Of a stretch of 64,000 nucleotides of DNA, positions 1 through 64,000 are shown in pieces. The notes beneath the pieces were generated by a model. It was not told where the DNA came from and did no database searches. It saw only the letters and a list, made by a program, of their open reading frames with translations. Each line of letters starts with the position of its first letter. The stretch's first letter is position 1. Source of the stretch: Stutzerimonas nosocomialis (GTDB taxonomy: Bacteria > Pseudomonadota > Gammaproteobacteria > Pseudomonadales > Pseudomonadaceae); assembly GCF_005876855.1 (NCBI RefSeq), contig NZ_QLAE01000004.1, positions 62,001 through 126,000 on the forward strand, given 5' to 3'. The position numbers and the translations under genes are program-made.

Positions 1-60
1 GTCGGGGTGCAGATGCGTGACCGCTGAAGCGGGGCGATCGAGGCTCGGGGACATCGTCAT
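1..60 (-). CDS. Start of the next siderophore-operon gene (partial)
   Basis: Only about 20 codons of a minus-strand gene are in the window. It begins with ATG at 60-58 and reads MTMSPSLDRPASAV before running off the left edge. The ATG overlaps the stop codon of the acyltransferase gene in an ATGA arrangement, so it is translationally coupled and belongs to the same operon. In alcaligin- and desferrioxamine-type operons the gene after the N-hydroxylase and acyltransferase is an IucA/IucC-type NIS siderophore synthetase. That identity is inferred from context; 20 residues are not enough to show it. Confidence 0.5.
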   Translation of the reverse strand, partial: MTMSPSLDRPASAVTHLHPD

Positions 61-632
61 GGGGCCTGTTCCTCCAGTGAGTGAGCGAAATCATGGGGCG
101 AGCAGAACGCCAGCCGGGCGGTCTTGCCCGGCAGCTGGACGGTGCCGGCGTCGACGAAGCCGACCAGCCGGTTGAGGCGGTGTACCCGTTCGTTGCGCGC
201 ATCCGGCTCGACCACCACCCGCTGCGCGCCGAGCGCATCGAAGAGGAAGGCCATGACGGTGCGCAGCACGTCGCGGGTGTAATGGCGGATCGGCCGCTCG
301 GCCGGGCCGACGAAGAAGTGCATGCCGATGTCGCCGGGCTGGACCGGGTAGCAGTCGCCGAGCGGGTCGCGGCCCGGGTCGTAGCACTCCATGACGAACG
401 CCGGGCGGCCCTCATGGAACCCGAGGTAGGCCTGCAGGCCGTGGGCCGCGGCGTCGCGGTAGAACTCGGCGGTCGCCTCGACGCTCATGTTCTGCATGTT
501 CCAGAAATGCGCGTAGTCCATCTGGTACCAGGGCTGGATGATCGCTGCGTCCTGCTCCAGACGCAGCGGACGCAGGCCGAAGGCCGGGTTCAGCGCGGCG
601 CGGTTGTCCGCCGGCATGATCAGTTCAGGCAT
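57..632 (-). CDS. GNAT-type siderophore acyltransferase (AlcB/RhbD/IucB-like)
   Basis: The 191-residue product looks like the acyltransferase that acylates a hydroxylated amine in hydroxamate siderophore synthesis (AlcB, RhbD and IucB family). Family-like segments are the HFWNMQNMS stretch near residue 42, GDIGMHFFVGP near residue 100, and a C-terminal acetyl-CoA-fold stretch with VVVEPDARNERVHRLN followed by GF around residues 140-158. It is a soluble cytoplasmic protein with no signal peptide. It is the third gene of a minus-strand operon: N-hydroxylase, MFS exporter, this gene, then the gene entering from the left edge. It overlaps both neighbours by a few bases, which implies translational coupling. 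The two Fur-box-like sites at about 3.2 kb should control it. The acyl donor (acetyl, succinyl or other) cannot be read from the sequence. Confidence 0.8.
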   Translation of the reverse strand: MPELIMPADNRAALNPAFGLRPLRLEQDAAIIQPWYQMDYAHFWNMQNMSVEATAEFYRDAAAHGLQAYLGFHEGRPAFVMECYDPGRDPLGDCYPVQPGDIGMHFFVGPAERPIRHYTRDVLRTVMAFLFDALGAQRVVVEPDARNERVHRLNRLVGFVDAGTVQLPGKTARLAFCSPHDFAHSLEEQAP

Positions 633-1821
633 GGCAGGCCTCCGCGGGTGCGCGGTGGCGGCTGTCGACGCCGAACCAGCCGCGGTCGATGGCGGCGGTC
701 AGCAACATGCCGGCCGCGGCGATGGCGAAGCTGGCGGGCACGCCGACCCAGTCGACCAGGTAGCCGGCACTGAACGACGAGAGCAGCACACCGAGGTTCT
801 GGAAGAAATTGGTCACGCCGAAATCGCGCGCATACATTGGCGGTGTGCTGACCTTGAACAGCGTGACTTCGAGCTTGACGATCACCTGATACAACGCCCA
901 GCCGTACAGGCAGCGCCCCAGCACGATCAGCCACGCCGAATCGCTCGCCTGCAGCGCCAGCCCCGCCGCGCCGAGCAGCAGGTTGAGCAGGGTGTGATCC
1001 ACCCAGCGCGGCTGGCTCGCCATGCGATGGCGCAGCGCCAGGGCGACCAGCGCGACGATGCCGGGAATGGCGAACACCACGCCGGTGAGCATCTGCTCGG
1101 CGAGGCCGGTGCGCGCCTCCCAGTACACCGTGAAGAACGGCCGCACCAGGTAGGCGCTGAAGTCGAACAGGAACATCAGCAGGCTCAGCTTGAGCAGGGC
1201 AGACAGCGCCTCCGGCGTGCGCCGCGGGGCGGGTGCGGCGCGCTCGGCCGCATCCTCCGACAGCACCCGCACCACCCGTCCGCTGCGGATCAGGTAGGTG
1301 CACAGGGCGAACTGCACGAGATCGCCCGCCGCCATCAGCGCCACGCAGAAGCGCGGGCCGAATTCCTGCAGCGCCAGGCCGCCAACCGCGGCACCGAAAA
1401 TGGCGCCGATGTGCACCACCACCGAGAGCAGCCCGATGGTCACACTGTGCCGCTCGGCCGGTTCCAGGCGCATCAGGTAGGGAAACATCAGCAGGTAGCT
1501 GGCCTTGGTCATGAACATCAGCATGGTCAGCAGCCAGTACGCCTCGACTGTCGGCGCCCAGATCGCCAGCAGGCAGAAACTGGTGGCGGCCAGTTGCGTC
1601 CAGGCCAGCAGATGCATGGTCTCGACACGCCGCGCAACGCGGGCCCAGACCGGCAGCATGCACATCACCGCGATGGAGATGGCGGCGATGTAGGCGCCCA
1701 CGTGCACCGAGCTGGTCAGGCCATAGCGCAGCTCGAAGAACTGCGGGTAGAAGGCGATGAGGATCGAGTCGCTGATCACGCCGAAGGCGGACATGATCAG
1801 GATGGTGGTACGCAGCGTCAC
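625..1821 (-). CDS. MFS transporter, probable siderophore exporter (AlcS-like)
   Basis: A 398-residue, very hydrophobic protein with about 12 predicted membrane segments and the 6+6 layout of the major facilitator superfamily. I start it at GTG 1821-1819 (VTLRTTILIMSAFG). That codon overlaps the TGA of the upstream hydroxylase gene (GTGA), and the ORF's longer upstream extension reads as low-complexity shadow translation. Its place between the N-hydroxylase and acyltransferase genes points to export of the siderophore made by the operon, as AlcS does for alcaligin. The next gene overlaps its 3' end by 8 bases. The substrate is inferred from position, not from residues. Fur control is expected. 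Confidence 0.78.
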   Translation of the reverse strand: MTLRTTILIMSAFGVISDSILIAFYPQFFELRYGLTSSVHVGAYIAAISIAVMCMLPVWARVARRVETMHLLAWTQLAATSFCLLAIWAPTVEAYWLLTMLMFMTKASYLLMFPYLMRLEPAERHSVTIGLLSVVVHIGAIFGAAVGGLALQEFGPRFCVALMAAGDLVQFALCTYLIRSGRVVRVLSEDAAERAAPAPRRTPEALSALLKLSLLMFLFDFSAYLVRPFFTVYWEARTGLAEQMLTGVVFAIPGIVALVALALRHRMASQPRWVDHTLLNLLLGAAGLALQASDSAWLIVLGRCLYGWALYQVIVKLEVTLFKVSTPPMYARDFGVTNFFQNLGVLLSSFSAGYLVDWVGVPASFAIAAAGMLLTAAIDRGWFGVDSRHRAPAEACHA

Positions 1822-3152
1822 GAGCCGACGGCCTCCCGCTCCAGCGCGATGAAGCCGCTGTCCTCGCCGGGCACGAAGTCCTGGAACGCCGTGCGCGGCT
1901 CGCTCGGGTAGTGGTCGTGGCCGGTCAGCTCGGCCAACAACCGGCTGTTGCGAAAGCACGCCAGGCCCAGGTCGGGGTTGGTCAGGCCATGACTCTGCAG
2001 ACCGACGTTCTGCACGTAGATCTCCCGGTTGTGGTGATCCACGGCCCAGCGTTTGGACGGCGAGTAGCCGCCCTCGGCGTTCCAGCGGATGCGTGCGCGG
2101 ATGCCTTCGACGAAGGCCGGCACCTGGTAGCGATAGCCGGTGGCGAAGACCACGGCATCGGTGCGGTGGCGGTAGCGCCGGCCGAGTTGGGTATGGCGGA
2201 AATCCAACTCCCAGCCGCGGCCGTCGGGGGCGCGACGGCAGGCGTCGAGCGCCATGCAGGTCAGCAGGCGCGTCGGCGGCGCGTCGCGGTGGCGGCGCTC
2301 GTCGAGCAGCGCGTAGATGCGTTCGATCAGCGACTGGTTGATGCCGTTGTAGATGCTGCGCTGGTCCTCCAGCACCTCGGCTTTGATGGCCGGATCGAGA
2401 CCATGGAAGTAGTCGCCATATTCAGGGGTGATGAGTTCGAGCGTGAGCTTGGCGTCCTCCATCTGGAAGAAGCGCGGCGCGCGGGTGACCCAGTTGAGCC
2501 GGTAGCCGTGGCGCTCCGAGTCCTGCAACAGATCGTGGTAGACCTCCGCCCCGCTCTGCCCGCTGCCGATCACCGTGATGCTGCGCCCGGCCTGCAGACG
2601 CGCGCGCTCGGCGAGGTAGCCGCTGCTGTGCACCAGGTGCGCATGGTCCCCAGCGGCGCAGCAATCCGGCAGGCGCGGCACGCCGCCGATGCCGATGACC
2701 AGTTTGCGGGCCTGGTAGGCGAACGCCGTGCCGGCCTCGGTTTGCCCTGATATCCGATAGAGGCCGGTCGCCGCATCGTGACTGATAGCCCGTACGTCAC
2801 GTCCGCAGCGCAGGTTGTCCAGCCGCGACGCGGCCCAGCGGCAGTAGCGGTCGAACTCCTGGCGATCGAGGTACCAGTTCTCGCGGATGTAGTAGGTGTA
2901 CAGCCGGCCCTGGTGCTTGCAGTAGTTGAGGTAGCTGAACGGGCTGGTGGGATCCGCCATCGAGACCAGATCGGCGAGGAAGGGATTCTGCAGCGTGGTG
3001 CCGTCGAGCAGCATGCCCGGATGCCAGCTGAACGCCGGCTTGCGGTCGAGGAATAGACTGCGCACACCGGGCAAGGGTGCCGTCAGGCAGGCGAGACCAA
3101 GGTTGCAAGGGCCAACGCCAATGGCGATGAAATCGTAGGGCGATTCGTTCAT
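1818..3152 (-). CDS. L-lysine/ornithine/diamine N-hydroxylase of siderophore synthesis
   Basis: A 444-residue flavin monooxygenase of the IucD/PvdA/AlcA family. It N-hydroxylates a diamine, lysine or ornithine, the first step of hydroxamate siderophore synthesis. The N-terminal FAD-binding glycine motif is GVGPCNLGLA at residues 12-21. FSWHPGMLLDGTTLQNPFL (about 41-60) is a family signature. The NADPH-binding motif GSGQSGAEVYHDLL is near residue 196, and ATGYRYQVP sits near residue 350. The length is normal for the family. It is the first gene of the operon, with the double Fur-box region 45-85 bases upstream of its ATG, so iron-repressed expression is expected. The exact substrate (putrescine or cadaverine as in alcaligin/bisucaberin, or lysine) cannot be decided here. 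Confidence 0.88.
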   Translation of the reverse strand: MNESPYDFIAIGVGPCNLGLACLTAPLPGVRSLFLDRKPAFSWHPGMLLDGTTLQNPFLADLVSMADPTSPFSYLNYCKHQGRLYTYYIRENWYLDRQEFDRYCRWAASRLDNLRCGRDVRAISHDAATGLYRISGQTEAGTAFAYQARKLVIGIGGVPRLPDCCAAGDHAHLVHSSGYLAERARLQAGRSITVIGSGQSGAEVYHDLLQDSERHGYRLNWVTRAPRFFQMEDAKLTLELITPEYGDYFHGLDPAIKAEVLEDQRSIYNGINQSLIERIYALLDERRHRDAPPTRLLTCMALDACRRAPDGRGWELDFRHTQLGRRYRHRTDAVVFATGYRYQVPAFVEGIRARIRWNAEGGYSPSKRWAVDHHNREIYVQNVGLQSHGLTNPDLGLACFRNSRLLAELTGHDHYPSEPRTAFQDFVPGEDSGFIALEREAVGS

Positions 3153-3198
3153 CCGCTAGCCTCTCCGCTGCACCATCAGGGTCAGTGGAAGCTAGTTC

Positions 3199-3235
3199 GA
3201 ATGATAATCATTGTCAAACAGCAATGATTATTGTC
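3199..3235 (-). promoter_or_regulatory. Tandem Fur-box-like sites upstream of the siderophore operon
   Basis: Positions 3199-3215 read GAATGATAATCATTGTC, close to the Fur consensus GATAATGATAATCATTATC. A second, partly overlapping half-palindrome, GCAATGATTATTGTC, follows at 3221-3235. They lie 47-83 bases upstream of the N-hydroxylase ATG, where a promoter is expected. Iron-dependent repression of the operon is therefore likely. The remaining ~120 bases up to the methyltransferase gene contain nothing I can name. Confidence 0.82.
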
Positions 3236-3354
3236 TTTCGCTTGTTTCACGAAAGCTGTGCTAGCCGAAGGCGGACGGCGCTATTGGCCCGTGCTGACGG
3301 GCGAGCAACTGCGCCCTTCGTGGCTTATGCCTTTCTAGGCTGTCCCGCCGAACG

Positions 3355-4083
3355 CTACCTGTTCAATTCATACGCGCACATGTTGACCGTCGCGGCCAGG
3401 TTCAGCGATTCGATGGCGCCAGCACCGGGAATCGTGAAGGGCTGGGCCTCGAGGGCGGCCAGTTGCTCGCGGGGTACGCCGCGCGCTTCGTTGCCGAAGA
3501 GGTAGCACTCGAAGGTCTTGAAGCTGGCCGATTGCACGGGCTCGCCGTTCATGTCCAGGCAGGCGATACGTTCGAAACGGGTGCGCAGCGAATCCAGTTC
3601 CACATCCAGCTCCAGCGGCGCATGGAAGATGGCGCCCATGCTGGCGCGCACGACCTTGGGGTTGTACGGGTCGACACTGCCGGGGCTGAGCAGGCAGCGA
3701 AAATCGCCGAACCACGCCAGGGTGCGCAGGATGGTACCCAGATTGCCCGGGTCCTGGATCTCGTGCAGGTAGATGGCGCGCTCGCCGCCGACGGGTGCGG
3801 CCGGCGTGGCTGTCGTCGGCATCGGCACCAGGGCGATGATCCCTTGCGGAGTCTTGGTGTCGGCGATCTGCGCCATCTGGCGGTCGCTGATCACCTGGGT
3901 GTCGAAGGGGCTCTGCCAGTGCGCGTAGGCGCCGGTCACGTACAGCCGGCTGCTCTGCAGCTGCGGGTTCTTCAGCGCCGCCTTCTGCAGCTCCAGCAGC
4001 AGGTGTTCGCCCTCGACCAGAAAATGCCCGAATTCGGTACGGTACTTTTTCTGGTGAAGTTTCTTGATGTCGTCGAGTTTCAT
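3355..4083 (-). CDS. TrmH/SpoU-family RNA 2'-O-methyltransferase
   Basis: A 242-residue SPOUT methyltransferase. Residues 1-30 form the N-terminal substrate-binding start (KKLHQKKYRTEFGHFLVEGEH). The three conserved SpoU motifs follow: LHEIQDPGNLGTILRTLAWFG (motif 1, about 106-126), the FGNEARGVP stretch (motif 2, about 195-203), and IPGAGAIESLNLAATVNMCAYE (motif 3, about 217-238). These build the knotted AdoMet-binding site that 2'-O-methylates tRNA or rRNA ribose. Which RNA it modifies cannot be said; the arrangement resembles RlmB/TsnR-like paralogues. It lies 9 bases after the FAD-oxidoreductase stop on the same strand and is probably co-transcribed with it. Confidence 0.88.
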   Translation of the reverse strand: MKLDDIKKLHQKKYRTEFGHFLVEGEHLLLELQKAALKNPQLQSSRLYVTGAYAHWQSPFDTQVISDRQMAQIADTKTPQGIIALVPMPTTATPAAPVGGERAIYLHEIQDPGNLGTILRTLAWFGDFRCLLSPGSVDPYNPKVVRASMGAIFHAPLELDVELDSLRTRFERIACLDMNGEPVQSASFKTFECYLFGNEARGVPREQLAALEAQPFTIPGAGAIESLNLAATVNMCAYELNR

Positions 4084-4092
4084 CGGTCCGGC

Positions 4093-5730
4093 TCAGTTGG
4101 CCTGCACGTCGGTGGTGTGCGTTTCGGACAACATCGACTTGGCCAGGGCCTCGGCGACCTTGATGCCGTCCACGCCCGCCGAGAGGATGCCGCCGGCGTA
4201 GCCCGCGCCTTCCCCTGCCGGGTACAGCCCTCGCAGGTTGAGGCTTTGCAGGGTCTCGGGATCGCGGGTGATGCGCACCGGCGAGGACGTGCGGGTCTCG
4301 ATGCCGGTGAGCACCGCATCGTCGCGGTCGAATCCACGGATCTGCTTGCCGAAGGCCGGAAGCGCCTCGCGGATGGCCTCGATCGCGTAATCGGGCAGCG
4401 AGGGCGCCAGATCGCCCAGGCGCACGCCGGGCTTGTAGGAAGGTTCCACCTCGCCGAATTCGGAGGACGGCACGCCGCGGATGAAATCGCCCACCAGCTG
4501 CGCGGGCGCGCAGTAGTCGCGGCCGCCCAGTTCATAGGCACGCGACTCCAGGCGCTCCTGCAACTCCACGCCGGCCAGCGGGCCGCCGGGAAAATCCTGC
4601 TCCGGGTTGATGCCCACGACGATGCCGGCATTGGCATTGCGCTCGTTGCGCGAGTACTGGCTCATGCCATTGGTCACGACGCGCTCCGGCTCGGAGGTGG
4701 CCGCCACCACGGTGCCGCCCGGGCACATGCAGAAGCTGTAGACGGCGCGGCCGTTCTTGGCGTGATAGACCAGCTTGTAGTCGGCCGCGCCGAGCTCCGG
4801 GTGCCCTGCGTACTTGCCCAGGCGCGCCTGATCGATCATGCCCTGCGGGTGTTCGATACGAAATCCCACGGCGAAGGGCTTGGCCTCGATGAACACGCCC
4901 TGGCGGTGCAGCATGCGGAAGGTGTCGCGCGAGCTATGCCCCAGCGCCAGCACGACATGGCGGCTGCGCAGGGTTTCGCCGCTGTCCAGTACCACGCCCT
5001 CGAGCTGGCCATCGTCGATCAGCAGGTCGGTCACCTTGCTTTCGAAGCGCACCTCGCCGCCCAGGGCGATGATCTCCTCGCGCATGGCGGCGACCACGCC
5101 GGTGAGGCGGAAGGTGCCGATGTGCGGCTTGCTCACGTACAGGATCTCGTCCGGCGCGCCGGCACGGACGAACTCGTGCATCACCTTGCGGGCGTAGAAC
5201 TTCGGGTCCTTGATCTGGCTGTAGAGCTTGCCGTCGGAGAACAGGCCCGCCCCGCCCTCGCCGAACTGCACGTTGGACTCGGGCGTCAGGGTCTTCTTGC
5301 GCCACAGTGCCCAGGTGTCCTTGGTGCGGCGGCGCACGTCCTTGCCGCGCTCGAGCACGATGGGCTTGAAGCCCATCTGCGCCAGGGTCAGCGCCGCGAA
5401 CAGCCCGCAGGGGCCGAACCCCACCACCAGCGGACGCTCGCCGAGCCCGGCCGGCGCCTGGCCGACCGGATAGTAGCGGGTATCCGGCGCCGGGATGACG
5501 TGGCGGTCATCGGCCAGCCGCGCCAGGACGGCCGCCTCGTCACGGACCTCCAGGTCGATGATGTAGATGAACAGGATGACGCTGTTCTTCTTGCGGGCGT
5601 CGTAGCTGCGCTTGAACACGGTGAAGTTCAGCAGGTCGGCGTCGCGGATGCCGAGGCGTTCGACGATGGCGCTACGCAGCGCCTCGGCGGAATGATCGAG
5701 GGGCAGGGACAGTTCGTTGATGCGAATCAT
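4093..5730 (-). CDS. NAD(P)/FAD-dependent oxidoreductase, uncharacterised conserved family
   Basis: A 545-residue flavoprotein. The first ~90 residues form a small alpha/beta domain (MIRINELSLPLDHSAEALR). A Rossmann FAD motif, VVGFGPCGLFAALTLAQMG, sits near residue 100, with VLALGHSSRDTF near 275 and a C-terminal FAD-closing motif GLYPAGEGAGYAGGILSAG near 508. CMCPGGTVVAA (about 330) carries the cysteine pair typical of this family. I chose the ATG at 5730 because homologues of this family begin MIRINEL; the longer ORF adds ten unlikely residues. It is widely conserved in gammaproteobacteria and its role is not established. It heads a two-gene minus-strand unit with the RNA methyltransferase. 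The 260-base gap to rlmE is the shared upstream region and shows no recognisable site. Confidence 0.82.
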   Translation of the reverse strand: MIRINELSLPLDHSAEALRSAIVERLGIRDADLLNFTVFKRSYDARKKNSVILFIYIIDLEVRDEAAVLARLADDRHVIPAPDTRYYPVGQAPAGLGERPLVVGFGPCGLFAALTLAQMGFKPIVLERGKDVRRRTKDTWALWRKKTLTPESNVQFGEGGAGLFSDGKLYSQIKDPKFYARKVMHEFVRAGAPDEILYVSKPHIGTFRLTGVVAAMREEIIALGGEVRFESKVTDLLIDDGQLEGVVLDSGETLRSRHVVLALGHSSRDTFRMLHRQGVFIEAKPFAVGFRIEHPQGMIDQARLGKYAGHPELGAADYKLVYHAKNGRAVYSFCMCPGGTVVAATSEPERVVTNGMSQYSRNERNANAGIVVGINPEQDFPGGPLAGVELQERLESRAYELGGRDYCAPAQLVGDFIRGVPSSEFGEVEPSYKPGVRLGDLAPSLPDYAIEAIREALPAFGKQIRGFDRDDAVLTGIETRTSSPVRITRDPETLQSLNLRGLYPAGEGAGYAGGILSAGVDGIKVAEALAKSMLSETHTTDVQAN

Positions 5731-5991
5731 GGCGATGGTCCTGGCCGGTGACTCCGGCAAAGGAAGCTACAGAAAGAGGCGGGTAGGCCGCGAATTGTAC
5801 CCGCCACCGCCCACCCCTGTCAGGCCTGGCCTGGGGGTCCGGCGCAAGACACGGTGCGGTTCGGCGCCGGGCGCCCTGCCCTGCGCCTGGCGTTATCGGC
5901 TTATAATTGCCGCACTCTGCGCCCAGCACGTTGCCCCTTGTCCCGTGCGCGGGTCCGCGTCTTCCATTGATTTTCCATGCCTGGCCCCCTC

Positions 5992-6612
5992 ATGAAACGA
6001 TCCAAAAGCAGCCGCCGCTGGCTGGATGAACACGTCAACGACCCTTACGTCAAACGGGCCCAGAAGGATGGCCTGCGCTCGCGTGCCAGCTACAAGCTGA
6101 TCGAGCTGAACGAGAAGGACAAGCTGATCCGCCCCGGCATGCTGGTCATGGACCTGGGCTCCGCCCCCGGCGGCTGGTCGCAGGTAGCCGGCGGCCTGGT
6201 GGGTGAGAAGGGACGGGTCCTGGCCAGCGACATCCTGCCGATGGACCCGCTGGACAACGTCGACTTCATCCAGGGCGACTTCACCGAGGATGCGGTGTTC
6301 CAGCAGATCCTCGACAAGCTCGACGGCAACCAGCCCGACCTGATCATCTCCGACATCGCCCCCAACATCAGCGGCGTCGCGGCCGCCGACCAGGCCTCCT
6401 CGATGTACCTGGTCGAACTGGTCCTGGACATGGTCCGGCAGGTGCTCAAGCCCAACGGCAACTTCGTGGCCAAGGTGTTCCAGGGCGAAGGCTCCGACGA
6501 GTTCCTGAAGGACGTCCGCACCTCGTTCGAGAAGGTGGTGATCCGCAAACCGGAGGCCTCGCGGCCGCGGTCGCGCGAGGTCTACCTGGTGGCGAAGGGG
6601 TTCAAGGGATAA
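5992..6612 (+). CDS. rlmE: RlmE (FtsJ), 23S rRNA U2552 2'-O-methyltransferase
   Basis: A 206-residue heat-shock rRNA methyltransferase. The AdoMet motif [15 protein letters not shown] lies near residues 47-61. The catalytic tetrad is visible: K near residue 33 (SRASYKLIE), D in the [12 protein letters not shown] segment (about 120), K in [12 protein letters not shown] (about 160), and E in [16 protein letters not shown] at the end. The start [14 protein letters not shown] at 5992 matches the usual N-terminus; an ATG five codons upstream is possible. In many gammaproteobacteria rlmE is followed by ftsH, but here it is followed by unrelated DNA. It methylates U2552 of 23S rRNA late in 50S assembly. 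Confidence 0.95.
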
Positions 6613-6805
6613 GGCGGGCCCCGGCGCGCGGAGCAAGGCCGCGCGGCACGGCCATCCCCTCCTCCGGAGCCTGCGCCTGCGCCTGCCCGGGATGATCGAG
6701 CAAGTACGCCGGACGATCCGACTACGGGCAGGCGCTCACCGACGGGCAGACTCGTTCCCACAGCTTCCGGCTTTTCAGCCGAACCCGCGAGCATGGGAGA
6801 ACGAC

Positions 6806-7140
6806 ATGGTTCATCGATCCGCCTTCATCGGCGGCCTGGTACTCGGCGCCCTTCATCTGCTGACCCCCCCGGCGACGCCCCGCAATCGACGGAGCACACC
6901 ATCGCACAGCATCCCTATGTCGGCATGTGGGTCACCGAGGATGGCCAGATTCGTCACCTACTCCAGCCCAACGGCCGCTACGACGAGGCACGTGGTACCC
7001 GGGAGAGCGCCTACCAGGGGCGCTACGAAGTCAGAGGCAACCACATCGACTACTGGGACGACACCGGCTTCACCGCCGATGGCGAGTTCGTCGACCGGAA
7101 CACGCTGCACCATGGCGGGATGATCTTCCGCCGCCAGTGA
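6806..7140 (+). pseudogene. Atu4866-family small exported protein with a frameshift at a C7 tract
   Basis: From ATG 6806 the frame gives a clean signal peptide (MVHRSAFIGGLVLGALHLL). It runs out of phase at the seven-C tract at 6864-6870. The neighbouring frame then encodes a complete Atu4866-type domain: HPYVGMWVTEDGQIRH, then GRYDEARG, SAYQGRYEV and GNHIDYWDDTGFTADG, ending at 7140. Changing the tract length by one joins both halves into one exported protein of about 111 residues. The coding DNA is otherwise undamaged, so this could be a recent mutation, a phase-variable tract or a sequencing error. The domain's function is unknown. The alternative is a cytoplasmic 115-residue ORF from 6793 with an unlikely basic N-terminus. 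Confidence 0.7.
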
Positions 7141-7176
7141 GGCGGGGCGGCTGCTGTGGAGGCGGCGGCCGGACGC

Positions 7177-10077
7177 CTAGGCGTTCATCAGTTTCAGCAC
7201 CCCGGCCACCAGCGTTTCTATAGCGAAGGGCTTCGTCAGCACCTGCATCCCCTCTCCGAGGGAACCGTTTCCAAGTGCTGCGTTTTCCGCATAGCCGGTG
7301 ATGAACAGCGTCTTCAGGTCGGGCCGGACTTCCCGGCCGGCATCGGCCATCTGCCGGCCATTCATGCCTCCCGGCAGCCCCACGTCGGTGATCAGCAGGT
7401 CGATGCTCACATCGGACCTCAGCACCTTCAGCCCGGCGACGCTGTCGGACGCCTCGAGGAGCGTATAGCCAAGATCGCCCAGCGCGTCCTTCAACAGCAG
7501 GCGTACCGTCGGCTCGTCATCCACGATCAGTATCGTGCCGCAGCCCTGCGCGAGTGCGGCGGACCCGCCGGCCGGCTCGACCGCGCCCTGGCCCGCGCTG
7601 CCTTGGAAACGAGGCAGATAGATGCGCATCGAGGTGCCCCTCCCGACCTCGGAATCGACGCGCACCTGGCCGCCGGACTGCTTGGCGAAGCCGTAGATCA
7701 TCGACAGCCCGAGCCCGGTGCCCTGGCCGATGGGCTTGGTGGTGAAGAACGGGTCGAACGCCTTGGCGATGAGCTCCGGCGACATGCCCGTACCGGTGTC
7801 CGTCACACGCACCGACAGGTACTGCCCCTCGGGAAGATCGAGGGCGCCGGCCTCGTCACCGACCAGCCGATGGTTGGCCGTTTCGATGATGATGCGCCCG
7901 CCGTCCGGCATCGCATCGCGCGAATTGATGCAGAGATTGAGGACCGCATTTTCGAGCTGGCTCGCGTCCACGAACGCCGGCCACAGCGCCTCGGCGCAGG
8001 CAGTCTCCACCTGGATGCCGGGGCCGACGGTCCGCTGGATCAGCTCGATCATACCGTCGACCAGCGCATTCACGTCGACCGGTCTCGGATCCAGCGTCTG
8101 GCGCCGGGAGAAGGCCAGGAGCCGGTGCGTCAAGGCAGCGGCACGCTTCGCCGCGTCCTGGGCCACGACCATGTACTTGTCGACATCGCTCGTGCGTCCT
8201 TGGGCGATTCGCAAGCTCGTCAGCTCCAACGCGCCCGTGATGCCTGCCAGGAGATTATTGAAATCATGGGCCAGTCCCCCCGTCAGCTGGCCGACCGCTT
8301 CCATCTTCTGGGACTGGCGCAGCTTGTCCTCGGCCTGGAGCAACTCCGCGGTCCGTTCGGCCACGCGCTGTTCCAGCGTTTCGTTCAGCGCCCGCAGCGC
8401 GGCGGTCGCGCGGTCGCGTTCGGCCTCGATGGAACGCCGATCCTCGACGTCGATCAGCACGCCGGGAAAGTTGAGGGGCGTGCCGTCCTTGCCATGGTCC
8501 ACACGGCCGTTCGCCTCGATCCAGTAGTACTTTCCATCGGCGCGCCGGACCCGGTACTGGTGGGCATAGGCGCCCCCGCGGTTGATCGCCTCGTCGATCG
8601 CCGCGATCAGCCCCTCGCGGTCCTCCGGGTGTACCGTGGCGATTACTTGCTCGAGGCTGAGCCTCTGGCGGCCAAGCGCCGGGTCCAGGCCGAAGGCCCG
8701 GGCGAAGCCTTCGTCGACAGCGAACCGGTCGGAGGGCAGGTCCCAGTTCCAGGTGCCGATGATGGCCCCGGCGGCAAGGGCCAGCTGGACACGCTCCACG
8801 TTTTCGCGTGCGATCGACTCGCTGACCTTCAGGCGCTCTTCGGCAATCCGTCGCTGGGTGACGTCACTGAACAGAATCGCGATCTGCCGTTCGGCCGGAT
8901 CTCCGACCCGGACCGCCCGGACCTCGAACCAGCGATTGAAGGCTTGGGCGTAGCTCTCGAAGTAGGCCGGCTCCCCGGTCTTGGCGACGTGTCCGTAGGT
9001 GTCGAACCAGAACTGCTCCAGTTCGGGCGCGAACTCAGTCACCCACTGGCCACGCAGATCCACCCCGGCCTGACGCTCGAAGGCAGGGTTCGCCTCGACG
9101 AATCGATAGTCCACCGGCTTATCGCTCTCGTCGAACTTGACCTGAACGATCGCGAACCCCGCCTCGATCGTTTCCAGGATGGTCCTGAAGCGCTCCTCGC
9201 TCTGGTGCAGTGCCGCTTCGGCCGCGCGCATGCGGGTCAGATCGAGCATCGCGCCGATCATCCGCACCGCCCGGCCCTCGGCATCGCGAATCACCTGCCC
9301 GCGGTCCAGCACATCGGCGTAAGAGCCGTCCAGGCGCAGGAACCGGTACTCATCGGTCCAGGTGGTGCCGCCTCCATCGATGACCGCGTGGATCGAGGCG
9401 TCGATGCGCGCCCGGTCGTCGGCGTGGATGTGCGCGATCCACCAGTCGCCCGAGGTGTCGATATCGGTCAGGGAGTAGCCGTACGCGTCCTTGAGCGCAT
9501 CGTTCCACAGCACCTGGTTGGTCGCGAGGTCCCAATCCCAGACCGCGTCGTTGGTGGCTTTGGTCGCCAGCCGATAGCGCTGCTGGGTCTCCTCGATCGC
9601 CCGGCTCGCCAGGTGCTCGTTGGTGCGATCGCGCAGTACCCACAGGTAGCCGAGGTGCGCGCCCTGGTCATCGTGGAGCGGAGCGATATCGCCCGACGCC
9701 CAGACCTGCTGGCCATCCTGGCGCAGGTACCAGCGCTCGTCCGAAGCGCGCCCGTGCTCCCGGGCTGTCTGCATCTGCTCGTCGAGCAGGCGACCGGCCT
9801 GGTCTTCGGGCGTGAGGATCAGTGCGGCGCGCTGCCCTCTCATCTGCTCGGCGGACCAGCCGAACATGCGCTGCGCACCCGCGCTCCAGCCGGAGACGCC
9901 GCCGGCCGGAGTGATCGAGATGATGGCCAGCTCGACGGTGCCATCGACTATCGAAGATTGGCGTGCCGCGCCGGCCAATGCCGTCTGGCTGGCCCTTCGC
10001 TCGGTCTCTTCCAGCGCCGTTCGCAGGCGCACCACCTCGGCCTCAAGCTCCTGTCGAGTCAGATTTTCCAGAGCCAT
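7177..10077 (-). CDS. Hybrid sensor histidine kinase: four PAS domains, HisKA, HATPase and receiver
   Basis: A 966-residue soluble hybrid kinase with no membrane segment. The order is: short coiled start (1-40); PAS 1 (about 45-160); PAS 2 (about 165-285, RYRLATKATNDAVWDWDLAT); PAS 3 (about 290-420); PAS 4 with PAC (about 435-560, GTWNWDLPSDRFAVDEGFAR); coiled linker; HisKA with the H-box LAHDFNNLLAGITG (about 607); HATPase with N-box NLCINSRDAMPDGG and G-boxes DTGTGMSPE and GTGLGLSMIYGFAKQSGG (about 715-815); and a C-terminal receiver beginning ILIVDDEPTVR with TDVGLPGGMNG (about 850-965). The HDFNN box and fused receiver are typical of PAS-sensing kinases that respond to redox, light or small ligands. 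No cognate regulator gene is adjacent. A decayed fragment resembling its ATPase region lies at 12.3 kb. Confidence 0.92.
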   Translation of the reverse strand: MALENLTRQELEAEVVRLRTALEETERRASQTALAGAARQSSIVDGTVELAIISITPAGGVSGWSAGAQRMFGWSAEQMRGQRAALILTPEDQAGRLLDEQMQTAREHGRASDERWYLRQDGQQVWASGDIAPLHDDQGAHLGYLWVLRDRTNEHLASRAIEETQQRYRLATKATNDAVWDWDLATNQVLWNDALKDAYGYSLTDIDTSGDWWIAHIHADDRARIDASIHAVIDGGGTTWTDEYRFLRLDGSYADVLDRGQVIRDAEGRAVRMIGAMLDLTRMRAAEAALHQSEERFRTILETIEAGFAIVQVKFDESDKPVDYRFVEANPAFERQAGVDLRGQWVTEFAPELEQFWFDTYGHVAKTGEPAYFESYAQAFNRWFEVRAVRVGDPAERQIAILFSDVTQRRIAEERLKVSESIARENVERVQLALAAGAIIGTWNWDLPSDRFAVDEGFARAFGLDPALGRQRLSLEQVIATVHPEDREGLIAAIDEAINRGGAYAHQYRVRRADGKYYWIEANGRVDHGKDGTPLNFPGVLIDVEDRRSIEAERDRATAALRALNETLEQRVAERTAELLQAEDKLRQSQKMEAVGQLTGGLAHDFNNLLAGITGALELTSLRIAQGRTSDVDKYMVVAQDAAKRAAALTHRLLAFSRRQTLDPRPVDVNALVDGMIELIQRTVGPGIQVETACAEALWPAFVDASQLENAVLNLCINSRDAMPDGGRIIIETANHRLVGDEAGALDLPEGQYLSVRVTDTGTGMSPELIAKAFDPFFTTKPIGQGTGLGLSMIYGFAKQSGGQVRVDSEVGRGTSMRIYLPRFQGSAGQGAVEPAGGSAALAQGCGTILIVDDEPTVRLLLKDALGDLGYTLLEASDSVAGLKVLRSDVSIDLLITDVGLPGGMNGRQMADAGREVRPDLKTLFITGYAENAALGNGSLGEGMQVLTKPFAIETLVAGVLKLMNA

Positions 10078-10244
10078 GGCTACCTTGTATCGAGGGCGGA
10101 GTGGGGGAGACGCAATTTTTTCGCGCGCACAATCAGATCAGAAACGGCCGGGCTTTGCACTCGAGCCATCGGCGCTGGCGCCGGTACGTCCGTCAAGCAC
10201 GACGCCTTTCGCTCGCCACCAAACCCTTTGGAGAACCCGTCACG

Positions 10245-10867
10245 ATGGACATCCCGCTGACCCTCTCGTTCATTGCCGCCGCGGCCCTTCTGGCGGTCAC
10301 GCCTGGTGTGGATACCGCCATCGTGTTCCGGGCGACGGTGAGCGGGCGCCGCCAGGCGCTCATGGCAACGCTGGGCATCGCGTCGGGCTGTCTGATCTGG
10401 GGCGCAGCGGTATCCCTCGGGCTCGGCGCGCTGCTGCTCGCCTCCGAGACGGCCTATACCCTGGTCAAGCTCGCAGGGGCGGCCTACCTGATCTGGCTGG
10501 GCTCGCCCCTGCTGTTCAAGCCGCGCGCGGCGTTCGAGTCCGAGGCGGGCAAGGCGCCTTCGTCACCGTGCGGCGATGCGTTCTGGCGTGGCTTCCTGAC
10601 CAACGCGCTCAACCCCAAGGTCGGCGTGTTCTAGTCACCTTCCTCCCCCAGTTCATACCGCCGGCCGCCAGCGTGGCCGGCTATTGCTTCGCCCTCGCCT
10701 GCATCCACGTCGGGCTGACCCTGGCCTGGTTCGCCATCCTGATCGCCGCCACGATTCTCCTGGGCAAAGCCATGCGCCGCCCTTCCCTGATGAAAACGCT
10801 GGATCGCGTGACGGGAGGCGTTCTCGTCGCGTTTGGATTCCGGCTTGCGGTGTCGACCGGGCGCTGA
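10245..10867 (+). pseudogene. LysE/RhtB-family amino-acid exporter, frameshifted
   Basis: From ATG 10245 (MDIPLTLSFIAAAALLAVTPG) a LysE/RhtB exporter reads normally for about 128 residues, to FLTNALNPKVGVF, then meets a TAG at 10632. The +1 frame resumes at once with VTFLPQFIPPAASVAGYCFALACIHVG and runs to 10867. The family pattern at this spot is NPKVxxFYVTFLPQF, so one base is missing in the TAC codon for tyrosine. Both halves are intact apart from this base, so the lesion is recent or a sequencing error. The normal product would be a six-helix inner-membrane exporter of amino acids or homoserine lactone-like compounds. The intact paralogue at 10916-11542 may cover its role. Confidence 0.82.
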
Positions 10868-10915
10868 AAGGCGAGGCGCAGACATCGCTGGATCGCTCCA
10901 TACAACCGCGCGGGC

Positions 10916-11542
10916 TCATACCTGCGAGACCAGCGCGAGGCGCAGGGCGAAGCCGATCAGCAGCGCGCCGAACAGGCGTTGCTGCGCGCGCTGGAGCGCC
11001 GGGCTCTGTTCGAGCCAGCGCCCGATCAAGGCACCCGCCAGCGCGTAGCTGGTGTCGAACAGCAACCCCACCAGCACCAGGGTGACGCCCAGCACGGCGA
11101 ACTGGCTGGCGACCGGCCCGGCGCCGGCATCGATGAATTGCGGCAGCAGCAGCGAGCAGAACAGCAGCGCCTTGGGGTTGAGCAGGTTGGTCAGCACGCC
11201 CTGGCGAAACGCGGCGCCGAGCGACAGCGACGCGCCCCCGGCCCCGTCGACCGAAAGCGCCCGCGCCTCGGCGCGGAACATGCCCAGCCCCAGCCAGAGC
11301 AGGTAGCCCGCCCCCAGCAGGCGTACCGCATCGAACGTCCAGGGCACCGCCCTGAACAGCGATGCCAGCCCCATCGCCGCGAAGGCCACATGGCCGCTGC
11401 GCGCGACCGCCAGACCGGCCGCCGTGGACAGCGCCCTGCTGCGTCCCGCGCGTGCGCCGGTCTGCAGCAGGAGCAGCATGTCGGGCCCCGGCAGCAACAG
11501 CACCACCGCCAGCGCCAGCACGAACATCCCCAGGTTTTCCAT
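10916..11542 (-). CDS. LysE/RhtB-family exporter
   Basis: A 208-residue inner-membrane protein with about six hydrophobic segments. It has the LysE/RhtB N-terminal pattern (LLLPGPDMLLLLQTGARAGRSRALSTAAGLA, about residues 17-47) and the conserved GVLTNLLNPKALLFCSLLLPQFI stretch near 129-151. It would export amino acids or derivatives. It is divergent from the Lrp/AsnC regulator at 11672, with a 129-base shared promoter region, a common arrangement in which the regulator senses the exported amino acid. The substrate is unknown. It lies tail-to-tail with the frameshifted paralogue at 10245-10867; the two are not close copies. Confidence 0.87.
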   Translation of the reverse strand: MENLGMFVLALAVVLLLPGPDMLLLLQTGARAGRSRALSTAAGLAVARSGHVAFAAMGLASLFRAVPWTFDAVRLLGAGYLLWLGLGMFRAEARALSVDGAGGASLSLGAAFRQGVLTNLLNPKALLFCSLLLPQFIDAGAGPVASQFAVLGVTLVLVGLLFDTSYALAGALIGRWLEQSPALQRAQQRLFGALLIGFALRLALVSQV

Positions 11543-11671
11543 CTTCCAGCCCCCTCCGCAGACACCTCAAATGCTACGGCGGGAGGACGGGACAGGTGCT
11601 TGCGTAATACGCTACCGAAAGGCACATTATTGGTTTTTAATGCCAGATATCAGCGAATAAACAGGTCATTC

Positions 11672-12163
11672 ATGCCAAGAAATCCGAAAGCCAGCCTCGA
11701 CTCCTATGACCGTCGCATCCTTGCGGCACTGCAACGGGACGGGCGACTGTCCAACGTCGATCTCGCCGACCGTATCGGCCTCTCGGCGTCGCCCTGCCTG
11801 CGCCGGGTGAAGATGCTCGAAGACACGGGGGTGATCTCGGGCTACCAGGCGACCCTCGACCCGGACGCCATAGGCCTGGGGCTGACGGTGTTTGTCGGGA
11901 TCAAGGTCGAACGGCATCATGAGGAGGAGGCGGAACGCTTCCGCCAGGCCGTGTCGGCGTTGCCGGAGGTGCTGTCCGCCTACCTGGTGTCCGGGGAATC
12001 GGATTTCCTGCTCCATGTCGTCGTTCAGGACCTGCGCGACTACGAGCGCTTCCTGACCGAGGTGCTGCTGAAGCTGCCCGGGGTGCGCGACATCCGCAGC
12101 AATTTCGCGATCCAGACGGTGAAGGCCCAGGGCCCGCTGCCGCTGGGACATCTGCCCGCCTGA
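11672..12163 (+). CDS. Lrp/AsnC-family transcriptional regulator
   Basis: A 163-residue Lrp/AsnC protein. The N-terminal winged HTH is LDSYDRRILAALQRDGRLSNVDLADRIGLSASPCLRRVKMLEDTGVISGY (about 9-58). A RAM ligand-binding domain follows (about 70-150), with SGESDFLLHVVVQDLRDYERF as its core. I start at ATG 11672; the much longer ORF upstream is antisense shadow of the exporter. It is divergently transcribed from the LysE-type exporter, which it probably regulates in response to an amino acid. The ligand is unknown. Confidence 0.9.
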   Translation: MPRNPKASLDSYDRRILAALQRDGRLSNVDLADRIGLSASPCLRRVKMLEDTGVISGYQATLDPDAIGLGLTVFVGIKVERHHEEEAERFRQAVSALPEVLSAYLVSGESDFLLHVVVQDLRDYERFLTEVLLKLPGVRDIRSNFAIQTVKAQGPLPLGHLPA

Positions 12164-12256
12164 ACCCGACCATTGGAGCAGGCCGCTGGGCCCGGCGGCG
12201 GCAGCACCCGCGCGTGCGGTCATGCCCTGTGCTTTGGATGCGCCAAGTGAATCCAG

Positions 12257-12310
12257 GGGCGCCTCGCGGCGCCATTCGCGTCAAGACCAGGCCTCCCCGA
12301 CCGCACCCAC
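12257..12310. repeat. Dispersed intergenic repeat, copy A
   Basis: The stretch around GGCGCCATTCGCG-TCAAGACCAG is matched by a second copy at about 13064-13116 (GGCGCCATTCGCGGTCAAGACCAG followed by similar bases). Copy A is preceded by a short hairpin, GGCGCC-TCGC-GGCGCC (12258-12273). The two copies lie in the same orientation in non-coding DNA on either side of the 154-residue ORF. I read them as a small dispersed intergenic repeat of unknown origin. Confidence 0.5.
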
Positions 12311-12390
12311 GACCTCGGAGTCGACACGCACCCGGCCGCCGGACTGCGGGCGAAACCACAGATCATCGACGGCTCGCCCGGGGCGAACCG
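12311..12390 (-). pseudogene. Decayed histidine-kinase HATPase fragment
   Basis: On the minus strand this stretch reads roughly VDDLWFRPQSGGRVRVDSE. It aligns with the SMIYGFAKQSGGQVRVDSEV segment of the hybrid kinase at 7177-10077. The DNA is also clearly similar over about 70 bases to positions near 7650-7725. No open frame surrounds it. It is a relic of a related kinase gene, either a partial duplication or the remains of a lost paralogue. Confidence 0.55.
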
Positions 12391-12414
12391 GGACCGCCGC
12401 GTGGCAAGGCGACG

Positions 12415-12879
12415 TCAGTTGCTCGGACGCTGCTTGGTCGAGTCCAGCTCGGCTTTTTGCCGGGTGGTGATTTCGGTGATCTTCGCGGATTTCTCGATGG
12501 CGAAGTCGAAGACGTCCTGCATCTTCGCGAGCGCTTCGGTCGGCGTACCGTTCAGGCCGCCTTTGGCCGCCCAGTCGAAATTCCAGACGCCGGAGAGATC
12601 GTCCGCACCCGCGACGTCATGGGTTTCGATCGCCGTGAATACGTTGGGGTGTCGCTGCATGTACTGGGCGGCCTGCTTCACGTCGGCAGGAACCTTGCCC
12701 GCGGTATCGCCGGCAAGCTGAGCGAGTTCCTTGCCGGTAATCGCAGACTTGCCGTGCTGTCGCATGTAATCGGCGATGAGCTGGCTCGACCTGGCGATAT
12801 CCAGCTTGCTGTCGAAGATCGAACCGGACGACGGCGCAGGGACAAAGTCCCCGCCAGTGGGTGATACGGTAGAAGACAT
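12415..12879 (-). CDS. Conserved hypothetical protein, type III translocator/NolX-like motif
   Basis: A 154-residue soluble protein without signal peptide or membrane segment, and with a Ser/Gly/Pro-rich N-terminus. The middle (about 35-105) resembles repeats seen in HrpF/NolX-type and other type III-secreted proteins: an SAITGKELAQLA helix, DVKQAAQYMQRHPNVF, then IETHDVAGADDLSGVWNF. The C-terminus is charged and helical. Coding composition matches the chromosome. It stands alone between repeat-bearing intergenic stretches, with no secretion genes nearby. The family link is by eye only; treat the function as unknown. Confidence 0.6.
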   Translation of the reverse strand: MSSTVSPTGGDFVPAPSSGSIFDSKLDIARSSQLIADYMRQHGKSAITGKELAQLAGDTAGKVPADVKQAAQYMQRHPNVFTAIETHDVAGADDLSGVWNFDWAAKGGLNGTPTEALAKMQDVFDFAIEKSAKITEITTRQKAELDSTKQRPSN

Positions 12880-13021
12880 CGGCCCTGCTCCCTCAATGGA
12901 TTAATGACGCATCGCAACAACCGCAAATGATGATGACCGGCTTGACGCTAGCACGGTGCAAACAGCGGCTGCGAAGCGCTTCACATCAATTCACAAGGTC
13001 TCGCATCGCTTCACGGCTCGG

Positions 13022-13047
13022 GCTCGCGGTCTTGACCGCGAGCTTTT
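13022..13047 (+). terminator. Hairpin followed by T run
   Basis: GCTCGCGGTC-TT-GACCGCGAGC (13022-13043) is a perfect 10-bp stem with a two-base loop, followed by TTTT. It is terminator-like on the plus strand, but no plus-strand gene ends just before it. It shares bases with the dispersed repeat (GGTCAAGACC region) and may be part of that repeat instead. Confidence 0.45.
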
Positions 13048-13059
13048 GATGCGCACAAC

Positions 13060-13116
13060 GGAGTCCGGCGGCGCCATTCGCGGTCAAGACCAGACATCCC
13101 AGACCGCGCCACGGCA
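13060..13116. repeat. Dispersed intergenic repeat, copy B
   Basis: This is the second copy of the repeat at 12257-12310, sharing GGCGCCATTCGCG and TCAAGACCAG plus flanking similarity. It sits just upstream of the rhlE stop codon in otherwise featureless DNA. Confidence 0.5.
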
Positions 13117-13148
13117 TTCATTCCCGACGTACGGGGGCGCGAACAGCG

Positions 13149-14474
13149 CTAGCGCTTCTTGCCCGCTTTGCCGCCCCCCAGGCTCGGCACCTTGCGGACC
13201 GGTCTGGCGTTGGGCTTTTCGCTTTCATCGAACCAGTTGCCCAGGTGAATCTTGCCTTTGCCGGGTGCGGCGTCCTTCTTCTTGGGCTTTTTCGGTTTCT
13301 TGATGATCTGCCCGCCGAGCACCGTGGTGGGTACCCGGTGGTCGGGGATGAAGCCGGGCTCGTCGCGGCGGCGCAGGACCTGGCCGATCAGCGTTTCGAT
13401 GGCGGCCAGCTGGTCGACCTCGTCGGCCGCGACCAGCGACAGGGCCTTGCCGCTGCAGCCGGCGCGCCCGGTGCGGCCGATGCGGTGCACGTAGTCCTCG
13501 GCGACGATGGGCAAATCGAAGTTCACCACCAGCGGCAGGTCATGGATGTCCAGGCCGCGCGCGGCGACGTCGGTGGCGACGAGGATCTGCACCTCGCCGG
13601 CCTTGAAGCGCTCCAGTGCGCGCAGGCGCGAAGGCTGGGGCTTGTCGCCGTGGATCGAGTCGCTGGAGACGCCCTGCGCCTGCAGCTCCTCGACGAGCTG
13701 GTCGACGCCCTTGCGGGTCTTGACGAAGACCAGCGCCTGGCCCCAGCGGTTCTCGGCGAGCAGGTGCAGGAACAGCTCGGCCTTGCGCTTCTTGTCCACC
13801 GGCACCAGCCACTGCTCGACGGTCTTGGCGGCGGCGTTGCGCGGGCTGACCGAGATCGACAGAGGATCGCGCAGCAGCTCGCCCGCCAGCTGGCGGATGG
13901 CATCGGAGAAGGTGGCGGAGAACAGCAGCGTCTGGCGCTTCTTCGGCAGCGCGGCGAACAGCTCGTCCAGTTCGCGGGCAAAGCCCAGGTCGAGCATGCG
14001 GTCGGCTTCGTCCAGCACCAGCGCCTGCAGCTGCTCGAAGCGCACCGCGTTCTGCCGGTAGAGGTCCAGCAGGCGCCCCGGGGTCGCGACCAGCACGTCG
14101 ACGCCCTTGCGCAGCGCCATCATCTGCGGGTTCAGGCTGACGCCGCCGTATACGGCGTAGGTGCGCAGCGGCAAGGCCTCGCCGTAACGGCGGAAGCTCT
14201 CGTGGACCTGCTCGGCCAGCTCGCGGGTCGGCACCAGCACCAGGGCGCGGACGCCGTTGCTGGCGACGTTCGGCCCGGCGGTGGCCAGCCGTTGCAGCAA
14301 CGGCAAGGCGAAGCCGGCGGTCTTGCCGGTGCCGGTCTGCGCGGCGCCCATCAGGTCGCGTCCCTTGAGCACCGCGGGGATCGCCTCGGCCTGGATCGGC
14401 GTCGGGGCGTCGTAGCCGAGGGAATCGAGGGTGCGCAGCAGGGGATCGAAGAGGCCGAGGGCGGCGAAAGTCAT
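13149..14474 (-). CDS. rhlE: RhlE-type DEAD-box RNA helicase
   Basis: A 441-residue ATP-dependent RNA helicase with all DEAD-box motifs: Q motif (GYDAPTPIQAEAIP, about 19-32), motif I AQTGTGKT (about 45), Ia PTRELAEQ (about 80), II DEADRMLDLGF (about 150), III SATF (about 180), V ATDVAARGLDIHDLP (about 295) and VI HRIGRTGRAG (about 325). The basic, lysine-rich C-terminal tail (about 390-441) is usual for RhlE proteins and contacts RNA. It acts in ribosome assembly and mRNA turnover. It is monocistronic here; the next minus-strand gene upstream ends 62 bases away. Confidence 0.92.
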   Translation of the reverse strand: MTFAALGLFDPLLRTLDSLGYDAPTPIQAEAIPAVLKGRDLMGAAQTGTGKTAGFALPLLQRLATAGPNVASNGVRALVLVPTRELAEQVHESFRRYGEALPLRTYAVYGGVSLNPQMMALRKGVDVLVATPGRLLDLYRQNAVRFEQLQALVLDEADRMLDLGFARELDELFAALPKKRQTLLFSATFSDAIRQLAGELLRDPLSISVSPRNAAAKTVEQWLVPVDKKRKAELFLHLLAENRWGQALVFVKTRKGVDQLVEELQAQGVSSDSIHGDKPQPSRLRALERFKAGEVQILVATDVAARGLDIHDLPLVVNFDLPIVAEDYVHRIGRTGRAGCSGKALSLVAADEVDQLAAIETLIGQVLRRRDEPGFIPDHRVPTTVLGGQIIKKPKKPKKKDAAPGKGKIHLGNWFDESEKPNARPVRKVPSLGGGKAGKKR

Positions 14475-14536
14475 GGCAGCAGAACCGGTAGGACGCGAAG
14501 GTCCGCCAGTTTACCTCACGACCGCGCCGCGAGCCT

Positions 14537-15436
14537 TCAGCTCGCCGGTGAGGCCGCCTTCGGCCGACGCCACTGGGGCAGGCCGATCAGCAGCACGGCG
14601 CTGACGATCACCGTCATCGCCAGCCATTCTTCCGGCCCGATGCGCTCGCCGGCGAAGGCGATGCCGAGCAGCACCGCCACCACCGGGTTGACGTAGGCGT
14701 AGCTGGTGGCCGCCGCCGGACGCACGTGCTTGAGCAGGTAGAGATAGGCGCTGAACGCCACGATCGACCCGAGGAAAATCAGGTAGGCCAGCGCACCCCA
14801 CCCAGCCGCCGTCGGCATCTGCTCCAGGCGTTCGCCACTGGCCACGCTGCCGAGCAACAGCACACCGCCACCGACCAGCATCTGCGCGGCGCTGGCCATC
14901 GGCCCGCTGGGCAGCGTGAGGTGCCGGCTCCACATCGAACCGAACGCCCAGCTCGCCGCGGCGAACAGCACCAGCACCGCCCCGAGCGGGCTCGCCTGCA
15001 TGTTGTGGCCGAGGTTGAGCAGCCCGATGCCGACCAGCCCGAGCAGGATGCCGCCCCACTCCAGCGCGGTGGTGCGCTGCCCCCAGAACAGGCCGAACAG
15101 AAGCGCGAACAGCGGCACCGTGGCGATCGCCAGCGCCGCGACACCGGAGGCGACGCCCAGGTGTTCGGCCACGGTCACGCCACCGTTGCCGAAGCTGAGC
15201 AGGAGAATCCCGACGATGCCGGAACTGATCCACTCGCGCCGGCTCGGCGCCGGCGCGCCGCGCCAGCGCAGCCAGGCGAACATCAGGCTGCCGGCGATGA
15301 CGAAGCGCAAGCCGGCGAGCAGCATCGGCGGCCAGGATTCCACCCCGATGCGAATGACCAGATAGGTCGAACCCCAGATCAGATAAAGCGCCAGGAAGGC
15401 GCCCACAAGCAGCAACGGGAAACGGGACGAACGCAT
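14537..15436 (-). CDS. EamA/DMT-family permease (YedA-like)
   Basis: A 299-residue inner-membrane protein with ten predicted helices in two EamA repeats. LYLIWGSTYLVIRIGVESWPP near the N-terminus is the hallmark of the YedA/RhaT-type drug/metabolite transporters. The second repeat starts near residue 145. I chose the ATG at 15436 (MRSSRFPLLL), though ATG 15466 is in frame and possible. It probably exports a metabolite or amino acid; the substrate is unknown. It has no operon partner. Confidence 0.85.
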   Translation of the reverse strand: MRSSRFPLLLVGAFLALYLIWGSTYLVIRIGVESWPPMLLAGLRFVIAGSLMFAWLRWRGAPAPSRREWISSGIVGILLLSFGNGGVTVAEHLGVASGVAALAIATVPLFALLFGLFWGQRTTALEWGGILLGLVGIGLLNLGHNMQASPLGAVLVLFAAASWAFGSMWSRHLTLPSGPMASAAQMLVGGGVLLLGSVASGERLEQMPTAAGWGALAYLIFLGSIVAFSAYLYLLKHVRPAAATSYAYVNPVVAVLLGIAFAGERIGPEEWLAMTVIVSAVLLIGLPQWRRPKAASPAS

Positions 15437-15550
15437 GGCGGCAGCTCGAAAGAGATGGGTGCTCATTCTAGGTAAGGCGCACACGCAAGAATAAGCACAG
15501 ATCAGCCTTTAAAGGCCGGCACAGCAACGCGGCCGCCAAGCCGGGGGCGC

Positions 15551-16024
15551 CTAGAGCAGGAGGCTGCCCTCGACCGGCTGATAGCGGTCGGCCGCGCGAA
15601 TCAGCGATTGCGCCGTCAGCCCGGGCACGCCATAGACGCAGGTGCGCACGCCATGGGCCTGGCGCACCTTGTCGAGCAGCATGTCGAAATCGCCGTCGCC
15701 GGAGGCCAGCACCACCTCGTCGACCCGCGCGGCGGCGTCGAGCACGTCGATGGTGATGCCCACGTCCCAGTCGCCCTTGGCCGAGCCGTCGCTGCGCTGG
15801 ATGTAGGGCTTGAGCTTCACCTCGAAACCCAGGTTGCGCAGGATCTGCTGGAACTGCTGCTGCTTGGCGTCGCCCCGGTCGATGGCATAGGCATAGGCCT
15901 CGACGATGCTGCCGCGCGCGCTGAGCTCGGCCCAGAGCGCGGCGTAGTTGAAGTGCCGGCCATGGGCCTGGCGCACGGTGTAGTAGAGGTTCTGCACGTC
16001 GGCGAACAGGGCGATGCGGTTCAA
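15551..16024 (-). CDS. NYN-domain (PIN-like) protein, possible RNase
   Basis: A 157-residue NYN domain. It starts with the aspartate-bearing strand IALFADVQNLYY, has GDWDVGITIDVL near residue 78 and ends the catalytic core with VVLASGDGDFDMLLDKVR (about 100-117). These acidic residues form the PIN/FLAP-like metal site that suggests RNase activity. I prefer the TTG start at 16024: the protein then begins directly at the first strand, and a GAGG lies about 8 bases upstream. The ATG at 16105 would add 27 unrelated residues. LabA-like NYN proteins are widespread in Pseudomonas and their target is unknown. Confidence 0.8.
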   Translation of the reverse strand: MNRIALFADVQNLYYTVRQAHGRHFNYAALWAELSARGSIVEAYAYAIDRGDAKQQQFQQILRNLGFEVKLKPYIQRSDGSAKGDWDVGITIDVLDAAARVDEVVLASGDGDFDMLLDKVRQAHGVRTCVYGVPGLTAQSLIRAADRYQPVEGSLLL

Positions 16025-16176
16025 GCAGGCAACCTCGCGGTGAAAGGCGGGCCAGTATGCGCGCAAAGGTGGCGAAGGGGGCAGCGATGTCGGCCAGGCG
16101 ACCATGCCCGGCGCGATTGGCCCGGCACCAGGCTTGGGCTAAAGTGGCGCCCCGCCCCGATCTACGACGCTGCCGG

Positions 16177-16854
16177 ATGAATCCTTTCGCCATACTCCGC
16201 GACGCCTGGTACTTCTACAGCCGTCACCTGACCACCATCGCGGTGCTGTGCCTGCCGCTGATCCTGGCCGAGAGCCTGGTGCAGCAACTGGTGGCGAGCT
16301 GGACCGCCGGCAGCCCCTCGGCCGCCTATGACCTGCTGGTGGGCCTGATCTTCTACCCGCTCTACCTCGGCGCGCTGATCCTGTTTCTCGATGCCCGCAG
16401 CCACGGCCACGCTCCCGCGCCGCGGGATCTGCTGGCCCGCGCGGCGCAGCTGTGGCCGGCCTTCGCGGTGGTCGCCGCGCTCGGCACCCTGCTGATCATG
16501 CTCGGTGCGTCGCTGTTCGTGCTGCCGGGCATCTGGATCATGGTGCGCATCTGCTTCGCCGAGTACCTGCTGGTACTACGCGGCCTGTCGCCGCTGGACG
16601 CCCTCAAGCAGAGCTTCGCCATGACCCGCGGGCACTTCCTGCCGCTCTTCGGTTGCCTGCTCACGGTGATGTTGCCGTTGTGGCTGGTCGGCTTCTGGGT
16701 ATCGGCCCAGCGCGGTTCGGACGCGCCCCTCGGCCTGTTGCCGACGGTGCTGATCGACAGCGCGCTCGGCATGCTTCAGCTGTTCGCCAGCGTCGTCGTG
16801 TATCGCCTGTACATGCTGCTCGACGCCCGCCAGCAATCGCCGGAAACCGACTAG
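16177..16854 (+). CDS. YciC-like inner-membrane protein
   Basis: A 225-residue membrane protein of the YciC (UPF0259) type: NPFAILRDAWYFYSRHLTTIAVLCLPLILAE at the N-terminus and five or six hydrophobic segments. A conserved middle, GLSPLDALKQSFAMTRGHFLPLFG, lies near residue 132. I start at ATG 16177, where homologues start (MNPF); the ORF extends upstream without support. No biochemical role is established. It is followed 33 bases later by a VOC protein gene on the same strand. Confidence 0.75.
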   Translation: MNPFAILRDAWYFYSRHLTTIAVLCLPLILAESLVQQLVASWTAGSPSAAYDLLVGLIFYPLYLGALILFLDARSHGHAPAPRDLLARAAQLWPAFAVVAALGTLLIMLGASLFVLPGIWIMVRICFAEYLLVLRGLSPLDALKQSFAMTRGHFLPLFGCLLTVMLPLWLVGFWVSAQRGSDAPLGLLPTVLIDSALGMLQLFASVVVYRLYMLLDARQQSPETD

Positions 16855-16887
16855 GCTTAGCGAACCCTTTCCGATCGGGCGACTGTC

Positions 16888-17289
16888 ATGGCCGACGACT
16901 CCAACCCCAGCATCCTGTCCCACGTGTCGCTGGGTACCAACCGCTTCGACGAAGCCGCAGCCTTCTATGACAAGGTCCTGTCGCCCCTGGGCTGCCGCCG
17001 GGTGCTCGAGCATCCCGGCGCGGTCGCCTGGGGCCGCGACTATCCGGAATTCTGGCTGCAACGCCCGCTGGACGGACGCCCGTCCAGCTGCGGCAATGGC
17101 ACCCATGTCGGCTTCATCGCCAACGACAGGGCCGCGGTCGATGCCTTCCATGCCGCGGCGCTGGCGGCCGGCGCGACCGATGAAGGCGCCCCGGGGCCCA
17201 GGCCCCATTATGGCGAGCCCTACTACGGCTGCTTCGTCCGCGACCTGGACGGCCACAAGATCGAGGCGGCGTACTGGGCCGAAGGCTGA
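16888..17289 (+). CDS. VOC-superfamily (glyoxalase/bleomycin-resistance fold) protein
   Basis: A 133-residue single-module VOC protein. It opens with ILSHVSLGTNRFDEAAAFYDKVLSPLGCRR, has THVGFIANDRAAVDAFHAAALAAGA in the middle, and ends with YYGCFVRDLDGHKIEAAYW. H11 (LSHVSLG), H73 (THVGF) and E126 (KIEAAYW) could form the usual metal site. Its relatives include lactoylglutathione lyase-like and unassigned cytoplasmic proteins. The reaction is unknown. It may be co-transcribed with the YciC-like gene. Confidence 0.85.
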   Translation: MADDSNPSILSHVSLGTNRFDEAAAFYDKVLSPLGCRRVLEHPGAVAWGRDYPEFWLQRPLDGRPSSCGNGTHVGFIANDRAAVDAFHAAALAAGATDEGAPGPRPHYGEPYYGCFVRDLDGHKIEAAYWAEG

Positions 17290-17361
17290 GTCCACCTGGG
17301 CCGCCCATTGGGCGCTCCAGGCTGCTAGGCTTGCACTCCCGTTGTCCCTGCCGCGCTGCCC

Positions 17362-18393
17362 ATGACCCGCTCCCGCCTCGTCCCGCTGTCGCTTCTGGGC
17401 CTCGCCGCCGGGCTGCTGGCGGCGGCCGCCCTGCCCTACCTGCTGGCCTGGAAACCCGCCGAGCGCGAGCCGGCGACGGTCAGCTGCACCGCTCAGGCGC
17501 CCCACCTGCTCGCCGGGCAGGCGTTGAAGGTGATGACCTGGAACGTGCAGGGCTTCACCGGCAGCCAGGAGCAGCGTCCCGATGCCAGCCGTGGCGAGCG
17601 CCGCGCCGAGCGGGTGGATGCCGCCGAGGTCGCCGCCAACCTGGCCGAGGCCGCACGGATCGTGCGCGAGGAAAATCCCGACCTGTTGTTGCTGCAGGAC
17701 GTGCACGACGGCGACGGCGCCACGGCCCGGCAGGACCAGCTGGCACAACTGCAGCAGGCCCTCGGCGAGCTCTATCCGTGCAGTGGCGAGGCGTTCTACC
17801 GCAAGGCGCGCTGGCTGCCCGACCCACGGGAAAGCGGCCCGGTCGGGATCAAGCTCGCGCTGCTCAGCCGCTTCCACATCGACGCCGCCGAACGCGTTCA
17901 GCTGCCGACGGAGCCCGGCAACTGGCTGTCGGCGCCCTTCGCCGCCAGGCCGGCGCTGCTGGTCGCCGAACTGCCGATGCGCGGCGCCGCCGCCCTGACC
18001 GTCGCCACCACCCGGCTCGACAGTGCCGCAGGCGGCAACGCGATCGGCCAGGCCACCGAGCTGGGCCACCTCATGGCCGACTGGCAGATCGCACGCAGGC
18101 ACTGGCTGGTGGCCGGGGACTGGAACCTGCCCTACACGGCCGACGGCCGCACGCATGTCCTGCCGCCGAACCTCTCGTCCTTTCGCCAGGTACCGCGCGT
18201 AGGGGAAATCGCCGGGCCGGGGCAGCGCCAATGGGCCACCTTCCAGCGCGGCGAGGAGCTGCAGGTGTTCGACCACCTGTTCCACGGCAACAGCCTCAAG
18301 CGCCTCGAGGCGACGGTACGCCAGCAGGGCACCGCCGGGCTGTCTAACCACCGTCCCCTGATGGTGCGCCTGCTGCTGCCCGCCGGCGACTGA
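17362..18393 (+). CDS. Endonuclease/exonuclease/phosphatase-family protein, membrane-anchored or exported
   Basis: A 343-residue EEP-superfamily protein. The N-terminal hydrophobic stretch (LVPLSLLGLAAGLLAAAALPYLLAW, residues 6-30) is a signal anchor. Catalytic motifs follow: LKVMTWNVQGF (Asn, about 55), EENPDLLLLQDVHDG (about 105; the usual Glu is replaced by Gln-Asp), WLVAGDWNLPY (Asp/Asn, about 252) and LSNHRPLMVRL near the end, where the usual Asp-His is Asn-His. It probably hydrolyses phosphodiester or phosphate ester bonds outside the cytoplasm. The substitutions make its activity uncertain. It ends 15 bases from the 3' end of the broken hrpB, tail-to-tail. Confidence 0.8.
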   Translation: MTRSRLVPLSLLGLAAGLLAAAALPYLLAWKPAEREPATVSCTAQAPHLLAGQALKVMTWNVQGFTGSQEQRPDASRGERRAERVDAAEVAANLAEAARIVREENPDLLLLQDVHDGDGATARQDQLAQLQQALGELYPCSGEAFYRKARWLPDPRESGPVGIKLALLSRFHIDAAERVQLPTEPGNWLSAPFAARPALLVAELPMRGAAALTVATTRLDSAAGGNAIGQATELGHLMADWQIARRHWLVAGDWNLPYTADGRTHVLPPNLSSFRQVPRVGEIAGPGQRQWATFQRGEELQVFDHLFHGNSLKRLEATVRQQGTAGLSNHRPLMVRLLLPAGD

Positions 18394-18408
18394 TCGCCGC
18401 CGCCCGCT

Positions 18409-20529
18409 TCACTGACCGCGCGGCTTGGCTCGCGCGGTGGGTTCGGCCACCAGCGGATCGTCCGGCCAGTAGTGCTTCGGGTAGCGCCCCTTGAGGTCCT
18501 TCTTGACCTCCAGATAGGTGTTGCGCCAGAAGCTCGCCAGGTCCTGGGTGACCTGTACCGGCCGGCGCGCCGGCGACAGCAGGTGCAGTTTCACCCCGAG
18601 CCGCCCGCCGGCGATGCGCGGCGTGTCGGCCAGGCCGAACAGCTCCTGCAGCCGGACCGCGAGTACCGGCGGCTGCTCGCTGTAATCGAGCCGGATGCGC
18701 GACCCGGAGGGCACCGTGACGTGGGTCGGTGCCAGCTCATCGAGGCGTTGCGGCAGCGGCCACGGCAACAGCCCGGCCAGCATGCCGGGCAGGTCCAGCG
18801 CGGCAAAATGCGCAAGCCGGGTGACCTTGCCGAGGTAGGGCTGCAGCCACTGCTCGAGGCTGGCCAGCAGCGCCGCGTCGCTGACGTCGGGCCACGCGCC
18901 GTCGCCGGCGTGCAGCTCGCGCAGCAGCATCACCCGCGCCTGCCACTGGCGCAGCTCCGGCGTCCAGGGCAGCAGCTCCAGCCCCCTGCGCCGCACCAGC
19001 CCGAGCAGCGCCGCGCTGCGGGCCTCTTCGTCCAGGCCCGGCAAGGGTTCGCGCGCCAGCACCAGTTCTCCGACCCGGCGCTGGCGCTCGGCACGCAGGG
19101 CACCCTCGCGATCGTCCCACTCCAGCTCGTCCTGCACCCGCACCTGCTCGGCCAGCACCGTCTCGAACAGCGCCGGGTCCAGCGCGGCGGCGCGGTAGAT
19201 GCGCTCTTCGCGCTGTCCCTGATGGCTGCCCAGCTCGGCGACCACCAGCCAGGGTTCCTTCATCAGGCCATCCGGCTCGGCGAACTGTGCCGCCCGCCCA
19301 TTGGCCAGGCGGTAGGCGCCACCGCCCTCCTGGCGCTGCCGGGCGATCCGGTCGGGGTAGGCGAAGGCCAGCAGCGCGCCCAGCCAGCGCGGGTGATGAG
19401 GGTCGGCCACAGGGTCGGTGGCGCGCCCCCGCAGCAGGCCACGAAACTGCCGGGCCAACTGGCGGACGCGCAGGACGCCGCGCCCGCCGTCGAGCTGCGC
19501 AAGGCGACTCGCCAGGTCGGCCCCGCCGCCGCGCTGGAAATCCCGCTCGCTGAGCAACGCGGCGAGATCGGCGCTGAGCCCGGCAAGCCCGAGAGTCTGG
19601 CCACGCAACAGCAGGTGGGCCAGACGCGGGTGTGTCGGCAGCTCGGCCATCGCCTGGCCGTGGGCGGTGAGCCGCAGCCCGCCCGCCTGCGGCGCGAGCG
19701 CGCCGAGCCCCAGCAGCAGGGCGCGCGCCTGGGCGTAGGCGGCGGCCGGCGGCGGATCGAGCCAGGCCAGCTCGTCGGGCGTCACGCCCCAGCGCTCGAG
19801 CTGCAGCGCCAGCCCGGCGAGATCCGCCTGGAGCATTTCGGGCTCGGCGTACGCGGCCAGCTGGGCGTGCTGCGCCTCGGACCACAGGCGGTAGCAGGTA
19901 CCGGGCTGCAGGCGGCCGGCGCGTCCTGCACGCTGGGTGGCCGAGGCGCGCGAAATGCGCCGGGTCTCCAGGCGGGTCATGCCGCTGCCCGGATCGAAGC
20001 GCGGCACCCGCGCCAGGCCCGCATCGACCACGACCCGCACGCCGTCGATGGTCAGGCTCGTCTCGGCGATGTTGGTCGCCAGCACCACCTTGCGCAGCCC
20101 CGGCGGCGGGGCCTCGATCGCCGCCCGCTGGGCGCCGAGCTCCAGTTCGCCATGCAGCGGGCACAGGAGTATGTCGGGCCGATCGGCAAGGGGTTCGGCC
20201 AGCGCCTCGGCGACACGGCGGATCTCGACCTGTCCGGGCAGGAACACCAGCAGGCTGCCGTCCTCGTCATCCAGCGCGCGCAGCACGGCCTGCACGACGC
20301 GCGGCTCGATGCGCTCGGCCGCCTGGTACGGCTGGCCCCAGCGCATCTCGACGGGAAACATCCGGCCCTCGCTGCGCACGACCGGTGCGTCGCCGAGCAG
20401 GGTCGACAGCCGCTCCCCTTCGAGAGTGGCCGACATCAGGAGCACTTTCAGCGGCTCGTCGCGCAGCAGTTCGCGCGCGTTGAGCGTCAGCGCCAGGGCC
20501 AGGTCGGCATCCAGGCTGCGCTCACGCAT
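18409..20529 (-). pseudogene. hrpB: hrpB helicase, chromosomal copy cut off after the DExH box
   Basis: The open frame gives 706 residues beginning M-R-E-RSLDADLALAL, which is the middle of HrpB. Helicase motifs III (LMSATLEGERLS), V (LATNIAETSLTIDG) and VI (QRAGRAGRLQPGTCYRLWSE) and the HrpB C-terminal domain are present. The N-terminal ~135 residues with Walker A and DExH are gone. Homology ends at about 20,521, just after the RSLDAD codons, and AT-rich DNA with the recombinase operon follows. Composition is chromosomal, so this is the resident copy. Without motifs I and II it cannot be an active helicase. A full copy lies at 27564-30089. Confidence 0.9.
20498..20521 (-). other. Left junction of the hrpB-integrated island (att-like)
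   Basis: The last bases of hrpB homology before the recombinase operon (GTCGGCATCCAGGCTGCGC) match, imperfectly and in the same orientation, GATCGGCATCGAGACTACGC at 29687-29706. These encode SLDAD of helicase motif II's downstream edge. Beyond this point the two copies diverge at once. GInt elements are reported to sit between imperfect direct repeats, so this is the likely left recombination site. The exact crossover base is not determinable here. Confidence 0.6.
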
Positions 20530-20613
20530 TTTGCCATTCGCATGGATTTATCATTAGATACCTAAACCCAGCAAATACGGGATCTTCCACCCCAAAGCAA
20601 GGACAAGAATTCG

Positions 20614-22896
20614 TTGACAATCATCAGCAGCACCCTGTTCTTACCCAACTATCCATTCCGAAAAATTTCGGAGCCCCTAGCCAAGGCCTTTCAAACCCAC
20701 GCGTCGTCGGAGTTGATTAACGTTCCGCTGAAGCTGCTCGAGTGCTACCTCCAACTCATCGAGGCAGAACTCTCCTACGTCCATCTGTCGAGTCGAAGCT
20801 GCGAGCCGATCATCATCGGTTTTGTCGGTGCATTGCGATCAAGAACTTTGGCCGATAGCAAAGAGCCTGTTCGGATTCGCTGGGCTCGACGTTTCGTAGA
20901 AACACTTACAAGTCTGCGCGACGAAATTCCAGGCATGCCCAATTTCGACTATTTGATGGCCGACCTCGAAGAAGGGAAAGAACTCTGGGATTCCCAGCAG
21001 AAAAAATTGAACCCATTGGCCTTGCGCTATTGGAACGGATGGCAAGTCGACTCCCTAAAAGGAGTACCAAGTTTTCTCGCGCTGGGAGAACTATGGCACT
21101 CCCATGGCCCTGAGTTTACAGAAGAGTACTACCGGACATGGAAGACTTTTTCGGCCAAGCAAGCAAGATGCAACACCACATTGTGCAACAAGCTGGCCAG
21201 CTATTTATCGAAGAACTCTTTGGAGTGGCCAACTACAACCTTCCAAAACCCAGAAAATATAAAATCATTCTTTTTGCACTTCATGAAGGAGCACTTCTTA
21301 ACCGCATATAGAGAAAATCTAAATATACCAACCCAGATAAAAACGTGGAACAGGTTCATATCGAACTGCGAAGAGGCCTTTATACAATCAGGAGTTTGGG
21401 CAACCCCTTTTGGGGATGGACTACCACGGCCCATCCGCCCCAAACAACACAGAGCGCAAACAAGAGTGTCCGTGTCTGATGAGGGGGTGGAAATCCATGA
21501 AAAACTTATCACTAGAGTCCCTCTCGAAATAACTGATAACGAGGCAATAGAAATATTATTCAAAAGTATCCACAAAGACATCGAAACCGTAAAATCCTGG
21601 GCAACAGAACAAGCCAATGAACTTTACTCGAGAGTCCAACTTCGTATACTCGCAACCACACGGATAAACTCCTCGGAAATCAAACCTCGAAAAGGCTGGC
21701 AGCGTCGGAGTTACGATCACGAATCAATTTGCGCGATTTTTCAAAGCAACGGCTTTCCATCCTCGCGCATGGACTTCGAACACCAATACGGATACACCAT
21801 ATTATCTGCTGATGTCGCAAATATACTTGGACTTCCGGCTGCTGGCACTCTTTATCCCTACCAATGCTTACTGGTAGCAGAGCACAATGAGATCACAGAA
21901 TCTTTCCTTAAGAATTTTCGTTTGTATGACGACAAAGGTAGAAGATCCGGCTTTGTGAAAACCGACACCGGGTATCAGTTGGTCGGCTTCAAGGATAGAA
22001 GAGGTGGAAAGCTAAGCGAGCAGAAAATACAACTAAACGCGAACTCAACAAAGCGAATCTTCGAAGTAATAAAGATCACAGCACCGTTAAGAAAATATCT
22101 CAAGGGAATTGGCGACAGCCGATGGAAGGAGTTATTCCTGACCTGCGGGAAGGGTTTCGGTCACCCGCGGAGCGCTGTAATTCCGACTTGGAACAAAGCG
22201 CTATTCGATAAACACACACGGATTTTTGAACGACTTGCACAACAATTTTCAAATCATACTTCCTTGAGGGGTACTGAACTAAAAAATTTCTTATCTCGAG
22301 TCACCCTTTCTAGTCTTCGAGCCTCATGTGGGGTAGAGGTATATTTAAAAACCCAAAGCGTCGAAGCCATGTCCAAAGCGCTCGGCCACGCAAACCACGA
22401 CTGCCTGCAACTTTCTCACTACCTGCCGGAGTCAATACTAGCCTTCTTCCAAGCCCGCTGGATAAGAATTTTTCAGCGCGGCTTAATCTGTGACGCGATG
22501 AAAGATAGCAGCTTCCTCATAGAGGCCGCAGACTTCGAGACAATGGAAGAGTTAAATCTATTTCTTAAGAACCATGCACTAAAAGACATCCCTGACCACC
22601 TGGTCAACCCGGAGAACACTCAAACAACTGAACCCTATTCAGCGAATCAGTACTCAGAGGTCTACATCTCAGTGGATCCAGGGATAATGACCGCCCTCGT
22701 ATCATTAGAGAAAGCAGTGGCTACAGCGGAACGACCCGAAGAAGTGACAGGAGTAGCACGATACTGGGCAGATCTAACGAAGGCCGTTGTTGCCGAGATC
22801 AGAAGGGATAATGACGCACTACTGAAAGACCACCTTTATGTCGCCGAGCAGAGGTGTAACCCCCGCAGAATGGAGAAGTTGATATATGAATGTTGA
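20614..22896 (+). CDS. ginA: GinA-like large tyrosine recombinase of the GInt operon
   Basis: A 760-residue protein with a tyrosine-recombinase catalytic region in its last quarter. SLRAS (about 568) matches the second arginine box, ALGHANH (about 588-594) the GH box, and SHYLP (about 600-604) carries the nucleophilic tyrosine. The first arginine is not clear by eye. The long N-terminal ~500 residues are typical of these large integrases and have no recognisable domain. The start is TTG 20614 with AAGGA about 10 bases upstream. It overlaps ginB by 11 bases. DNA is AT-rich compared with the hrpB flanks. It is the first gene of the operon, adjacent to the left island end. GInt work reports all gin products to be needed for integration and excision. 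Confidence 0.8.
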   Translation: MTIISSTLFLPNYPFRKISEPLAKAFQTHASSELINVPLKLLECYLQLIEAELSYVHLSSRSCEPIIIGFVGALRSRTLADSKEPVRIRWARRFVETLTSLRDEIPGMPNFDYLMADLEEGKELWDSQQKKLNPLALRYWNGWQVDSLKGVPSFLALGELWHSHGPEFTEEYYRTWKTFSAKQARCNTTLCNKLASYLSKNSLEWPTTTFQNPENIKSFFLHFMKEHFLTAYRENLNIPTQIKTWNRFISNCEEAFIQSGVWATPFGDGLPRPIRPKQHRAQTRVSVSDEGVEIHEKLITRVPLEITDNEAIEILFKSIHKDIETVKSWATEQANELYSRVQLRILATTRINSSEIKPRKGWQRRSYDHESICAIFQSNGFPSSRMDFEHQYGYTILSADVANILGLPAAGTLYPYQCLLVAEHNEITESFLKNFRLYDDKGRRSGFVKTDTGYQLVGFKDRRGGKLSEQKIQLNANSTKRIFEVIKITAPLRKYLKGIGDSRWKELFLTCGKGFGHPRSAVIPTWNKALFDKHTRIFERLAQQFSNHTSLRGTELKNFLSRVTLSSLRASCGVEVYLKTQSVEAMSKALGHANHDCLQLSHYLPESILAFFQARWIRIFQRGLICDAMKDSSFLIEAADFETMEELNLFLKNHALKDIPDHLVNPENTQTTEPYSANQYSEVYISVDPGIMTALVSLEKAVATAERPEEVTGVARYWADLTKAVVAEIRRDNDALLKDHLYVAEQRCNPRRMEKLIYEC

Positions 22897-24982
22897 ATTA
22901 CCAGCAGAGCTAGACTTCCTAAAAGCGTTCTACACCGACCCTAGGACAGAATACAAAAAATCAAGTTGGTTGCTGAGTGATTTCGACTTGCACATATGGA
23001 AATATGATTTCAATTTTGCGACCCCCAACACGATCAACTGGGACATTACATTAGACGACGAAACTTCTCTGCTTGCCCAAAAAAACAAGCCATTACTAGA
23101 CGGGCTAAAGTATTTTTTAACAACATCTACACGTTCTGTTCGAGGATCGGCGATCGAATTAGGTTCACTAGCCGCACAGATGACGATGTTTAACAGGGCC
23201 ATTCACGTTGCCGATTACATTCTTCTGAATGCAAAAGAATATCAGCTATCCAGATTCGGATTGGCTGGAATCAACAGCCATCACATGAAGAGAATGCTAG
23301 ACGTCTTCTCAAGCGTCAACGGTTCGGAAGAGTCGGTTTACGAGTGGACCAAGACTATCAGCAAATTTTGTTTAAGCTTAATAAACACTTCCAGTTCTAT
23401 CGAACTCGATAGCATTCTAGATCAATATCCACGAATGCGCATTGTGACTGACGAACAACTAGATGAGCATCACCTGGAAATACCTTTTGATTTAATACCT
23501 TATGCAAGAGCTGCCTTGCATTTGCATGGATATTATAAAAAAAGATCAACTGCTGGAGTCCGCACCCCTAACACCTTGCAGCTAGCGAAATCGCTTTATG
23601 CCAACACACTGAAAGGCGGGCATCTAAAACTAAAAACATTAAGCTCATTAGAATTCTATACTGATAATGAGAGAGAAATAATATCGAGAGAGTATCCCGG
23701 TTCATCGGTCAGGACAGGTGACCATGAAGCAATGACATCCGGTCCATTTCGCGCCTACAGATTTTTAACATACAACCTTGGAATTCTTCATGAAATTGGG
23801 CTTCCAGCTCCCGAAGTATCAGAGCTGAAGCAGATACTTGATTATGAACCATCACTCTCTGAAGCTGCTCGGTTTCGGACGCTGCCGTACCCAATAGTGA
23901 GAGACGCCTTCAGAAAATCAATCGAGTACCATTTCAAGTATGGAGAACTTCTAATAGAAGGTTTCTGCCGCATGGCAGAGCATTGCAACCTCAATGGAAT
24001 TGCCCCTACGCAACTTACCAATGGAGAGTTACAAGACATTATGCCCCCTGAGCTTATCGACATGGGAATTAGGAAGCTTGGGCTTGTATGTCAAACGGTG
24101 TCTATTAGGCACGGCGCACTGAGAAAGCAGTCAAATTACTTCATAGAACTCAGAAATAATGTGGGACTGATTGAGTGCTTACGCATCTATATTGGATGTG
24201 TCCAGATGGTAGTTGGAACAATCATGGCTCGCCGAATAGGAGAAATGCTCGATTTGCACTCGACTGACTGCCTAGATAAAAGCGAAAGATGGTTGATCTT
24301 CTTAAATAGAAAAAGCACATCCAACCTGTTCGGCATAAGACAACGCCAAGCACGCCCAATCGAACCCATTGCCGTAAAAATGATTAAAAACTTAATTTCC
24401 ATGCAGCAGAGACTTTTAAAAAGCGGATTCATAACTGAAATGACTAGCCTCTTTGCCCCCCCCGGACTCCTCGGAAATGCCGGGCTTAGTCAGCAAACAA
24501 TGTATGCCTACAATAGAAACCTAGACTTGTTGTGCGATTATTTCGAACTACCACTAAATTCAAAAGGAGAAAGGTACTATATCCGACAACATCAACTTCG
24601 ACGCTTTTTCTCCATGGTATTCTTCCACTCGAGCAGTTTTGGAGGACTGGAGACACTGCAGTGGATGCTCGGGCACACCGACATGCAGCATGTTTGGAAT
24701 TACATTACTGAGTCCACTGATGGTGCAGTTTTGCGTAGCGCTAAGGCTCAGTTCATAGCAGAAAGCTTGCATAATGGCGATATCACTGCTTACGAAGATC
24801 TAGCCGAAATACTAAAAATTCGTTACAACACAGATAATTTTGCTCTAGTAGACACTGCTGAACTTGAAGACGCAATCACCGACATGATAAAGACAGGGAA
24901 AGTCCAGATTGAGCCAGAGTTTTTCACAGACGAAACCGGCCAACATATGCGCGTGGTAGTAAAAATTCAGAGCACAGACTAA
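22886..24982 (+). CDS. ginB: GinB-like tyrosine recombinase of the GInt operon
   Basis: A 698-residue tyrosine recombinase. ARRIGEML (about 448) fits the first arginine box, HQLRRFFSMVFFH (about 569) the HxxR box, WMLGHTD (about 592-598) the GH box, and WNYITES (about 605) supplies the tyrosine. The N-terminal half has no named domain. It starts inside the end of ginA and ends directly before the ginC ATG (TAA then ATG), so the genes are coupled. A run of eight Cs at 24456-24463 lies in frame within FAPPGLLG. Codon use is AT-rich like the rest of the operon. Confidence 0.82.
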   Translation: MNVELPAELDFLKAFYTDPRTEYKKSSWLLSDFDLHIWKYDFNFATPNTINWDITLDDETSLLAQKNKPLLDGLKYFLTTSTRSVRGSAIELGSLAAQMTMFNRAIHVADYILLNAKEYQLSRFGLAGINSHHMKRMLDVFSSVNGSEESVYEWTKTISKFCLSLINTSSSIELDSILDQYPRMRIVTDEQLDEHHLEIPFDLIPYARAALHLHGYYKKRSTAGVRTPNTLQLAKSLYANTLKGGHLKLKTLSSLEFYTDNEREIISREYPGSSVRTGDHEAMTSGPFRAYRFLTYNLGILHEIGLPAPEVSELKQILDYEPSLSEAARFRTLPYPIVRDAFRKSIEYHFKYGELLIEGFCRMAEHCNLNGIAPTQLTNGELQDIMPPELIDMGIRKLGLVCQTVSIRHGALRKQSNYFIELRNNVGLIECLRIYIGCVQMVVGTIMARRIGEMLDLHSTDCLDKSERWLIFLNRKSTSNLFGIRQRQARPIEPIAVKMIKNLISMQQRLLKSGFITEMTSLFAPPGLLGNAGLSQQTMYAYNRNLDLLCDYFELPLNSKGERYYIRQHQLRRFFSMVFFHSSSFGGLETLQWMLGHTDMQHVWNYITESTDGAVLRSAKAQFIAESLHNGDITAYEDLAEILKIRYNTDNFALVDTAELEDAITDMIKTGKVQIEPEFFTDETGQHMRVVVKIQSTD

Positions 24983-25591
24983 ATGAAAAAAATCTCCGAC
25001 CTAGAGCCACATGCTAGCGCCACATTAATAACCAGTGAACTTTTAAAGCTAATCTACCGTAATCCTGACTATTTTTCCAAAAACGAGAACATTCTAAAGG
25101 CTCTCAGAAGCCAAGGAGCGCTAGCCAAGCTCGAATTCAATTTCGAGGACTCAGGGGCTATAAAGTCAAAATCCCCAATGAGCATCAACACTTTAAAATC
25201 TCACGCCAACTTACAGTTCAAGGGAGGATTTAAGGAACTTGATACCCTCCGCCTAGCGGCATTGAGGGCCATTGAGAAGGTCAATGGCAGCAAAGAGGCC
25301 ACTTCAACAAAACGCACTAAGTCCGGACTTTCGCGACTAGTAACTGAACTAGAGGAGAGACTTGATAAGCAGCGCTGCGCCAACATGGTCCTCCTCCAGG
25401 GATTAAGCCTGGCAATTAACGAGTTAAGAAATATACGTAGCAATCTAGATCCCGCTCTACTTGAAAAGCGGGCAAGCGATGCCGTTCAGGCACTTACTGC
25501 TCTACTGAGCCTCCCTCCAGAACAGCCACCCCCCCCCTCCCCTTCTTCCGGAGACGGGCGAGTTACGCGACTGGAGGAGTATCGCAAGTGA
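24983..25591 (+). CDS. ginC: GinC-like small helical accessory protein of the GInt operon
   Basis: A 202-residue protein, rich in charged helices, with no enzymatic motif. Residues ~110-170 (SRLVTELEERLDKQRCANMVL and following) are strongly predicted coiled coil or helix-loop-helix. The C-terminus is a proline run followed by a charged tail (GDGRVTRLEEYRK). It starts at the ATG directly after the ginB stop and overlaps ginD (GTGA). GInt operons carry one small putative helix-loop-helix protein besides three integrases, and this fits that role by size and position. The proline codons contain a nine-C tract (25529-25537) whose slippage would change the last ~18 residues and the coupling to ginD. 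Confidence 0.75.
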   Translation: MKKISDLEPHASATLITSELLKLIYRNPDYFSKNENILKALRSQGALAKLEFNFEDSGAIKSKSPMSINTLKSHANLQFKGGFKELDTLRLAALRAIEKVNGSKEATSTKRTKSGLSRLVTELEERLDKQRCANMVLLQGLSLAINELRNIRSNLDPALLEKRASDAVQALTALLSLPPEQPPPPSPSSGDGRVTRLEEYRK

Positions 25592-27057
25592 CAAACCACC
25601 TTCGCCAACAACTATTTAAACCACTTAAAGAGCTAACACTCTTTAGCTACCATGCGCATGGAAGTACTATAACAAAAGATGGTTCTGGCCTGCCGTTTTG
25701 CTGTTGGCCTGATGGCACGCCCAATAACGTCGCAAATCTCTACATGCTCGCACTACGTGACCGCCCTGGCCGAGGTGGAAAAGGCCTATCAAGGCACGGC
25801 GGTAAAGGCGGAAGCATTGGGGAGTATGCATCCAAAATAAGCCCACTAGTTCGCTACTGCTTCAGATACCGAACTGACTTTATAGGACTGTCTGACCAAC
25901 AGTTCTCAGACTTCATTGACGAATTAAGAAAGGAGCGATCTGTCAACGATCCCACTGTAAATAGGCGCACCGAAACTACACTCCTAGCAATTGGTAGGAT
26001 CTGTCTAGATTTTTTGCAATTCGTAGGACGTCTTTATGGCGACGATGCATTTGTATCAGAGAATGGAACCATCCGCGCCGTAATGAAAACATTTACTATC
26101 ACAACGCGCTCAGGAAGAACGATAAAGCGGAGTTATCTGCATCACCACTCTCTTCATGTATCTGGAACGCGCTACCACACGCGCGATCCGATCCCGAGCG
26201 AACATATAAAGCTTTTGCGAGATTCAGCAAACAAAATCCACCCATCGAGACACCTTCAACTTCGACGGAATCTGGTGATTTCCTTGCTTGAGCATACGGG
26301 CGCTCGACGCAGCGAGATAATTGAAATTACCGTTTCGGACATACGTAATGCCATGAACATGTCGTTCCCATTGCTACGTCTGCGAACCTTGAAACGTGGA
26401 ACCTATTCCGAGCGTTTTATCCCGATTTCAAGAGTGGTACTAAGCGAAGCTAAGAAATATATTCAGTTTGCCCGCAGAATATCTCTTCGCAACTTCAAGG
26501 ACACGGATCACGACAGACTCTTTGTTCAAGAAAAGACTGGTAAGCCGCTCGGTGCCTGCAGTATTACGAATGAAATGATTCAACTTAGAAGTCACGCCGG
26601 CATCGAAGAAAAAGTCTGTGCACACATGTTCCGCCATGCTTTCATCACCAATCTTTTCGTACTCCTAATCAAAAGACACAAGTTCAAGCAAAAGGACGAC
26701 TTCAGAAGCGCCCTGCTTAATAGCAAAAAGTTTCTTTACGACGTCATGCTGTGGACTGGCCACAAAGATCCCCTCTCGGTAGAACGGTATATTCATCTTG
26801 CATTCGCCAAACTTGATGGATACGAAGACATCGTTTCATCTGCCCATATAATCAGGACTAACCGTATATATGACCAGGCCGAGGAGCTACTTCTGAACGC
26901 ATTAAAAAATGGTATGCCAGTTGACGAGTACGTGCGTGAACTGGAGAAGCTAAAGCAACTTCGGCAAGAAGATCTCAAGAAAGAGACAAAGGAAGAGGAA
27001 GAGGAAGAGAATACGGAGTCAGTCAAAAGCTGGGAGCATTGGCATAACCACCTTTGA
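25588..27057 (+). CDS. ginD: GinD-like tyrosine recombinase of the GInt operon
   Basis: A 489-residue integrase with the clearest catalytic set of the operon: HTGARRSEIIEI (first Arg box, about 235-246), CAHMFRHAFITNLF (HxxRH, about 344-357), LWTGHKDP (GH, about 388-395) and ERYIHLAF (Tyr, about 401). The C-terminal 40 residues are a highly charged Glu/Lys tail. It starts at GTG 25588, overlapping the ginC stop, with GGAGG about 10 bases upstream. It is the last gene of the operon. The three recombinases share no long obvious identity, as in GInts, recombinase trios and Tn554-type TnpABC; gene sizes and order fit GInts best. Confidence 0.83.
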   Translation: MTNHLRQQLFKPLKELTLFSYHAHGSTITKDGSGLPFCCWPDGTPNNVANLYMLALRDRPGRGGKGLSRHGGKGGSIGEYASKISPLVRYCFRYRTDFIGLSDQQFSDFIDELRKERSVNDPTVNRRTETTLLAIGRICLDFLQFVGRLYGDDAFVSENGTIRAVMKTFTITTRSGRTIKRSYLHHHSLHVSGTRYHTRDPIPSEHIKLLRDSANKIHPSRHLQLRRNLVISLLEHTGARRSEIIEITVSDIRNAMNMSFPLLRLRTLKRGTYSERFIPISRVVLSEAKKYIQFARRISLRNFKDTDHDRLFVQEKTGKPLGACSITNEMIQLRSHAGIEEKVCAHMFRHAFITNLFVLLIKRHKFKQKDDFRSALLNSKKFLYDVMLWTGHKDPLSVERYIHLAFAKLDGYEDIVSSAHIIRTNRIYDQAEELLLNALKNGMPVDEYVRELEKLKQLRQEDLKKETKEEEEEENTESVKSWEHWHNHL

Positions 27058-27123
27058 ATGTTGCGATACAACTCGCTTCACTGCCGAAGCGTCCATAAAG
27101 CGCGTGTCTAATGACGACGACGT

Positions 27124-27324
27124 TTACCGGTCGTTCACTGGGGCGAAAGAGACAATCCGCTCCTGCCCGTGCAAGGTGGCATCCTGAATGCCCGACTCAA
27201 TCCGTAGGGCTCTGTCCGGATAGATGTCCTTGAGGTTCGTCATCACCTGACCCTTGTCAAGGCTGAAGATCACTTGGCCGTTGTGATCAACCAGGAATGC
27301 ATGGTCGATGCCGCCAAAGTCCAC
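27124..27324 (-). pseudogene. Fragment resembling a periplasmic sensor (Cache-like) domain
   Basis: A 66-residue frame (AFLVDHNGQVIFSLDKGQV, then HGQERIVSFAPVNDR) resembles part of the ligand-binding Cache domain of chemoreceptors or diguanylate cyclases. It has no start-associated signal sequence and no output domain. It sits between ginD and the mosaic hrpB, so it is most likely carried-over donor DNA. The identity is weak, by pattern only. The 239 bases to the hrpB stop show nothing recognisable. Confidence 0.35.
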
Positions 27325-27563
27325 GACATCTATGATCCTCCACTAGGGTGTCAAGGGTGAACCGTCGCTTAAGTTCCGGAGCACACATTTACAAAGGGCC
27401 GAAATCTGCAAAAAACGGGCACGTCGACTCTACGAATGGCAATACGGTAAAACTCGCACGGCCCTAGTACGCCGGTTGACTGGCACACTCAACAGAGAGC
27501 CAACCTGCGTTGCTCTCGAGGCAACACTGGGTTCCGGTTCACACGCCCGCATTGAGCAACAGC

Positions 27564-30089
27564 CTACGATTTTCGCGGCTTAGCTCTAGCTGTAGCCTGG
27601 GCCACAAGCGGGTCCTCAGGCCAGTAATGCTTAGGGTACCTACCTCGTAAATCTTTCTTCACTTCCGCGTAGGTATTGCGCCAGAAACTCGCCAGGTCCT
27701 GGGTGACCTGCACCGGGCGCTGGGCCGGGGACAGCAGGTGCAGCTTGACGCCCTGACGGCCACCGGCGATGCGCGGAGTGTCGGCGAGGCCGAACAGCTC
27801 TTGGAGGCGCACCGCGAGAACCGGCATCTCGTCGCTGTAGTCGAGGCGGATGCGCGAGCCGGAGGGCACTTCCAGCGTACGCGGCGCCAGCTCGTCGAGG
27901 CGTTGCGGCAGCGGCCAGGGCAGCAGGCCATGGAGGATGCCGGCGAGGTCGAGGTTGGCGAAATGGCTGAGGCGGCTGACCTTGCCCAGCCAGGGCTGCA
28001 GCCACTCCTCCAGGCTGGCCAGAAGCGCCGCGTCGGAGAGGTCTGGCCATTCGCTGCTGCCCGTGTCGGCCAGGTCCAGTCGGCGCAGCAGCGCCACCCG
28101 CGCCTGCCACTGGCGCAGCTCCGCACTCCACGGCAGCAGCTCCAGCCCCTTGCGTCGCACCAGACCGAGCAGCGCACGCGAGCGGGCCTCGTCATCCAGT
28201 TCGGCAAGGGCTTCGCGGGCCAGCACCAACTCACCCACTTTCACCTGACGTTCGGCGCGCAGCACACCTTCGCGCTCTTCCCAGTCGAGCAGGTCCTGGC
28301 ACCTTACCTGTTCGGCCAGAGGGCCGTCGAACAGTGCGGGATCAAGGTCGGCCGCGAGATAGATGCGCTCTTCACGCTGGCCCTGGCGGCTACCGAGATC
28401 GGCGATCACCAACCAGGGCTCCTTCATCAGCGCATCCGGCTCGCCAAAGGTGGCTGCACGGCCATTGGCCAGCCGATAATCGGCCCCTCCGGCACGACGT
28501 TGCTGGGCAATGCGGTCCGGGTAGGCGAACGCCAGCAGGCAGCCGAGCCAGCGCGGGTGATCCGGATCGGCCACCGGCTCGCTGGCCGGGCCACGCAGGT
28601 AGGAACGGAACTGCCGCGCCAGCTGGCGAGCACGCTGCACGCCGCCACGAGCGCCACGCGCTGCCTTGTCGTTACCGGCCAGCAAGGCGAGGCGGCTGTG
28701 CAGGTCGGCACCGCCACCACGCAGGATGTCGCGCTCGCCCAGTAGGGCGGCGAGGTCACAGGCCAGGCCGCCGAGTCCCAGGGCGTGGCCACGTAACAGC
28801 AGGTGGGCAATGCGCGGATGGGCGGGCAGTTCGGCCATGGCCTGGCCATGGCGGGTCAAGTTGCCATCGTCGGCCAGTGCGCCGAGGCGTTGCAGCAGGT
28901 CACGGCCCTGGGCGTAGGCAGCCGTGGGCGGCGGATCGAGCCAGGCCAGTTCATTGGGATCACCAATCCCCCAGCGCGCCAGTTGCAACGCCAGTCCGGC
29001 AAGGTCGGCCTGGAGGATTTCCGCGCTCCCGTGGGCGGCCAGTTGCTCATGCTGGGCCTCAGACCAGAGCCGGTAGCAGGCACCCGGCTGCAGACGGCCG
29101 GCACGGCCGGCACGCTGGGTCGCGGAGGAGCGGGAAATACGCTGGGTGTCCAGGCGAGTCATGCCACTGGCCGGGTCGAAGCGCGGTACACGCTCCAGGC
29201 CCGCGTCCACCACCACGCGCACGCCATCGATGGTCAGGCTGGTCTCGGCGATGTTGGTGGCCAGCACCACCTTGCGCTTGCCCGCCGGTGCCGGCTCGAT
29301 GGCCGCGCGCTGGGCAGCGAGGTCCAGTTCACCGTGGAGCGGGCAGAGCAGGATCTCTGACCGGCCAGCGAGGCGCTCGGCCAACTGCTCGGCGACGCGG
29401 CGAATCTCCGCCTGGCCGGGGAGGAACACCAGCAGGCTGCCAGGTTCATCGGCCAGGGCCTGGAGCATGGTCTGTACCACCCGGGGTTCGAGCGCCTCGC
29501 CGATCTGACTCGGCCGCCCCCAACGCTGCTCCACCGGATACATGCGACCTTCGCTGCGTACCACAGGCGCCTCGTCCAGCAGGCGCGACAGGCGCTCGCC
29601 TTCCAGCGTGGCGGACATCAGCAGCACCTTCAGCGGCGGTTCGTCGCGCAACAACTCACGGCCGTTGAGACACAAGGCCAACGCCAGATCGGCATCGAGA
29701 CTACGCAGATGATACTCATCAAATATGAGCAGCCCAACGCCATCTAGGGCAGGATCGTCTTGAAGCCGACGAGTAAGAATGCCTTCAGTCACTACTTCAA
29801 TTCGAGTCTGTGGTCCGACCTTACTCTCCAAGCGAATTCGATAGCCGACTGTTTGCCCAACGCTTTCTCCCAGCTCGCTCGCCAGTCGCTCAGCTGCGGC
29901 TCTGGCAGCTAGTCGACGTGGTTCGAGCATGACAATAGTCTGGTCGGCCAGCCAAGGCTCTTCCAGCAGCGCTATTGGTACTCGCGTTGTTTTGCCTGCC
30001 CCCGGCGCTGCCTCAAGTACAACTTCATTACGTGCAGACAAGGCATCTCTTAAAGCGGGCAAAACAGATTCAATCGGCAACAAACTCAT
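27564..30089 (-). CDS. hrpB: HrpB ATP-dependent helicase, complete mosaic copy
   Basis: An 841-residue DEAH-type helicase of the HrpB family. Walker A is APGAGKTT (about 29-36), motif II FDEYH (about 122), then III LMSATLEGERLS, V NIAETSLTIDG and VI QRAGRAGRLQPG, followed by the HrpB C-terminal domain ending near ARAKPRKS. I chose ATG 30089, preceded by AGGAG; an upstream ATG adds eight residues. The DNA is a mosaic. Codons from 30089 to about 29706 and from about 27680 to 27564 are near half G+C, while the middle is high-GC like the chromosome. The first break coincides with the point where the resident copy is cut. The residue after DEYH is Leu (DEYHLRS), where DEFHERS would be usual. It presumably replaces the broken copy. 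Confidence 0.9.
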   Translation of the reverse strand: MSLLPIESVLPALRDALSARNEVVLEAAPGAGKTTRVPIALLEEPWLADQTIVMLEPRRLAARAAAERLASELGESVGQTVGYRIRLESKVGPQTRIEVVTEGILTRRLQDDPALDGVGLLIFDEYHLRSLDADLALALCLNGRELLRDEPPLKVLLMSATLEGERLSRLLDEAPVVRSEGRMYPVEQRWGRPSQIGEALEPRVVQTMLQALADEPGSLLVFLPGQAEIRRVAEQLAERLAGRSEILLCPLHGELDLAAQRAAIEPAPAGKRKVVLATNIAETSLTIDGVRVVVDAGLERVPRFDPASGMTRLDTQRISRSSATQRAGRAGRLQPGACYRLWSEAQHEQLAAHGSAEILQADLAGLALQLARWGIGDPNELAWLDPPPTAAYAQGRDLLQRLGALADDGNLTRHGQAMAELPAHPRIAHLLLRGHALGLGGLACDLAALLGERDILRGGGADLHSRLALLAGNDKAARGARGGVQRARQLARQFRSYLRGPASEPVADPDHPRWLGCLLAFAYPDRIAQQRRAGGADYRLANGRAATFGEPDALMKEPWLVIADLGSRQGQREERIYLAADLDPALFDGPLAEQVRCQDLLDWEEREGVLRAERQVKVGELVLAREALAELDDEARSRALLGLVRRKGLELLPWSAELRQWQARVALLRRLDLADTGSSEWPDLSDAALLASLEEWLQPWLGKVSRLSHFANLDLAGILHGLLPWPLPQRLDELAPRTLEVPSGSRIRLDYSDEMPVLAVRLQELFGLADTPRIAGGRQGVKLHLLSPAQRPVQVTQDLASFWRNTYAEVKKDLRGRYPKHYWPEDPLVAQATARAKPRKS
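29687..29706 (-). other. Right junction candidate (att-like repeat and composition break)
   Basis: GATCGGCATCGAGACTACGC repeats, imperfectly, the sequence at 20502-20521 in the same orientation. To its left hrpB is high-GC; to its right the hrpB 5' part drops to about half G+C with different codon choice. This is the natural candidate for the second recombination site of the island, or for the end of an older element that resupplied the 5' part of hrpB. Confidence 0.5.
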
Positions 30090-30301
30090 GATGGCTCCTA
30101 GCTGAGCCACCAATTATAGATACGAGGGAAGCTGTTACGGCACGGCGGTATGTCAATCACGCCCAGTGCACGGCTCCCTTCGGGCCGCTCAGAGATAAAC
30201 GGGGCCTATTTAAACGGCATGATGGACATCAAGGCCACAGCCAGCATCTGCCCCTTGAACACCTGACGAGGGGGATCCTCTTGCCAGTGTTGCGCCCCGG
30301 C

Positions 30302-30580
30302 TCAGCTGGCTCCGTGATCCGAAAACATCGGATCATTTAACAGCCAGCTGACTAACACCGGATGTAGAGGTCCATGCTTGTCGGCCAATAGGGAAAGCTC
30401 TTGCTTGGATCGCTCTTCCACTCGACCAGCCAACCAGACGGCTTCTGCTGTCGGGTAATGCCGAAGTAGATTATTTGCTTGGTACCGTACGTTTTCAGGA
30501 AGGCTCGTGTCCCTAGCCAGCTCCTGTAGGAAGTCCCGTGTTTGAACAACGCTACGGGTGCGCTCATGGGCCATCGTCAT
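30302..30580 (-). CDS. BPSL0761-family small protein
   Basis: A 92-residue protein matching the small BPSL0761-type family: MTMAHERTRSVVQTRDFLQEL at the start and QANNLLRHYPTAEAVW in the middle (about 47-62). It is soluble and helical. The family is common on plasmids and islands and has no known function. It lies downstream of the Gabija-like pair on the same strand, 73 bases after gajB, and could be transcribed with it. The 188 bases between it and hrpB hold no gene. Confidence 0.75.
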   Translation of the reverse strand: MTMAHERTRSVVQTRDFLQELARDTSLPENVRYQANNLLRHYPTAEAVWLAGRVEERSKQELSLLADKHGPLHPVLVSWLLNDPMFSDHGAS

Positions 30581-30653
30581 GGTATTGCTCCTGAAATGTC
30601 CGCGGGGAGAGGCGGCTTCTCGTCACTCAACATGAGTCGTCAGCCTCTCCGCC

Positions 30654-31838
30654 TCACTTTTCGATCACTGCATTGAGCGCGCCAGAGCCATCCCATATGG
30701 GGTAAGGGAGCCCTTTCACCTTCTTATCCTCGACGAGGAAGGCCAGGCTATAGCGCGCGCGGGTAATCGCGACGTATAGCTTGTTTCGCGACTCCTCCGT
30801 CTTATCCTTGTCGAACACTTTGGCATTTCCGCCAATGAACTTCAGATGTTTATCTGACGGGATCACAAGCACTCGATCAAAGCCTAAGCCTTTGCAGGAA
30901 CCGAACGTATAACAGATAAGGTTACCCGGTAGGTATCCAGTGCCGGTGGTGGACGACCAGCGCAGTACTTGAGGCTGAAACGCTGCCAAGTAATCGCTCA
31001 CCTGAGATTGTTTCACTATGAAGGTGCCATGGTGATGCGATATTTCGTCTGGCACTTTCTCGACACCTGTTACCGTCTTGTCATACAGCCCCAGGTGGAT
31101 CGTGTCGGAGAGGTCGCAGATTTCTTGTATGCACCTGCGATTCTTCGGCATCGAATGCTTTTCGAACTTCATTTTCCCGACGAAGTAATCGACCTTCTGT
31201 TGAGGCGTCTGCGGAGCCTTATGGCCGAACGTCGTTGTGTAGATTGTCTGTCGAAAGTCGCCCACACAACAGATCGAGTCGACCATGACCTTGTTGAGTG
31301 ATTTGATCACGTCGTAGTCCCAACCGACCAAATCCTGCACTTCATCAAAATAGACCCTTTGATAAATCTCCTTCAACCGCTTGGCAGGGGCATTTTTGGA
31401 TAGTTTCGCAATGAGGGTCGCAAGCTTTGCCAAAAACCCGGAGTACGCCTTTGTTTTGCAGGGCGTCAGGTAATGCAGTGGATTGATCGTGCCATCTTCC
31501 GATTTTTCAGCTCTGCCTTCAATGTAGTAGGTTGTACCTGATATTAAGTGAGGGTTGTTCTCAGTGAACGAGATAGTCGTGATCCGATCTGGAAATACCT
31601 CGCTCTGATAGGGACGCACCATATCTTCCAGGTAAAAAGAGAACAGCCCCTTGACGACGAAGTGCTCACTGCTAGCACCGTACAACTCAACAAAACGAGA
31701 GCGCAACTCTGCCTGATTATTGGTTGTATAGGTGACTACAAGCACACGTCCACCAGCCTTGATGGTCTCAATGGCTTCAGTAATGATCTTGTGCGTTTTC
31801 CCTGATCCGGCGCCTGCGACCCAGAGTTCGTTAGGCAA
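30654..31838 (-). CDS. gajB: Gabija-like GajB: UvrD/Rep-type superfamily 1 helicase
   Basis: A 394-residue SF1 helicase. Walker A is VAGAGSGKT (about 8-16), motif Ia lies in VLVVTYTTNNQAEL, Walker B is VYFDEVQDLVGWD (about 168), motif III CVGDFRQTIY (about 190), and motif VI YVAITRARYSLAFLVED (about 357-373). It is shorter than typical GajB (near 490 residues). Its start overlaps the 3' end of the OLD/TOPRIM gene by 8 bases, the usual gajA-gajB order. In Gabija, GajB works with GajA, a DNA nuclease, to stop phage infection. Assignment rests on the gene pair and motifs; no structural comparison was possible. Confidence 0.78.
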   Translation of the reverse strand: MPNELWVAGAGSGKTHKIITEAIETIKAGGRVLVVTYTTNNQAELRSRFVELYGASSEHFVVKGLFSFYLEDMVRPYQSEVFPDRITTISFTENNPHLISGTTYYIEGRAEKSEDGTINPLHYLTPCKTKAYSGFLAKLATLIAKLSKNAPAKRLKEIYQRVYFDEVQDLVGWDYDVIKSLNKVMVDSICCVGDFRQTIYTTTFGHKAPQTPQQKVDYFVGKMKFEKHSMPKNRRCIQEICDLSDTIHLGLYDKTVTGVEKVPDEISHHHGTFIVKQSQVSDYLAAFQPQVLRWSSTTGTGYLPGNLICYTFGSCKGLGFDRVLVIPSDKHLKFIGGNAKVFDKDKTEESRNKLYVAITRARYSLAFLVEDKKVKGLPYPIWDGSGALNAVIEK

Positions 31839-33489
31839 AATCGAGCACCTCGTCTAGAAAGGCTGGGTACTTGAAGTCCAGTGCGCCATCGAACAGTTTG
31901 ACCGCAGAGTCGACCTTGCGAGCGCCTTTACCGTTGCCCTTTACGCTCTTGAACCAACGGATCAAATTTTCCCTTCGATCCTCCAGAGAGACCTCTGCGT
32001 TGTAGATATTGAAGGTTTCCGTCGACAAGACTTCCTTTGCGAAAGCGTCAAGGGTTTTAATGTCAACTGCGTTGGCATAAATCATCGCTGGCTCAAGCGA
32101 AAATTCGGCGTCGTTCATCGACGAGTACAGCTTGATGTTAGGAAACGCAGCGTATTCCAGACGTCCTTGTACAACGTTACCGTTATAGTCGCCGTCATTA
32201 TCCCTGAGCACATGGATCTTGGTGCCGATCTCTTTACCGACTTCGATGAACGTCTTGAAACCTACACCGCGTACCACGATGATATCTATCCCGTCCTGCT
32301 CAGGCAGTCGGTTGTGTTTTCGTTGGTAGATTTTCTTGAGCACCAGTTCGTCCGACGGCCCCTCGACCAGGATGACCTTGCCCGACAGTGCCACCCGCAA
32401 GGTGTCGTAGCCAGGAAGACGCTTGAGGGTCTTCACCACTTTAGCGTCTAGCGTGTGCAGCCTTTTGTACCCTGACTGCACAAGGCAAATTTTGTCGATA
32501 CTCAGCTTGTTCAACACATACGAGCTGTGGGTGGTCAGGAACAGCTGCTTGTCTCCTCGCTGGGTTTCGATGTAGTGCACAAGCTTGTTCAGATTGGTGT
32601 GAGATAGATGATTTTCGGGCTCTTCCATCATCACCAGATCGATGTCGTGGGATTTGTTCTGAATGGCCAGTTTAATCTGCACATTGCTCTGTTCACCCTT
32701 GCCGATGAGGTGAAAAGGCACATCATCGACCTCAAGCTGTAGGCCGGTCTGGATGGAGCCCGCAGGTAACGTACTTGCTGCAATGGTGAGCTTGCTATCG
32801 GTGATAAGGTGACCCGCATCAAGGCTGGCATTGACCGTCCTGACCTCCCCGGAGTTGTTAAACACCTGCAGGTTTTCACGATAATTGAGGGTCAGCTTGA
32901 CGAGCTCTTCCTTCGCCAATGCGGTGTTGAGAATGCTCGAAATGTACTGGTTCTTCCCCATGGTTGGGTGGATACGTGTGGGGTCGATGTACAGCGCCTT
33001 AAACTTCTTAGCGATCGGTTTTATCGGATTCCAACCGAAATCGAGCCATTCCACCTTATAGAATTCGATCGGAATGCTGGTGATGTTCGGCTTGGTCAGC
33101 AGGTGGCTCTCGTATACGGCCTCCAGCGACGGGTCGAAACAGGCTTGTACCAAGACGCCCTGGGCGTCAGCCTTGAGGCTGTTGTTCGAGCCTCGGTACT
33201 CAGGCACACCGTCAATGTAGGCTTCGATGATAAGGCTGGGCAGGTGCTTGGAGCTCAAGTCAGAGGCGAGAAACCGCGTGACGGCATCCTGATTGAAAAG
33301 ATCAGGGGAGAACTCGCCGTTGAAGGGCCGTCCACGATGATTGTAATTGAGCACAATTTCTAACGCTTCCAAGATTGTGCTTTTACCAGCATTGTTGTCG
33401 CCGACGAAAATATTGACGTCGTCGTTGAATTCTAGAAGTTCGTCGCGAAATTTTTTGAAGTTGATCAGCTTGATGGCTTTAACGTGCAC
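31831..33489 (-). CDS. gajA: Gabija-like GajA: OLD-family ATPase/TOPRIM nuclease
   Basis: A 552-residue OLD-family protein. The N-terminal ABC-type ATPase has Walker A VGDNNAGKST (29-38), a signature-like region near 260, Walker B DLVMMEEPENHLS (about 289) and the switch histidine in LFLTTHSSYVLN (about 318). The C-terminal TOPRIM has VILVEGPSDELVLKKIY (catalytic Glu, about 372) and HVLRDNDGDYNG (DxD, about 423). Class 2 OLD proteins are paired with UvrD-type helicases, exactly as here with the overlapping downstream gene. GajA nicks DNA when nucleotides are depleted during phage infection. The length is close to the GajA norm. AT-content is intermediate, so the pair is probably acquired. Confidence 0.82.
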   Translation of the reverse strand: MHVKAIKLINFKKFRDELLEFNDDVNIFVGDNNAGKSTILEALEIVLNYNHRGRPFNGEFSPDLFNQDAVTRFLASDLSSKHLPSLIIEAYIDGVPEYRGSNNSLKADAQGVLVQACFDPSLEAVYESHLLTKPNITSIPIEFYKVEWLDFGWNPIKPIAKKFKALYIDPTRIHPTMGKNQYISSILNTALAKEELVKLTLNYRENLQVFNNSGEVRTVNASLDAGHLITDSKLTIAASTLPAGSIQTGLQLEVDDVPFHLIGKGEQSNVQIKLAIQNKSHDIDLVMMEEPENHLSHTNLNKLVHYIETQRGDKQLFLTTHSSYVLNKLSIDKICLVQSGYKRLHTLDAKVVKTLKRLPGYDTLRVALSGKVILVEGPSDELVLKKIYQRKHNRLPEQDGIDIIVVRGVGFKTFIEVGKEIGTKIHVLRDNDGDYNGNVVQGRLEYAAFPNIKLYSSMNDAEFSLEPAMIYANAVDIKTLDAFAKEVLSTETFNIYNAEVSLEDRRENLIRWFKSVKGNGKGARKVDSAVKLFDGALDFKYPAFLDEVLDFA

Positions 33490-33660
33490 TCTAAATCCCT
33501 CTAGGCATCGCTTGATAATGGCGTATTACCATGGCAAATGAACCGTACCTTGGGTGGTGTGTGCTGTCCATATGGCTATCAGCTGAAGACGAACGTCTAG
33601 AGCAGTTTTGAATCACCTCGAGTGCCGTGGTCACATCTAATGCCTGCTTTTGGCCCAGAG

Positions 33661-33809
33661 TGTGTAAAAACGCTTCGTCAAAATTGAAGTGCGCGCGTCT
33701 ACGTGAAATCTGAAATTTTTCGGCACCTCAGCAGATGTGGATTTCGCCCAGATGCGCGATTTCCAGTCCGGTTTTGAGTACCTGTCGCGCTCGAAAACGT
33801 TTTTACACA
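33661..33809. repeat. MITE-like non-coding element with 12-bp terminal inverted repeats
   Basis: TGTGTAAAAACG at 33661-33672 is repeated inverted as CGTTTTTACACA at 33798-33809, bounding a 149-base segment without a gene. Just outside, GACAGG-CA-CCTGTC (33835-33848) forms another small palindrome. The segment resembles short terminal-repeat elements scattered in Pseudomonas genomes. No target duplication is obvious by eye. The rest of the gap 33490-33967 holds nothing I can name. Confidence 0.5.
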
Positions 33810-33967
33810 GCCTCGGCCGATTGCAGCCGGTGACGACAGGCACCTGTCGGCCAAAAGCTGCCTGTCGTTGAGTGCAATTTTTGACTCATGGCTGCCAGCA
33901 ACGGCAGCAGTTAAAATGCTCAGAGACGATCACTCAACGAGCAATAGACCTAGTTTGTTCGACCGAG

Positions 33968-34237
33968 CTAGATTAGTAAAAGCTCTTTCACTTTTTGCTT
34001 GATTTCAGCAGGGCTTTCTTCAAATCCGTATTTACCGGCATTATCTTTAGAAGAGTTATATCCCAAGAAATAACCATTGTATTGAAAGTAGTTAGTGTCA
34101 ATTTTTCGCCTGCTTGGCTTGCCTTTTTCCAGCATATCCAGAAGCGTTTTTAAGTGTGAGCGTGTTAGCCAGAATTTTAGAAGTAATCCGCTCCCTAGCA
34201 CTTCAGTGCCGATCATTGGAGCTGCTTGAAAGCCCAA
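33968..34237 (-). CDS. Hypothetical small protein
   Basis: An 89-residue frame in AT-richer DNA, without known motifs. The sequence is plausible as protein: a basic helix LKTLLDMLEKGKPSRRKID, then an aromatic/Gly stretch YFQYNGYFLGYNSSKDNAG, then a charged C-terminal helix ending KVKELLLI. The start is uncertain (ATG 34237 or the internal Met at residue 8). It is an orphan between a MITE-like repeat and transposon remnants and may be a fragment. Confidence 0.4.
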   Translation of the reverse strand: MGFQAAPMIGTEVLGSGLLLKFWLTRSHLKTLLDMLEKGKPSRRKIDTNYFQYNGYFLGYNSSKDNAGKYGFEESPAEIKQKVKELLLI

Positions 34238-34285
34238 GGCCTAGCTCAGGGCTAGTCGTCTACACCAGTTCCGCTATGTATGCTG

Positions 34286-34456
34286 AAGGGGGCCCAACCA
34301 CTCTACCTGACCAGCAACCTCAAGCGCTTCGGCGAATTCAACCTCAAGCTAAACCGGCCACCGGAGCCCTGGATCAAGGACTCGGTGTTCCAACAAGCTG
34401 CCGGCTCGCTGCGGGTGATCAGACCTAGCCAGCTAGATACCGAGAAAACGCCATGA
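34286..34456 (+). pseudogene. C-terminal remnant of a transposase, probably Tn3-family (Tn4652-like)
   Basis: An open stretch without its own start reads PLYLTSNLKRFGEFNLKL, then NRPPEPWIKDSVFQ, and ends TEKTP. It overlaps the ATG of the following tnpC-like gene by 4 bases (ATGA), as an upstream operon partner would. The RFGxxxLxLxRxPEP pattern resembles the C-termini of Tn3-family TnpA proteins. Everything upstream is missing. The identification leans on the tnpC-like neighbour. Confidence 0.45.
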
Positions 34457-34815
34457 TCAACATTCCTCCCGCATCCTTCCGCCTTACACCGTACGGCGAA
34501 GTGGACGCCGTGGCGTTGGAAAACCTGCGCGACAGCTTCGACACCTCTCAACTGCTCCGGCTGGTTGATCGCTTGGACGTCTGCTTGGTGGAACTGGGTG
34601 GAATCACCTCCATTCGCGACGAGCTACTGAGATTGCATGCGATGGCTCTGACGATAGTTGAGGGCATCGCTCTTACGGTGCCTGCCGAGAGTGCTTGTAT
34701 CTGGACAGAAGCCCAATCTCTACAGATGGATCTTGAGGCACTGGTTTCTTGGGCGCGCTCCGCTCAGCTCATCATTGCGCCGCTGATCAATCTTGCTCCA
34801 CAGCACGAGGCATGA
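34453..34815 (+). CDS. TnpC-like regulator of a Tn4652-type transposase
   Basis: A 120-residue soluble helical protein: TPYGEVDAVALENLRDSFDT, then SQLLRLVDRLDVCLVELGGI and RDELLRLHAMALTIVEGIAL. This resembles the ~120-residue TnpC of Tn4652-like transposons, which modulates transposase level post-transcriptionally. The length agrees, and its start overlaps the end of a transposase-like fragment. The transposase itself is gone, so the gene is an orphan. Identification is from memory of the family and should be checked by search. Confidence 0.55.
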   Translation: MINIPPASFRLTPYGEVDAVALENLRDSFDTSQLLRLVDRLDVCLVELGGITSIRDELLRLHAMALTIVEGIALTVPAESACIWTEAQSLQMDLEALVSWARSAQLIIAPLINLAPQHEA

Positions 34816-34840
34816 GCGCTCTCGCCGATTTCGACGAGGC

Positions 34841-35800
34841 TCAACTGTTTCTGACCATGGCTGGAATCGCCCGTAAGTAGATCAATTCACCAATCAGTTC
34901 TACGAGTGTCTGAGTAATCACAGCCGCCGCGGCCAGCGCGCGAATGGACTCCGGGAGCGCTAGGGCCAGGGGAAGCACTACAAGCGAGTTGCGAGTGCCT
35001 GAGCTAAAGGCCACTGCCCGTGCGGCAGAAGCCTCCAAGCCAAATAGCCGGGAGCTGAGTACGCCGAGGGCCGGAGCGAGTAGTAGAAACGCTCCGTATA
35101 CCGGAAGCAACGGCGCCAGGATGTCGAGTTGGTACACGACAGCCGCGATCTGCGAACCCACCACCACGATTAGAACCAGGGCCATTGCAGGCACTGGCAG
35201 CCAGGCCCAACCTGCGCTCCATGCGCGAAGCAGCAGAGATCGGCGTCCGCCAAATTCGGTGAGCACAGCCGCTACCAAGGGTAGGACGATCAGTAACAGG
35301 AAGGCTTCTGCGAAGGGCCACAGCTCGATCACTGTGCCGGCTTCGGGGCCAAGGATTAGCCGCAAGTAGAGGGGCAGCAGCAGAAGCTGGAGCAACAGCA
35401 GCAATGGCGTCGCCGCGAGCACCAGACGAGAGTCCCCTTTGCCCAGGTGGGTGAAGACCACCACGTAATCGATACAAGGCGTCAGCAGGACAAGCAGCGC
35501 GCCGACCAACAAGGCCTTGTTCGATGAGAGCGGCCACGTCACCAGCCACACCATCAATGGCACCAATAGGAAGTTGGCCAGCAACAAGGCACCGACGAAG
35601 CGGCGGTTGGCAAAAGCTTCTCGCAGCTCCAAAAAAGGAATCTGCAGAAACATGGCATACATCAGCACGGCAATCGCCGGTGTGATGGCCATGGCCGTCA
35701 GTCCGGTGAATTGCGCAGAGCTCAGGCCTGCAATGGCAGCGGCCACCACCGCCGCGAAATAAAATGCTATCTGGTGTTCTTCCAGCCAGTCCCGCGACAT
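34841..35800 (-). CDS. ACR3/bile-acid:Na+ symporter-type permease, possible arsenite exporter
   Basis: A 319-residue inner-membrane protein with about ten helices of the BART superfamily. PLMVWLV and LTPCIDYVVVFTHLGKGDSRLVLAATPLLLLLQ near residues 105-140 are shared with ACR3-like arsenic resistance proteins; the Cys in TPCIDY is the position used by ACR3. I start at ATG 35800 (MSRDWLEEHQ), since the upstream extension is non-hydrophobic shadow sequence. No arsR or arsC is nearby. Instead it is divergent from the dsbBA set with about 210 bases between them. Arsenite efflux is a guess; an organic anion is equally possible. Confidence 0.65.
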   Translation of the reverse strand: MSRDWLEEHQIAFYFAAVVAAAIAGLSSAQFTGLTAMAITPAIAVLMYAMFLQIPFLELREAFANRRFVGALLLANFLLVPLMVWLVTWPLSSNKALLVGALLVLLTPCIDYVVVFTHLGKGDSRLVLAATPLLLLLQLLLLPLYLRLILGPEAGTVIELWPFAEAFLLLIVLPLVAAVLTEFGGRRSLLLRAWSAGWAWLPVPAMALVLIVVVGSQIAAVVYQLDILAPLLPVYGAFLLLAPALGVLSSRLFGLEASAARAVAFSSGTRNSLVVLPLALALPESIRALAAAAVITQTLVELIGELIYLRAIPAMVRNS

Positions 35801-36009
35801 CTGATATCTTCCCTTGTTGCGCAAGGGCGACATTCTCCCACTGGCATCGGATTTAACCCAGCGTTGAGGCTGGTTGCTTTTCGCTTTGCCGTTGGGCGAA
35901 GTCCGCAACGGTCCTAACAAGTCCTGCCGATAAGAGGATGCATGATGTTTCGAAATAACTGGATGGCGGGTCTGAGGCAAGTGCTCGCCATCGCCAGGAG
36001 TTAACCGCA

Positions 36010-36444
36010 ATGAATCCTCAACCTTCAGGCATGCCCTGGAACCTGCTGCTGCTAACCTGGCTGGTCGCACTGGTATCGACCCTGTCCGCGCTGTTCATTG
36101 GTGAGGTGATGGGCCAGGCACCCTGCGTGTTGTGCTGGTTCCAGCGTGCCTTCATGTTTCCGCTGGCGGTGATCCTGGCCATCGCCTGCTACCGCTCGGA
36201 TTTCACCGTCTGGCACTATGCCCTGCCGCTGACCGCTATCGGTGCGGCACTGGCATTTGTTCACACGCTGCTCTATGCAGGGCTGATTCCACAGCCGATC
36301 CAGCCCTGCACGGCCACTGGTCCATCCTGCTCAGGCGCCGGAATGACCCTCTTCGGCGTGGTGCCCCTGCCGGCACTCGCCTTGTTCGCTTTTATCCTTA
36401 TCGCCATCCTGCTCATAATCATCCGTCGGAGAACCACCCCATGA
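36010..36444 (+). CDS. dsbB: DsbB-type disulfide oxidoreductase
   Basis: A 144-residue inner-membrane protein with four helices. The first periplasmic loop has the redox pair CVLC (in APCVLCWFQRAFMFP, about 37-40). The second loop has Cys pairs in QPCTATGPSCSGAG (about 98-107). Quinone-coupled reoxidation of a DsbA partner is the family role. It ends in an ATGA overlap with the DsbA-like gene, so the two form a pair. It is not the housekeeping dsbB context but an island copy. A GGAG about 12 bases upstream may serve as RBS. Confidence 0.88.
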   Translation: MNPQPSGMPWNLLLLTWLVALVSTLSALFIGEVMGQAPCVLCWFQRAFMFPLAVILAIACYRSDFTVWHYALPLTAIGAALAFVHTLLYAGLIPQPIQPCTATGPSCSGAGMTLFGVVPLPALALFAFILIAILLIIIRRRTTP

Positions 36445-37121
36445 ATCGCCGTTCCGTGGTCCTGATCGTCAGTGTCGTGATCCTGGCCGTCTTTGCTGCC
36501 GCCGCATTCTTCTATTCCCCCTCGCAATCGCCTCAACAGGCCCAGGCTCCCGGTTCGACAGCCCAAGAGACCGCGACACAACCCAAACAGAACGGCGGCC
36601 AGTTGGTTCGCTTCCACTCACCAGTGTTCGGCCCGGCGCAAGCGCCAGTGACCATCGTCGAATTCTTTGACCCTTCCTGCGAGGCATGCCGCGCCTTCCA
36701 CCCCTATGTGAAGCAGATCCTCGCCGAGAACCCGGAAGACGTGCGTTTGGTGCTGCGCTATGTACTGTTCCATCAAGGCTCCGAAGAGGTGGCGCGAATG
36801 CTGGAGGCGGCGCGTAAGCAAAATCTCCATGAACAAGTGTTGGGGGCTGTGCTGGAAGCCCAACCCGGTTGGCACGACGACCCCAAGGTAACGCAGGCAT
36901 GGGCTGCTGCAGAGCGCGTCGGTTTGAACTTGGAACAGGCCCGCCAGGACATGCATACGCCTGGCGTCAACGCCGTGCTGGAAACGGACATGCAGGACGT
37001 TAAAGCCGTTGGGGTTCGTGGCACGCCGACTTTTTTTGTCAATGGTCGTGCGCTCAGCGAGTTTGGCCCGGAGCCGCTGCGCCAGTTGGTGAACAGCGAA
37101 GTGGCCAAGGCACGAGAATGA
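36441..37121 (+). CDS. DsbA-family thiol:disulfide protein, membrane-anchored
   Basis: A 226-residue protein. Residues 6-26 form an N-terminal anchor or signal (VVLIVSVVILAVFAAAAFFY). A low-complexity Gln/Ala linker follows, then a thioredoxin-fold DsbA domain with the active site FFDPSCEACRAFHPY (C-E-A-C, about 75-90) and the cis-Pro loop VRGTPTFFVNGRAL near 196. I start at ATG 36441, overlapping the dsbB stop, rather than at the longer upstream ORF start. It should donate or shuffle disulfides in the periplasm and be reoxidised by the adjacent DsbB. The CEAC site differs from the CPHC of housekeeping DsbA. Confidence 0.87.
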   Translation: MNRRSVVLIVSVVILAVFAAAAFFYSPSQSPQQAQAPGSTAQETATQPKQNGGQLVRFHSPVFGPAQAPVTIVEFFDPSCEACRAFHPYVKQILAENPEDVRLVLRYVLFHQGSEEVARMLEAARKQNLHEQVLGAVLEAQPGWHDDPKVTQAWAAAERVGLNLEQARQDMHTPGVNAVLETDMQDVKAVGVRGTPTFFVNGRALSEFGPEPLRQLVNSEVAKARE

Positions 37122-37125
37122 CACT

Positions 37126-37587
37126 ATGAGCGCGCTGGAAAACCGCGTGCCACCGCTGCTCGTGGCCGGCCTGATCGCTGTGCTGATGGGTTTGTCGGGA
37201 ACCAAATTGCCGGGTTTCGAACTGGCATGGACCGCGCGCCTGACCTTCGCTTTGCCAATACTGCTCCTGGGGCTCGGCGTGTGCCTCGCCGGCGTCCTGT
37301 CGTTTCGCCGCGCGCGTACTACGGTTAATCCATTGCAGCCGCAGCAGGCTTCTGCATTAGTGGAGGCTGGCATCTACCGGTACAGCCGCAACCCCATGTA
37401 CTTAGGCTTTGCCATTATCCTGGCGGCTTGGGCGCTGGTCTTGGCCTCGCCTCTAACCCTGCTTGGCGTAGTTGCTTTCGTGCTGTACATGAACCGTTTC
37501 CAGATCCCAGCCGAAGAGTGGGCGCTGGAAACATTGTTCGGCGAATCATTTGCCCGCTACCGTGCACGAGTCCGCCGCTGGCTCTGA
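37126..37587 (+). CDS. ICMT/PEMT-type membrane methyltransferase-like protein
   Basis: A 153-residue integral membrane protein with about four helices. The conserved C-terminal region LVEAGIYRYSRNPMYLGFAIILAAW (about 82-106) and EEWALETLFGESFARYRARVRRWL at the end match the isoprenylcysteine carboxyl methyltransferase/phospholipid methyltransferase fold that binds AdoMet. Bacterial members have unknown substrates and often sit in metal-resistance clusters. It starts 4 bases after the DsbA-like stop, so it is the third gene of this operon. The 214 bases after it show no clear terminator. Confidence 0.8.
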   Translation: MSALENRVPPLLVAGLIAVLMGLSGTKLPGFELAWTARLTFALPILLLGLGVCLAGVLSFRRARTTVNPLQPQQASALVEAGIYRYSRNPMYLGFAIILAAWALVLASPLTLLGVVAFVLYMNRFQIPAEEWALETLFGESFARYRARVRRWL

Positions 37588-37801
37588 GCGTCCGCGGCGG
37601 TAGCGACTGGCGGGGCTTGCTCGTCGCGGCAGCCTGCCGAAGGTGCCACGACCTAGCCTGATCTCCTCGTGACGAGCTGCTTTGGCCACATGCCGCTAGC
37701 ATGTCTCTGGTCGAAGACATAGCGCCAACGAGTGATGTCGCAAGTTCACTCCGTTGATATCGAGATAACTGTCTAGCAACAGCGGTGAGCGCAAAGCAGG
37801 C

Positions 37802-38722
37802 TTATGCTTCGCTGCGATGACTGTCGGCCTGCCTGGTGTCGATACAAACACTGCCGTCTAGCTCCATTTCAAGTGTCGAGTGGCTGACTTTGAATCGCTC
37901 ATGAAGTACACGTTTTAAATCAGTCTTCACTCGTTCAATTTCGGGCAGGCTAGCCTTCTTGATGACAACGTGAGCTTCCAATGCAGTTGAATGTTCGGCA
38001 ATTTCCCAGACATGTACGTGGTGAACACTCACAACGTCGTCCACTTGCTCCATGACATTGATTATATCAGTGATGGAAACTCCTTCTGGTGCGCCCTCCA
38101 TTAACAAGTGAATGGTTTTAGGTAGCATGCTAAAGCCCTGCCATAGCACGTAACCAGCAATCATCAGCGTCAGTACAGTATCTGTCCAATACCAGTCATA
38201 CAGAAGGATTAATGTTCCGGCAATAATAACACCGACGGAGGCCAGCGCATCCGACACATTGTGCAAGAATGCCGCCTTTATATTCATGCTATTCTTAGAC
38301 ATTGTGTAGGTGAGCAAGGCCGTGACGACATCTACAATCAAGGCTATTCCCGCCACCACGACCACTGTCCATCCTTCAATGGGCTGTGGGGCAAAAAACC
38401 GACCTATAGCTTCGTAGATGAGGTAGAGACCAACGATAATCAGCGTGACCAAGTTAATCAAAGCCGCTATGGTTTCACTGCGTCGGTAGCCGAAGGTTTT
38501 AAAAGCATCTGGCGGTTTGCGACCGATTTTACGTGCGATGAGCGCAATAACCAGTGATGCGGCATCGCTCAAGTTATGTAGCGCGTCAGCTATGAGCGAT
38601 AAACTGCCAGAAAGTATTCCTCCAACAACTTGTGCCAGAGTTAGCACAGTATTAACGCCAATGGCAGCGATTAAACGCTTATCGCCTATGGCTTCGGTGT
38701 TATGGTTATGTTCGTGAGCCAT
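37802..38722 (-). CDS. CDF cation-efflux transporter (CzcD/ZitB-type)
   Basis: A 306-residue cation diffusion facilitator with six helices. The intramembrane metal site pairs are visible as SLIADALHNLSDAASL (helix 2, HxxxD, about 41-56) and AAFLHNVSDALASVG (helix 5, HxxxD, about 150-164). The cytoplasmic C-terminal domain (about 205-295) has HHVHVWEIAEHSTALEAHVVI. The N-terminus carries a short His-containing tail (MAHEHNHN). It exports Zn, Co or Cd from the cytoplasm in exchange for protons. Its DNA is AT-richer than the flanking czc genes. A palindromic operator-like site at 39070 lies upstream of the divergent small gene. Confidence 0.9.
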   Translation of the reverse strand: MAHEHNHNTEAIGDKRLIAAIGVNTVLTLAQVVGGILSGSLSLIADALHNLSDAASLVIALIARKIGRKPPDAFKTFGYRRSETIAALINLVTLIIVGLYLIYEAIGRFFAPQPIEGWTVVVVAGIALIVDVVTALLTYTMSKNSMNIKAAFLHNVSDALASVGVIIAGTLILLYDWYWTDTVLTLMIAGYVLWQGFSMLPKTIHLLMEGAPEGVSITDIINVMEQVDDVVSVHHVHVWEIAEHSTALEAHVVIKKASLPEIERVKTDLKRVLHERFKVSHSTLEMELDGSVCIDTRQADSHRSEA

Positions 38723-39069
38723 TGGTTTTTAACCGTCCTTAAATAACATAAGACAAGGATAGGGAGCCCAAAAAAGTAATAGATAATACTAGCACCAATA
38801 CCATCTGGCCTTCCAAACCACACTGACAGAAATGCGACCACTCTCAAGCGAGTTCGTGCATTATCGTCTGAAACTTGCCGATAACTGGCCGATCCCTCTC
38901 AAACGTTAAACGACGTTGCTCGCTAATGATAGATGATGCGGCGTCAATCCGAAGATGACAAAATTGTAATCTTCCAATCATTCTTTTCGTAGGATAGGCC
39001 CTTGCAGATTGGTGCGCCTCGGTGCTGACATGACGAAGCAAGGCGCTCATGTCACCGCGCAATGGAAGC

Positions 39070-39090
39070 ATTACATTTCAATAATGTAAT
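39070..39090 (+). promoter_or_regulatory. Palindromic site, CzcR/CopR-like
   Basis: ATTACATT-TCAAT-AATGTAAT is a perfect 8+8 palindrome resembling the ATTACA-type boxes bound by heavy-metal OmpR-class regulators. Similar boxes occur at 46585 and 48211. It lies 109 bases upstream of the small exported protein gene. The remaining bases of the gap 38723-39198 contain AT-rich DNA and no gene I can support. Confidence 0.55.
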
Positions 39091-39198
39091 GCTTGGCTCA
39101 TGCTGCTGTTAACTTCAATCACGCAAAATTCATTCGAACCTGCAGGGCTCAGCGAGAAAGCTCAGCAAGCCACCTTTGAATTTAGCGAGGACTGCCCT

Positions 39199-39429
39199 AT
39201 GAATCTGTTGAAAGCTATTGTTGTTGGTTTGGTAATCTGCGGCTCCGCATTGTCTTATGCAGAAGATGGTTACGACCGCTCAATTAAATTTAATGAAAAA
39301 TTCCGAGCAGATCAAAAACTAATTCACGGAACCGAATCCGCCAAACGAAAAATAGACGAATTACAGATTAAGGATACCCGCCAAGATCAGAACAATACGG
39401 AAAGCAAGAAAGAAACCAAAGCTGACTAA
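39199..39429 (+). CDS. Small exported charged protein of unknown function
   Basis: A 76-residue precursor. NLLKAIVVGLVICGSALSYA is a signal peptide (residues 2-21), leaving a ~55-residue mature, very hydrophilic chain (EDGYDRSIKFNEKFR onward, Lys/Asp/Glu/Gln-rich, no cysteine). I start at ATG 39199; an upstream ATG at 39100 would spoil the signal peptide. A Rho-independent terminator follows at 39499. It resembles in layout small periplasmic PtrA-like proteins found in metal-resistance loci, but I see no convincing match. The operator-like palindrome upstream suggests metal control. Confidence 0.6.
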   Translation: MNLLKAIVVGLVICGSALSYAEDGYDRSIKFNEKFRADQKLIHGTESAKRKIDELQIKDTRQDQNNTESKKETKAD

Positions 39430-39498
39430 CCGCTTCATATCTGAACGATATTCGCCTCCTGCAGCTTCCAATCTCCTTTGGAAGCAGTTGCACTCTAA

Positions 39499-39521
39499 GC
39501 GCCCTTCGGGGCGCTTTTTTG
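39499..39521 (+). terminator. Rho-independent terminator
   Basis: GCGCCC-TTCG-GGGCGC followed by TTTTTTG. It is a strong hairpin with a UUCG tetraloop and U-tract, 70 bases after the small exported protein gene. Confidence 0.85.
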
Positions 39522-39617
39522 TTTCCATAACTTGCCCGCAACATCGCTACCAGCGAATCGCCCGGAATTTATATAAGCCGTTTCGTTTAAGTCAGGCCGC
39601 CATTGCCTGATCTGTTG

Positions 39618-39800
39618 TTATTAGCCTTCGCAAGGATCATGTCCGAGTGAGCTGAACAGACGCTGTGGCGTACAGCGCACCCATGTCTGGGTCGCTATCT
39701 CAAAGGCCTCACGGTTCGCCCATGATTGACGGTGTCAGCTCGGCCTTGCACAGCCCGCTGATCGTTCCAGCCAGGGCTTTGTCGTAGCTATCGCCCTTTG
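39618..39800 (-). pseudogene. IS3-family transposase (OrfB) C-terminal remnant
   Basis: On the minus strand the frame reads GDSYDKALAGTISGLCKAEL, matching the DDE-integrase end of IS3-family OrfB (usual form GDSYDNALAETxNGLYKxE). After a frameshift it continues REAFEIATQTWV and QRLFSSLGHDPCEG to a stop near 39621. Catalytic-core pieces and both ends of the IS are missing. It is dead. The rest of the gap up to 40011 contains no recognisable gene. Confidence 0.75.
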
Positions 39801-40011
39801 CTGCCGACCGGGGCAGGTCAGTCGCTGTTTGCATAATCCTTCGTCAGCTCACCGTGGGTGAAAGCCATCAGGTCAAGGACGCGTATGTAGCGAAAGTCAT
39901 ACGCACTAAGCGCTGAGCAATTTTTTATTTACCGCTTAGATGCATCAGACTGCGCCACAAAGGCTGTGCTGTCCGCTGCGCCGCTAATGAAACTGCGCTC
40001 CGATAATTAAC

Positions 40012-40046
40012 GCGCCCCGTTCTCGCTAGCTAGCAAGAACGGGGCG
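40012..40046 (-). terminator. Terminator-like hairpin downstream of czcA
   Basis: CGCCCCGTTCT and AGAACGGGGCG pair almost perfectly around a CTAGCTAG centre, about 20 bases beyond the czcA stop. A U-tract is weak, so it may act as a terminator or as an mRNA-stabilising hairpin for the czcICBA transcript. Confidence 0.65.
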
Positions 40047-40067
40047 TTGTGTGCCGCCATCCAATCT

Positions 40068-43000
40068 CTAGCTTGTTCTGTCAGCGGCCAACGCGATTTC
40101 TTGCTCCTCCAATTCGTCTTCGCGTCGATGAGCCATCTGGTAGAGCAACGGCAAAACTAATAGCGTTAGCACCGTTGAGGAGAGAATCCCCCCGATCACC
40201 ACCGTCGCAAGGGGACGTTGTACCTCTGCACCGGTACCCACATTCAAGGCCATTGGAACGAACCCGAGTGAAGCCACTAAGGCTGTCATCAATACCGGTC
40301 GTAGCCGGGTAAGGGCACCTTCGCGGATCGCAGTGTCCAGAGGTAAACCTTGCTCCCGTAGGCTACGGATGAAGGAGATCATTACCAGGCCATTTAGAAC
40401 GGCGACGCCTGACAGAGCAATAAAGCCAACACCTGCTGAAATGGACAATGGGATATCTCTGAGCCACAGCGCAACAATGCCTCCGGTGAGCGCAAATGGA
40501 ATCCCTGTAAAGACCAACAAACCGTCTTTGACATTGTTGAACATCATGAAAAGCAGAATGAAGACCAGGAGCAGCGCCACGGGGACGACAATCTGCAGCC
40601 GCTTCGTTGCCGATTCAAGCTGCTCAAAGGTACCGCCCCAGTCGATCCAATAACCTGCCGGGATATCTACCTGGGCCTGGATTTTCTGTTCTGCCTCAGA
40701 TACGAATGATCCAATGTCACGACCACGGACGTTTGCACTGACGACAATTCGCCGTTTCCCTTCTTCTCTACTGATCTGATTCGGACCGGGGGCCAAATCC
40801 AGGGTGGCCACCTCGCCGAGGGGGATATAACTTATGGTGCTGTTTAATTCCCTTGGAAGGGCAATTGGAAGCCGCTCAATTGCGGCGAGATCGCTGCGTA
40901 TCTCGTCCGGTAAACGAACCACGATATCGAAACGCCGATCTCCTTGAAACAAGGTGCCTGCCTCTCGGCCACCGATAGCTACTGCAACCGCTTGCTGGAC
41001 GGTATCTAGACTCAGGCCGTATCGTGCGATCTGATCGCGATCGATATCAATCGTGAGCATGGGAAGGCCAGTCGTCTGCTCGACCGTAACCTCTGAAGCG
41101 CCTGGTACTTGTCCTAGCACCTCGGATACTTCCGCCGCCGTGCTGTTAAGAACGTCCATGTCATCACCATAGATTTTCACGGCTACCGCGGCACGAACTC
41201 CGGAAATCAGCTCGTTGAAACGCAGCTGAATCGGCTGGGAAAACTCGTAGTTATTGCCCGGCAACTCAGCGGCGGATGCTTGCACCTCGCTTAAGAGCTG
41301 ATTACGCGACTTGCCTGGATCCGGCCACTGTTCTTGTGGCTTCAGCATGACGTACCCGTCAGAGATATTTGGAGGCATAGCATCCGATGCCACTTCCGCA
41401 GTGCCAGTTCGCGCAAATATGCGTTCAATCTCCGGAAACTCATCCATAAGCTTTCGCTCCAGCTGCTGCTGCATCTCTACAGACTGACTAAGACTGGTAG
41501 CTGGTACACGAAGGGCTTGGATAGCGAAGTCTCCCTCGTTGAGGCTAGGCACGAATTCACTGCCCATACGTGACCCTACGAGGCCAGAAAGTATGACTAC
41601 AACTACCGCAAAGGTGAGCACTGCTGGCTTGTTGGCCATTACCGCATCGAGCGCAGGTGCGTAGGCCCGTTTAGCATTGCGGATTAGAAAGTTTTCCTTT
41701 TCCGTAACCCGCTTACCGATAAAGAGCGCAACGGCCGCCGGGACGAACGTCACCGAAAGGATTATCGCCCCGAATAGCGCTGTCACTACGGTAAACGCCA
41801 TGGGCGTGAACATCTTACCTTCTACCCCTGTAAGGGCGAATATCGGCAGATACACGATCATAATGATCAGCTGCCCATACAATAGAGGCCGACGCACTTC
41901 CTTTGCCGCAGCGAATACTTCATGAAGCCGTTCGGACAGTGTTAATGCCCGTCCGTGATGGGACTGAGCGTGTGCAAGTCGACGCACGCAGTTCTCAACA
42001 ATCACCACGGCTCCATCGATAATGATGCCGAAATCCAATGCGCCTAGGCTCATCAGGTTGGCGCTGACCTGATTGGCTACCATGCCGGTGAACGTGAAGA
42101 GCATAGAAAGCGGTATCACAAGCGCGGTTAGGATCGCCGCCCGGATATTGCCTAAGAAGAGAAAAAGTATAACCACAACAAGAATGGCACCCTCAGTGAG
42201 GTTCTTCTTAACGGTGGATATAGCTTTGTCTACGAGTACAGTTCGATCGTAGACAGTAATTGCCTTTACGCCTTCCGGAAGCGAAAGGTTTATCTCTTTC
42301 ATCTTGTCGTCGACAGCCCTTGAAACTACTCGGCTATTTTCACCGATAAGCATGAAGGCCGTACCTAGTACCACTTCGCGGCCATTCTCGGTGGCTGCGC
42401 CAGTGCGGAGCTCCTTTCCAACCTCGACCGTCGCAACGTCGCGGATACGCACTGGGGTACCGTCAACGTTGCTAATAAGGGTATCGCGGATGTCCTCCAC
42501 AGACTGCATTTGTCCTGGAGCGCGAACAAGATACTGCTCGCCGCGCTTTTCAATATATCCGGCACCTAGATTGTTATTGTTTTGCTCAACCGCCTCGATC
42601 AAATCTTGTAGTGTTAGTCCAAACGACCGCAAAGTGTCTGGGTTGGGGGCGATCTGATATTCCTTTGCATATCCTCCGATCGTATTGATCTCAGTAACAC
42701 CAGGTACATTTCGGACTTGCGGTTTGATGATCCAATCTTGAATCTCACGCAAGTCAGCAGGGGTATACGGCGTACCGTCCGATTTGGTGGCACCTTCCTC
42801 AGCTTCAACCGTCCAAAAATAGATTTCGCCAAGCCCAGTGGAAATAGGGCCAAGTGTTGGAGTGACGCCATCTGGGAGCTGATCTTTGGCCCCTCCCAGG
42901 CGCTCGTTCACAAGTTGGCGGGCAAAATAGATGTCAGTGCCTTCCTCAAAAATAACTGTGATCTGAGAAAGTCCATATCGAGACAAGGATCGTGTCTGCT

Positions 43001-43238
43001 CGAGCTTGGGCAGCCCAGCCATTACCGTCTCGAGCGGGTAGGTAATACGCTGCTCCACTTCCAGCGGGGAATAACCTGGCGCCGCAGTGTTGATTTGCAC
43101 CTGTACGTTGGTGATATCCGGGACAGCATCGATAGGCAGCTTTTGGTAGCTGTAAGCTCCTAACGCTGCCATGCCAAGCACGGCTAGCATAACCAACCAG
43201 CGATGCTCGATAGAAAAACGAATGATACGTTCGAACAC
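40068..43238 (-). CDS. czcA: CzcA, heavy-metal RND efflux pump
   Basis: A 1056-residue HME-RND inner-membrane pump with the usual 12-helix layout and two large periplasmic loops. The N-terminus FERIIRFSIEHRWLVMLAVL is followed by LPIDAVPDITNVQVQINT. The HME1 signature LMSLGALDFGIIIDGAVVIVEN lies near residues 395-416, with the DFG/D pair used for Zn/Co/Cd pumps. The pump takes divalent cations from periplasm or cytoplasm through CzcB and CzcC to the outside, driven by protons. It is the last gene of czcICBA, 17 bases after czcB. Length is normal. Confidence 0.95.
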   Translation of the reverse strand: MFERIIRFSIEHRWLVMLAVLGMAALGAYSYQKLPIDAVPDITNVQVQINTAAPGYSPLEVEQRITYPLETVMAGLPKLEQTRSLSRYGLSQITVIFEEGTDIYFARQLVNERLGGAKDQLPDGVTPTLGPISTGLGEIYFWTVEAEEGATKSDGTPYTPADLREIQDWIIKPQVRNVPGVTEINTIGGYAKEYQIAPNPDTLRSFGLTLQDLIEAVEQNNNNLGAGYIEKRGEQYLVRAPGQMQSVEDIRDTLISNVDGTPVRIRDVATVEVGKELRTGAATENGREVVLGTAFMLIGENSRVVSRAVDDKMKEINLSLPEGVKAITVYDRTVLVDKAISTVKKNLTEGAILVVVILFLFLGNIRAAILTALVIPLSMLFTFTGMVANQVSANLMSLGALDFGIIIDGAVVIVENCVRRLAHAQSHHGRALTLSERLHEVFAAAKEVRRPLLYGQLIIMIVYLPIFALTGVEGKMFTPMAFTVVTALFGAIILSVTFVPAAVALFIGKRVTEKENFLIRNAKRAYAPALDAVMANKPAVLTFAVVVVILSGLVGSRMGSEFVPSLNEGDFAIQALRVPATSLSQSVEMQQQLERKLMDEFPEIERIFARTGTAEVASDAMPPNISDGYVMLKPQEQWPDPGKSRNQLLSEVQASAAELPGNNYEFSQPIQLRFNELISGVRAAVAVKIYGDDMDVLNSTAAEVSEVLGQVPGASEVTVEQTTGLPMLTIDIDRDQIARYGLSLDTVQQAVAVAIGGREAGTLFQGDRRFDIVVRLPDEIRSDLAAIERLPIALPRELNSTISYIPLGEVATLDLAPGPNQISREEGKRRIVVSANVRGRDIGSFVSEAEQKIQAQVDIPAGYWIDWGGTFEQLESATKRLQIVVPVALLLVFILLFMMFNNVKDGLLVFTGIPFALTGGIVALWLRDIPLSISAGVGFIALSGVAVLNGLVMISFIRSLREQGLPLDTAIREGALTRLRPVLMTALVASLGFVPMALNVGTGAEVQRPLATVVIGGILSSTVLTLLVLPLLYQMAHRREDELEEQEIALAADRTS

Positions 43239-43255
43239 GATTCTATAACTCCGTA

Positions 43256-44602
43256 TCAGTGAGCATGCGAGGCGCTGGCTTTGCCAAGCTCGGACTTGAT
43301 GATGAAGCTGTTATCCAAGGCATAGCGCGCTCCGGGCTGGAGGCCTTCCTTGATTTCGACCGCGTCACTATCGCTGCGGCCACTCACGATTGGCTGAGCA
43401 GCAAAGCCATGGTCGGTCCGTACAAACACCACCGGCTTTTCTTCCAATGTGTGGATCGCATCAGGACTTACTGCGACTGGCACGGATGCTTCGCCAGCGC
43501 CTACCTGCACTTTGACGAACAGGCCGGGGCGCCAAACCCCTTCAGGGTTGGGAAGTGTGACCCGGGCGGTAGCGGCGCGGCTTTGCTGACCAACAAGTGA
43601 GCCGACATAAGAAACGGTTCCATTGGCACTGGACTCGAATGCTGTGGCCTCGATAACGGCATTGCTGCCTACTCGTACCGCGCTGAGTGCATTGGCAGGA
43701 ACGCTGATATCTGCCCACACGGTGGAGAGATCGGAAATGATGAATATCTGGTCATCGGTATTGACTGACTCACCGAGCGTGATGTCCTTCTCAACGATCA
43801 TCCCATCGAACGGCGCCCTGAGTTCGTAGCGGCTCAATGCGTCTGGCTTGCCAGCATCACTGCCAAGCGCTTGTAGCTGTGCGTTTGCATTCGCAACAGT
43901 CAGCTCTGCTTCCCGTAAAGCCTGTTGTGCCTGTAAATAATCCTGTTCCGCAGAAATACGCTCTTCCCATAGCTCCTTTTCGCGTCGATAGGTTTTTTGA
44001 GCCAATGCAAGACGTTTTTGCGCCGCGTAGAACTCGCTTCTACGTTCCGACAGGTCTGTACTCGCGATCACAGCAAGTACTTGCCCCTGTTTCACCTGTT
44101 CGCCCAAATCGACTTTGACCGCTTCAACGACACCTGAGAGACGAGGCACAACTTGCGCTGTGCGGTCTTGGTTGAATGTAATTTCGCCAGGCAGCTCAAT
44201 TGCGCTTTTTATCTTTGCGGGCTGAGCAGTTGCCAGTGAGATGCCGGCGGCTAGGATTTGTGTCTCTGAGAGTTCTACCTCTGCTGTTTCAGTATGCTCC
44301 GCTCCCTCGGGCTCATCTTCATGCTCATCTTTCTCTGCCGCACCGACCTCGTGATCGCTATCGGCGCCTCCTTCATCATGGCCATGATCTCCTTCGGCTT
44401 CTGCATCCTCATCCGAATGCCCTTCATCCTCATGCTCCGATTCGTCACCATGCTCGCTATGTGCGTCGCCCGCATCGGGCACAGCTGGACTACTGCGAAG
44501 AAGCAATCCGCCAAGCATAAGTGCCACGCTTAATATGACGACGATCCAAAAAATCTGCTTCTTGTGACCAGCCAAGGAAGATGTATTCGATTTACTTTTC
44601 AT
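43256..44602 (-). CDS. czcB: CzcB, RND periplasmic adaptor with long acidic-His insert
   Basis: A 448-residue membrane-fusion protein. An N-terminal anchor (about 16-33) is followed by a ~65-residue stretch made almost only of Asp, Glu, His, Gly and Ala (about 43-108). Then come the barrel-sandwich halves, with QVVPRLSGVVEAVKVDLGEQV near 145, a long coiled-coil hairpin (about 185-245), and a C-terminal beta-barrel region. It links CzcA to CzcC. The acidic His-rich stretch is a probable metal-binding or metal-sensing tether and is longer than I expect in typical CzcB. It is 8 bases from the end of czcC and belongs to czcICBA. Confidence 0.93.
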   Translation of the reverse strand: MKSKSNTSSLAGHKKQIFWIVVILSVALMLGGLLLRSSPAVPDAGDAHSEHGDESEHEDEGHSDEDAEAEGDHGHDEGGADSDHEVGAAEKDEHEDEPEGAEHTETAEVELSETQILAAGISLATAQPAKIKSAIELPGEITFNQDRTAQVVPRLSGVVEAVKVDLGEQVKQGQVLAVIASTDLSERRSEFYAAQKRLALAQKTYRREKELWEERISAEQDYLQAQQALREAELTVANANAQLQALGSDAGKPDALSRYELRAPFDGMIVEKDITLGESVNTDDQIFIISDLSTVWADISVPANALSAVRVGSNAVIEATAFESSANGTVSYVGSLVGQQSRAATARVTLPNPEGVWRPGLFVKVQVGAGEASVPVAVSPDAIHTLEEKPVVFVRTDHGFAAQPIVSGRSDSDAVEIKEGLQPGARYALDNSFIIKSELGKASASHAH

Positions 44603-44610
44603 ATGGATTC

Positions 44611-45918
44611 CTATGGCTGAGTGGCCGAGGTGATAACGGCCGACCCATCTCCGACAATTCGCGAGATTTCTGCCGCCGCCTGGTTAGCTTGTGATAGCGC
44701 AGACAGGTACTGAGATCGGGCTTGGAAAAGCGTGCGTTGAGCATCCAGTACGTCAAGGAACGTGAATTTTCCAAGTTCGAACCCCTTGCTGGCAGCTTCA
44801 TAAGCGCTTTGGGCACTGGGGAGCATATCGTTGCGCAACAGTTCAAACTGCTGGCGAGCAGTGCGCAGCCGCATGTGCGCTTGGGAAAGTTCGCTTTTCA
44901 GGCGTATATGGACGGCGTTGAGCTCGTCCTGCGCCTGGTAGGCCCGTTCCTGCGCTGCTCCGATGTTGCCTTGGTTTCGATCAAACAACGGCAGGGGCAT
45001 CGAGATACTCACCAATCCCAGCGTGCCGTTATATTCATCTGAGCGTTGGGCACCTACGCTAACCGTCACGTTAGAAAAGCGATTCGTCCTTTCCAGCTTT
45101 AACGCAGCCCGACGTCTTTCAGCCTCCCGACGCGCGCGGGTTAGTTGGGCGGAATCGTTCAAACGGCTATAAAGCTCAGCTAGCTCGGGAAGAGGAGGCA
45201 CTGCCTCTGCCGGCTCTTTTACTCGCTCAAAGCGTGGCTGTGGATTTCCCCAGTTGGCCGCCAGCCGAGTGCGCGCAGCTTCGAGTTCAGCTGTGGCCTG
45301 GGCAAGCTCTACTTGCACTCCAGTAGCCGCAACCCGCGCCCGGGTTTCCTCTACGGGAGAAACCATGCCGGCCCTCACACGTCGATTGGCCACGTTCACT
45401 GCTTGCTTCGCAAGCTTTGAAGCAGCCTGAGCGAGGTCCAGCCGTTCTTGAGCAGTAAGCACATCGTAGTACGCGCCCATCACTGCCCCCCTCAGTCGAG
45501 CTTGGGCGTCCTGTAGGTCAGCAGCTGCTACGTCCAAGGCTCGTTGCGCCGCCTCAATACGAGCCGAACGTTTACCACCCAGCTCTATTTCTTGGCTCAG
45601 TTCAAGCGTGGTCTCCGGGGCATCGCCCCGGATTCCCTCCTGGCTAGCGGACAATATTGGATTCGGACGTGCTCCGGCTTGGCTAATTAATGCGCGAGAA
45701 GCAGCCAGCTCACGTCTTGCAACAGCCAGTTCAGGGCTTGCAGAGCTAGCGAGTTCCAAGGCGCGTAGAAAGCTTATGGATTCGACAGACTCAACGGGGA
45801 ATGTATTTGACACACCGACAGGTAAGGTCTGTGTGAAGGTCGGCAACTCTAAGGGTTGCGCAAAGGCGAGATTGCACGACAACGTCGTCAACCCCAGCGA
45901 GAAAAGAGCTTTTCGCAC
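44611..45918 (-). CDS. czcC: CzcC, TolC-type outer-membrane channel
   Basis: A 435-residue outer-membrane factor. The signal peptide is RKALFSLGLTTLSCNLAFA. Two internally homologous TolC helical halves follow (about 45-225 and 230-425), with LELASSASPELAVARRELAA and GRLSQAHMRLRTARQQFELL-like hairpins. It closes with FTFLDVLDAQRTLFQARSQYL near 365, a hallmark of the family. It forms the outer-membrane exit duct of the Czc pump. It lies directly upstream of czcB and 58 bases after czcI. Confidence 0.93.
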   Translation of the reverse strand: MRKALFSLGLTTLSCNLAFAQPLELPTFTQTLPVGVSNTFPVESVESISFLRALELASSASPELAVARRELAASRALISQAGARPNPILSASQEGIRGDAPETTLELSQEIELGGKRSARIEAAQRALDVAAADLQDAQARLRGAVMGAYYDVLTAQERLDLAQAASKLAKQAVNVANRRVRAGMVSPVEETRARVAATGVQVELAQATAELEAARTRLAANWGNPQPRFERVKEPAEAVPPLPELAELYSRLNDSAQLTRARREAERRRAALKLERTNRFSNVTVSVGAQRSDEYNGTLGLVSISMPLPLFDRNQGNIGAAQERAYQAQDELNAVHIRLKSELSQAHMRLRTARQQFELLRNDMLPSAQSAYEAASKGFELGKFTFLDVLDAQRTLFQARSQYLSALSQANQAAAEISRIVGDGSAVITSATQP

Positions 45919-45976
45919 CGAAATCTCCTAAAAAAAGGGAAGGTTCGGTGAGACGTCAGATACAGATAAATGGCGC

Positions 45977-46357
45977 TTACTGGTTACTTTGGCGTCCCAC
46001 CGGTTTTGCACCGATGCGCCAATTAGGTTTCTCAGGACGCCCCGCTTCAGCCGATGCGTAGCTAGCAGAAGGAAACGGTTTCAAGCTCATTGATAATACC
46101 GAACCAGGACAGATCCCTTTCGTTATAAGCGGCTTGATATGGTCGCCATGAAAGACACAGTCTCCATCCAGACTGATTTTTTTTGCGGCTTTTGACGATC
46201 CTTCCTCGTCAGTACCCAGAGACTCGTGCGGATGTTCGTGATGTCCAAGATGATTTGCTGCCGAACCATCCTCATGACTGCAGCTCGTGCTAACAACTGC
46301 CCATGATGATTGCAATGGGAACAAGGCTAGCAACATCAGCAAAACTATTTTTCTCAT
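45977..46357 (-). CDS. czcI: CzcI-like small exported regulator/metal-binding protein
   Basis: A 126-residue precursor starting at ATG 46357. RKIVLLMLLALFPLQSSWA is a signal peptide and matches the start of CzcI proteins. The mature part has a Cys-His cluster (CSHEDG, then HLGHHEHPHE) followed by a short Cys-containing domain. The frame extends upstream to 46486 without a sensible signal peptide, so I reject that start. CzcI is the first gene of czc operons and is thought to modulate the metal response. It heads czcICBA and faces the oprD-type gene across a 400-base regulatory gap. Confidence 0.85.
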   Translation of the reverse strand: MRKIVLLMLLALFPLQSSWAVVSTSCSHEDGSAANHLGHHEHPHESLGTDEEGSSKAAKKISLDGDCVFHGDHIKPLITKGICPGSVLSMSLKPFPSASYASAEAGRPEKPNWRIGAKPVGRQSNQ

Positions 46358-46584
46358 CCAAGGCAAAACGATGACTTCCTGGTTTAGATGTCGAATCCAA
46401 TCATAAGAACTACCCCCGCCAAGACGCGAAACACATGCGCCTCTACTGCGATAGTGATTCGCCCTGAATTTAGTAGACAAATACACGAAAGCGTTTTTAT
46501 CAGCCTTGCCAAGCCGGCGAGATAGCTGATGGCTATGGGGTGGTGACTTTAAATAAGTGTGGATAACGACCTGGTGACCGCAAC

Positions 46585-46645
46585 ATTACAAATCTGTAAT
46601 CGAAGGAGTGCGCGATTGGGCTTCCTCAGATTACAAAATAGTCAT
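46585..46645. promoter_or_regulatory. Divergent regulatory region with CzcR-like boxes
   Basis: ATTACA-AATC-TGTAAT (46585-46600) is a perfect palindrome, and ATTACAAAATAGTCAT (46630-46645) is a degenerate second box. They lie between czcI (left) and the porin gene (right), about 160 bases upstream of the latter. Boxes of this kind are bound by CzcR/CopR/CusR-type regulators, and czcR is encoded 1.8 kb away. CzcR control of both directions is likely. The rest of the gap 46358-46757 contains no gene. Confidence 0.7.
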
Positions 46646-46757
46646 TTGCCGCTAATCCTGCCGTCATCTCTAGGGGAAGAACATGGCCAAGCGCTAAAAA
46701 CAAAAAGGCGAAAGGCGTCATTCGAGCACTGACCTGCCGTACATAAGGAGCATCATC

Positions 46758-48077
46758 ATGAGCAAAAAGGCCGTTTTTTCGCTGACAGCCCTTTCACTGG
46801 CATTGGGCAGCGCCCCGGTCTTTGCCCAATCGGAAACAGCCGAGGGCTTCATCGAAGGCAGCACGCTATCGCTGATAAATCGCAACTTCTATTTCAATCG
46901 GGATTTTCGCGACGGTGAGAGTGCCGCCGGCAATGGCTACTCCGAGGAATGGGCCCACGGATTGATGGCCTTCTTCGAGTCCGGATATACCCAAGGCTCG
47001 GTAGGGATTGGCTTCGACGCTTTCGCCATGCTCGGCCTCAAGCTCGACTCCGGTTCGGGGCGCTCCGGTGTGGGCGGCAGCATCGACCTGCTTCCCCACG
47101 ACAGCGCTGGCGATCCTGAGGATGACTTCACACGGGTGGGGGGCGCGGTGAAAGCACGCTTGCTGGACACCGAGATCAAGGCCGGCGATGTATTTCCCAC
47201 TACACCTGTCGTGCACTTCGGCGACTCTCGGCTGCTGCCGGAGTCTTTCAAGGGTGTCACCGTTGTGAACAACTCGCTGGACGACCTCACCCTTCAGGGA
47301 GGCCGCTTGCACGCGATGAGCCAGCCCAACACCAGTAACATGAACGAAGACTTCGTCACCTTCTACGGCGGGGGCGTAGACGCGCCTTGGCTCGGCTACG
47401 CAGGCGGTGACTACAGCGTGAATGAAAATATCAGTCTTAGCCTGTACACCAGCCGCCTCAAAGATGCCTGGAACCAGCATTACTTCGGTGCGTCGGCCAC
47501 CTATCCGCTCTCCGATATCGTCGCGCTGCTGGCCAGCTTCAACTATTACAAGGCAACCGACGAAGGCCGTGAGTTGCTGGGCGAGTTCAACAACAACATC
47601 TGGAGCTCCAGCCTGGGTGTCGCCTTCGGCGCGCACACCGTCACGGCGTCGTATCAGCGAAACAACGGTAACAACGACTTTGACTACTTGCGCCAGGCGG
47701 ACTCGATCTACCTGAACAACTCCATTCAGTACAGTGATTTCAACTCACCTAAAGAGCAGTCCTGGATGCTGCGCTACGACCTGAACATGGCGGAGTACGG
47801 CATACCCGGGCTTACTTTCATGACCCGCTACGCCCGCGGTTGGGGCGCCGATTACAGCAACGCGAACGAGGTGTACATGCGCCAAGACGATAACGGTGCG
47901 CCGCTGACGGGACAGAACCGCTGGGAACGCGACGTCGAAGCCCGCTACGTTGTACAGACTGGCTCTCTCAAGGATTTGTCTCTGCGGGTGCGCCAGGCTA
48001 CCACGCGGGCGACTGCTTTCGAGTCCGACCTCGATGAGGTCCGATTCATCGCCGAGTACCCTCTCTCGATCTTGTGA
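46758..48077 (+). CDS. OprD-family outer-membrane porin
   Basis: A 439-residue porin. The signal peptide is SKKAVFSLTALSLALGSAPVFA. The mature chain begins SETAEGFIEGSTLSLINRNFYFNRDFRDG, the standard OprD-family opening, and is built of alternating beta strands, ending with the short hydrophobic strand RFIAEYPLSIL. OprD-family channels take up basic amino acids, small acids or other nutrients. In Pseudomonas, CzcR represses oprD, coupling metal exposure to carbapenem resistance. Here a porin sits between czcICBA and czcRS with CzcR-like boxes upstream, so its control by metals is very likely. The substrate is unknown. Confidence 0.92.
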   Translation: MSKKAVFSLTALSLALGSAPVFAQSETAEGFIEGSTLSLINRNFYFNRDFRDGESAAGNGYSEEWAHGLMAFFESGYTQGSVGIGFDAFAMLGLKLDSGSGRSGVGGSIDLLPHDSAGDPEDDFTRVGGAVKARLLDTEIKAGDVFPTTPVVHFGDSRLLPESFKGVTVVNNSLDDLTLQGGRLHAMSQPNTSNMNEDFVTFYGGGVDAPWLGYAGGDYSVNENISLSLYTSRLKDAWNQHYFGASATYPLSDIVALLASFNYYKATDEGRELLGEFNNNIWSSSLGVAFGAHTVTASYQRNNGNNDFDYLRQADSIYLNNSIQYSDFNSPKEQSWMLRYDLNMAEYGIPGLTFMTRYARGWGADYSNANEVYMRQDDNGAPLTGQNRWERDVEARYVVQTGSLKDLSLRVRQATTRATAFESDLDEVRFIAEYPLSIL

Positions 48078-48139
48078 AACACCATGAGCAACACCACATC
48101 TTCTTTAGTTTTGCTCCCTTGGTTTGAAGATGTGTTTCA

Positions 48140-48163
48140 GGCGCCCATCAGGGCGCCTTTTTT
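48140..48163 (+). terminator. Rho-independent terminator of the porin gene
   Basis: GGCGCCC-ATCA-GGGCGCC followed by TTTTTT, about 65 bases after the porin stop. Confidence 0.9.
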
Positions 48164-48210
48164 CGTTTGGTGCACCCGCTCGCGCTGCGGGTCAACCAAA
48201 TGACCGGTAG

Positions 48211-48226
48211 ATTACAAATTCGCAAG
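48211..48226 (+). promoter_or_regulatory. CzcR-like half-box upstream of czcRS
   Basis: ATTACAAATTCGCAAG carries the left half (ATTACA) and a degenerate right half of the palindrome seen at 46585. It lies about 185 bases before the czcR ATG, in the 320-base gap between the porin terminator and czcR. Autoregulation is plausible. Nothing else in the gap is recognisable. Confidence 0.5.
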
Positions 48227-48397
48227 ATAGCCCTCACAGGGCTTTTACCGCGTTAAAGTGCTTCCCGCTTCCCTGGGCAGATCTTTTCGCCTCTGCCTTT
48301 CACGCTAGAGCCAAGCCGCTTTCGTCTTGACCTAGTTACTACATGGATTTTTTTGGTTCCGCTTACCGCGCACCTCCTTGCCGAGTTACCTCAAAAC

Positions 48398-49072
48398 ATG
48401 CGCATCCTGGTTGTCGAAGACGAGATCAAAGCTGCGGAATACTTGCAGCAGGGTCTTATCGAATGTGGTTACTTGGTCGATTGCGTAAGTGATGGCCTCG
48501 ATGGGTTTCACCTGGCACTGCAGAACGACTATGACATCGTGCTGCTAGATGTGAATCTGCCAACCATGGATGGGTGGGAGGTTCTCGAACTCATCAGGCG
48601 GCGTAAGCAGACACGCGTCATCATGCTGACTGCCAATGGCCGCTTAGAGCAAAAAGTCCGCGGCTTGGAATCGGGCGCCGACGACTATCTGGTCAAGCCG
48701 TTCCAGTTCCCCGAGCTGCTTGCCCGTATCCGGACACTGTTGCGGCGAGGCGAGGCAGTCACACTTCCGAGCAACCTGCGTGTAGCCGACCTCGAACTGG
48801 ACCCGGCCCGGCATAGGGCTTACCGGAGCGGTCAGCGTATCGACCTCACCAGCAAAGAATTTGCGTTATTGCATCTGCTCATGCGCCGGACTGGCGAAGT
48901 CCTCACGCGTACGGAAATAACTGCCATGGTGTGGGACATCAATTTCGACTGCGATACCAATGTGGTGGATGTTGCGATTCGTCGCCTGCGGATGAAAGTG
49001 GACGAACCCTTCGGCGATCGCCTGATACACACCATCCGGGGTGTGGGCTACGTGCTGGAGGCGCGGCCTTGA
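48398..49072 (+). CDS. czcR: CzcR, heavy-metal OmpR-type response regulator
   Basis: A 224-residue response regulator. The receiver begins MRILVVEDEIKAAEYLQQGL, with acidic pocket ED (8-9), phosphoacceptor Asp in DIVLLDVNLPTMDG (about 51) and Lys in YLVKPF (about 101). A winged-helix DNA-binding domain follows, including LTSKEFALLHLLMRRTGEVLTR and DVAIRRLRMKVDEPF, then HTIRGVGYVLE. I start at ATG 48398; the upstream in-frame extension has no receiver homology. It overlaps czcS. It should activate czcICBA and repress the porin in response to Zn/Cd. Confidence 0.94.
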   Translation: MRILVVEDEIKAAEYLQQGLIECGYLVDCVSDGLDGFHLALQNDYDIVLLDVNLPTMDGWEVLELIRRRKQTRVIMLTANGRLEQKVRGLESGADDYLVKPFQFPELLARIRTLLRRGEAVTLPSNLRVADLELDPARHRAYRSGQRIDLTSKEFALLHLLMRRTGEVLTRTEITAMVWDINFDCDTNVVDVAIRRLRMKVDEPFGDRLIHTIRGVGYVLEARP

Positions 49073-50442
49073 AGCCACTCAGCCTCGCATCGCGTCTCGC
49101 GCTTCAAATCACACTGACCGGCGCCGCTTTGGTCGCGCTGCTGATTGCACTGAGCTACTGGGTACTGGTGCGCCAACTGGAACTGCGCGCCCAGGAGGAA
49201 GTGACGGCCAAGCTCTCTCAGATCGATCATGGACTCCTCGAAGACACCAAAGCCCGTATGGGCCGCTCCTGGCAACACGCATTGAGCGATACCGTACTCG
49301 GCCATGACAACCTTTCGATTACGGTCATCGGCGATACAGCGAAATCACCCATTTTCAGTATCGGCCGATTCGCCAATGCGCCGCAGCAGCTGGATCTCGT
49401 GAGCAGGGACGGCGACTATCTTGGCTGGACAACGAAAGATGGCGTGCAGATGCTAACCGGGCGCAAGCAAATCCAAGTCCCGGGACTGGCTCCAATGACG
49501 CTTTTACTTTCGCAAGATCGCAGTGCCGATCAACGGCTGGTGGCTGCATTCCTGCGCTCGGCCTTAGTGACCGTGCCGATGCTACTGATATTGATCGGAT
49601 TGGCTGGATGGCTAATCGCCCAAAATGGCTTGCGGCCGCTTCGCAAGTTCCGGGCCTTGGCGACTAAGGTATCTACACAGGATCTATCACCTCGAATCCG
49701 CACCGATCGGCTTCCGCAAGAGCTCCAGGCATTGGCGCACAGCCTCAACGTAATGCTTCATCGACTCGATGACGGCGTTCAGCAACTGTCACAATTCTCG
49801 GACGATGTGGCTCATGAGTTAAAAACTCCGCTGAACAACCTGATAGGCAAGGCGCAGGTGACTTTGGTGCGTGAGCGAAGCAAGGAGCATTATCGGGAGG
49901 TGATCGAGTCGTCGGTTGAAGAACTCGAACGCATGGATCGAATCGTGTCAGACATGCTGTTTCTCGCCCAGGCCAGCCACGCCAGCCCAGCACTGAAGCT
50001 CGAACAATTATCTTTAGGAAGCGAGGCGAGGCGCGTATGTGAATACTTCGAAGTCCTTGCCGAAGAAGCGGGAGTCGCTACGACAGTAACGGGCGATGCC
50101 ATGATTTTGGGAAATCGACTTATGGTCCAGCGGGCCATTTCCAACCTGCTATCCAACGCGCTGCGGCATTCAAATACTGGCAGTACGGTCGAACTTAAGA
50201 TCCTTGAGGAGGACGTAGACATCGTCTCGCTGGCTGTCACCAATCATGGCGCGACTATCGAATCGGATCATCTCCCACATCTGTTCGACCGCTTTTACCG
50301 CGTTAACGGCATACAACCTCGCGGGGCAGGATTGGGGCTAGCGATTGTCCGCTCAGTGATGAACCTCCACAAAGGCCACGTGGCCGTCGCCAGCAAAGAC
50401 GGTCGGACCACGTTTGAACTCACGTTTCCTCGGCAGGCCTGA
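49069..50442 (+). CDS. czcS: CzcS, heavy-metal sensor histidine kinase
   Basis: A 457-residue membrane kinase of the heavy-metal sensor class. TM1 is near residues 14-34 and TM2 near 165-187, with a ~130-residue periplasmic sensor between. HAMP (about 190-240) is followed by the H-box QFSDDVAHELKTPLNNLIG (about 243) and an ATPase domain with NLLSNALRHS and FDRFYRVNGIQPRGAGLGLAIVRSVM. I infer a TTG start at 49069 overlapping the czcR stop (TTGA), giving LKPLSLASRLALQIT, the usual CzcS opening. The longer ATG-started frame is shadow sequence. It senses periplasmic divalent metals and phosphorylates CzcR. Confidence 0.92.
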   Translation: MKPLSLASRLALQITLTGAALVALLIALSYWVLVRQLELRAQEEVTAKLSQIDHGLLEDTKARMGRSWQHALSDTVLGHDNLSITVIGDTAKSPIFSIGRFANAPQQLDLVSRDGDYLGWTTKDGVQMLTGRKQIQVPGLAPMTLLLSQDRSADQRLVAAFLRSALVTVPMLLILIGLAGWLIAQNGLRPLRKFRALATKVSTQDLSPRIRTDRLPQELQALAHSLNVMLHRLDDGVQQLSQFSDDVAHELKTPLNNLIGKAQVTLVRERSKEHYREVIESSVEELERMDRIVSDMLFLAQASHASPALKLEQLSLGSEARRVCEYFEVLAEEAGVATTVTGDAMILGNRLMVQRAISNLLSNALRHSNTGSTVELKILEEDVDIVSLAVTNHGATIESDHLPHLFDRFYRVNGIQPRGAGLGLAIVRSVMNLHKGHVAVASKDGRTTFELTFPRQA

Positions 50443-50564
50443 CTCAAAGTGATACCGCACGGAGACAGCCATCACTACGAAGGGGCAAAAACCACAGGGA
50501 CAAACAACCATTTCGAGGGCATGCGCGTTGGCCGGGTAACCAGGCCCGCAAGCCCCAACGCCGT

Positions 50565-50969
50565 TCATTTAATGCATGCGTCCTCGCTAATTCCGGCGAG
50601 AATGCCGCAAGCCTCAACTTCCCGCCCATCGTTGCAATTAGCCCGCAGTGAAACGAGTTGTCGTTCGAGTGATTGCAGAGCGGTTATCTGGGATCTGACT
50701 TGAGAAATGTGATCATCGAGTAAGGCATTGACGGCCGTACAAGGCTGGCGAGGGTCATCCTGGTAGCTTTGGAGTGCGTGAATCTCTGGAAGTGACAGAT
50801 TCAAGATTCGGCAGCGCCGGATGAAAGCTAGCCGCTCGCCATGCTTCTCGGTGTAGACACGATAGCCGTTCGCCTGGCGATCAGGCGGTGGCAACAAGCC
50901 CTGCTGCTCATAGAAGCGGATCGTCTGTGTATCAATCCCTATTAGCCTTGCTAACTGACCAATGCGCAT
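50565..50969 (-). CDS. cadR: CadR/PbrR-type MerR-family Cd/Pb-responsive regulator
   Basis: A 134-residue MerR-family activator. The N-terminal HTH is MRIGQLARLIGIDTQTIRFYEQQGLLPPPDR, then NGYRVY and RLAFIRRCRILNLSLPEI. The metal-site cysteines are C77 (RQPCTAVNALLDDHI, the CadR signature), C111 (RANCND) and C120 (EVEACGIL). I chose ATG 50969, with GAGGA 8 bases upstream, over 50984. It lacks the His-rich C-terminal tail of some CadR proteins. It is divergent from a CDF exporter, whose promoter has a MerR-type 19-bp spacer and palindrome. It should turn on that exporter with Cd, Pb or Zn. Confidence 0.87.
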   Translation of the reverse strand: MRIGQLARLIGIDTQTIRFYEQQGLLPPPDRQANGYRVYTEKHGERLAFIRRCRILNLSLPEIHALQSYQDDPRQPCTAVNALLDDHISQVRSQITALQSLERQLVSLRANCNDGREVEACGILAGISEDACIK

Positions 50970-50997
50970 CGTGTGAATCCTCATCGGCTCTGCGTTA

Positions 50998-51028
50998 TTG
51001 ACCTTATAGTAGCTATAAGGCTTTTAAT
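50998..51028 (+). promoter_or_regulatory. MerR-type promoter with 19-bp spacer and operator palindrome
   Basis: A -35 box TTGACC (50998-51003) and a -10-like TTTAAT (51023-51028) are 19 bases apart. That over-long spacing is typical of promoters remodelled by MerR-family activators. CCTTATAG-TAG-CTATAAGG (51002-51020), a perfect palindrome, fills the spacer and would be the CadR operator. It drives the CDF gene starting at 51062. Confidence 0.85.
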
Positions 51029-51061
51029 GATCCCATCTTCGATTTCAAGTGGAGCCGTATC

Positions 51062-51952
51062 ATGAGCAAGTCCGATGGTCCCTGCGGCTGCGATGCGACA
51101 CCAGCCGCTGATGCCGATATGCAAAACCCTTCCGATACGACGGGGCAATGGGTCAGTGTTTACGCCGTGCCCAAGATGGATTGTCCATCAGAAGAGCGAA
51201 TGATCCGCTTGGCGCTGAATGGTTTGGACGGAGTTCGGAAGCTGACTTTTGATCTGTCGGACCGTCGGTTAGATGTCATGCATGACAGTGCCGTTGAGCC
51301 CATAACCAAAAAGCTGGCGACGTTAGGGCTAGGCGCCACTCTTCAGAAAACTGTCGCGGCAGACCCTGAGATGATCAAAGCCGCCGAGAATCCGGCGAAC
51401 TCTACACAGGAATCCCGCTCCCTACGTTTACTGTTAGGCATCAACGCCTTCATGTTCGTGGTAGAGATGACTGCTGGCCTGATTGCCAGGTCCGCGGGTC
51501 TGATTGCCGATTCGCTCGACATGTTCGCTGACGCGGCAGTGTACGGCCTGGCCCTTTATGCGGTTGGGCGCAGCGTCAATCTGCAGGTGCGTGCTGCACA
51601 CCTTGCTGGTGTGCTCCAGCTGATTTTGGCCCTCGGCGTGCTCGTAGAGGTGATCAGACGCTTTATATTCGGCAGCGAGCCCGAGTCGCTGATAATGATG
51701 GCCGTCGCGTTCCTGGCATTGCTCGCCAACACGGGTTGTTTGCTGCTGATTTCCAAACACCGGGAAGGTGGTGCTCACATGAAAGCGAGCTGGATATTCT
51801 CCGCCAATGATGTGGTCATCAACATGGGCGTCATAGTCGCCGGAGCGCTCGTCGCTTGGACTGGGTCCAACTACCCAGACCTGATTATCGGTACCGTCGT
51901 GGGATTCATCGTTCTCAACGGCGCTCGGCGTATTCTGGCGCTCAAGGGTTGA
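51062..51952 (+). CDS. CDF exporter with N-terminal HMA-like metal-binding domain
   Basis: A 296-residue protein. Residues 1-30 hold a Cys motif (DGPCGCD). About 30-95 form an HMA-like ferredoxin fold with VPKMDCPSEERMIRLALNGLDGVRKLTFDL. It has a single Cys in MDCPSEE where HMA domains have CxxC. A six-helix CDF domain follows (about 118-290), with site-A-like GLIADSLDMFADAAVYGLAL and ANDVVINMGVIVAGALVAW. It lacks a long cytoplasmic C-terminal domain. Transcription starts from the CadR-type promoter, so Cd/Pb/Zn export is likely. The combination of HMA-like and CDF domains is known beside cadR in pseudomonads but is uncommon. Confidence 0.85.
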   Translation: MSKSDGPCGCDATPAADADMQNPSDTTGQWVSVYAVPKMDCPSEERMIRLALNGLDGVRKLTFDLSDRRLDVMHDSAVEPITKKLATLGLGATLQKTVAADPEMIKAAENPANSTQESRSLRLLLGINAFMFVVEMTAGLIARSAGLIADSLDMFADAAVYGLALYAVGRSVNLQVRAAHLAGVLQLILALGVLVEVIRRFIFGSEPESLIMMAVAFLALLANTGCLLLISKHREGGAHMKASWIFSANDVVINMGVIVAGALVAWTGSNYPDLIIGTVVGFIVLNGARRILALKG

Positions 51953-52038
51953 AGGAGCTCCCGTTACAGAAAAAGGGTGTCTTCATGCCTGTAAGCCATC
52001 CGGGTCTAGCGGCGTCAGCTAAAACTGGCGACGCCGCT

Positions 52039-52671
52039 TTAGCCGTTGGCGGATGGTGGGTATTGCAGAACGTGGGCTGCAAAGTCCATCAGCGAGACGA
52101 AGCCGCACTGATCGGCTTTTCCTTCACGCTGTAGGTGGTAGCCCCGCATGCCTTGCCCAATTGGACCAAGCATATCGGCTTGCAACGTGTCACCGATCAT
52201 TGCGATAGCGGAGGCTTCGCAGCCAAGCTGTTCGATCATCTGACGATAGATTGCGGGCTCAGGCTTTATTGTCCCAACCTCAAAGCTCCATCCGTAAACA
52301 TCGAACGACGGCAGTAACAGTTTGGCCGGAATCGCATATGGGGCTGCGAGATTGGAGCACAACGCGAGATTCAGGCCGGCGTCCTTTAGCTGATTTAGCG
52401 ACTCCAACGCATCATCGAAAAGGCGAACGCTGGCCAGCTCGGTGAAAAGGTCGCTTTCAAGGCTAGCTAACTCAGAGTTGCTCAACTGCGCACCGAAATA
52501 ATCGGCAGCTCCAGCCAAGCCCAGATTTCGAGTCATCAGAGTCCGTGCGTCATCCGGCCTTGGTGTTTTGCCCTGAAGCCGCAGGTTCTGCATCAGTTGG
52601 CGGAAAGGATGGCGGCGCTCACCTATCTGGAGAAGCGTGCCAAACACATCGAAAACTACTGCTTGTATCAT
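52039..52671 (-). CDS. HAD-superfamily hydrolase
   Basis: A 210-residue HAD subfamily IA protein with all motifs: VVFDVFGTLL (motif I with Asp nucleophile, residues 5-14; the second Asp is Val-Phe as in haloacid dehalogenases), LALCSNLAAPY (motif II, about 102), K near GTIKPEPAIYRQM (motif III, about 132) and AIAMIGDTLQADMLGP (motif IV, about 155). It is a soluble phosphatase or dehalogenase-like enzyme of unknown substrate. It lies convergent with the CDF gene, alone, in a mobile-debris region. Confidence 0.85.
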   Translation of the reverse strand: MIQAVVFDVFGTLLQIGERRHPFRQLMQNLRLQGKTPRPDDARTLMTRNLGLAGAADYFGAQLSNSELASLESDLFTELASVRLFDDALESLNQLKDAGLNLALCSNLAAPYAIPAKLLLPSFDVYGWSFEVGTIKPEPAIYRQMIEQLGCEASAIAMIGDTLQADMLGPIGQGMRGYHLQREGKADQCGFVSLMDFAAHVLQYPPSANG

Positions 52672-52728
52672 GCCGGTACCTCTACCGTTGGAGGCGAACC
52701 GCCCACCCGAAGAGCGATGCCGCCCCTC

Positions 52729-53583
52729 TCAGTTTTCTGAACTGGATTTCTTCAGAGGTGGCACGAAGAAGATGGGTCTTTGCGGGGGCGCTATCAGGAT
52801 ATCTGTCGACTTGATGCTTGTGCCTTTTCGACGCCTTGTTTTGCCGTTCTTGTCGACCGCCAGCAGATCACCGGTCGCGACAGCAATGTCGAGTGCCTGC
52901 TTTACGCGAAGCTCGTCAGCCATGGTGTAGTTGGTCAATCCGCTCATCAGGCCCAAAAAAGGTTGCCGTTCTACCTCGTAGACCTGTTTGGGCAAGAGCT
53001 CCGAAAGTTCTCCTCGGATGCGGTCATTGGTAGCATCGTCGAAATAATGCTCATCCAACAGCAAATCGTGCTGACCTGTCACGGCGATATCCCGATTGGC
53101 GTCGTAGCTGAAAAAGCTGGAAGGCGACAGCATATGGGAAAAGTTGTTGCCGTATTTCCAGTGGATCTTCTTCATCACATCGTTAGCGCGGTAGTTGTTC
53201 GCCAGATGGATAAACCAATAGGCCATCGGGTTGCTGCCGGCCGGACGAATGAAGAAGACGGTCATGTACTGGGCACCGCTTTCCTGCTTGATCCCCTCGG
53301 ACAGATAGCGCTGGATCAGGTATTGCCAGCTCCGTGGCTGATGCGCCTTCAGCTGTTTAAGCATGTCCCATGGCACATGCTGATCCAAGCCGATATTTGC
53401 AATGGCTTTCCGGTTCGCTTGGCGGTCGGCTAGATACGTAACCAAAAAATCGACATTGAAGGTCAGCAGGACCTCGGCTTTGTTGAGATTCTGGAAAATC
53501 CATTTGATCTTAGGGAACGGCACATCGCCATACATCATGCCCAGCCCCGCAGCGAGGATTGCCTTTTTCCGAGCCGGCTGCAT
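52729..53583 (-). pseudogene. Truncated TcmP (three-Cys-motif partner) protein
   Basis: A 284-residue frame matching the middle and C-terminal part of TcmP proteins: GDVPFPKIKWIFQNLNKAEVLLTFNVDFLVTYLAD near the N-terminus, YWFIHLANNYRANDVMKKIHW near 122 and a winged C-terminal part. The usual N-terminal ~100 residues are missing. The reading frame runs straight into the integrase fragment on its upstream side. The normal partner gene (a DUF5131/Gp37-type three-Cys protein) is absent. It is therefore likely a dead remnant of a phage- or island-linked pair. Confidence 0.7.
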
Positions 53584-53835
53584 ATCTCAGACCATCTATC
53601 CACTCGTCAATACGCTCGTATCGTCAAAGGTTGGGTGAAAGCCATTGGCCCTGATCCAGCCCTGTATGGCATTCACACAATAAGACGTACGAAGGCATCG
53701 CTGATCTATCGCAGGACGAAGAACCTGCGGGCAGTTCAACTGTTGCTCGGCCATACGAAGCTGGAGAGCACCGTTCGATATCTGGGGATTGAGGTCGATG
53801 ATGCCCTAGAGATGGCGGAACAGACCGAGGTTTGA
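53578..53835 (+). pseudogene. Tyrosine integrase, C-terminal fragment
   Basis: An open stretch without start reads HLSTRQYARIVKGWVKAIG, HTIRRTKASLIYRRTKNLRA, QLLLGHTKLESTVRYLGIEV and ends EMAEQTEV. It carries the HxxRR, LGHT and tyrosine boxes of a tyrosine recombinase but nothing before them. It abuts the truncated TcmP end. The N-terminal part of the same integrase family is found separately at 55694, downstream. The family is common at the edges of Pseudomonas accessory DNA. Confidence 0.85.
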
Positions 53836-53864
53836 CCATGCATAGCGACGGTCGAAGCCAGGCC

Positions 53865-53879
53865 GTCGCTAACCGGCCA
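53865..53879. repeat. 15-bp inverted repeat, left copy
   Basis: GTCGCTAACCGGCCA is matched exactly, inverted, by TGGCCGGTTAGCGAC at 55631-55645. The pair flanks the two orphan genes at 53889-55495. A third, shorter copy (GTCGCTAACCA) is at 56264-56274. It lies 30 bases after the integrase fragment stop. Confidence 0.6.
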
Positions 53880-53888
53880 ATAGCCGCC

Positions 53889-54332
53889 CTAGTCTGCCCA
53901 CCAGTTCGGTATGACAGATGCTAGGCCGGTCAGGGCGCCGACTACCCCAATCATGATGCTACTCCAGAAGGTTACCGGCTCGCGGCGCTGCCTACGCTCC
54001 TCGCGGATGTCTGCCCTGACAATGCGAATGCCAGCATCTGTGAGATACCTGGGCTCCCGCGGGTCGCTATCAAATTCGACTCGCCCCCAGAAAGTCCTGT
54101 CATCGCGATCAGGCAGTGGGACACCGAGGCGGTCTGCCTCTATCATCCAGTACTCGGTCAAGATCAGCAGCCGCCATTCGTACAGACTGTCCGACTTCTG
54201 AATATAGTCCTGAAGCTGTCCATCCTGTTCCGGTTGGACGGTGTGGGGCGGGTGCATCTTCTCCAGTTCGGACCTGGCTTTTTCGCACTTGGCCAACTCA
54301 GATCGCATCACTCGGTAATGCTTTGTCCACAT
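53889..54332 (-). CDS. Hypothetical protein with C-terminal membrane helix
   Basis: A 147-residue protein. An N-terminal coiled stretch (MRSELAKCEKARSELEKM, about 9-26) is followed by a region of mixed charge with an RYLTDAGIRIVRADIREERRQRREP stretch. One C-terminal membrane helix follows (FWSSIMIGVVGALTGLASVIP, about 122-142). It is tail-anchored in layout. I recognise no family. It lies downstream of the HEPN-like gene on the same strand (116-base gap) and between inverted repeats. Confidence 0.55.
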   Translation of the reverse strand: MWTKHYRVMRSELAKCEKARSELEKMHPPHTVQPEQDGQLQDYIQKSDSLYEWRLLILTEYWMIEADRLGVPLPDRDDRTFWGRVEFDSDPREPRYLTDAGIRIVRADIREERRQRREPVTFWSSIMIGVVGALTGLASVIPNWWAD

Positions 54333-54448
54333 CGCTCGCCCCTCCCTTGGAAGAGCGCGACGCTACCTGACTGCAAATCTGAATACCACCTTGCCCGGCC
54401 GAATCCTTGCCCGATGCGCGGCCGGCGGGCGTGCCGTGGAGTATAGGG

Positions 54449-55495
54449 CTAGCCCAAAATAATAGGGGATGGAAGAATCGATTGAGCATTCGGCTGAACG
54501 TATCGTCGGGATAATAGGCATTTAGTAAAATTCAATGCCAATGCTTCGGAATCAGTGGTAACTCCCGGCTGTAACATGCTACCGCGCCCTTCGACAAGAA
54601 TGGCTGCAAACGACAATAAGCTAATTAAATTAAAAAGCCGCAAGAAATTACTCGGTGTTGCGTAGCCTTTAAAGAATCCATGCGCAATCCCATGCCGATT
54701 TAAAACAAAGTGCGATGGTAACGACTCTGTATGACCGTAAAAACACCCACGGAAGTACATTTCCATGCTCTCCAGCATCTGCACTCGCTCATGATATCGA
54801 CTTAAATAGTTTATCGTTAATTCCTTGTCTGGATACCAATCATAACCTGCGACCAGTCGTTTCAACTCACCTTGCTTTATTCGATGAAAAACCTTTAGAA
54901 GCGTCTCTATATTCACGGCATCCTTAACTGGAAGAGAGACGTGCTTTCCAAGCTCTCTTAGGAACCCTTCTATGCAAGGCAGAATTCCAACAATTGCCAC
55001 GCCGTACAGACCCAGACAGTATGCCTTTACAGCCTCAATCAGCTGTTCTTGATACTGAGCAAAAGTGATGCGCTGAGACCATGCCCCACAAATCAGGTCG
55101 GCCATTCGTGGGGGCGTGTACATTTCCAACAGCATATTATTCGCGTGAGCGTACCTTTCCTCTTCACTGTTGCTTTTCGAGATTTTTCCGCCGTATTCAG
55201 ATAGAAATCCAAAGCTATGATATGGGGGGAGTACTATCTCAGTAGTCGCAAACGTATCTCTGTACCAAGCTAGCCCAGAGCCCACTTTGATTTCCGAAAG
55301 ATCTCTTGGAAAAAATGCACACTCACCAGATGAAACAATTTTATATCCGCGAATATCCCGAAAACAGCTCAGCTTCGCTTCCTGCAAACTATCAAACTCA
55401 TGCTTCCCTCGATGTAAGCAAGCTTCTACTGCTTTTATTCCTCGCCCCAGCGCCATCGATTTTCTGCACTGCTTGTAAGCCTTAGCGAAGTCCAT
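54449..55495 (-). CDS. Orphan protein with HEPN-type RX4H motif
   Basis: A 348-residue protein in AT-rich DNA. I start at ATG 55495 (MDFAKAYKQCRKS); the frame opens up to 55597. Most of the sequence has no recognisable domain. Near residue 285 the stretch FVLNRHGIAHGFF contains R-H-G-I-A-H, the RX4H signature of HEPN ribonucleases, in the NRHxIxHG form seen in several HEPN families of abortive-infection and toxin systems. The helical region before it (AYCLGLYGVAIVGILPCIEGFLREL, about 178-202) fits the HEPN four-helix fold. It sits with a tail-anchored small protein inside inverted repeats. A toxin or defence role is an inference. Confidence 0.55.
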   Translation of the reverse strand: MDFAKAYKQCRKSMALGRGIKAVEACLHRGKHEFDSLQEAKLSCFRDIRGYKIVSSGECAFFPRDLSEIKVGSGLAWYRDTFATTEIVLPPYHSFGFLSEYGGKISKSNSEEERYAHANNMLLEMYTPPRMADLICGAWSQRITFAQYQEQLIEAVKAYCLGLYGVAIVGILPCIEGFLRELGKHVSLPVKDAVNIETLLKVFHRIKQGELKRLVAGYDWYPDKELTINYLSRYHERVQMLESMEMYFRGCFYGHTESLPSHFVLNRHGIAHGFFKGYATPSNFLRLFNLISLLSFAAILVEGRGSMLQPGVTTDSEALALNFTKCLLSRRYVQPNAQSILPSPIILG

Positions 55496-55630
55496 AGCTG
55501 CCCTTGTTATTCGACCCACTGATTCGATCGAACCTACCTGACAACACCTAGCCACGCAAACCATCTGCCGGCGCAGCCCGGCGGTAATGACTGACACGCA
55601 ATTATTAGACGAATTTGAACGTCAGCTTCT

Positions 55631-55645
55631 GGCCGGTTAGCGACC
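55631..55645. repeat. 15-bp inverted repeat, right copy
   Basis: TGGCCGGTTAGCGAC is the exact reverse complement of 53865-53879. It lies 49 bases upstream of the integrase N-terminal fragment at 55694. Confidence 0.6.
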
Positions 55646-55693
55646 ATTGCTCTGGCTAGCCATCCTTGTCCTCCCACACGTGGAGGACTTGCC

Positions 55694-55816
55694 ATGAACA
55701 TCATCGCTACCTGGAGCCGTCAGCCCTGGAACAAAGGGAAATTGGTCGGGCAGAAAATCCCGCTCCGACTGAGAGATATCTGGGCGATCCGAGTAAGGGG
55801 TCATGCCGAGATATAA
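55694..55816 (+). pseudogene. Tyrosine integrase, N-terminal fragment
   Basis: From ATG 55694 the frame reads NIIATWSRQPWNKGKLVGQK, then PLRLRDIWAIRVR, the standard N-terminus of the integrase family whose C-terminus is at 53578-53835. After RVR the homology stops and a TAA follows at 55814. The piece is on the same strand as, but downstream of, the C-terminal half. So it is either a second truncated copy or half of a rearranged gene. Confidence 0.75.
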
Positions 55817-55930
55817 GTAAAATTCACTCACTTCGCACGTAACGTGTTGATGCCAAGAGAATTTACCAAATCGACCGCACAGCCTCTGATCGTGGACTAT
55901 CTTTTCTGACTCCTCAGAAAAGGAGTTCCT

Positions 55931-56035
55931 ATGGCTTCATTAGAGCGTACGGCGTATCCCACTCTGCCAAAGGCGTATTCAAAAGCAGAGTACCTGCGCT
56001 TAGGCTTTTGCACGGTTCGGTATTCATCAAAATGA
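55931..56035 (+). pseudogene. Tn3-family transposase, N-terminal remnant
   Basis: After AGGAGTTCCT an ATG opens a 34-codon frame starting ASLERTAYPTLPKAYSKAEY, close to the usual N-terminus of Tn3-type TnpA with the DUF4158 region (typical form MASIERTAYPRF). Homology is lost after about 25 residues and a stop follows. It could come from the same Tn4652-like transposon as the remnant at 34.3 kb. The rest of the gap 55496-56292 contains the integrase fragment and one copper-box-like site. Confidence 0.6.
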
Positions 56036-56150
56036 AGCGGCCGAGCATCGAACAATGGAGGCATAGGCTAGGCCAGCAGGCGGTATCTGCGCGAGCTACT
56101 TTTCCAGCAGCTCGCTTCAACATACATACGACCTGACATACCAGAGAACC

Positions 56151-56165
56151 TGACAGAAATGTAAT
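56151..56165 (+). promoter_or_regulatory. Copper-box-like site upstream of the P-type ATPase
   Basis: TGACAGAAATGTAAT resembles the imperfect palindromes bound by CopR/CusR-type regulators. It is 127 bases before the ATPase start. No CueR-type spacer was seen. No copRS or cusRS gene is in the window, so the regulator would be elsewhere. Confidence 0.4.
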
Positions 56166-56292
56166 GGTTACTTCAGCCTTTGGTCAGGACGCTTTGCATA
56201 TATTGGCTGTCAGACGCTGCAAGCATTGAAAAACCGCAAATGTCCCTGCAATAGGCCAAGTTCGTCGCTAACCAATCCATAAGGTGCCCCGT

Positions 56293-58656
56293 ATGTCCTC
56301 TCAGCAGTGCCATCACCAGCCCGACCAAACGAAAGGTACTGCAGCACTCACAGACCCCGTCTGCGGGATGAAGGTGGAAGAGGATAGCGAGCATCAAGAG
56401 CATTATCAGGGAAGCACTTACCGCTTCTGCAGCCAGGGTTGCCAGACCAAGTTTCGTTCCGACCCTGCTCGATATCTCGCTGCACCGCAGGCTCATGGAA
56501 CCTCCTCTCGGGCATCTACCCCACCCGCACAGAAACCACCCGCCGGTGATGCAACGACAGAGTACACCTGCCCGATGCACCCTGAGATCCGCCAAATGGG
56601 TCCAGGTGATTGCCCTATCTGTGGGATGTCATTGGAACCTCTGATCCCTGAACTCGACGAGGAGGAGAATCCCGAACTCAAGGACTTCTCGAAGCGATTC
56701 TGGTGGTCTCTGCCCCTGACCGTAGCAGTAACCCTGTTGGCAATGGCGGGACATGCGATACCGCTGTTTCACGGGGCTAGCCAGAACTGGGTTGAACTGG
56801 CCCTCACGACCCCGGTTGTCTTGTGGGCAGGCTGGCCATTTTTCGCGCGCGGTCTCGCCTCGGTCAAACATCGCAGCCCAAACATGTGGACCTTGATCGG
56901 GCTTGGCACGGGGGCTGCCTATATTTACAGCGTCGTAGCAACCCTCTTACCGAGCATGTTTCCAGAGTCATTCACAGTAGGCGGCCGGATAGGCGTTTAT
57001 TACGAAGCCGCCGCGGTGATCATTTCATTGACTCTGCTGGGCCAGTTGCTGGAATTGAAGGCCCGCTCGCAGACGTCCTCGGCAATTAAGTCCCTGCTTG
57101 GCTTATCACCTAAAACCGCTCGCCGTATCGCCAAAGATGGTTCAGAGGAGGACATCCCGCTCACACATGTTCATGAGGGCGACCATCTGCGCGTTCGTCC
57201 TGGTGAAAAGGTACCCGTTGATGGAGAGGTATTGGAGGGCGAGAGCGCCGTCGATGAATCCATGCTAACGGGCGAGCCGGTTCCGGTGACGAAGCGGACA
57301 GGCGATTCGCTTATCGGCGCGACGATGAACACGAGCGGCTCGCTTGTCATGCGAGCCACCAGGGTTGGCTCCGGGACTATGCTTTCACAAATCGTCCAGA
57401 TGGTTGCGAATGCACAACGCTCCAAAGCACCCATGCAGCGAATGGCAGACACGGTTGCAGGTTATTTCGTGCTGACGGTCATCGGTATCGCCTTGCTGAC
57501 ATTCTTTGCATGGGGCCTGTTCGGGCCTGACCAGGGCTGGGTATTCGGCCTGATCAATGCAGTTGCGGTTTTGATCATTGCTTGCCCTTGCGCACTTGGC
57601 CTGGCAACGCCTATGTCGATCATGGTTGCCACAGGCAAAGCGGCTGGAAGTGGAGTGCTTTTCAGAGACGCAGGCGCCATCGAAAATGTCCGTAAGGTAG
57701 ACACGCTGATTGTCGATAAAACAGGAACCTTGACCGAGGGCCGACCTGTCTTCGATCGGGCCATAGGCGTCACGCCGTTTGACTCGCAGGAAGTCATCCG
57801 TTTGTCTGCCAGCTTGGATCAAGGTAGTGAGCATCCCCTAGCCCACGCGATCGTAGACCATGCCAGAAGCGAAGGTCTCCAGCTGGCGAAGCCAGAGACC
57901 TTCGAGTCAGGGTCAGGGATCGGAGTCCGTGGTCTGGTGGAAGGCAAGCAGCTACAGCTAGGCAACACCGCGCTTATGGAAGATGCGGGTGTGAGCGTCG
58001 AGCCGTTGAAATATCAGGCAGAAAAAATGCGCGAGAGCGGTACCAGCATTGTGTACCTGGCTGTTGATGGGGCACTTGCCGGCTTGCTGGCCGTATCGGA
58101 CCCAATCAAACCGACTTCCAAGGAAGCTGTAGCGCGGCTCCAAGCGGAGGGCGTGCAAGTCATCATGGCCACCGGCGACGGGCTTACCACTGCCCGCGCG
58201 GTGGCTCGTGAGCTATCGCTCGATGAGGTGCATGGCGAAGTGAAGCCGCAGGACAAGGAGGCGCTGGTGGTTAAGCTACAAGCCCTAGGTAAAGTAGTCG
58301 CCATGGCAGGCGACGGAATAAATGATGCGCCGGCGCTCGCCAGGGCTGATGTCGGCATAGCGATGGGCACGGGCACTGACGTCGCCATGAACAGCGCCCA
58401 AGTTACGCTCGTTAAAGGTGACCTGATGGGGATACTGCGCGCGCGCACGCTTTCGGTGGCGACGGTTCGCAATATGCGTCAGAACCTTCTGTTTGCCTTT
58501 ATGTACAACGGGTTGAGCATCCCGATTGCCGCAGGTCTGCTCTATCCGTTCTTCGGACTGTTGCTGTCTCCGATGATTGCTGCCCTGGCCATGAGCCTCA
58601 GCTCAGCATCGGTTGTGTTCAACGCACTCCGGCTCCGTCAAACGCGTGTAGTTTGA
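56293..58656 (+). CDS. Copper/silver P1B-type ATPase with YHS and metal-binding N-terminal domains
   Basis: A 787-residue transporting ATPase. The N-terminus has a YHS-like motif ([15 protein letters not shown], then [10 protein letters not shown], about 20-60) and a heavy-metal-binding motif [24 protein letters not shown] (about 95-118). Eight helices follow, with the intramembrane CPC site [13 protein letters not shown] (about 430), the phosphorylation loop DKTGTLTEG (about 475), the HP motif EHPLAHAIV and the hinge [11 protein letters not shown] (about 675). I use ATG 56293 with AAGGTG upstream, not the GTG at 56284. It exports Cu(I) or Ag(I) from the cytoplasm. It precedes the cus genes on the same strand. 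Confidence 0.92.
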
Positions 58657-58742
58657 AGCCTGTCGGCTTAGGCTTAGGCTTCGGTTGCGAAGCGACCGAT
58701 TGCCTCATTGATTGCTCATGAATTGCCCCGTAAGCTGGAAAT

Positions 58743-59123
58743 ATGACGTCCTACATGCGCTCCTTCCTTATCCTGCTGCTAGTGCTTGCGCTTCAGATCA
58801 ATGGGATAGCGGAAATGCTCATGACGGTTGGATCGTCCGGGCATCACATGATGTCCGATATGGAAGGTGTGGGCGCCATGACGACCGACCACGCTTCGAT
58901 GGTTGGCGCCGATGACGGTGCTGAACACGAGTGCTGTGAAGCGAATGAGCATGGAACGGCGACCGTCTGCAAGACGGGCCAAGAATGCAAAACTGCAAGT
59001 ATCCTTCAGCTTGTCTCAATAAAAGCCCAGCTGATGCCTGCTGCTAAACCCGTGACCACTCCCTATAACGGCCTGATCCCCTCTAGCCTTTTAGACGCCG
59101 TCTGGCGTCCACCCCGCGTCTAA
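58743..59123 (+). CDS. Small exported Met/His/Cys-rich protein, copper-linked
   Basis: A 126-residue precursor. The signal peptide is MRSFLILLLVLALQINGIA with the start at ATG 58743. The mature N-terminal part is rich in likely metal ligands: GHHMMSDMEGVGAM, then HECCEANEHG, and CKTGQECKT. The C-terminal ~40 residues are ordinary. It lies between the P-type ATPase and cusC and is probably part of their transcript. Similar small ORFs accompany cus/sil clusters in pseudomonads and may bind Cu/Ag in the periplasm. No named family is certain. Confidence 0.7.
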   Translation: MTSYMRSFLILLLVLALQINGIAEMLMTVGSSGHHMMSDMEGVGAMTTDHASMVGADDGAEHECCEANEHGTATVCKTGQECKTASILQLVSIKAQLMPAAKPVTTPYNGLIPSSLLDAVWRPPRV

Positions 59124-59215
59124 TTCCGATCAAATTATAGGAACCGCCCGAGTGAGCATTCGGGCCGGCTACTGCGCGCCTTTGGCTCGCATGAAAGATC
59201 AGGAATCCTTCGCAA

Positions 59216-60469
59216 ATGAAACCCCGTATTTATTGGGCGCCGCCGTACGTGGCCGCCTTGATCATGGGCGCGCTCTCGTTTCCAGGGTTAGCGTCCGCTT
59301 TGACCTTAGAACAAGCTCTGAGCGTGGCCGAGCAAGACGCGCCTTCGCTGCATGCGCAAGCCGCCAACCTGGTGGCCGCACGCAGCGCTGCAATCCCTGC
59401 CGGCGAGCTTCCTGACCCTAAACTTAAGCTTGGACTGCAAAGCGTGCCCATCGAAGGTGACGCTCGCTGGCAGTTGGAGCAAGAGGCCATGACCATGCAA
59501 ATGGTTGGGGTCATGCAAGATGTGCCAAACCGAGCGAAAAGGCGCGCTCGTGTCGAGGCCGCGCAGGCTAGTGTTGCGCTCGCAAACGCCCAGCAAACGG
59601 TTGAACGTCTCGGTGTGCGCCAAGCAACCGCCGAGGCATGGATCGCTAGCTTCGCGGTCGAGCAGAAGCTAAGCCTTTTCAAGCAGCTTTACAGCGAGAA
59701 TCAGCTCCTTTCGCGGGCTGTTCAGGCCCGCATTGCTGGCGGCAGCGGACAAACCGCAGACAGCGTACTTCCGAGGCAAGAGGCAGCATTGCTGGCTGAA
59801 CAAGAGGATGAGCTGCTGCGTAACCAGGCTGTTGCGCGGGCCGGCCTCCGGCGCTGGATAGGCGAGCTAGCAGGCCAGCCGCTTACAGGTGACTGGCCGC
59901 AATGGCTTGCCGCCGTTGATAACTATCAGCACAACCTGAACCGGCACCCGGCGTTACTCGCCTTCGACCCGATGACTCGTGAAGCGGAGGCAAAGGTTCA
60001 CCAGGCCATCGCAGAGAAAACACCGGATTGGAGTTGGGGGATCGACTACCTGCGACGTGGCCGTGAGTACGGCGACATGGTGAACCTCAGCGTCAGCTTC
60101 GACCTGCCGCTGTTTACCAGCTCTCGGCAGGATCCGAAGATCGCGGCCGAACGAGCTCGCCTTGCCCAGATCGAGGCTCAGCGCCAAGCGACCTTGCGCC
60201 TGTACAACCAAGAGCTGAGTACTGACCTCGCTGAGTATCAGCGTCTGGACCGCGCACTCATCCGCCTCGACAAAACCTTACTACCCCTCGCTGAAGAGAA
60301 GGTCCGCCTTGCCATGGCCGATTACCGCTCCGGAAGCGGTGAGCTGACCGCTGTGATCGAAGCGCGACGACAGCTTGTGGAGACCCGGCTACGGCGTATT
60401 GACGTCGCCCGCGATCGATCGTTGAGCAATGCCCGCCTGCATTTCGCCTTTGGAGATACCCGACCATGA
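59216..60469 (+). CDS. cusC: CusC-like TolC-family outer-membrane channel
   Basis: A 417-residue outer-membrane factor. The N-terminal signal covers about residues 10-29 (YVAALIMGALSFPGLASA). Two TolC halves follow, with TLEQALSVAEQDAPSLHAQAANLVAARSAA at the start. GELTAVIEARRQLVETRLRRID near residue 378 is the family's C-terminal helix. It is somewhat shorter than CusC of E. coli and lacks an obvious lipobox. It forms the outer-membrane part of the Cu/Ag RND pump. It overlaps the adaptor gene by 4 bases (ATGA). Confidence 0.88.
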   Translation: MKPRIYWAPPYVAALIMGALSFPGLASALTLEQALSVAEQDAPSLHAQAANLVAARSAAIPAGELPDPKLKLGLQSVPIEGDARWQLEQEAMTMQMVGVMQDVPNRAKRRARVEAAQASVALANAQQTVERLGVRQATAEAWIASFAVEQKLSLFKQLYSENQLLSRAVQARIAGGSGQTADSVLPRQEAALLAEQEDELLRNQAVARAGLRRWIGELAGQPLTGDWPQWLAAVDNYQHNLNRHPALLAFDPMTREAEAKVHQAIAEKTPDWSWGIDYLRRGREYGDMVNLSVSFDLPLFTSSRQDPKIAAERARLAQIEAQRQATLRLYNQELSTDLAEYQRLDRALIRLDKTLLPLAEEKVRLAMADYRSGSGELTAVIEARRQLVETRLRRIDVARDRSLSNARLHFAFGDTRP

Positions 60470-61917
60470 CATTCCAACACAAGCGGCTGGTACTCGCCTT
60501 CAGTCTGCCTCTGATGATTAGCGCTGCAGCGCTAATCGGTCTGCCTACCGCAGCCTTCGGACAATCGCCTGCAGAAGAAGACAAGGAAGTGCTCTATTGG
60601 TATGACCCTATGGTCCCCCAGCAAAAGTTCGATAAGCCGGGCAAGTCGCCATTCATGGATATGGAATTGATTCCACGCTATGCAGATGAGGGAAGCGACG
60701 GGGCATCGATCAGTATCGACCCGAGCGTGACGCAGAATCTCGGCGTGCGCTTTGCAACCGTAACGCGTGAATCGATCAGCCAGTCGCTCGAAGCGACAGG
60801 CGCATTGATGTTCGACGAGCGAGACGTGGCGGTTGTGCAGGCGCGTGCCGGTGGCTTTGTCGAGCGCGTTTACGACCGAGCACCGGAGGATGTCATCGAA
60901 AAAGGCGCGCCGTTAGCCGATCTGCTGGTTCCCGAATGGGTTGCCGCACAGGAAGAGTACCTGGCGCTCAAAGGGATTGGCGAACCCCAGCTGCTCGCAG
61001 CGGCTCGCCAGCGGTTGCGCCTTGCTGGCATGCCGCCAGAAGTCATAGTGCAGCTAGAACGAACTGGTAAAGCGCGCCCTGTTTGGACAGTGAGGAGTCC
61101 AATAGGCGGCGTGCTGAACAGCCTCGACGTTCGCGAGGGCATGACCGTATCCACTGGTGCGTCTCTGGCACGTGTTAATGGGCTGGAAAAGGTATGGTTA
61201 GAGGTTGCGGTGCCTGAGGCGCAGGTTGCAAATGTGGCGCCTGGGCAGCTGGTCAACGCGCGCCTCCCGGCCTTTGCAGGTGAAGTTCTGGAAGGGACGA
61301 TCCAGGCCGTACTACCACAAGCCAACTTGGATAGCCGTACTGTGCGCGTCCGGGTTGAACTGCCTAATCCGCAACAACGGCTTCGTCCCGGCATGACGGC
61401 CGAGGTGACGTTGAGTCGCAACGTCGAAGATGTCTTGGTCATCCCGTCCGAGGCGGTCATTCGCACCGGTCGGCGCGCATTGGTGATGCTGGCCGAGGAT
61501 CAAGGCCGTTACCGCCCGATTGAGGTTCGCACAGGCCGGGAATTCGATGACCAGACAGAGGTGCTTGAAGGGCTGGAAGCCGGTCAGAAGGTCGTGGCGT
61601 CCGGTCAGTTTCTCCTGGATTCAGAGGCGAGCCTACGCGGGCTGACCGCTCAGGGTTTGGAGGAGCCTGCAACTTCTACAGAACCTGCGCTGCACGAGGC
61701 TGAAGGTACGATCGTCAGCCTGGAAGATGGCATGGTTGGCCTGTCGCATGGGCCGTTCAAGACGCTGAACATGCCTGGGATGACAATGTCCTTTCCGGTT
61801 GCAGATCAATCGCTCCTAACAAAGTTGCAGACCGGCGATCACGTCCGTGTCGGCGCGCGTGAAAGCGAAGAGGGCCTGGTCATTGAGCACATCGAGAAGC
61901 TGGGGGGCCAGCGATGA
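60466..61917 (+). CDS. cusB: CusB-like RND adaptor fused to a CusF-like domain
   Basis: A 483-residue periplasmic adaptor. A signal anchor (about 8-31) is followed by a heavy-metal-binding stretch [27 protein letters not shown] (about 45-71). Then come barrel, hairpin and beta-barrel domains with [11 protein letters not shown] near 128. The last ~75 residues form a CusF-like beta-barrel: [30 protein letters not shown], whose W is missing but Met ligands are present. CusF-like fusion supplies Cu/Ag to the pump. The two metal-binding ends are typical of Pseudomonas CusB. It overlaps cusA in an ATGA. Confidence 0.92.
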
Positions 61918-64000
61918 TCGCAGCCATAATTCGCTGGTCAGTGGCCAACCGCTTTCTGATCCTGCTGGCTACTGTGTTCGCGGTGGCTTGGGGTGTCTGG
62001 TCGGTCAAAAACACCGCTGTTGATGCATTGCCAGACCTTTCCGACGTTCAGGTCATCATCCGCACGCCATACCCCGGGCAGGCGCCCCGGATCGTTGAGA
62101 ATCAGGTCACCTACCCACTGACGACGACCATGCTGTCTGTCCCCGGCGCAAAGACGGTCCGCGGCTACTCCTTCTTCGGGGATAGCTACGTGTACGTCCT
62201 GTTTGAGGACGGCACCGACCTCTATTGGGCCCGTTCTCGGGTGCTGGAGTACCTGAGTCAGGTGCAGAGTCGGCTTCCCGCCGCCGCCAAACCCGCTTTG
62301 GGCCCTGACGCCACAGGTGTCGGCTGGATCTACCAATATGCTTTGGTAGACCGAACGGGCAAACATGACCTCTCGCAGCTGCGCTCTTTGCAAGATTGGT
62401 TCCTGCGCTATGAGCTCAAGACACTGCCCAACGTGGCGGAAGTCGCGCCCATAGGCGGGATGGTCAAGCAGTATCAGGTCGTACTGGATCCCGTGCGCAT
62501 GGCAAGCAGGGGCGTGACGCAGCAGCAGATTGCAAAGGCGATCGATGAAGCCAACCGTGAAACCGGCGGGAGTGTTCTGGAACTCGCAGAAACCGAGTTC
62601 ATGGTCCGTGCGACCGGGTATCTCAAGACACTCAAAGACTTTCGAGCCATTCCTTTGCGTCTCGACGGCGGCGTGCCTGTGACGCTAGGGGACGTTGCGC
62701 ATATCCAGCTCGGCCCGGAAATGCGCCGGGGCATCAGCGAGCTTGACGGTGAAGGTGAGGTAGTCGGCGGCGTGGTGATCCTGCGGAGCGGCAAGAACGC
62801 TCGGGAAACCATCGCTGCCGTTCAGACCAAACTGGATGAGCTGAAAGCGAGCCTGCCCCAAGGCGTCGAAATCGTCACGACGTACGACCGTAGCAAGCTG
62901 ATCGACAGTGCCGTTGAAAACCTCACGCACAAGCTCATCGAGGAGTTCATTGTCGTTGCGTTGGTTTGCGCGATTTTTCTGTGGCATCTGCGCTCGTCGT
63001 TGGTCGCCATCGTGTCGTTGCCGATCGGCATCCTGATTGCTTTTGTGATCATGCAGCGGCAAGGCATCAACGCCAACATCATGTCGTTGGGTGGCATCGC
63101 GATCGCCATCGGAGCGATGGTCGATGCAGCAATCGTCATGATCGAAAACGCCCACAAGCACATTGAGGCCTGGCACAAGCGGCATCCTGACTCCACCTTG
63201 AAGGGCCAGGAGCACTGGAAGGTCATTACTGACGCGGCTGTTGAAGTGGGGCCGGCACTGTTCTTCAGCCTGCTGATCATCACGCTGTCGTTCATACCAG
63301 TGTTCACCCTGGAGGCGCAGGAAGGCCGGCTGTTCGGTCCACTGGCGTTCACCAAAACCTATGCAATGGCAGCCGCCGCGGGCCTGTCTGTCACGCTGGT
63401 TCCGGTGCTCATGGGGTATTGGATCAGGGGCAAAATCCCTGACGAACACCGTAATCCACTCAACCGTGGCCTCATCTGGATCTACAAGCCGGCCCTGGAC
63501 GCGGTACTGCGCTGGCCCAAGATGACTCTGCTGGTGGCTGTTCTGGTCTTCCTGACAGGCTTGTGGCCGGCCTCTCGCCTTGGTGGGGAGTTCTTGCCCC
63601 CGCTGGATGAAGGTGACCTCCTTTATATGCCCACTGCGCTTCCAGGCCTCTCCGCTCAGAAGGCTTCTGAGCTACTGCAGCAGACGGACCGGCTCATAAA
63701 AACGGTTCCAGAAGTTGCACACGTGTTCGGTAAGGCTGGTCGAGCCGACACCGCTACAGATCCCGCCCCGCTGGAAATGTTCGAGACGACCATTCAGTTC
63801 AAGCCGAAGGATCAATGGCGCCCTGGGATGACGCCTGACAAGCTGGTTGAGGAGTTGGATCGCACCGTACAGGTACCTGGATTAGCCAATCTGTGGATCC
63901 CGCCGATTCGAAACCGTATCGATATGCTGGCGACGGGTATCAAGAGCCCGATCGGGGTGAAAGTGTATGGCACTGACTTGGCACAGATCGACAAAGCCAC
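61914..64000 (+). CDS. cusA: CusA, Cu/Ag RND efflux pump (partial, runs off the window)
   Basis: The first 695 residues of an HME-RND pump. The start is [54 protein letters not shown] near residues 393-416 is the HME4 signature of monovalent Cu/Ag pumps, unlike the DFG form in the CzcA above. The periplasmic methionine-bearing segments around 570-690 begin to appear. The rest continues to the right. With CusB and CusC it expels periplasmic Cu(I)/Ag(I). Confidence 0.95.

Follow-up and report, generated by a model that had tools for sequence, protein, structure and literature searches.

Site-specific genomic islands usually avoid harming their host by using tRNA genes or gene ends as targets, or by bringing along a short piece that restores the target. 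In the case of tRNA and tmRNA islands, the available part of the Islander publication describes that island sequences regenerate the split gene (PMC4383910). For the GInts, the accessible sections of the respective publication describe an operon of four genes in the order ginA, ginB, ginC and a small ginD, all of which are needed for excision, as well as a circular form, flanking imperfect direct repeats of 10-17 nt and a cargo of 2.5 to at least 70 kb (PMC5385486). According to the same sections, GInts spare their target via insertion at the gene end and via outward promoters, and a duplicated ribonucleotide-reductase gene of P. aeruginosa PA_D16 has a pair of GInts at its end; neither hrpB nor a carried full copy of the target is mentioned in these sections. 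The SEs possess, as stated in the available part of PMC10214605, an operon with the order intA, tfp, intB, srap and imperfect inverted ends with a 6-bp spacer.

The gene hrpB has been named among the structural genes with island insertions in P. aeruginosa (PMC8373256), with no mention of a second hrpB in the accessible text, and the accessible text of PMC4821235, which is cited there for island insertions, does not contain hrpB. We found no report of an element-carried full hrpB in the open-licence literature, which is no proof of absence. The locus described here is very probably the insertion of a GInt-like element that splits its target gene at a site encoding DEF[H/Q]-E and carries a complete working replacement copy of this target.

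The split hrpB gene and the island between its parts

The analysed stretch of 64,000 nucleotides (the window) corresponds to positions 62001-126000 of contig C4 of genome G000, an assembly of 4.76 Mb in 86 contigs. Of all named records found, Stutzerimonas azotifigens 115A1 has the hrpB most similar to the split gene (94.9% amino acid identity in the C part), and we therefore refer to the window genome as Stutzerimonas-like. The features of the locus are collected in Table 1. They confirm the basic observation of an initial annotation made from the sequence alone, i.e. a broken hrpB, a recombinase operon and a complete second hrpB.

Table 1. Features of the hrpB locus in the window
Feature	Position	Strand	Basis
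Host hrpB C-terminal part (C0), Glu-Arg-Ser-Leu to stop	18409..20523	-	ORF, tblastn, Pfam Helicase_C, CON_HrpB, HrpB_C
attL, host GAG-CGC-AGC joined to element end	20521..20560		Junctions of 16 genomes compared
g1 (ginA of the initial annotation), 760 aa, tyrosine-recombinase fold, incomplete catalytic set (xLR instead of HxLR)	20614..22896	+	9-sequence alignment
g2, 698 aa, large tyrosine recombinase	22886..24982	+	Alignment
g3, 202 aa, small protein	24983..25591	+	ORF; homologues at same place
g4, 489 aa, ordinary tyrosine recombinase (PF00589)	25588..27057	+	Pfam 9.8e-14
Complete element-borne hrpB, 841 aa	27564..30089	-	Pfam DEAD, Helicase_C, HA2_N, CON_HrpB, HrpB_C; GC; trees
Likely recombination boundary inside element hrpB	29628..29666	-	Change-point scan, sliding identity
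Codon 128 (CTG, Leu), equivalent to insertion site	29706..29708	-	Column comparison
gajB (Gabija), cargo	30654..31838	-	PADLOC GajB 7.5e-120
gajA (Gabija), cargo	31831..33489	-	PADLOC GajA 2.8e-196

The resident hrpB, located on the minus strand, is interrupted at DEFH/ERSLDAD (slashes mark junctions). As initially described, the cut lies directly after the DExH box: the host homology ends at a GAG codon (20523-20521), and the C part opens with this Glu codon following DEFH. The N-terminal part, which ends with IFDEFH, was found on the same contig but outside of the window (G000:C4:142489-142902), with the right junction at C4:142522, equivalent to window position 80522. Since the N part lies beyond the window, the bounds of 18409-30113 originally given for the island are too small. 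The two hrpB parts are approximately 60.0 kb apart (20524 to about 80521), and we take this stretch as a single island. It contains the four genes of the recombinase operon, the complete hrpB, a Gabija system and other cargo. A further match of the hrpB search on contig C43 (41% identity, 1424-aa frame) is presumably HrpA.

In hrpB orientation, the left end reads GGCAAAA/TGCGTG/AGCGCAGCC, where AGCGCAGCC is the host side. The right end (attR, outside of the window and read in L007) has the host sequence GAAT followed by TCCACG and TTTTGC (GAAT/TCCACG/TTTTGC), and the signature of the element ends is TTTTGC...TTGTCAAAA. Read by eye and not scored against chance, the two ends resemble imperfect inverted repeats that flank a 6-nt spacer. 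At the right junction the host codons encode DEFH or DEYH, in synonymous variants, in 16 genomes. The 6 nt at the left end vary among the element lineages and also in one of the nine carriers of the window's element (G229).

The operon (20614-27057, plus strand) adjoins attL, and all of its genes are directed away from the left junction. It had been regarded as ginABCD-like, which holds for the number of genes but not for their order. The initial annotation also counted three integrases. In the alignment of nine sequences, two of these, g2 and g4, retain R, HxxR and Y without exception, whereas the His of HxxR is absent from g1 in 9/9. Of the additional His residues, that of the LGH in g2 is present in eight of nine sequences (Gln in G077) and the further H of g4 in all nine. 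Homologues of g3, 201-227 aa in length, occupy the same place in eight other operons. The order of the window operon is a degenerate, a large catalytic, a small and an ordinary catalytic protein, and the small protein is third and the ordinary recombinase fourth in the 8/8 other operons examined as well. Searches of Pfam and NCBIfam gave no match for g1 and no family match for g3, and in a comparison with the Gamma-mobile-trio a single match was obtained, a weak one between g4 and GmtY that stayed far below the cut-off. In one carrier of the window's element (G172) g1 itself is interrupted.

Distribution of the element and its targets

Searching 298 Pseudomonadaceae genomes for g1 (E 1e-10) resulted in 29 positive genomes, in all of which hrpB was searched (21 + 8). 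In 16 of them the split of hrpB falls on the same codon and g1 adjoins the C part, and all 16 possess a complete extra hrpB. Nine carry the window's element (G000, G103, G143, G152, G172, G180, G198, G213, G229) and seven carry others (G110, G122, G271, G176, G207, G077, G294); the records L038, L039, L041, L042 and L043 were taken as G103, G213, G180, G172 and G143, and counted once. A single intact hrpB without any extra copy is present in 12/29 genomes. The flanks of the insertions are host-specific, and the 16 genomes include assemblies of 1-4 contigs (G198, G122, G229, G152). The recurrence of the junction in 16/29 g1-positive genomes is therefore neither chance nor a single assembly error, the latter having been named initially as an alternative, and it agrees with the proposal that the codons of a conserved helicase motif, here motif II of hrpB, serve as attachment site.

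G241, also positive for g1, has an hrpB N part that runs into the right end of an element (L135, L090). Neither an hrpB C part nor a complete hrpB was found in this genome. Loss of hrpB thus appears to be tolerated there, and the idea of hrpB as an essential gene that is rescued is not supported.

Within the genus, 12/56 genomes are hrpB-inserted and 36/56 possess one full-length hrpB. The remaining eight are G225, G241, G221, G245, G239, G129, G249 and G247. Two like copies on two contigs were found in G245, the gene was matched in pieces in G239 and G129, G249 has part of the gene only, and no hrpB was found in G247; the assemblies of the last two are 71-73% complete. Beyond the family, at E 1e-30, g1 was detected in 2/389 other genomes of an order draw, which also holds family members, and in 0/368 other genomes of a class draw. 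The E. coli genomes gave no megablast match to the operon.

The core consisting of operon, hrpB and Gabija is 99.8-99.9% identical between the window and L038, L039, L041 and L043 (Stutzerimonas) as well as L040 over 12.5 kb, and equally so between the window and G229, G152 and G198 over 11.5-12.0 kb. KOS6 (L042) has this core as two separate pieces with identities of 98.9% and 99.9%. The split host genes of G000 and G103, the single such pair computed, differ by a dS of 0.245 (C part) and 0.378 (N part), and near-identical elements occur in different species. L040 is a short contig filed as a Planctomycetaceae MAG and is probably a misplaced Stutzerimonas contig. The Gabija pair lies near the element hrpB within the near-identical 12.5-kb core. 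By eye, we take the region around 36000-62000 of the window, L006 and L007 to contain heavy-metal cargo, namely RND efflux operons, cation diffusion transporters, a copper-type P-ATPase, a multicopper oxidase and two-component regulators.

On plasmids, a distant g1 match was obtained in 16 of 72,556 records. The P. aeruginosa megaplasmid pPA1609-475 (L108, L110) carries a related element in a ter gene cluster; at the far end of this element lies an hrpB, the N part of which is low in GC. Another candidate, H2 (CP109682), was rejected, as it resembles a piece of chromosome that contains an ordinary hrpB.

The initial annotation had named two hrpB copies in a genome without gin genes as evidence against its interpretation. 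G221 does have such a pair, but its second copy is the neighbour of a recombinase operon of another type. This operon (L091 2036-10503; 502, 638, 690 and 150 aa) has an SE-like order, is located at the 3' end of hrpB (GRYPK/HYWP) and comes with a complete hrpB of its own, which is low in GC and has Leu at codon 128. In a profile comparison with this operon, g4 reached 91% and g2 7% probability, all other pairs at most 1%.

hrpB is not the only target. We inspected the left flanks of 13 other g1 loci, four of which were too short or absent, and found a yggL-like frame in G146, G070 and G142. A family search with PF04320 confirmed a cut yggL in these three genomes and in G101 and G241. The gene is cut at DEFQ/ELGF in the DNA sequence GATGAATTCCAG/GAACTG, which resembles the hrpB site. 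Four of the genomes allowed the left junction to be read, while the cut gene of G241 starts at a contig end. All five yggL-inserted genomes possess a complete second yggL. In G146, G101, G070 and G241 the cut-off N part is followed by the right end of the element and the complete yggL lies close inside, with the cut yggL and the g1 match of G101 being on separate contigs. The complete yggL of G142 and the operon are separated by about 65 kb, and no yggL N part was found near this copy. In the scan of the 298 genomes, the genera labelled g1, g12 and g15 have at least two yggL matches only in those five genomes. Two yggL are also present in G113 of genus g6 and in 24/25 genomes of genus g9, with no such element shown in the latter. 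Each of the 16 hrpB-inserted genomes has one yggL. The target in G270, presumably an antiporter gene, was found without a second copy of its cut C part (E 1e-15), and the rule of a spare copy is therefore not universal. The reading of targets covers all g1-positive genomes but seven more distant relatives (G093, G126, G132, G153, G200, G274, G280).

Structure and evolution of the carried hrpB

The complete second hrpB has the same orientation as the broken one, as originally noted. The program-made reading frame starts with a TTG at 30113, while the start common to the homologues is the ATG with its first base at 30089. The extra hrpB adjoins the operon in the window type, G110, G122, G077, G176 and G207, and lies approximately 0.1-2.2 kb from the right end in G271 and G294. 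In the seven genomes with other elements its GC content is 0.51-0.65, compared with 0.63-0.76 of the hosts' own parts. The copy of the window is a mosaic: its N part (GC 0.53) belongs to the element lineage, whereas its C part (GC 0.69) is sister to the hrpB of G070, a member of another genus (92.6% amino acid identity, support 100/90). The N parts of the element copies are set off from the 42 host rows with a branch support of 94/90, with a base-composition warning for several rows.

The GC boundary had been placed at the codon of the cut. However, the best change point of the window copy is codon 148 in comparison with G070 (142-154) and codon 147 in comparison with G146 (128-156), while the junction follows codon 127, so the GC step is about 21 codons beyond it. 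The gains were 25.7 and 25.4 log units for the window copy and 196 and 81 for G225, a control pair of two host genes (G070/G146) reached 15.7 at codon 612, and the change point of the pPA1609 copy at codon 246 (236-264) is weak, since its gain of 17.7 hardly exceeds that of the control. The GC step in the window copy looks like a scar of homologous recombination with a host gene. A further case is G225 (L088, L089), where the window's N part (100% nucleotide identity) is followed by C1 sequence and then by a host-like C part, with the switch at codons 248-251. The genes to its left are host genes, its other side has a separate host N part, and g1 was not found in this genome. From this arrangement, we infer that G225 is a product of recombination between an element copy and a host C part, with the operon deleted.

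In G176 and G207 (L102, L103), a different complete hrpB is accompanied by pieces that are 92-98% like the window's C part, one of which contains a stop; the pieces are perhaps the remains of a replaced earlier spare. The operon of G122 is 94.6% identical to that of the window on the nucleotide level and its element hrpB is just 70% alike. The extra gene thus changes while its presence stays. The dN/dS of element copies was 0.119 (C part, G110/G176) and 0.023 (N part, G122/G271), that of the window copy versus G070 0.062 (C part), and pairs of element copies with saturated dS gave a pN/pS of 0.13-0.27. These ratios show purifying selection on the hrpB copies. The extra hrpB is a whole gene and not a fusion across the motif. 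For the split host C parts, nine comparisons gave 0.06-0.18, for intact genes five gave 0.06-0.12. Just two of the nine (0.17, 0.18) are above the range of the intact genes, and there is accordingly no clear decay of the split C parts.

We also compared the insertion-site codon between 40 host rows and nine element-type rows (G000, G110, G176, G207, G122, G271, G077, G294, G221; G176 and G207 being near-identical). At column 128, 39/40 host rows have Glu, the sole exception being G271, where the codon is made by the junction, and 9/9 element-type rows have Leu. This is the only column with at least 95% conservation in hosts that is changed in all nine element-type rows, and the only one with one shared replacement across them. 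However, column 208 (Val in 90% of the hosts) also differs in 9/9 and columns 130, 178 and 189 in 8/9, so that element and host genes diverge elsewhere too. Four rows were set aside before counting: G124, G201 and G225 with Leu, and pPA1609 with Glu. Counting G124 and G201 as hosts, Glu is present in 39/42. In both of these genomes (L133, L134) hrpB is present once, is high in GC and encodes Leu-Arg-Asn at the insertion site; its C part groups with element copies and its N part with hosts. These genes possibly represent insertion-resistant host alleles. An excess of nucleotide change at the insertion site of the element copies was not found in eight rows, since 5-31% of the windows of the gene are as divergent or more. 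The Leu at codon 128 is a hint at immunity to self-insertion, and shared descent of the N parts would explain it, too. Against immunity, the pPA1609 copy retains Glu and the yggL copies retain the amino acids of the site.

Possible explanations and relation to known elements

The preferred explanation assumes that the element recognises the DNA that encodes DEF[H/Q]-E, which would be GAATTCCAC/GAGCGC in hrpB and GAATTCCAG/GAACTG in yggL, including synonymous variants. By analogy with GInts and SEs, g1-g4 would most likely perform the integration, the recombinases joining the element ends to this site and thereby splitting the host gene. The complete copy near one end of the element would then be kept as the working gene, being expressed and taking over the lost function, and the changed codon at its insertion site might protect it from self-insertion. 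Over time, recombination between host and element copies would swap or partly overwrite the carried copy, resulting in mosaics and sometimes in the loss of the operon.

The interpretation of the initial annotation is partly supported. Its view that insertion does not need to mean loss of function agrees with the complete hrpB carried by the element. However, it had assumed that the element resupplies the interrupted part across the motif boundary, and a whole separate hrpB is carried instead. In a classical target-restoring island, the element would supply the missing part only and the gene would be rebuilt by fusion at the att site. The GC step of the window copy lies within approximately 60 nt of the att codon and the interval obtained with G146 almost reaches the junction, as one would expect from such a fusion. 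Yet no N part precedes the host C part within the 60 nt read at the 16 left junctions, the N part is not continued by a C part at any of the 16 right junctions, the complete copy lies inside of the element, either beside the operon or near the right end, and six of the seven other element-copy rows have a low GC content on both sides of the codon, while in the seventh, G077, it is the (partial) N part that is higher in GC. Both junctions and change point disfavour a fusion at the att codon, and we regard this explanation as highly improbable. It is scarcely more probable that the second hrpB is ordinary cargo, acquired by chance and unrelated to the insertion site. Host genes are a frequent cargo of elements, the copy is not always found at the same place, and a second yggL is present in nearly all genomes of genus g9 for other reasons. 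However, the extra hrpB is present in every hrpB-inserted genome versus 0/12 g1-positive genomes with an intact hrpB, the yggL-inserted elements are accompanied by a second yggL rather than a second hrpB, and the hrpB copies are diverse yet constrained.

It is also conceivable, albeit rather doubtful, that the locus represents a natural cleave-and-rescue element, which breaks its target and carries the only working and insertion-proof copy, the spare serving mainly the retention of the element. Cells losing the element in any way other than clean excision would then lose the target gene. The contrast between Leu128 in the element-type rows and Glu in the hosts fits to this, as does the carriage of a whole copy rather than a part. 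On the other hand, four further columns differ in eight or nine of the nine rows, the single-copy genes of G124 and G201 also have Leu, the plasmid copy keeps Glu and the yggL copies their residues, the site is not unusual in its nucleotide divergence, the host gene would be restored by a clean excision, and no complete hrpB was found in G241. Returning to the split target with a carried replacement, a more far-reaching version can be proposed tentatively. In this version an entire element family would exist, in which each lineage cuts a DEF[H/Q]-E site, carries a complete copy of its target (in the case of hrpB a recoded and insertion-resistant one) and switches target and copy together.

If this is true, bacteria would have, in this split-and-replace family, a natural equivalent of the engineered cleave-and-rescue elements. 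A spare that is matched to the target looks like a way to land in a working gene without costing the host this gene, and the recombinase family cuts deep inside of protein genes, in hrpB at the catalytic motif of the helicase, with a matched whole spare. The combination of a split gene and a complete copy inside can serve as a genomic signature for finding further targets and elements, and it becomes a testable question how the element tells its own copy from that of the host. Moreover, the spare transfers alleles of hrpB from one genus to another, leaving mosaic genes in the hosts.

Compared to the GInts as characterized in the available part of PMC5385486, the element shares the end-located operon of four genes, coding for three proteins with recombinase fold and one small protein, the large and variable cargo, with approximately 60.0 kb being within the GInt size range, and the site specificity (same codon in 16/16 hrpB cases). 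Unlike in GInts, the small protein comes third and is followed by an ordinary recombinase, and the targets are cut inside of the coding region. As read by eye, the ends look imperfectly inverted around a 6-nt spacer; those of GInts are described as direct repeats. With the SEs, as far as they are depicted in the accessible part of PMC10214605, the element has in common two catalytic recombinases, one recombinase-fold protein and one small protein, and its ends, with the spacer placed by eye, may fit the inverted ends with a 6-bp spacer; the order intA-tfp-intB-srap is absent. Since the order of the operon matches neither GInts nor SEs, we named the element GInt-like and did not file it as a GInt. 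The in-frame fusion of host and element that marks a target-restoring island is absent at 16/16 insertions. Like the tRNA and tmRNA islands in the cited part of PMC4383910, the element splits its target and would provide its function, but with a whole separate protein gene that is carried inside.
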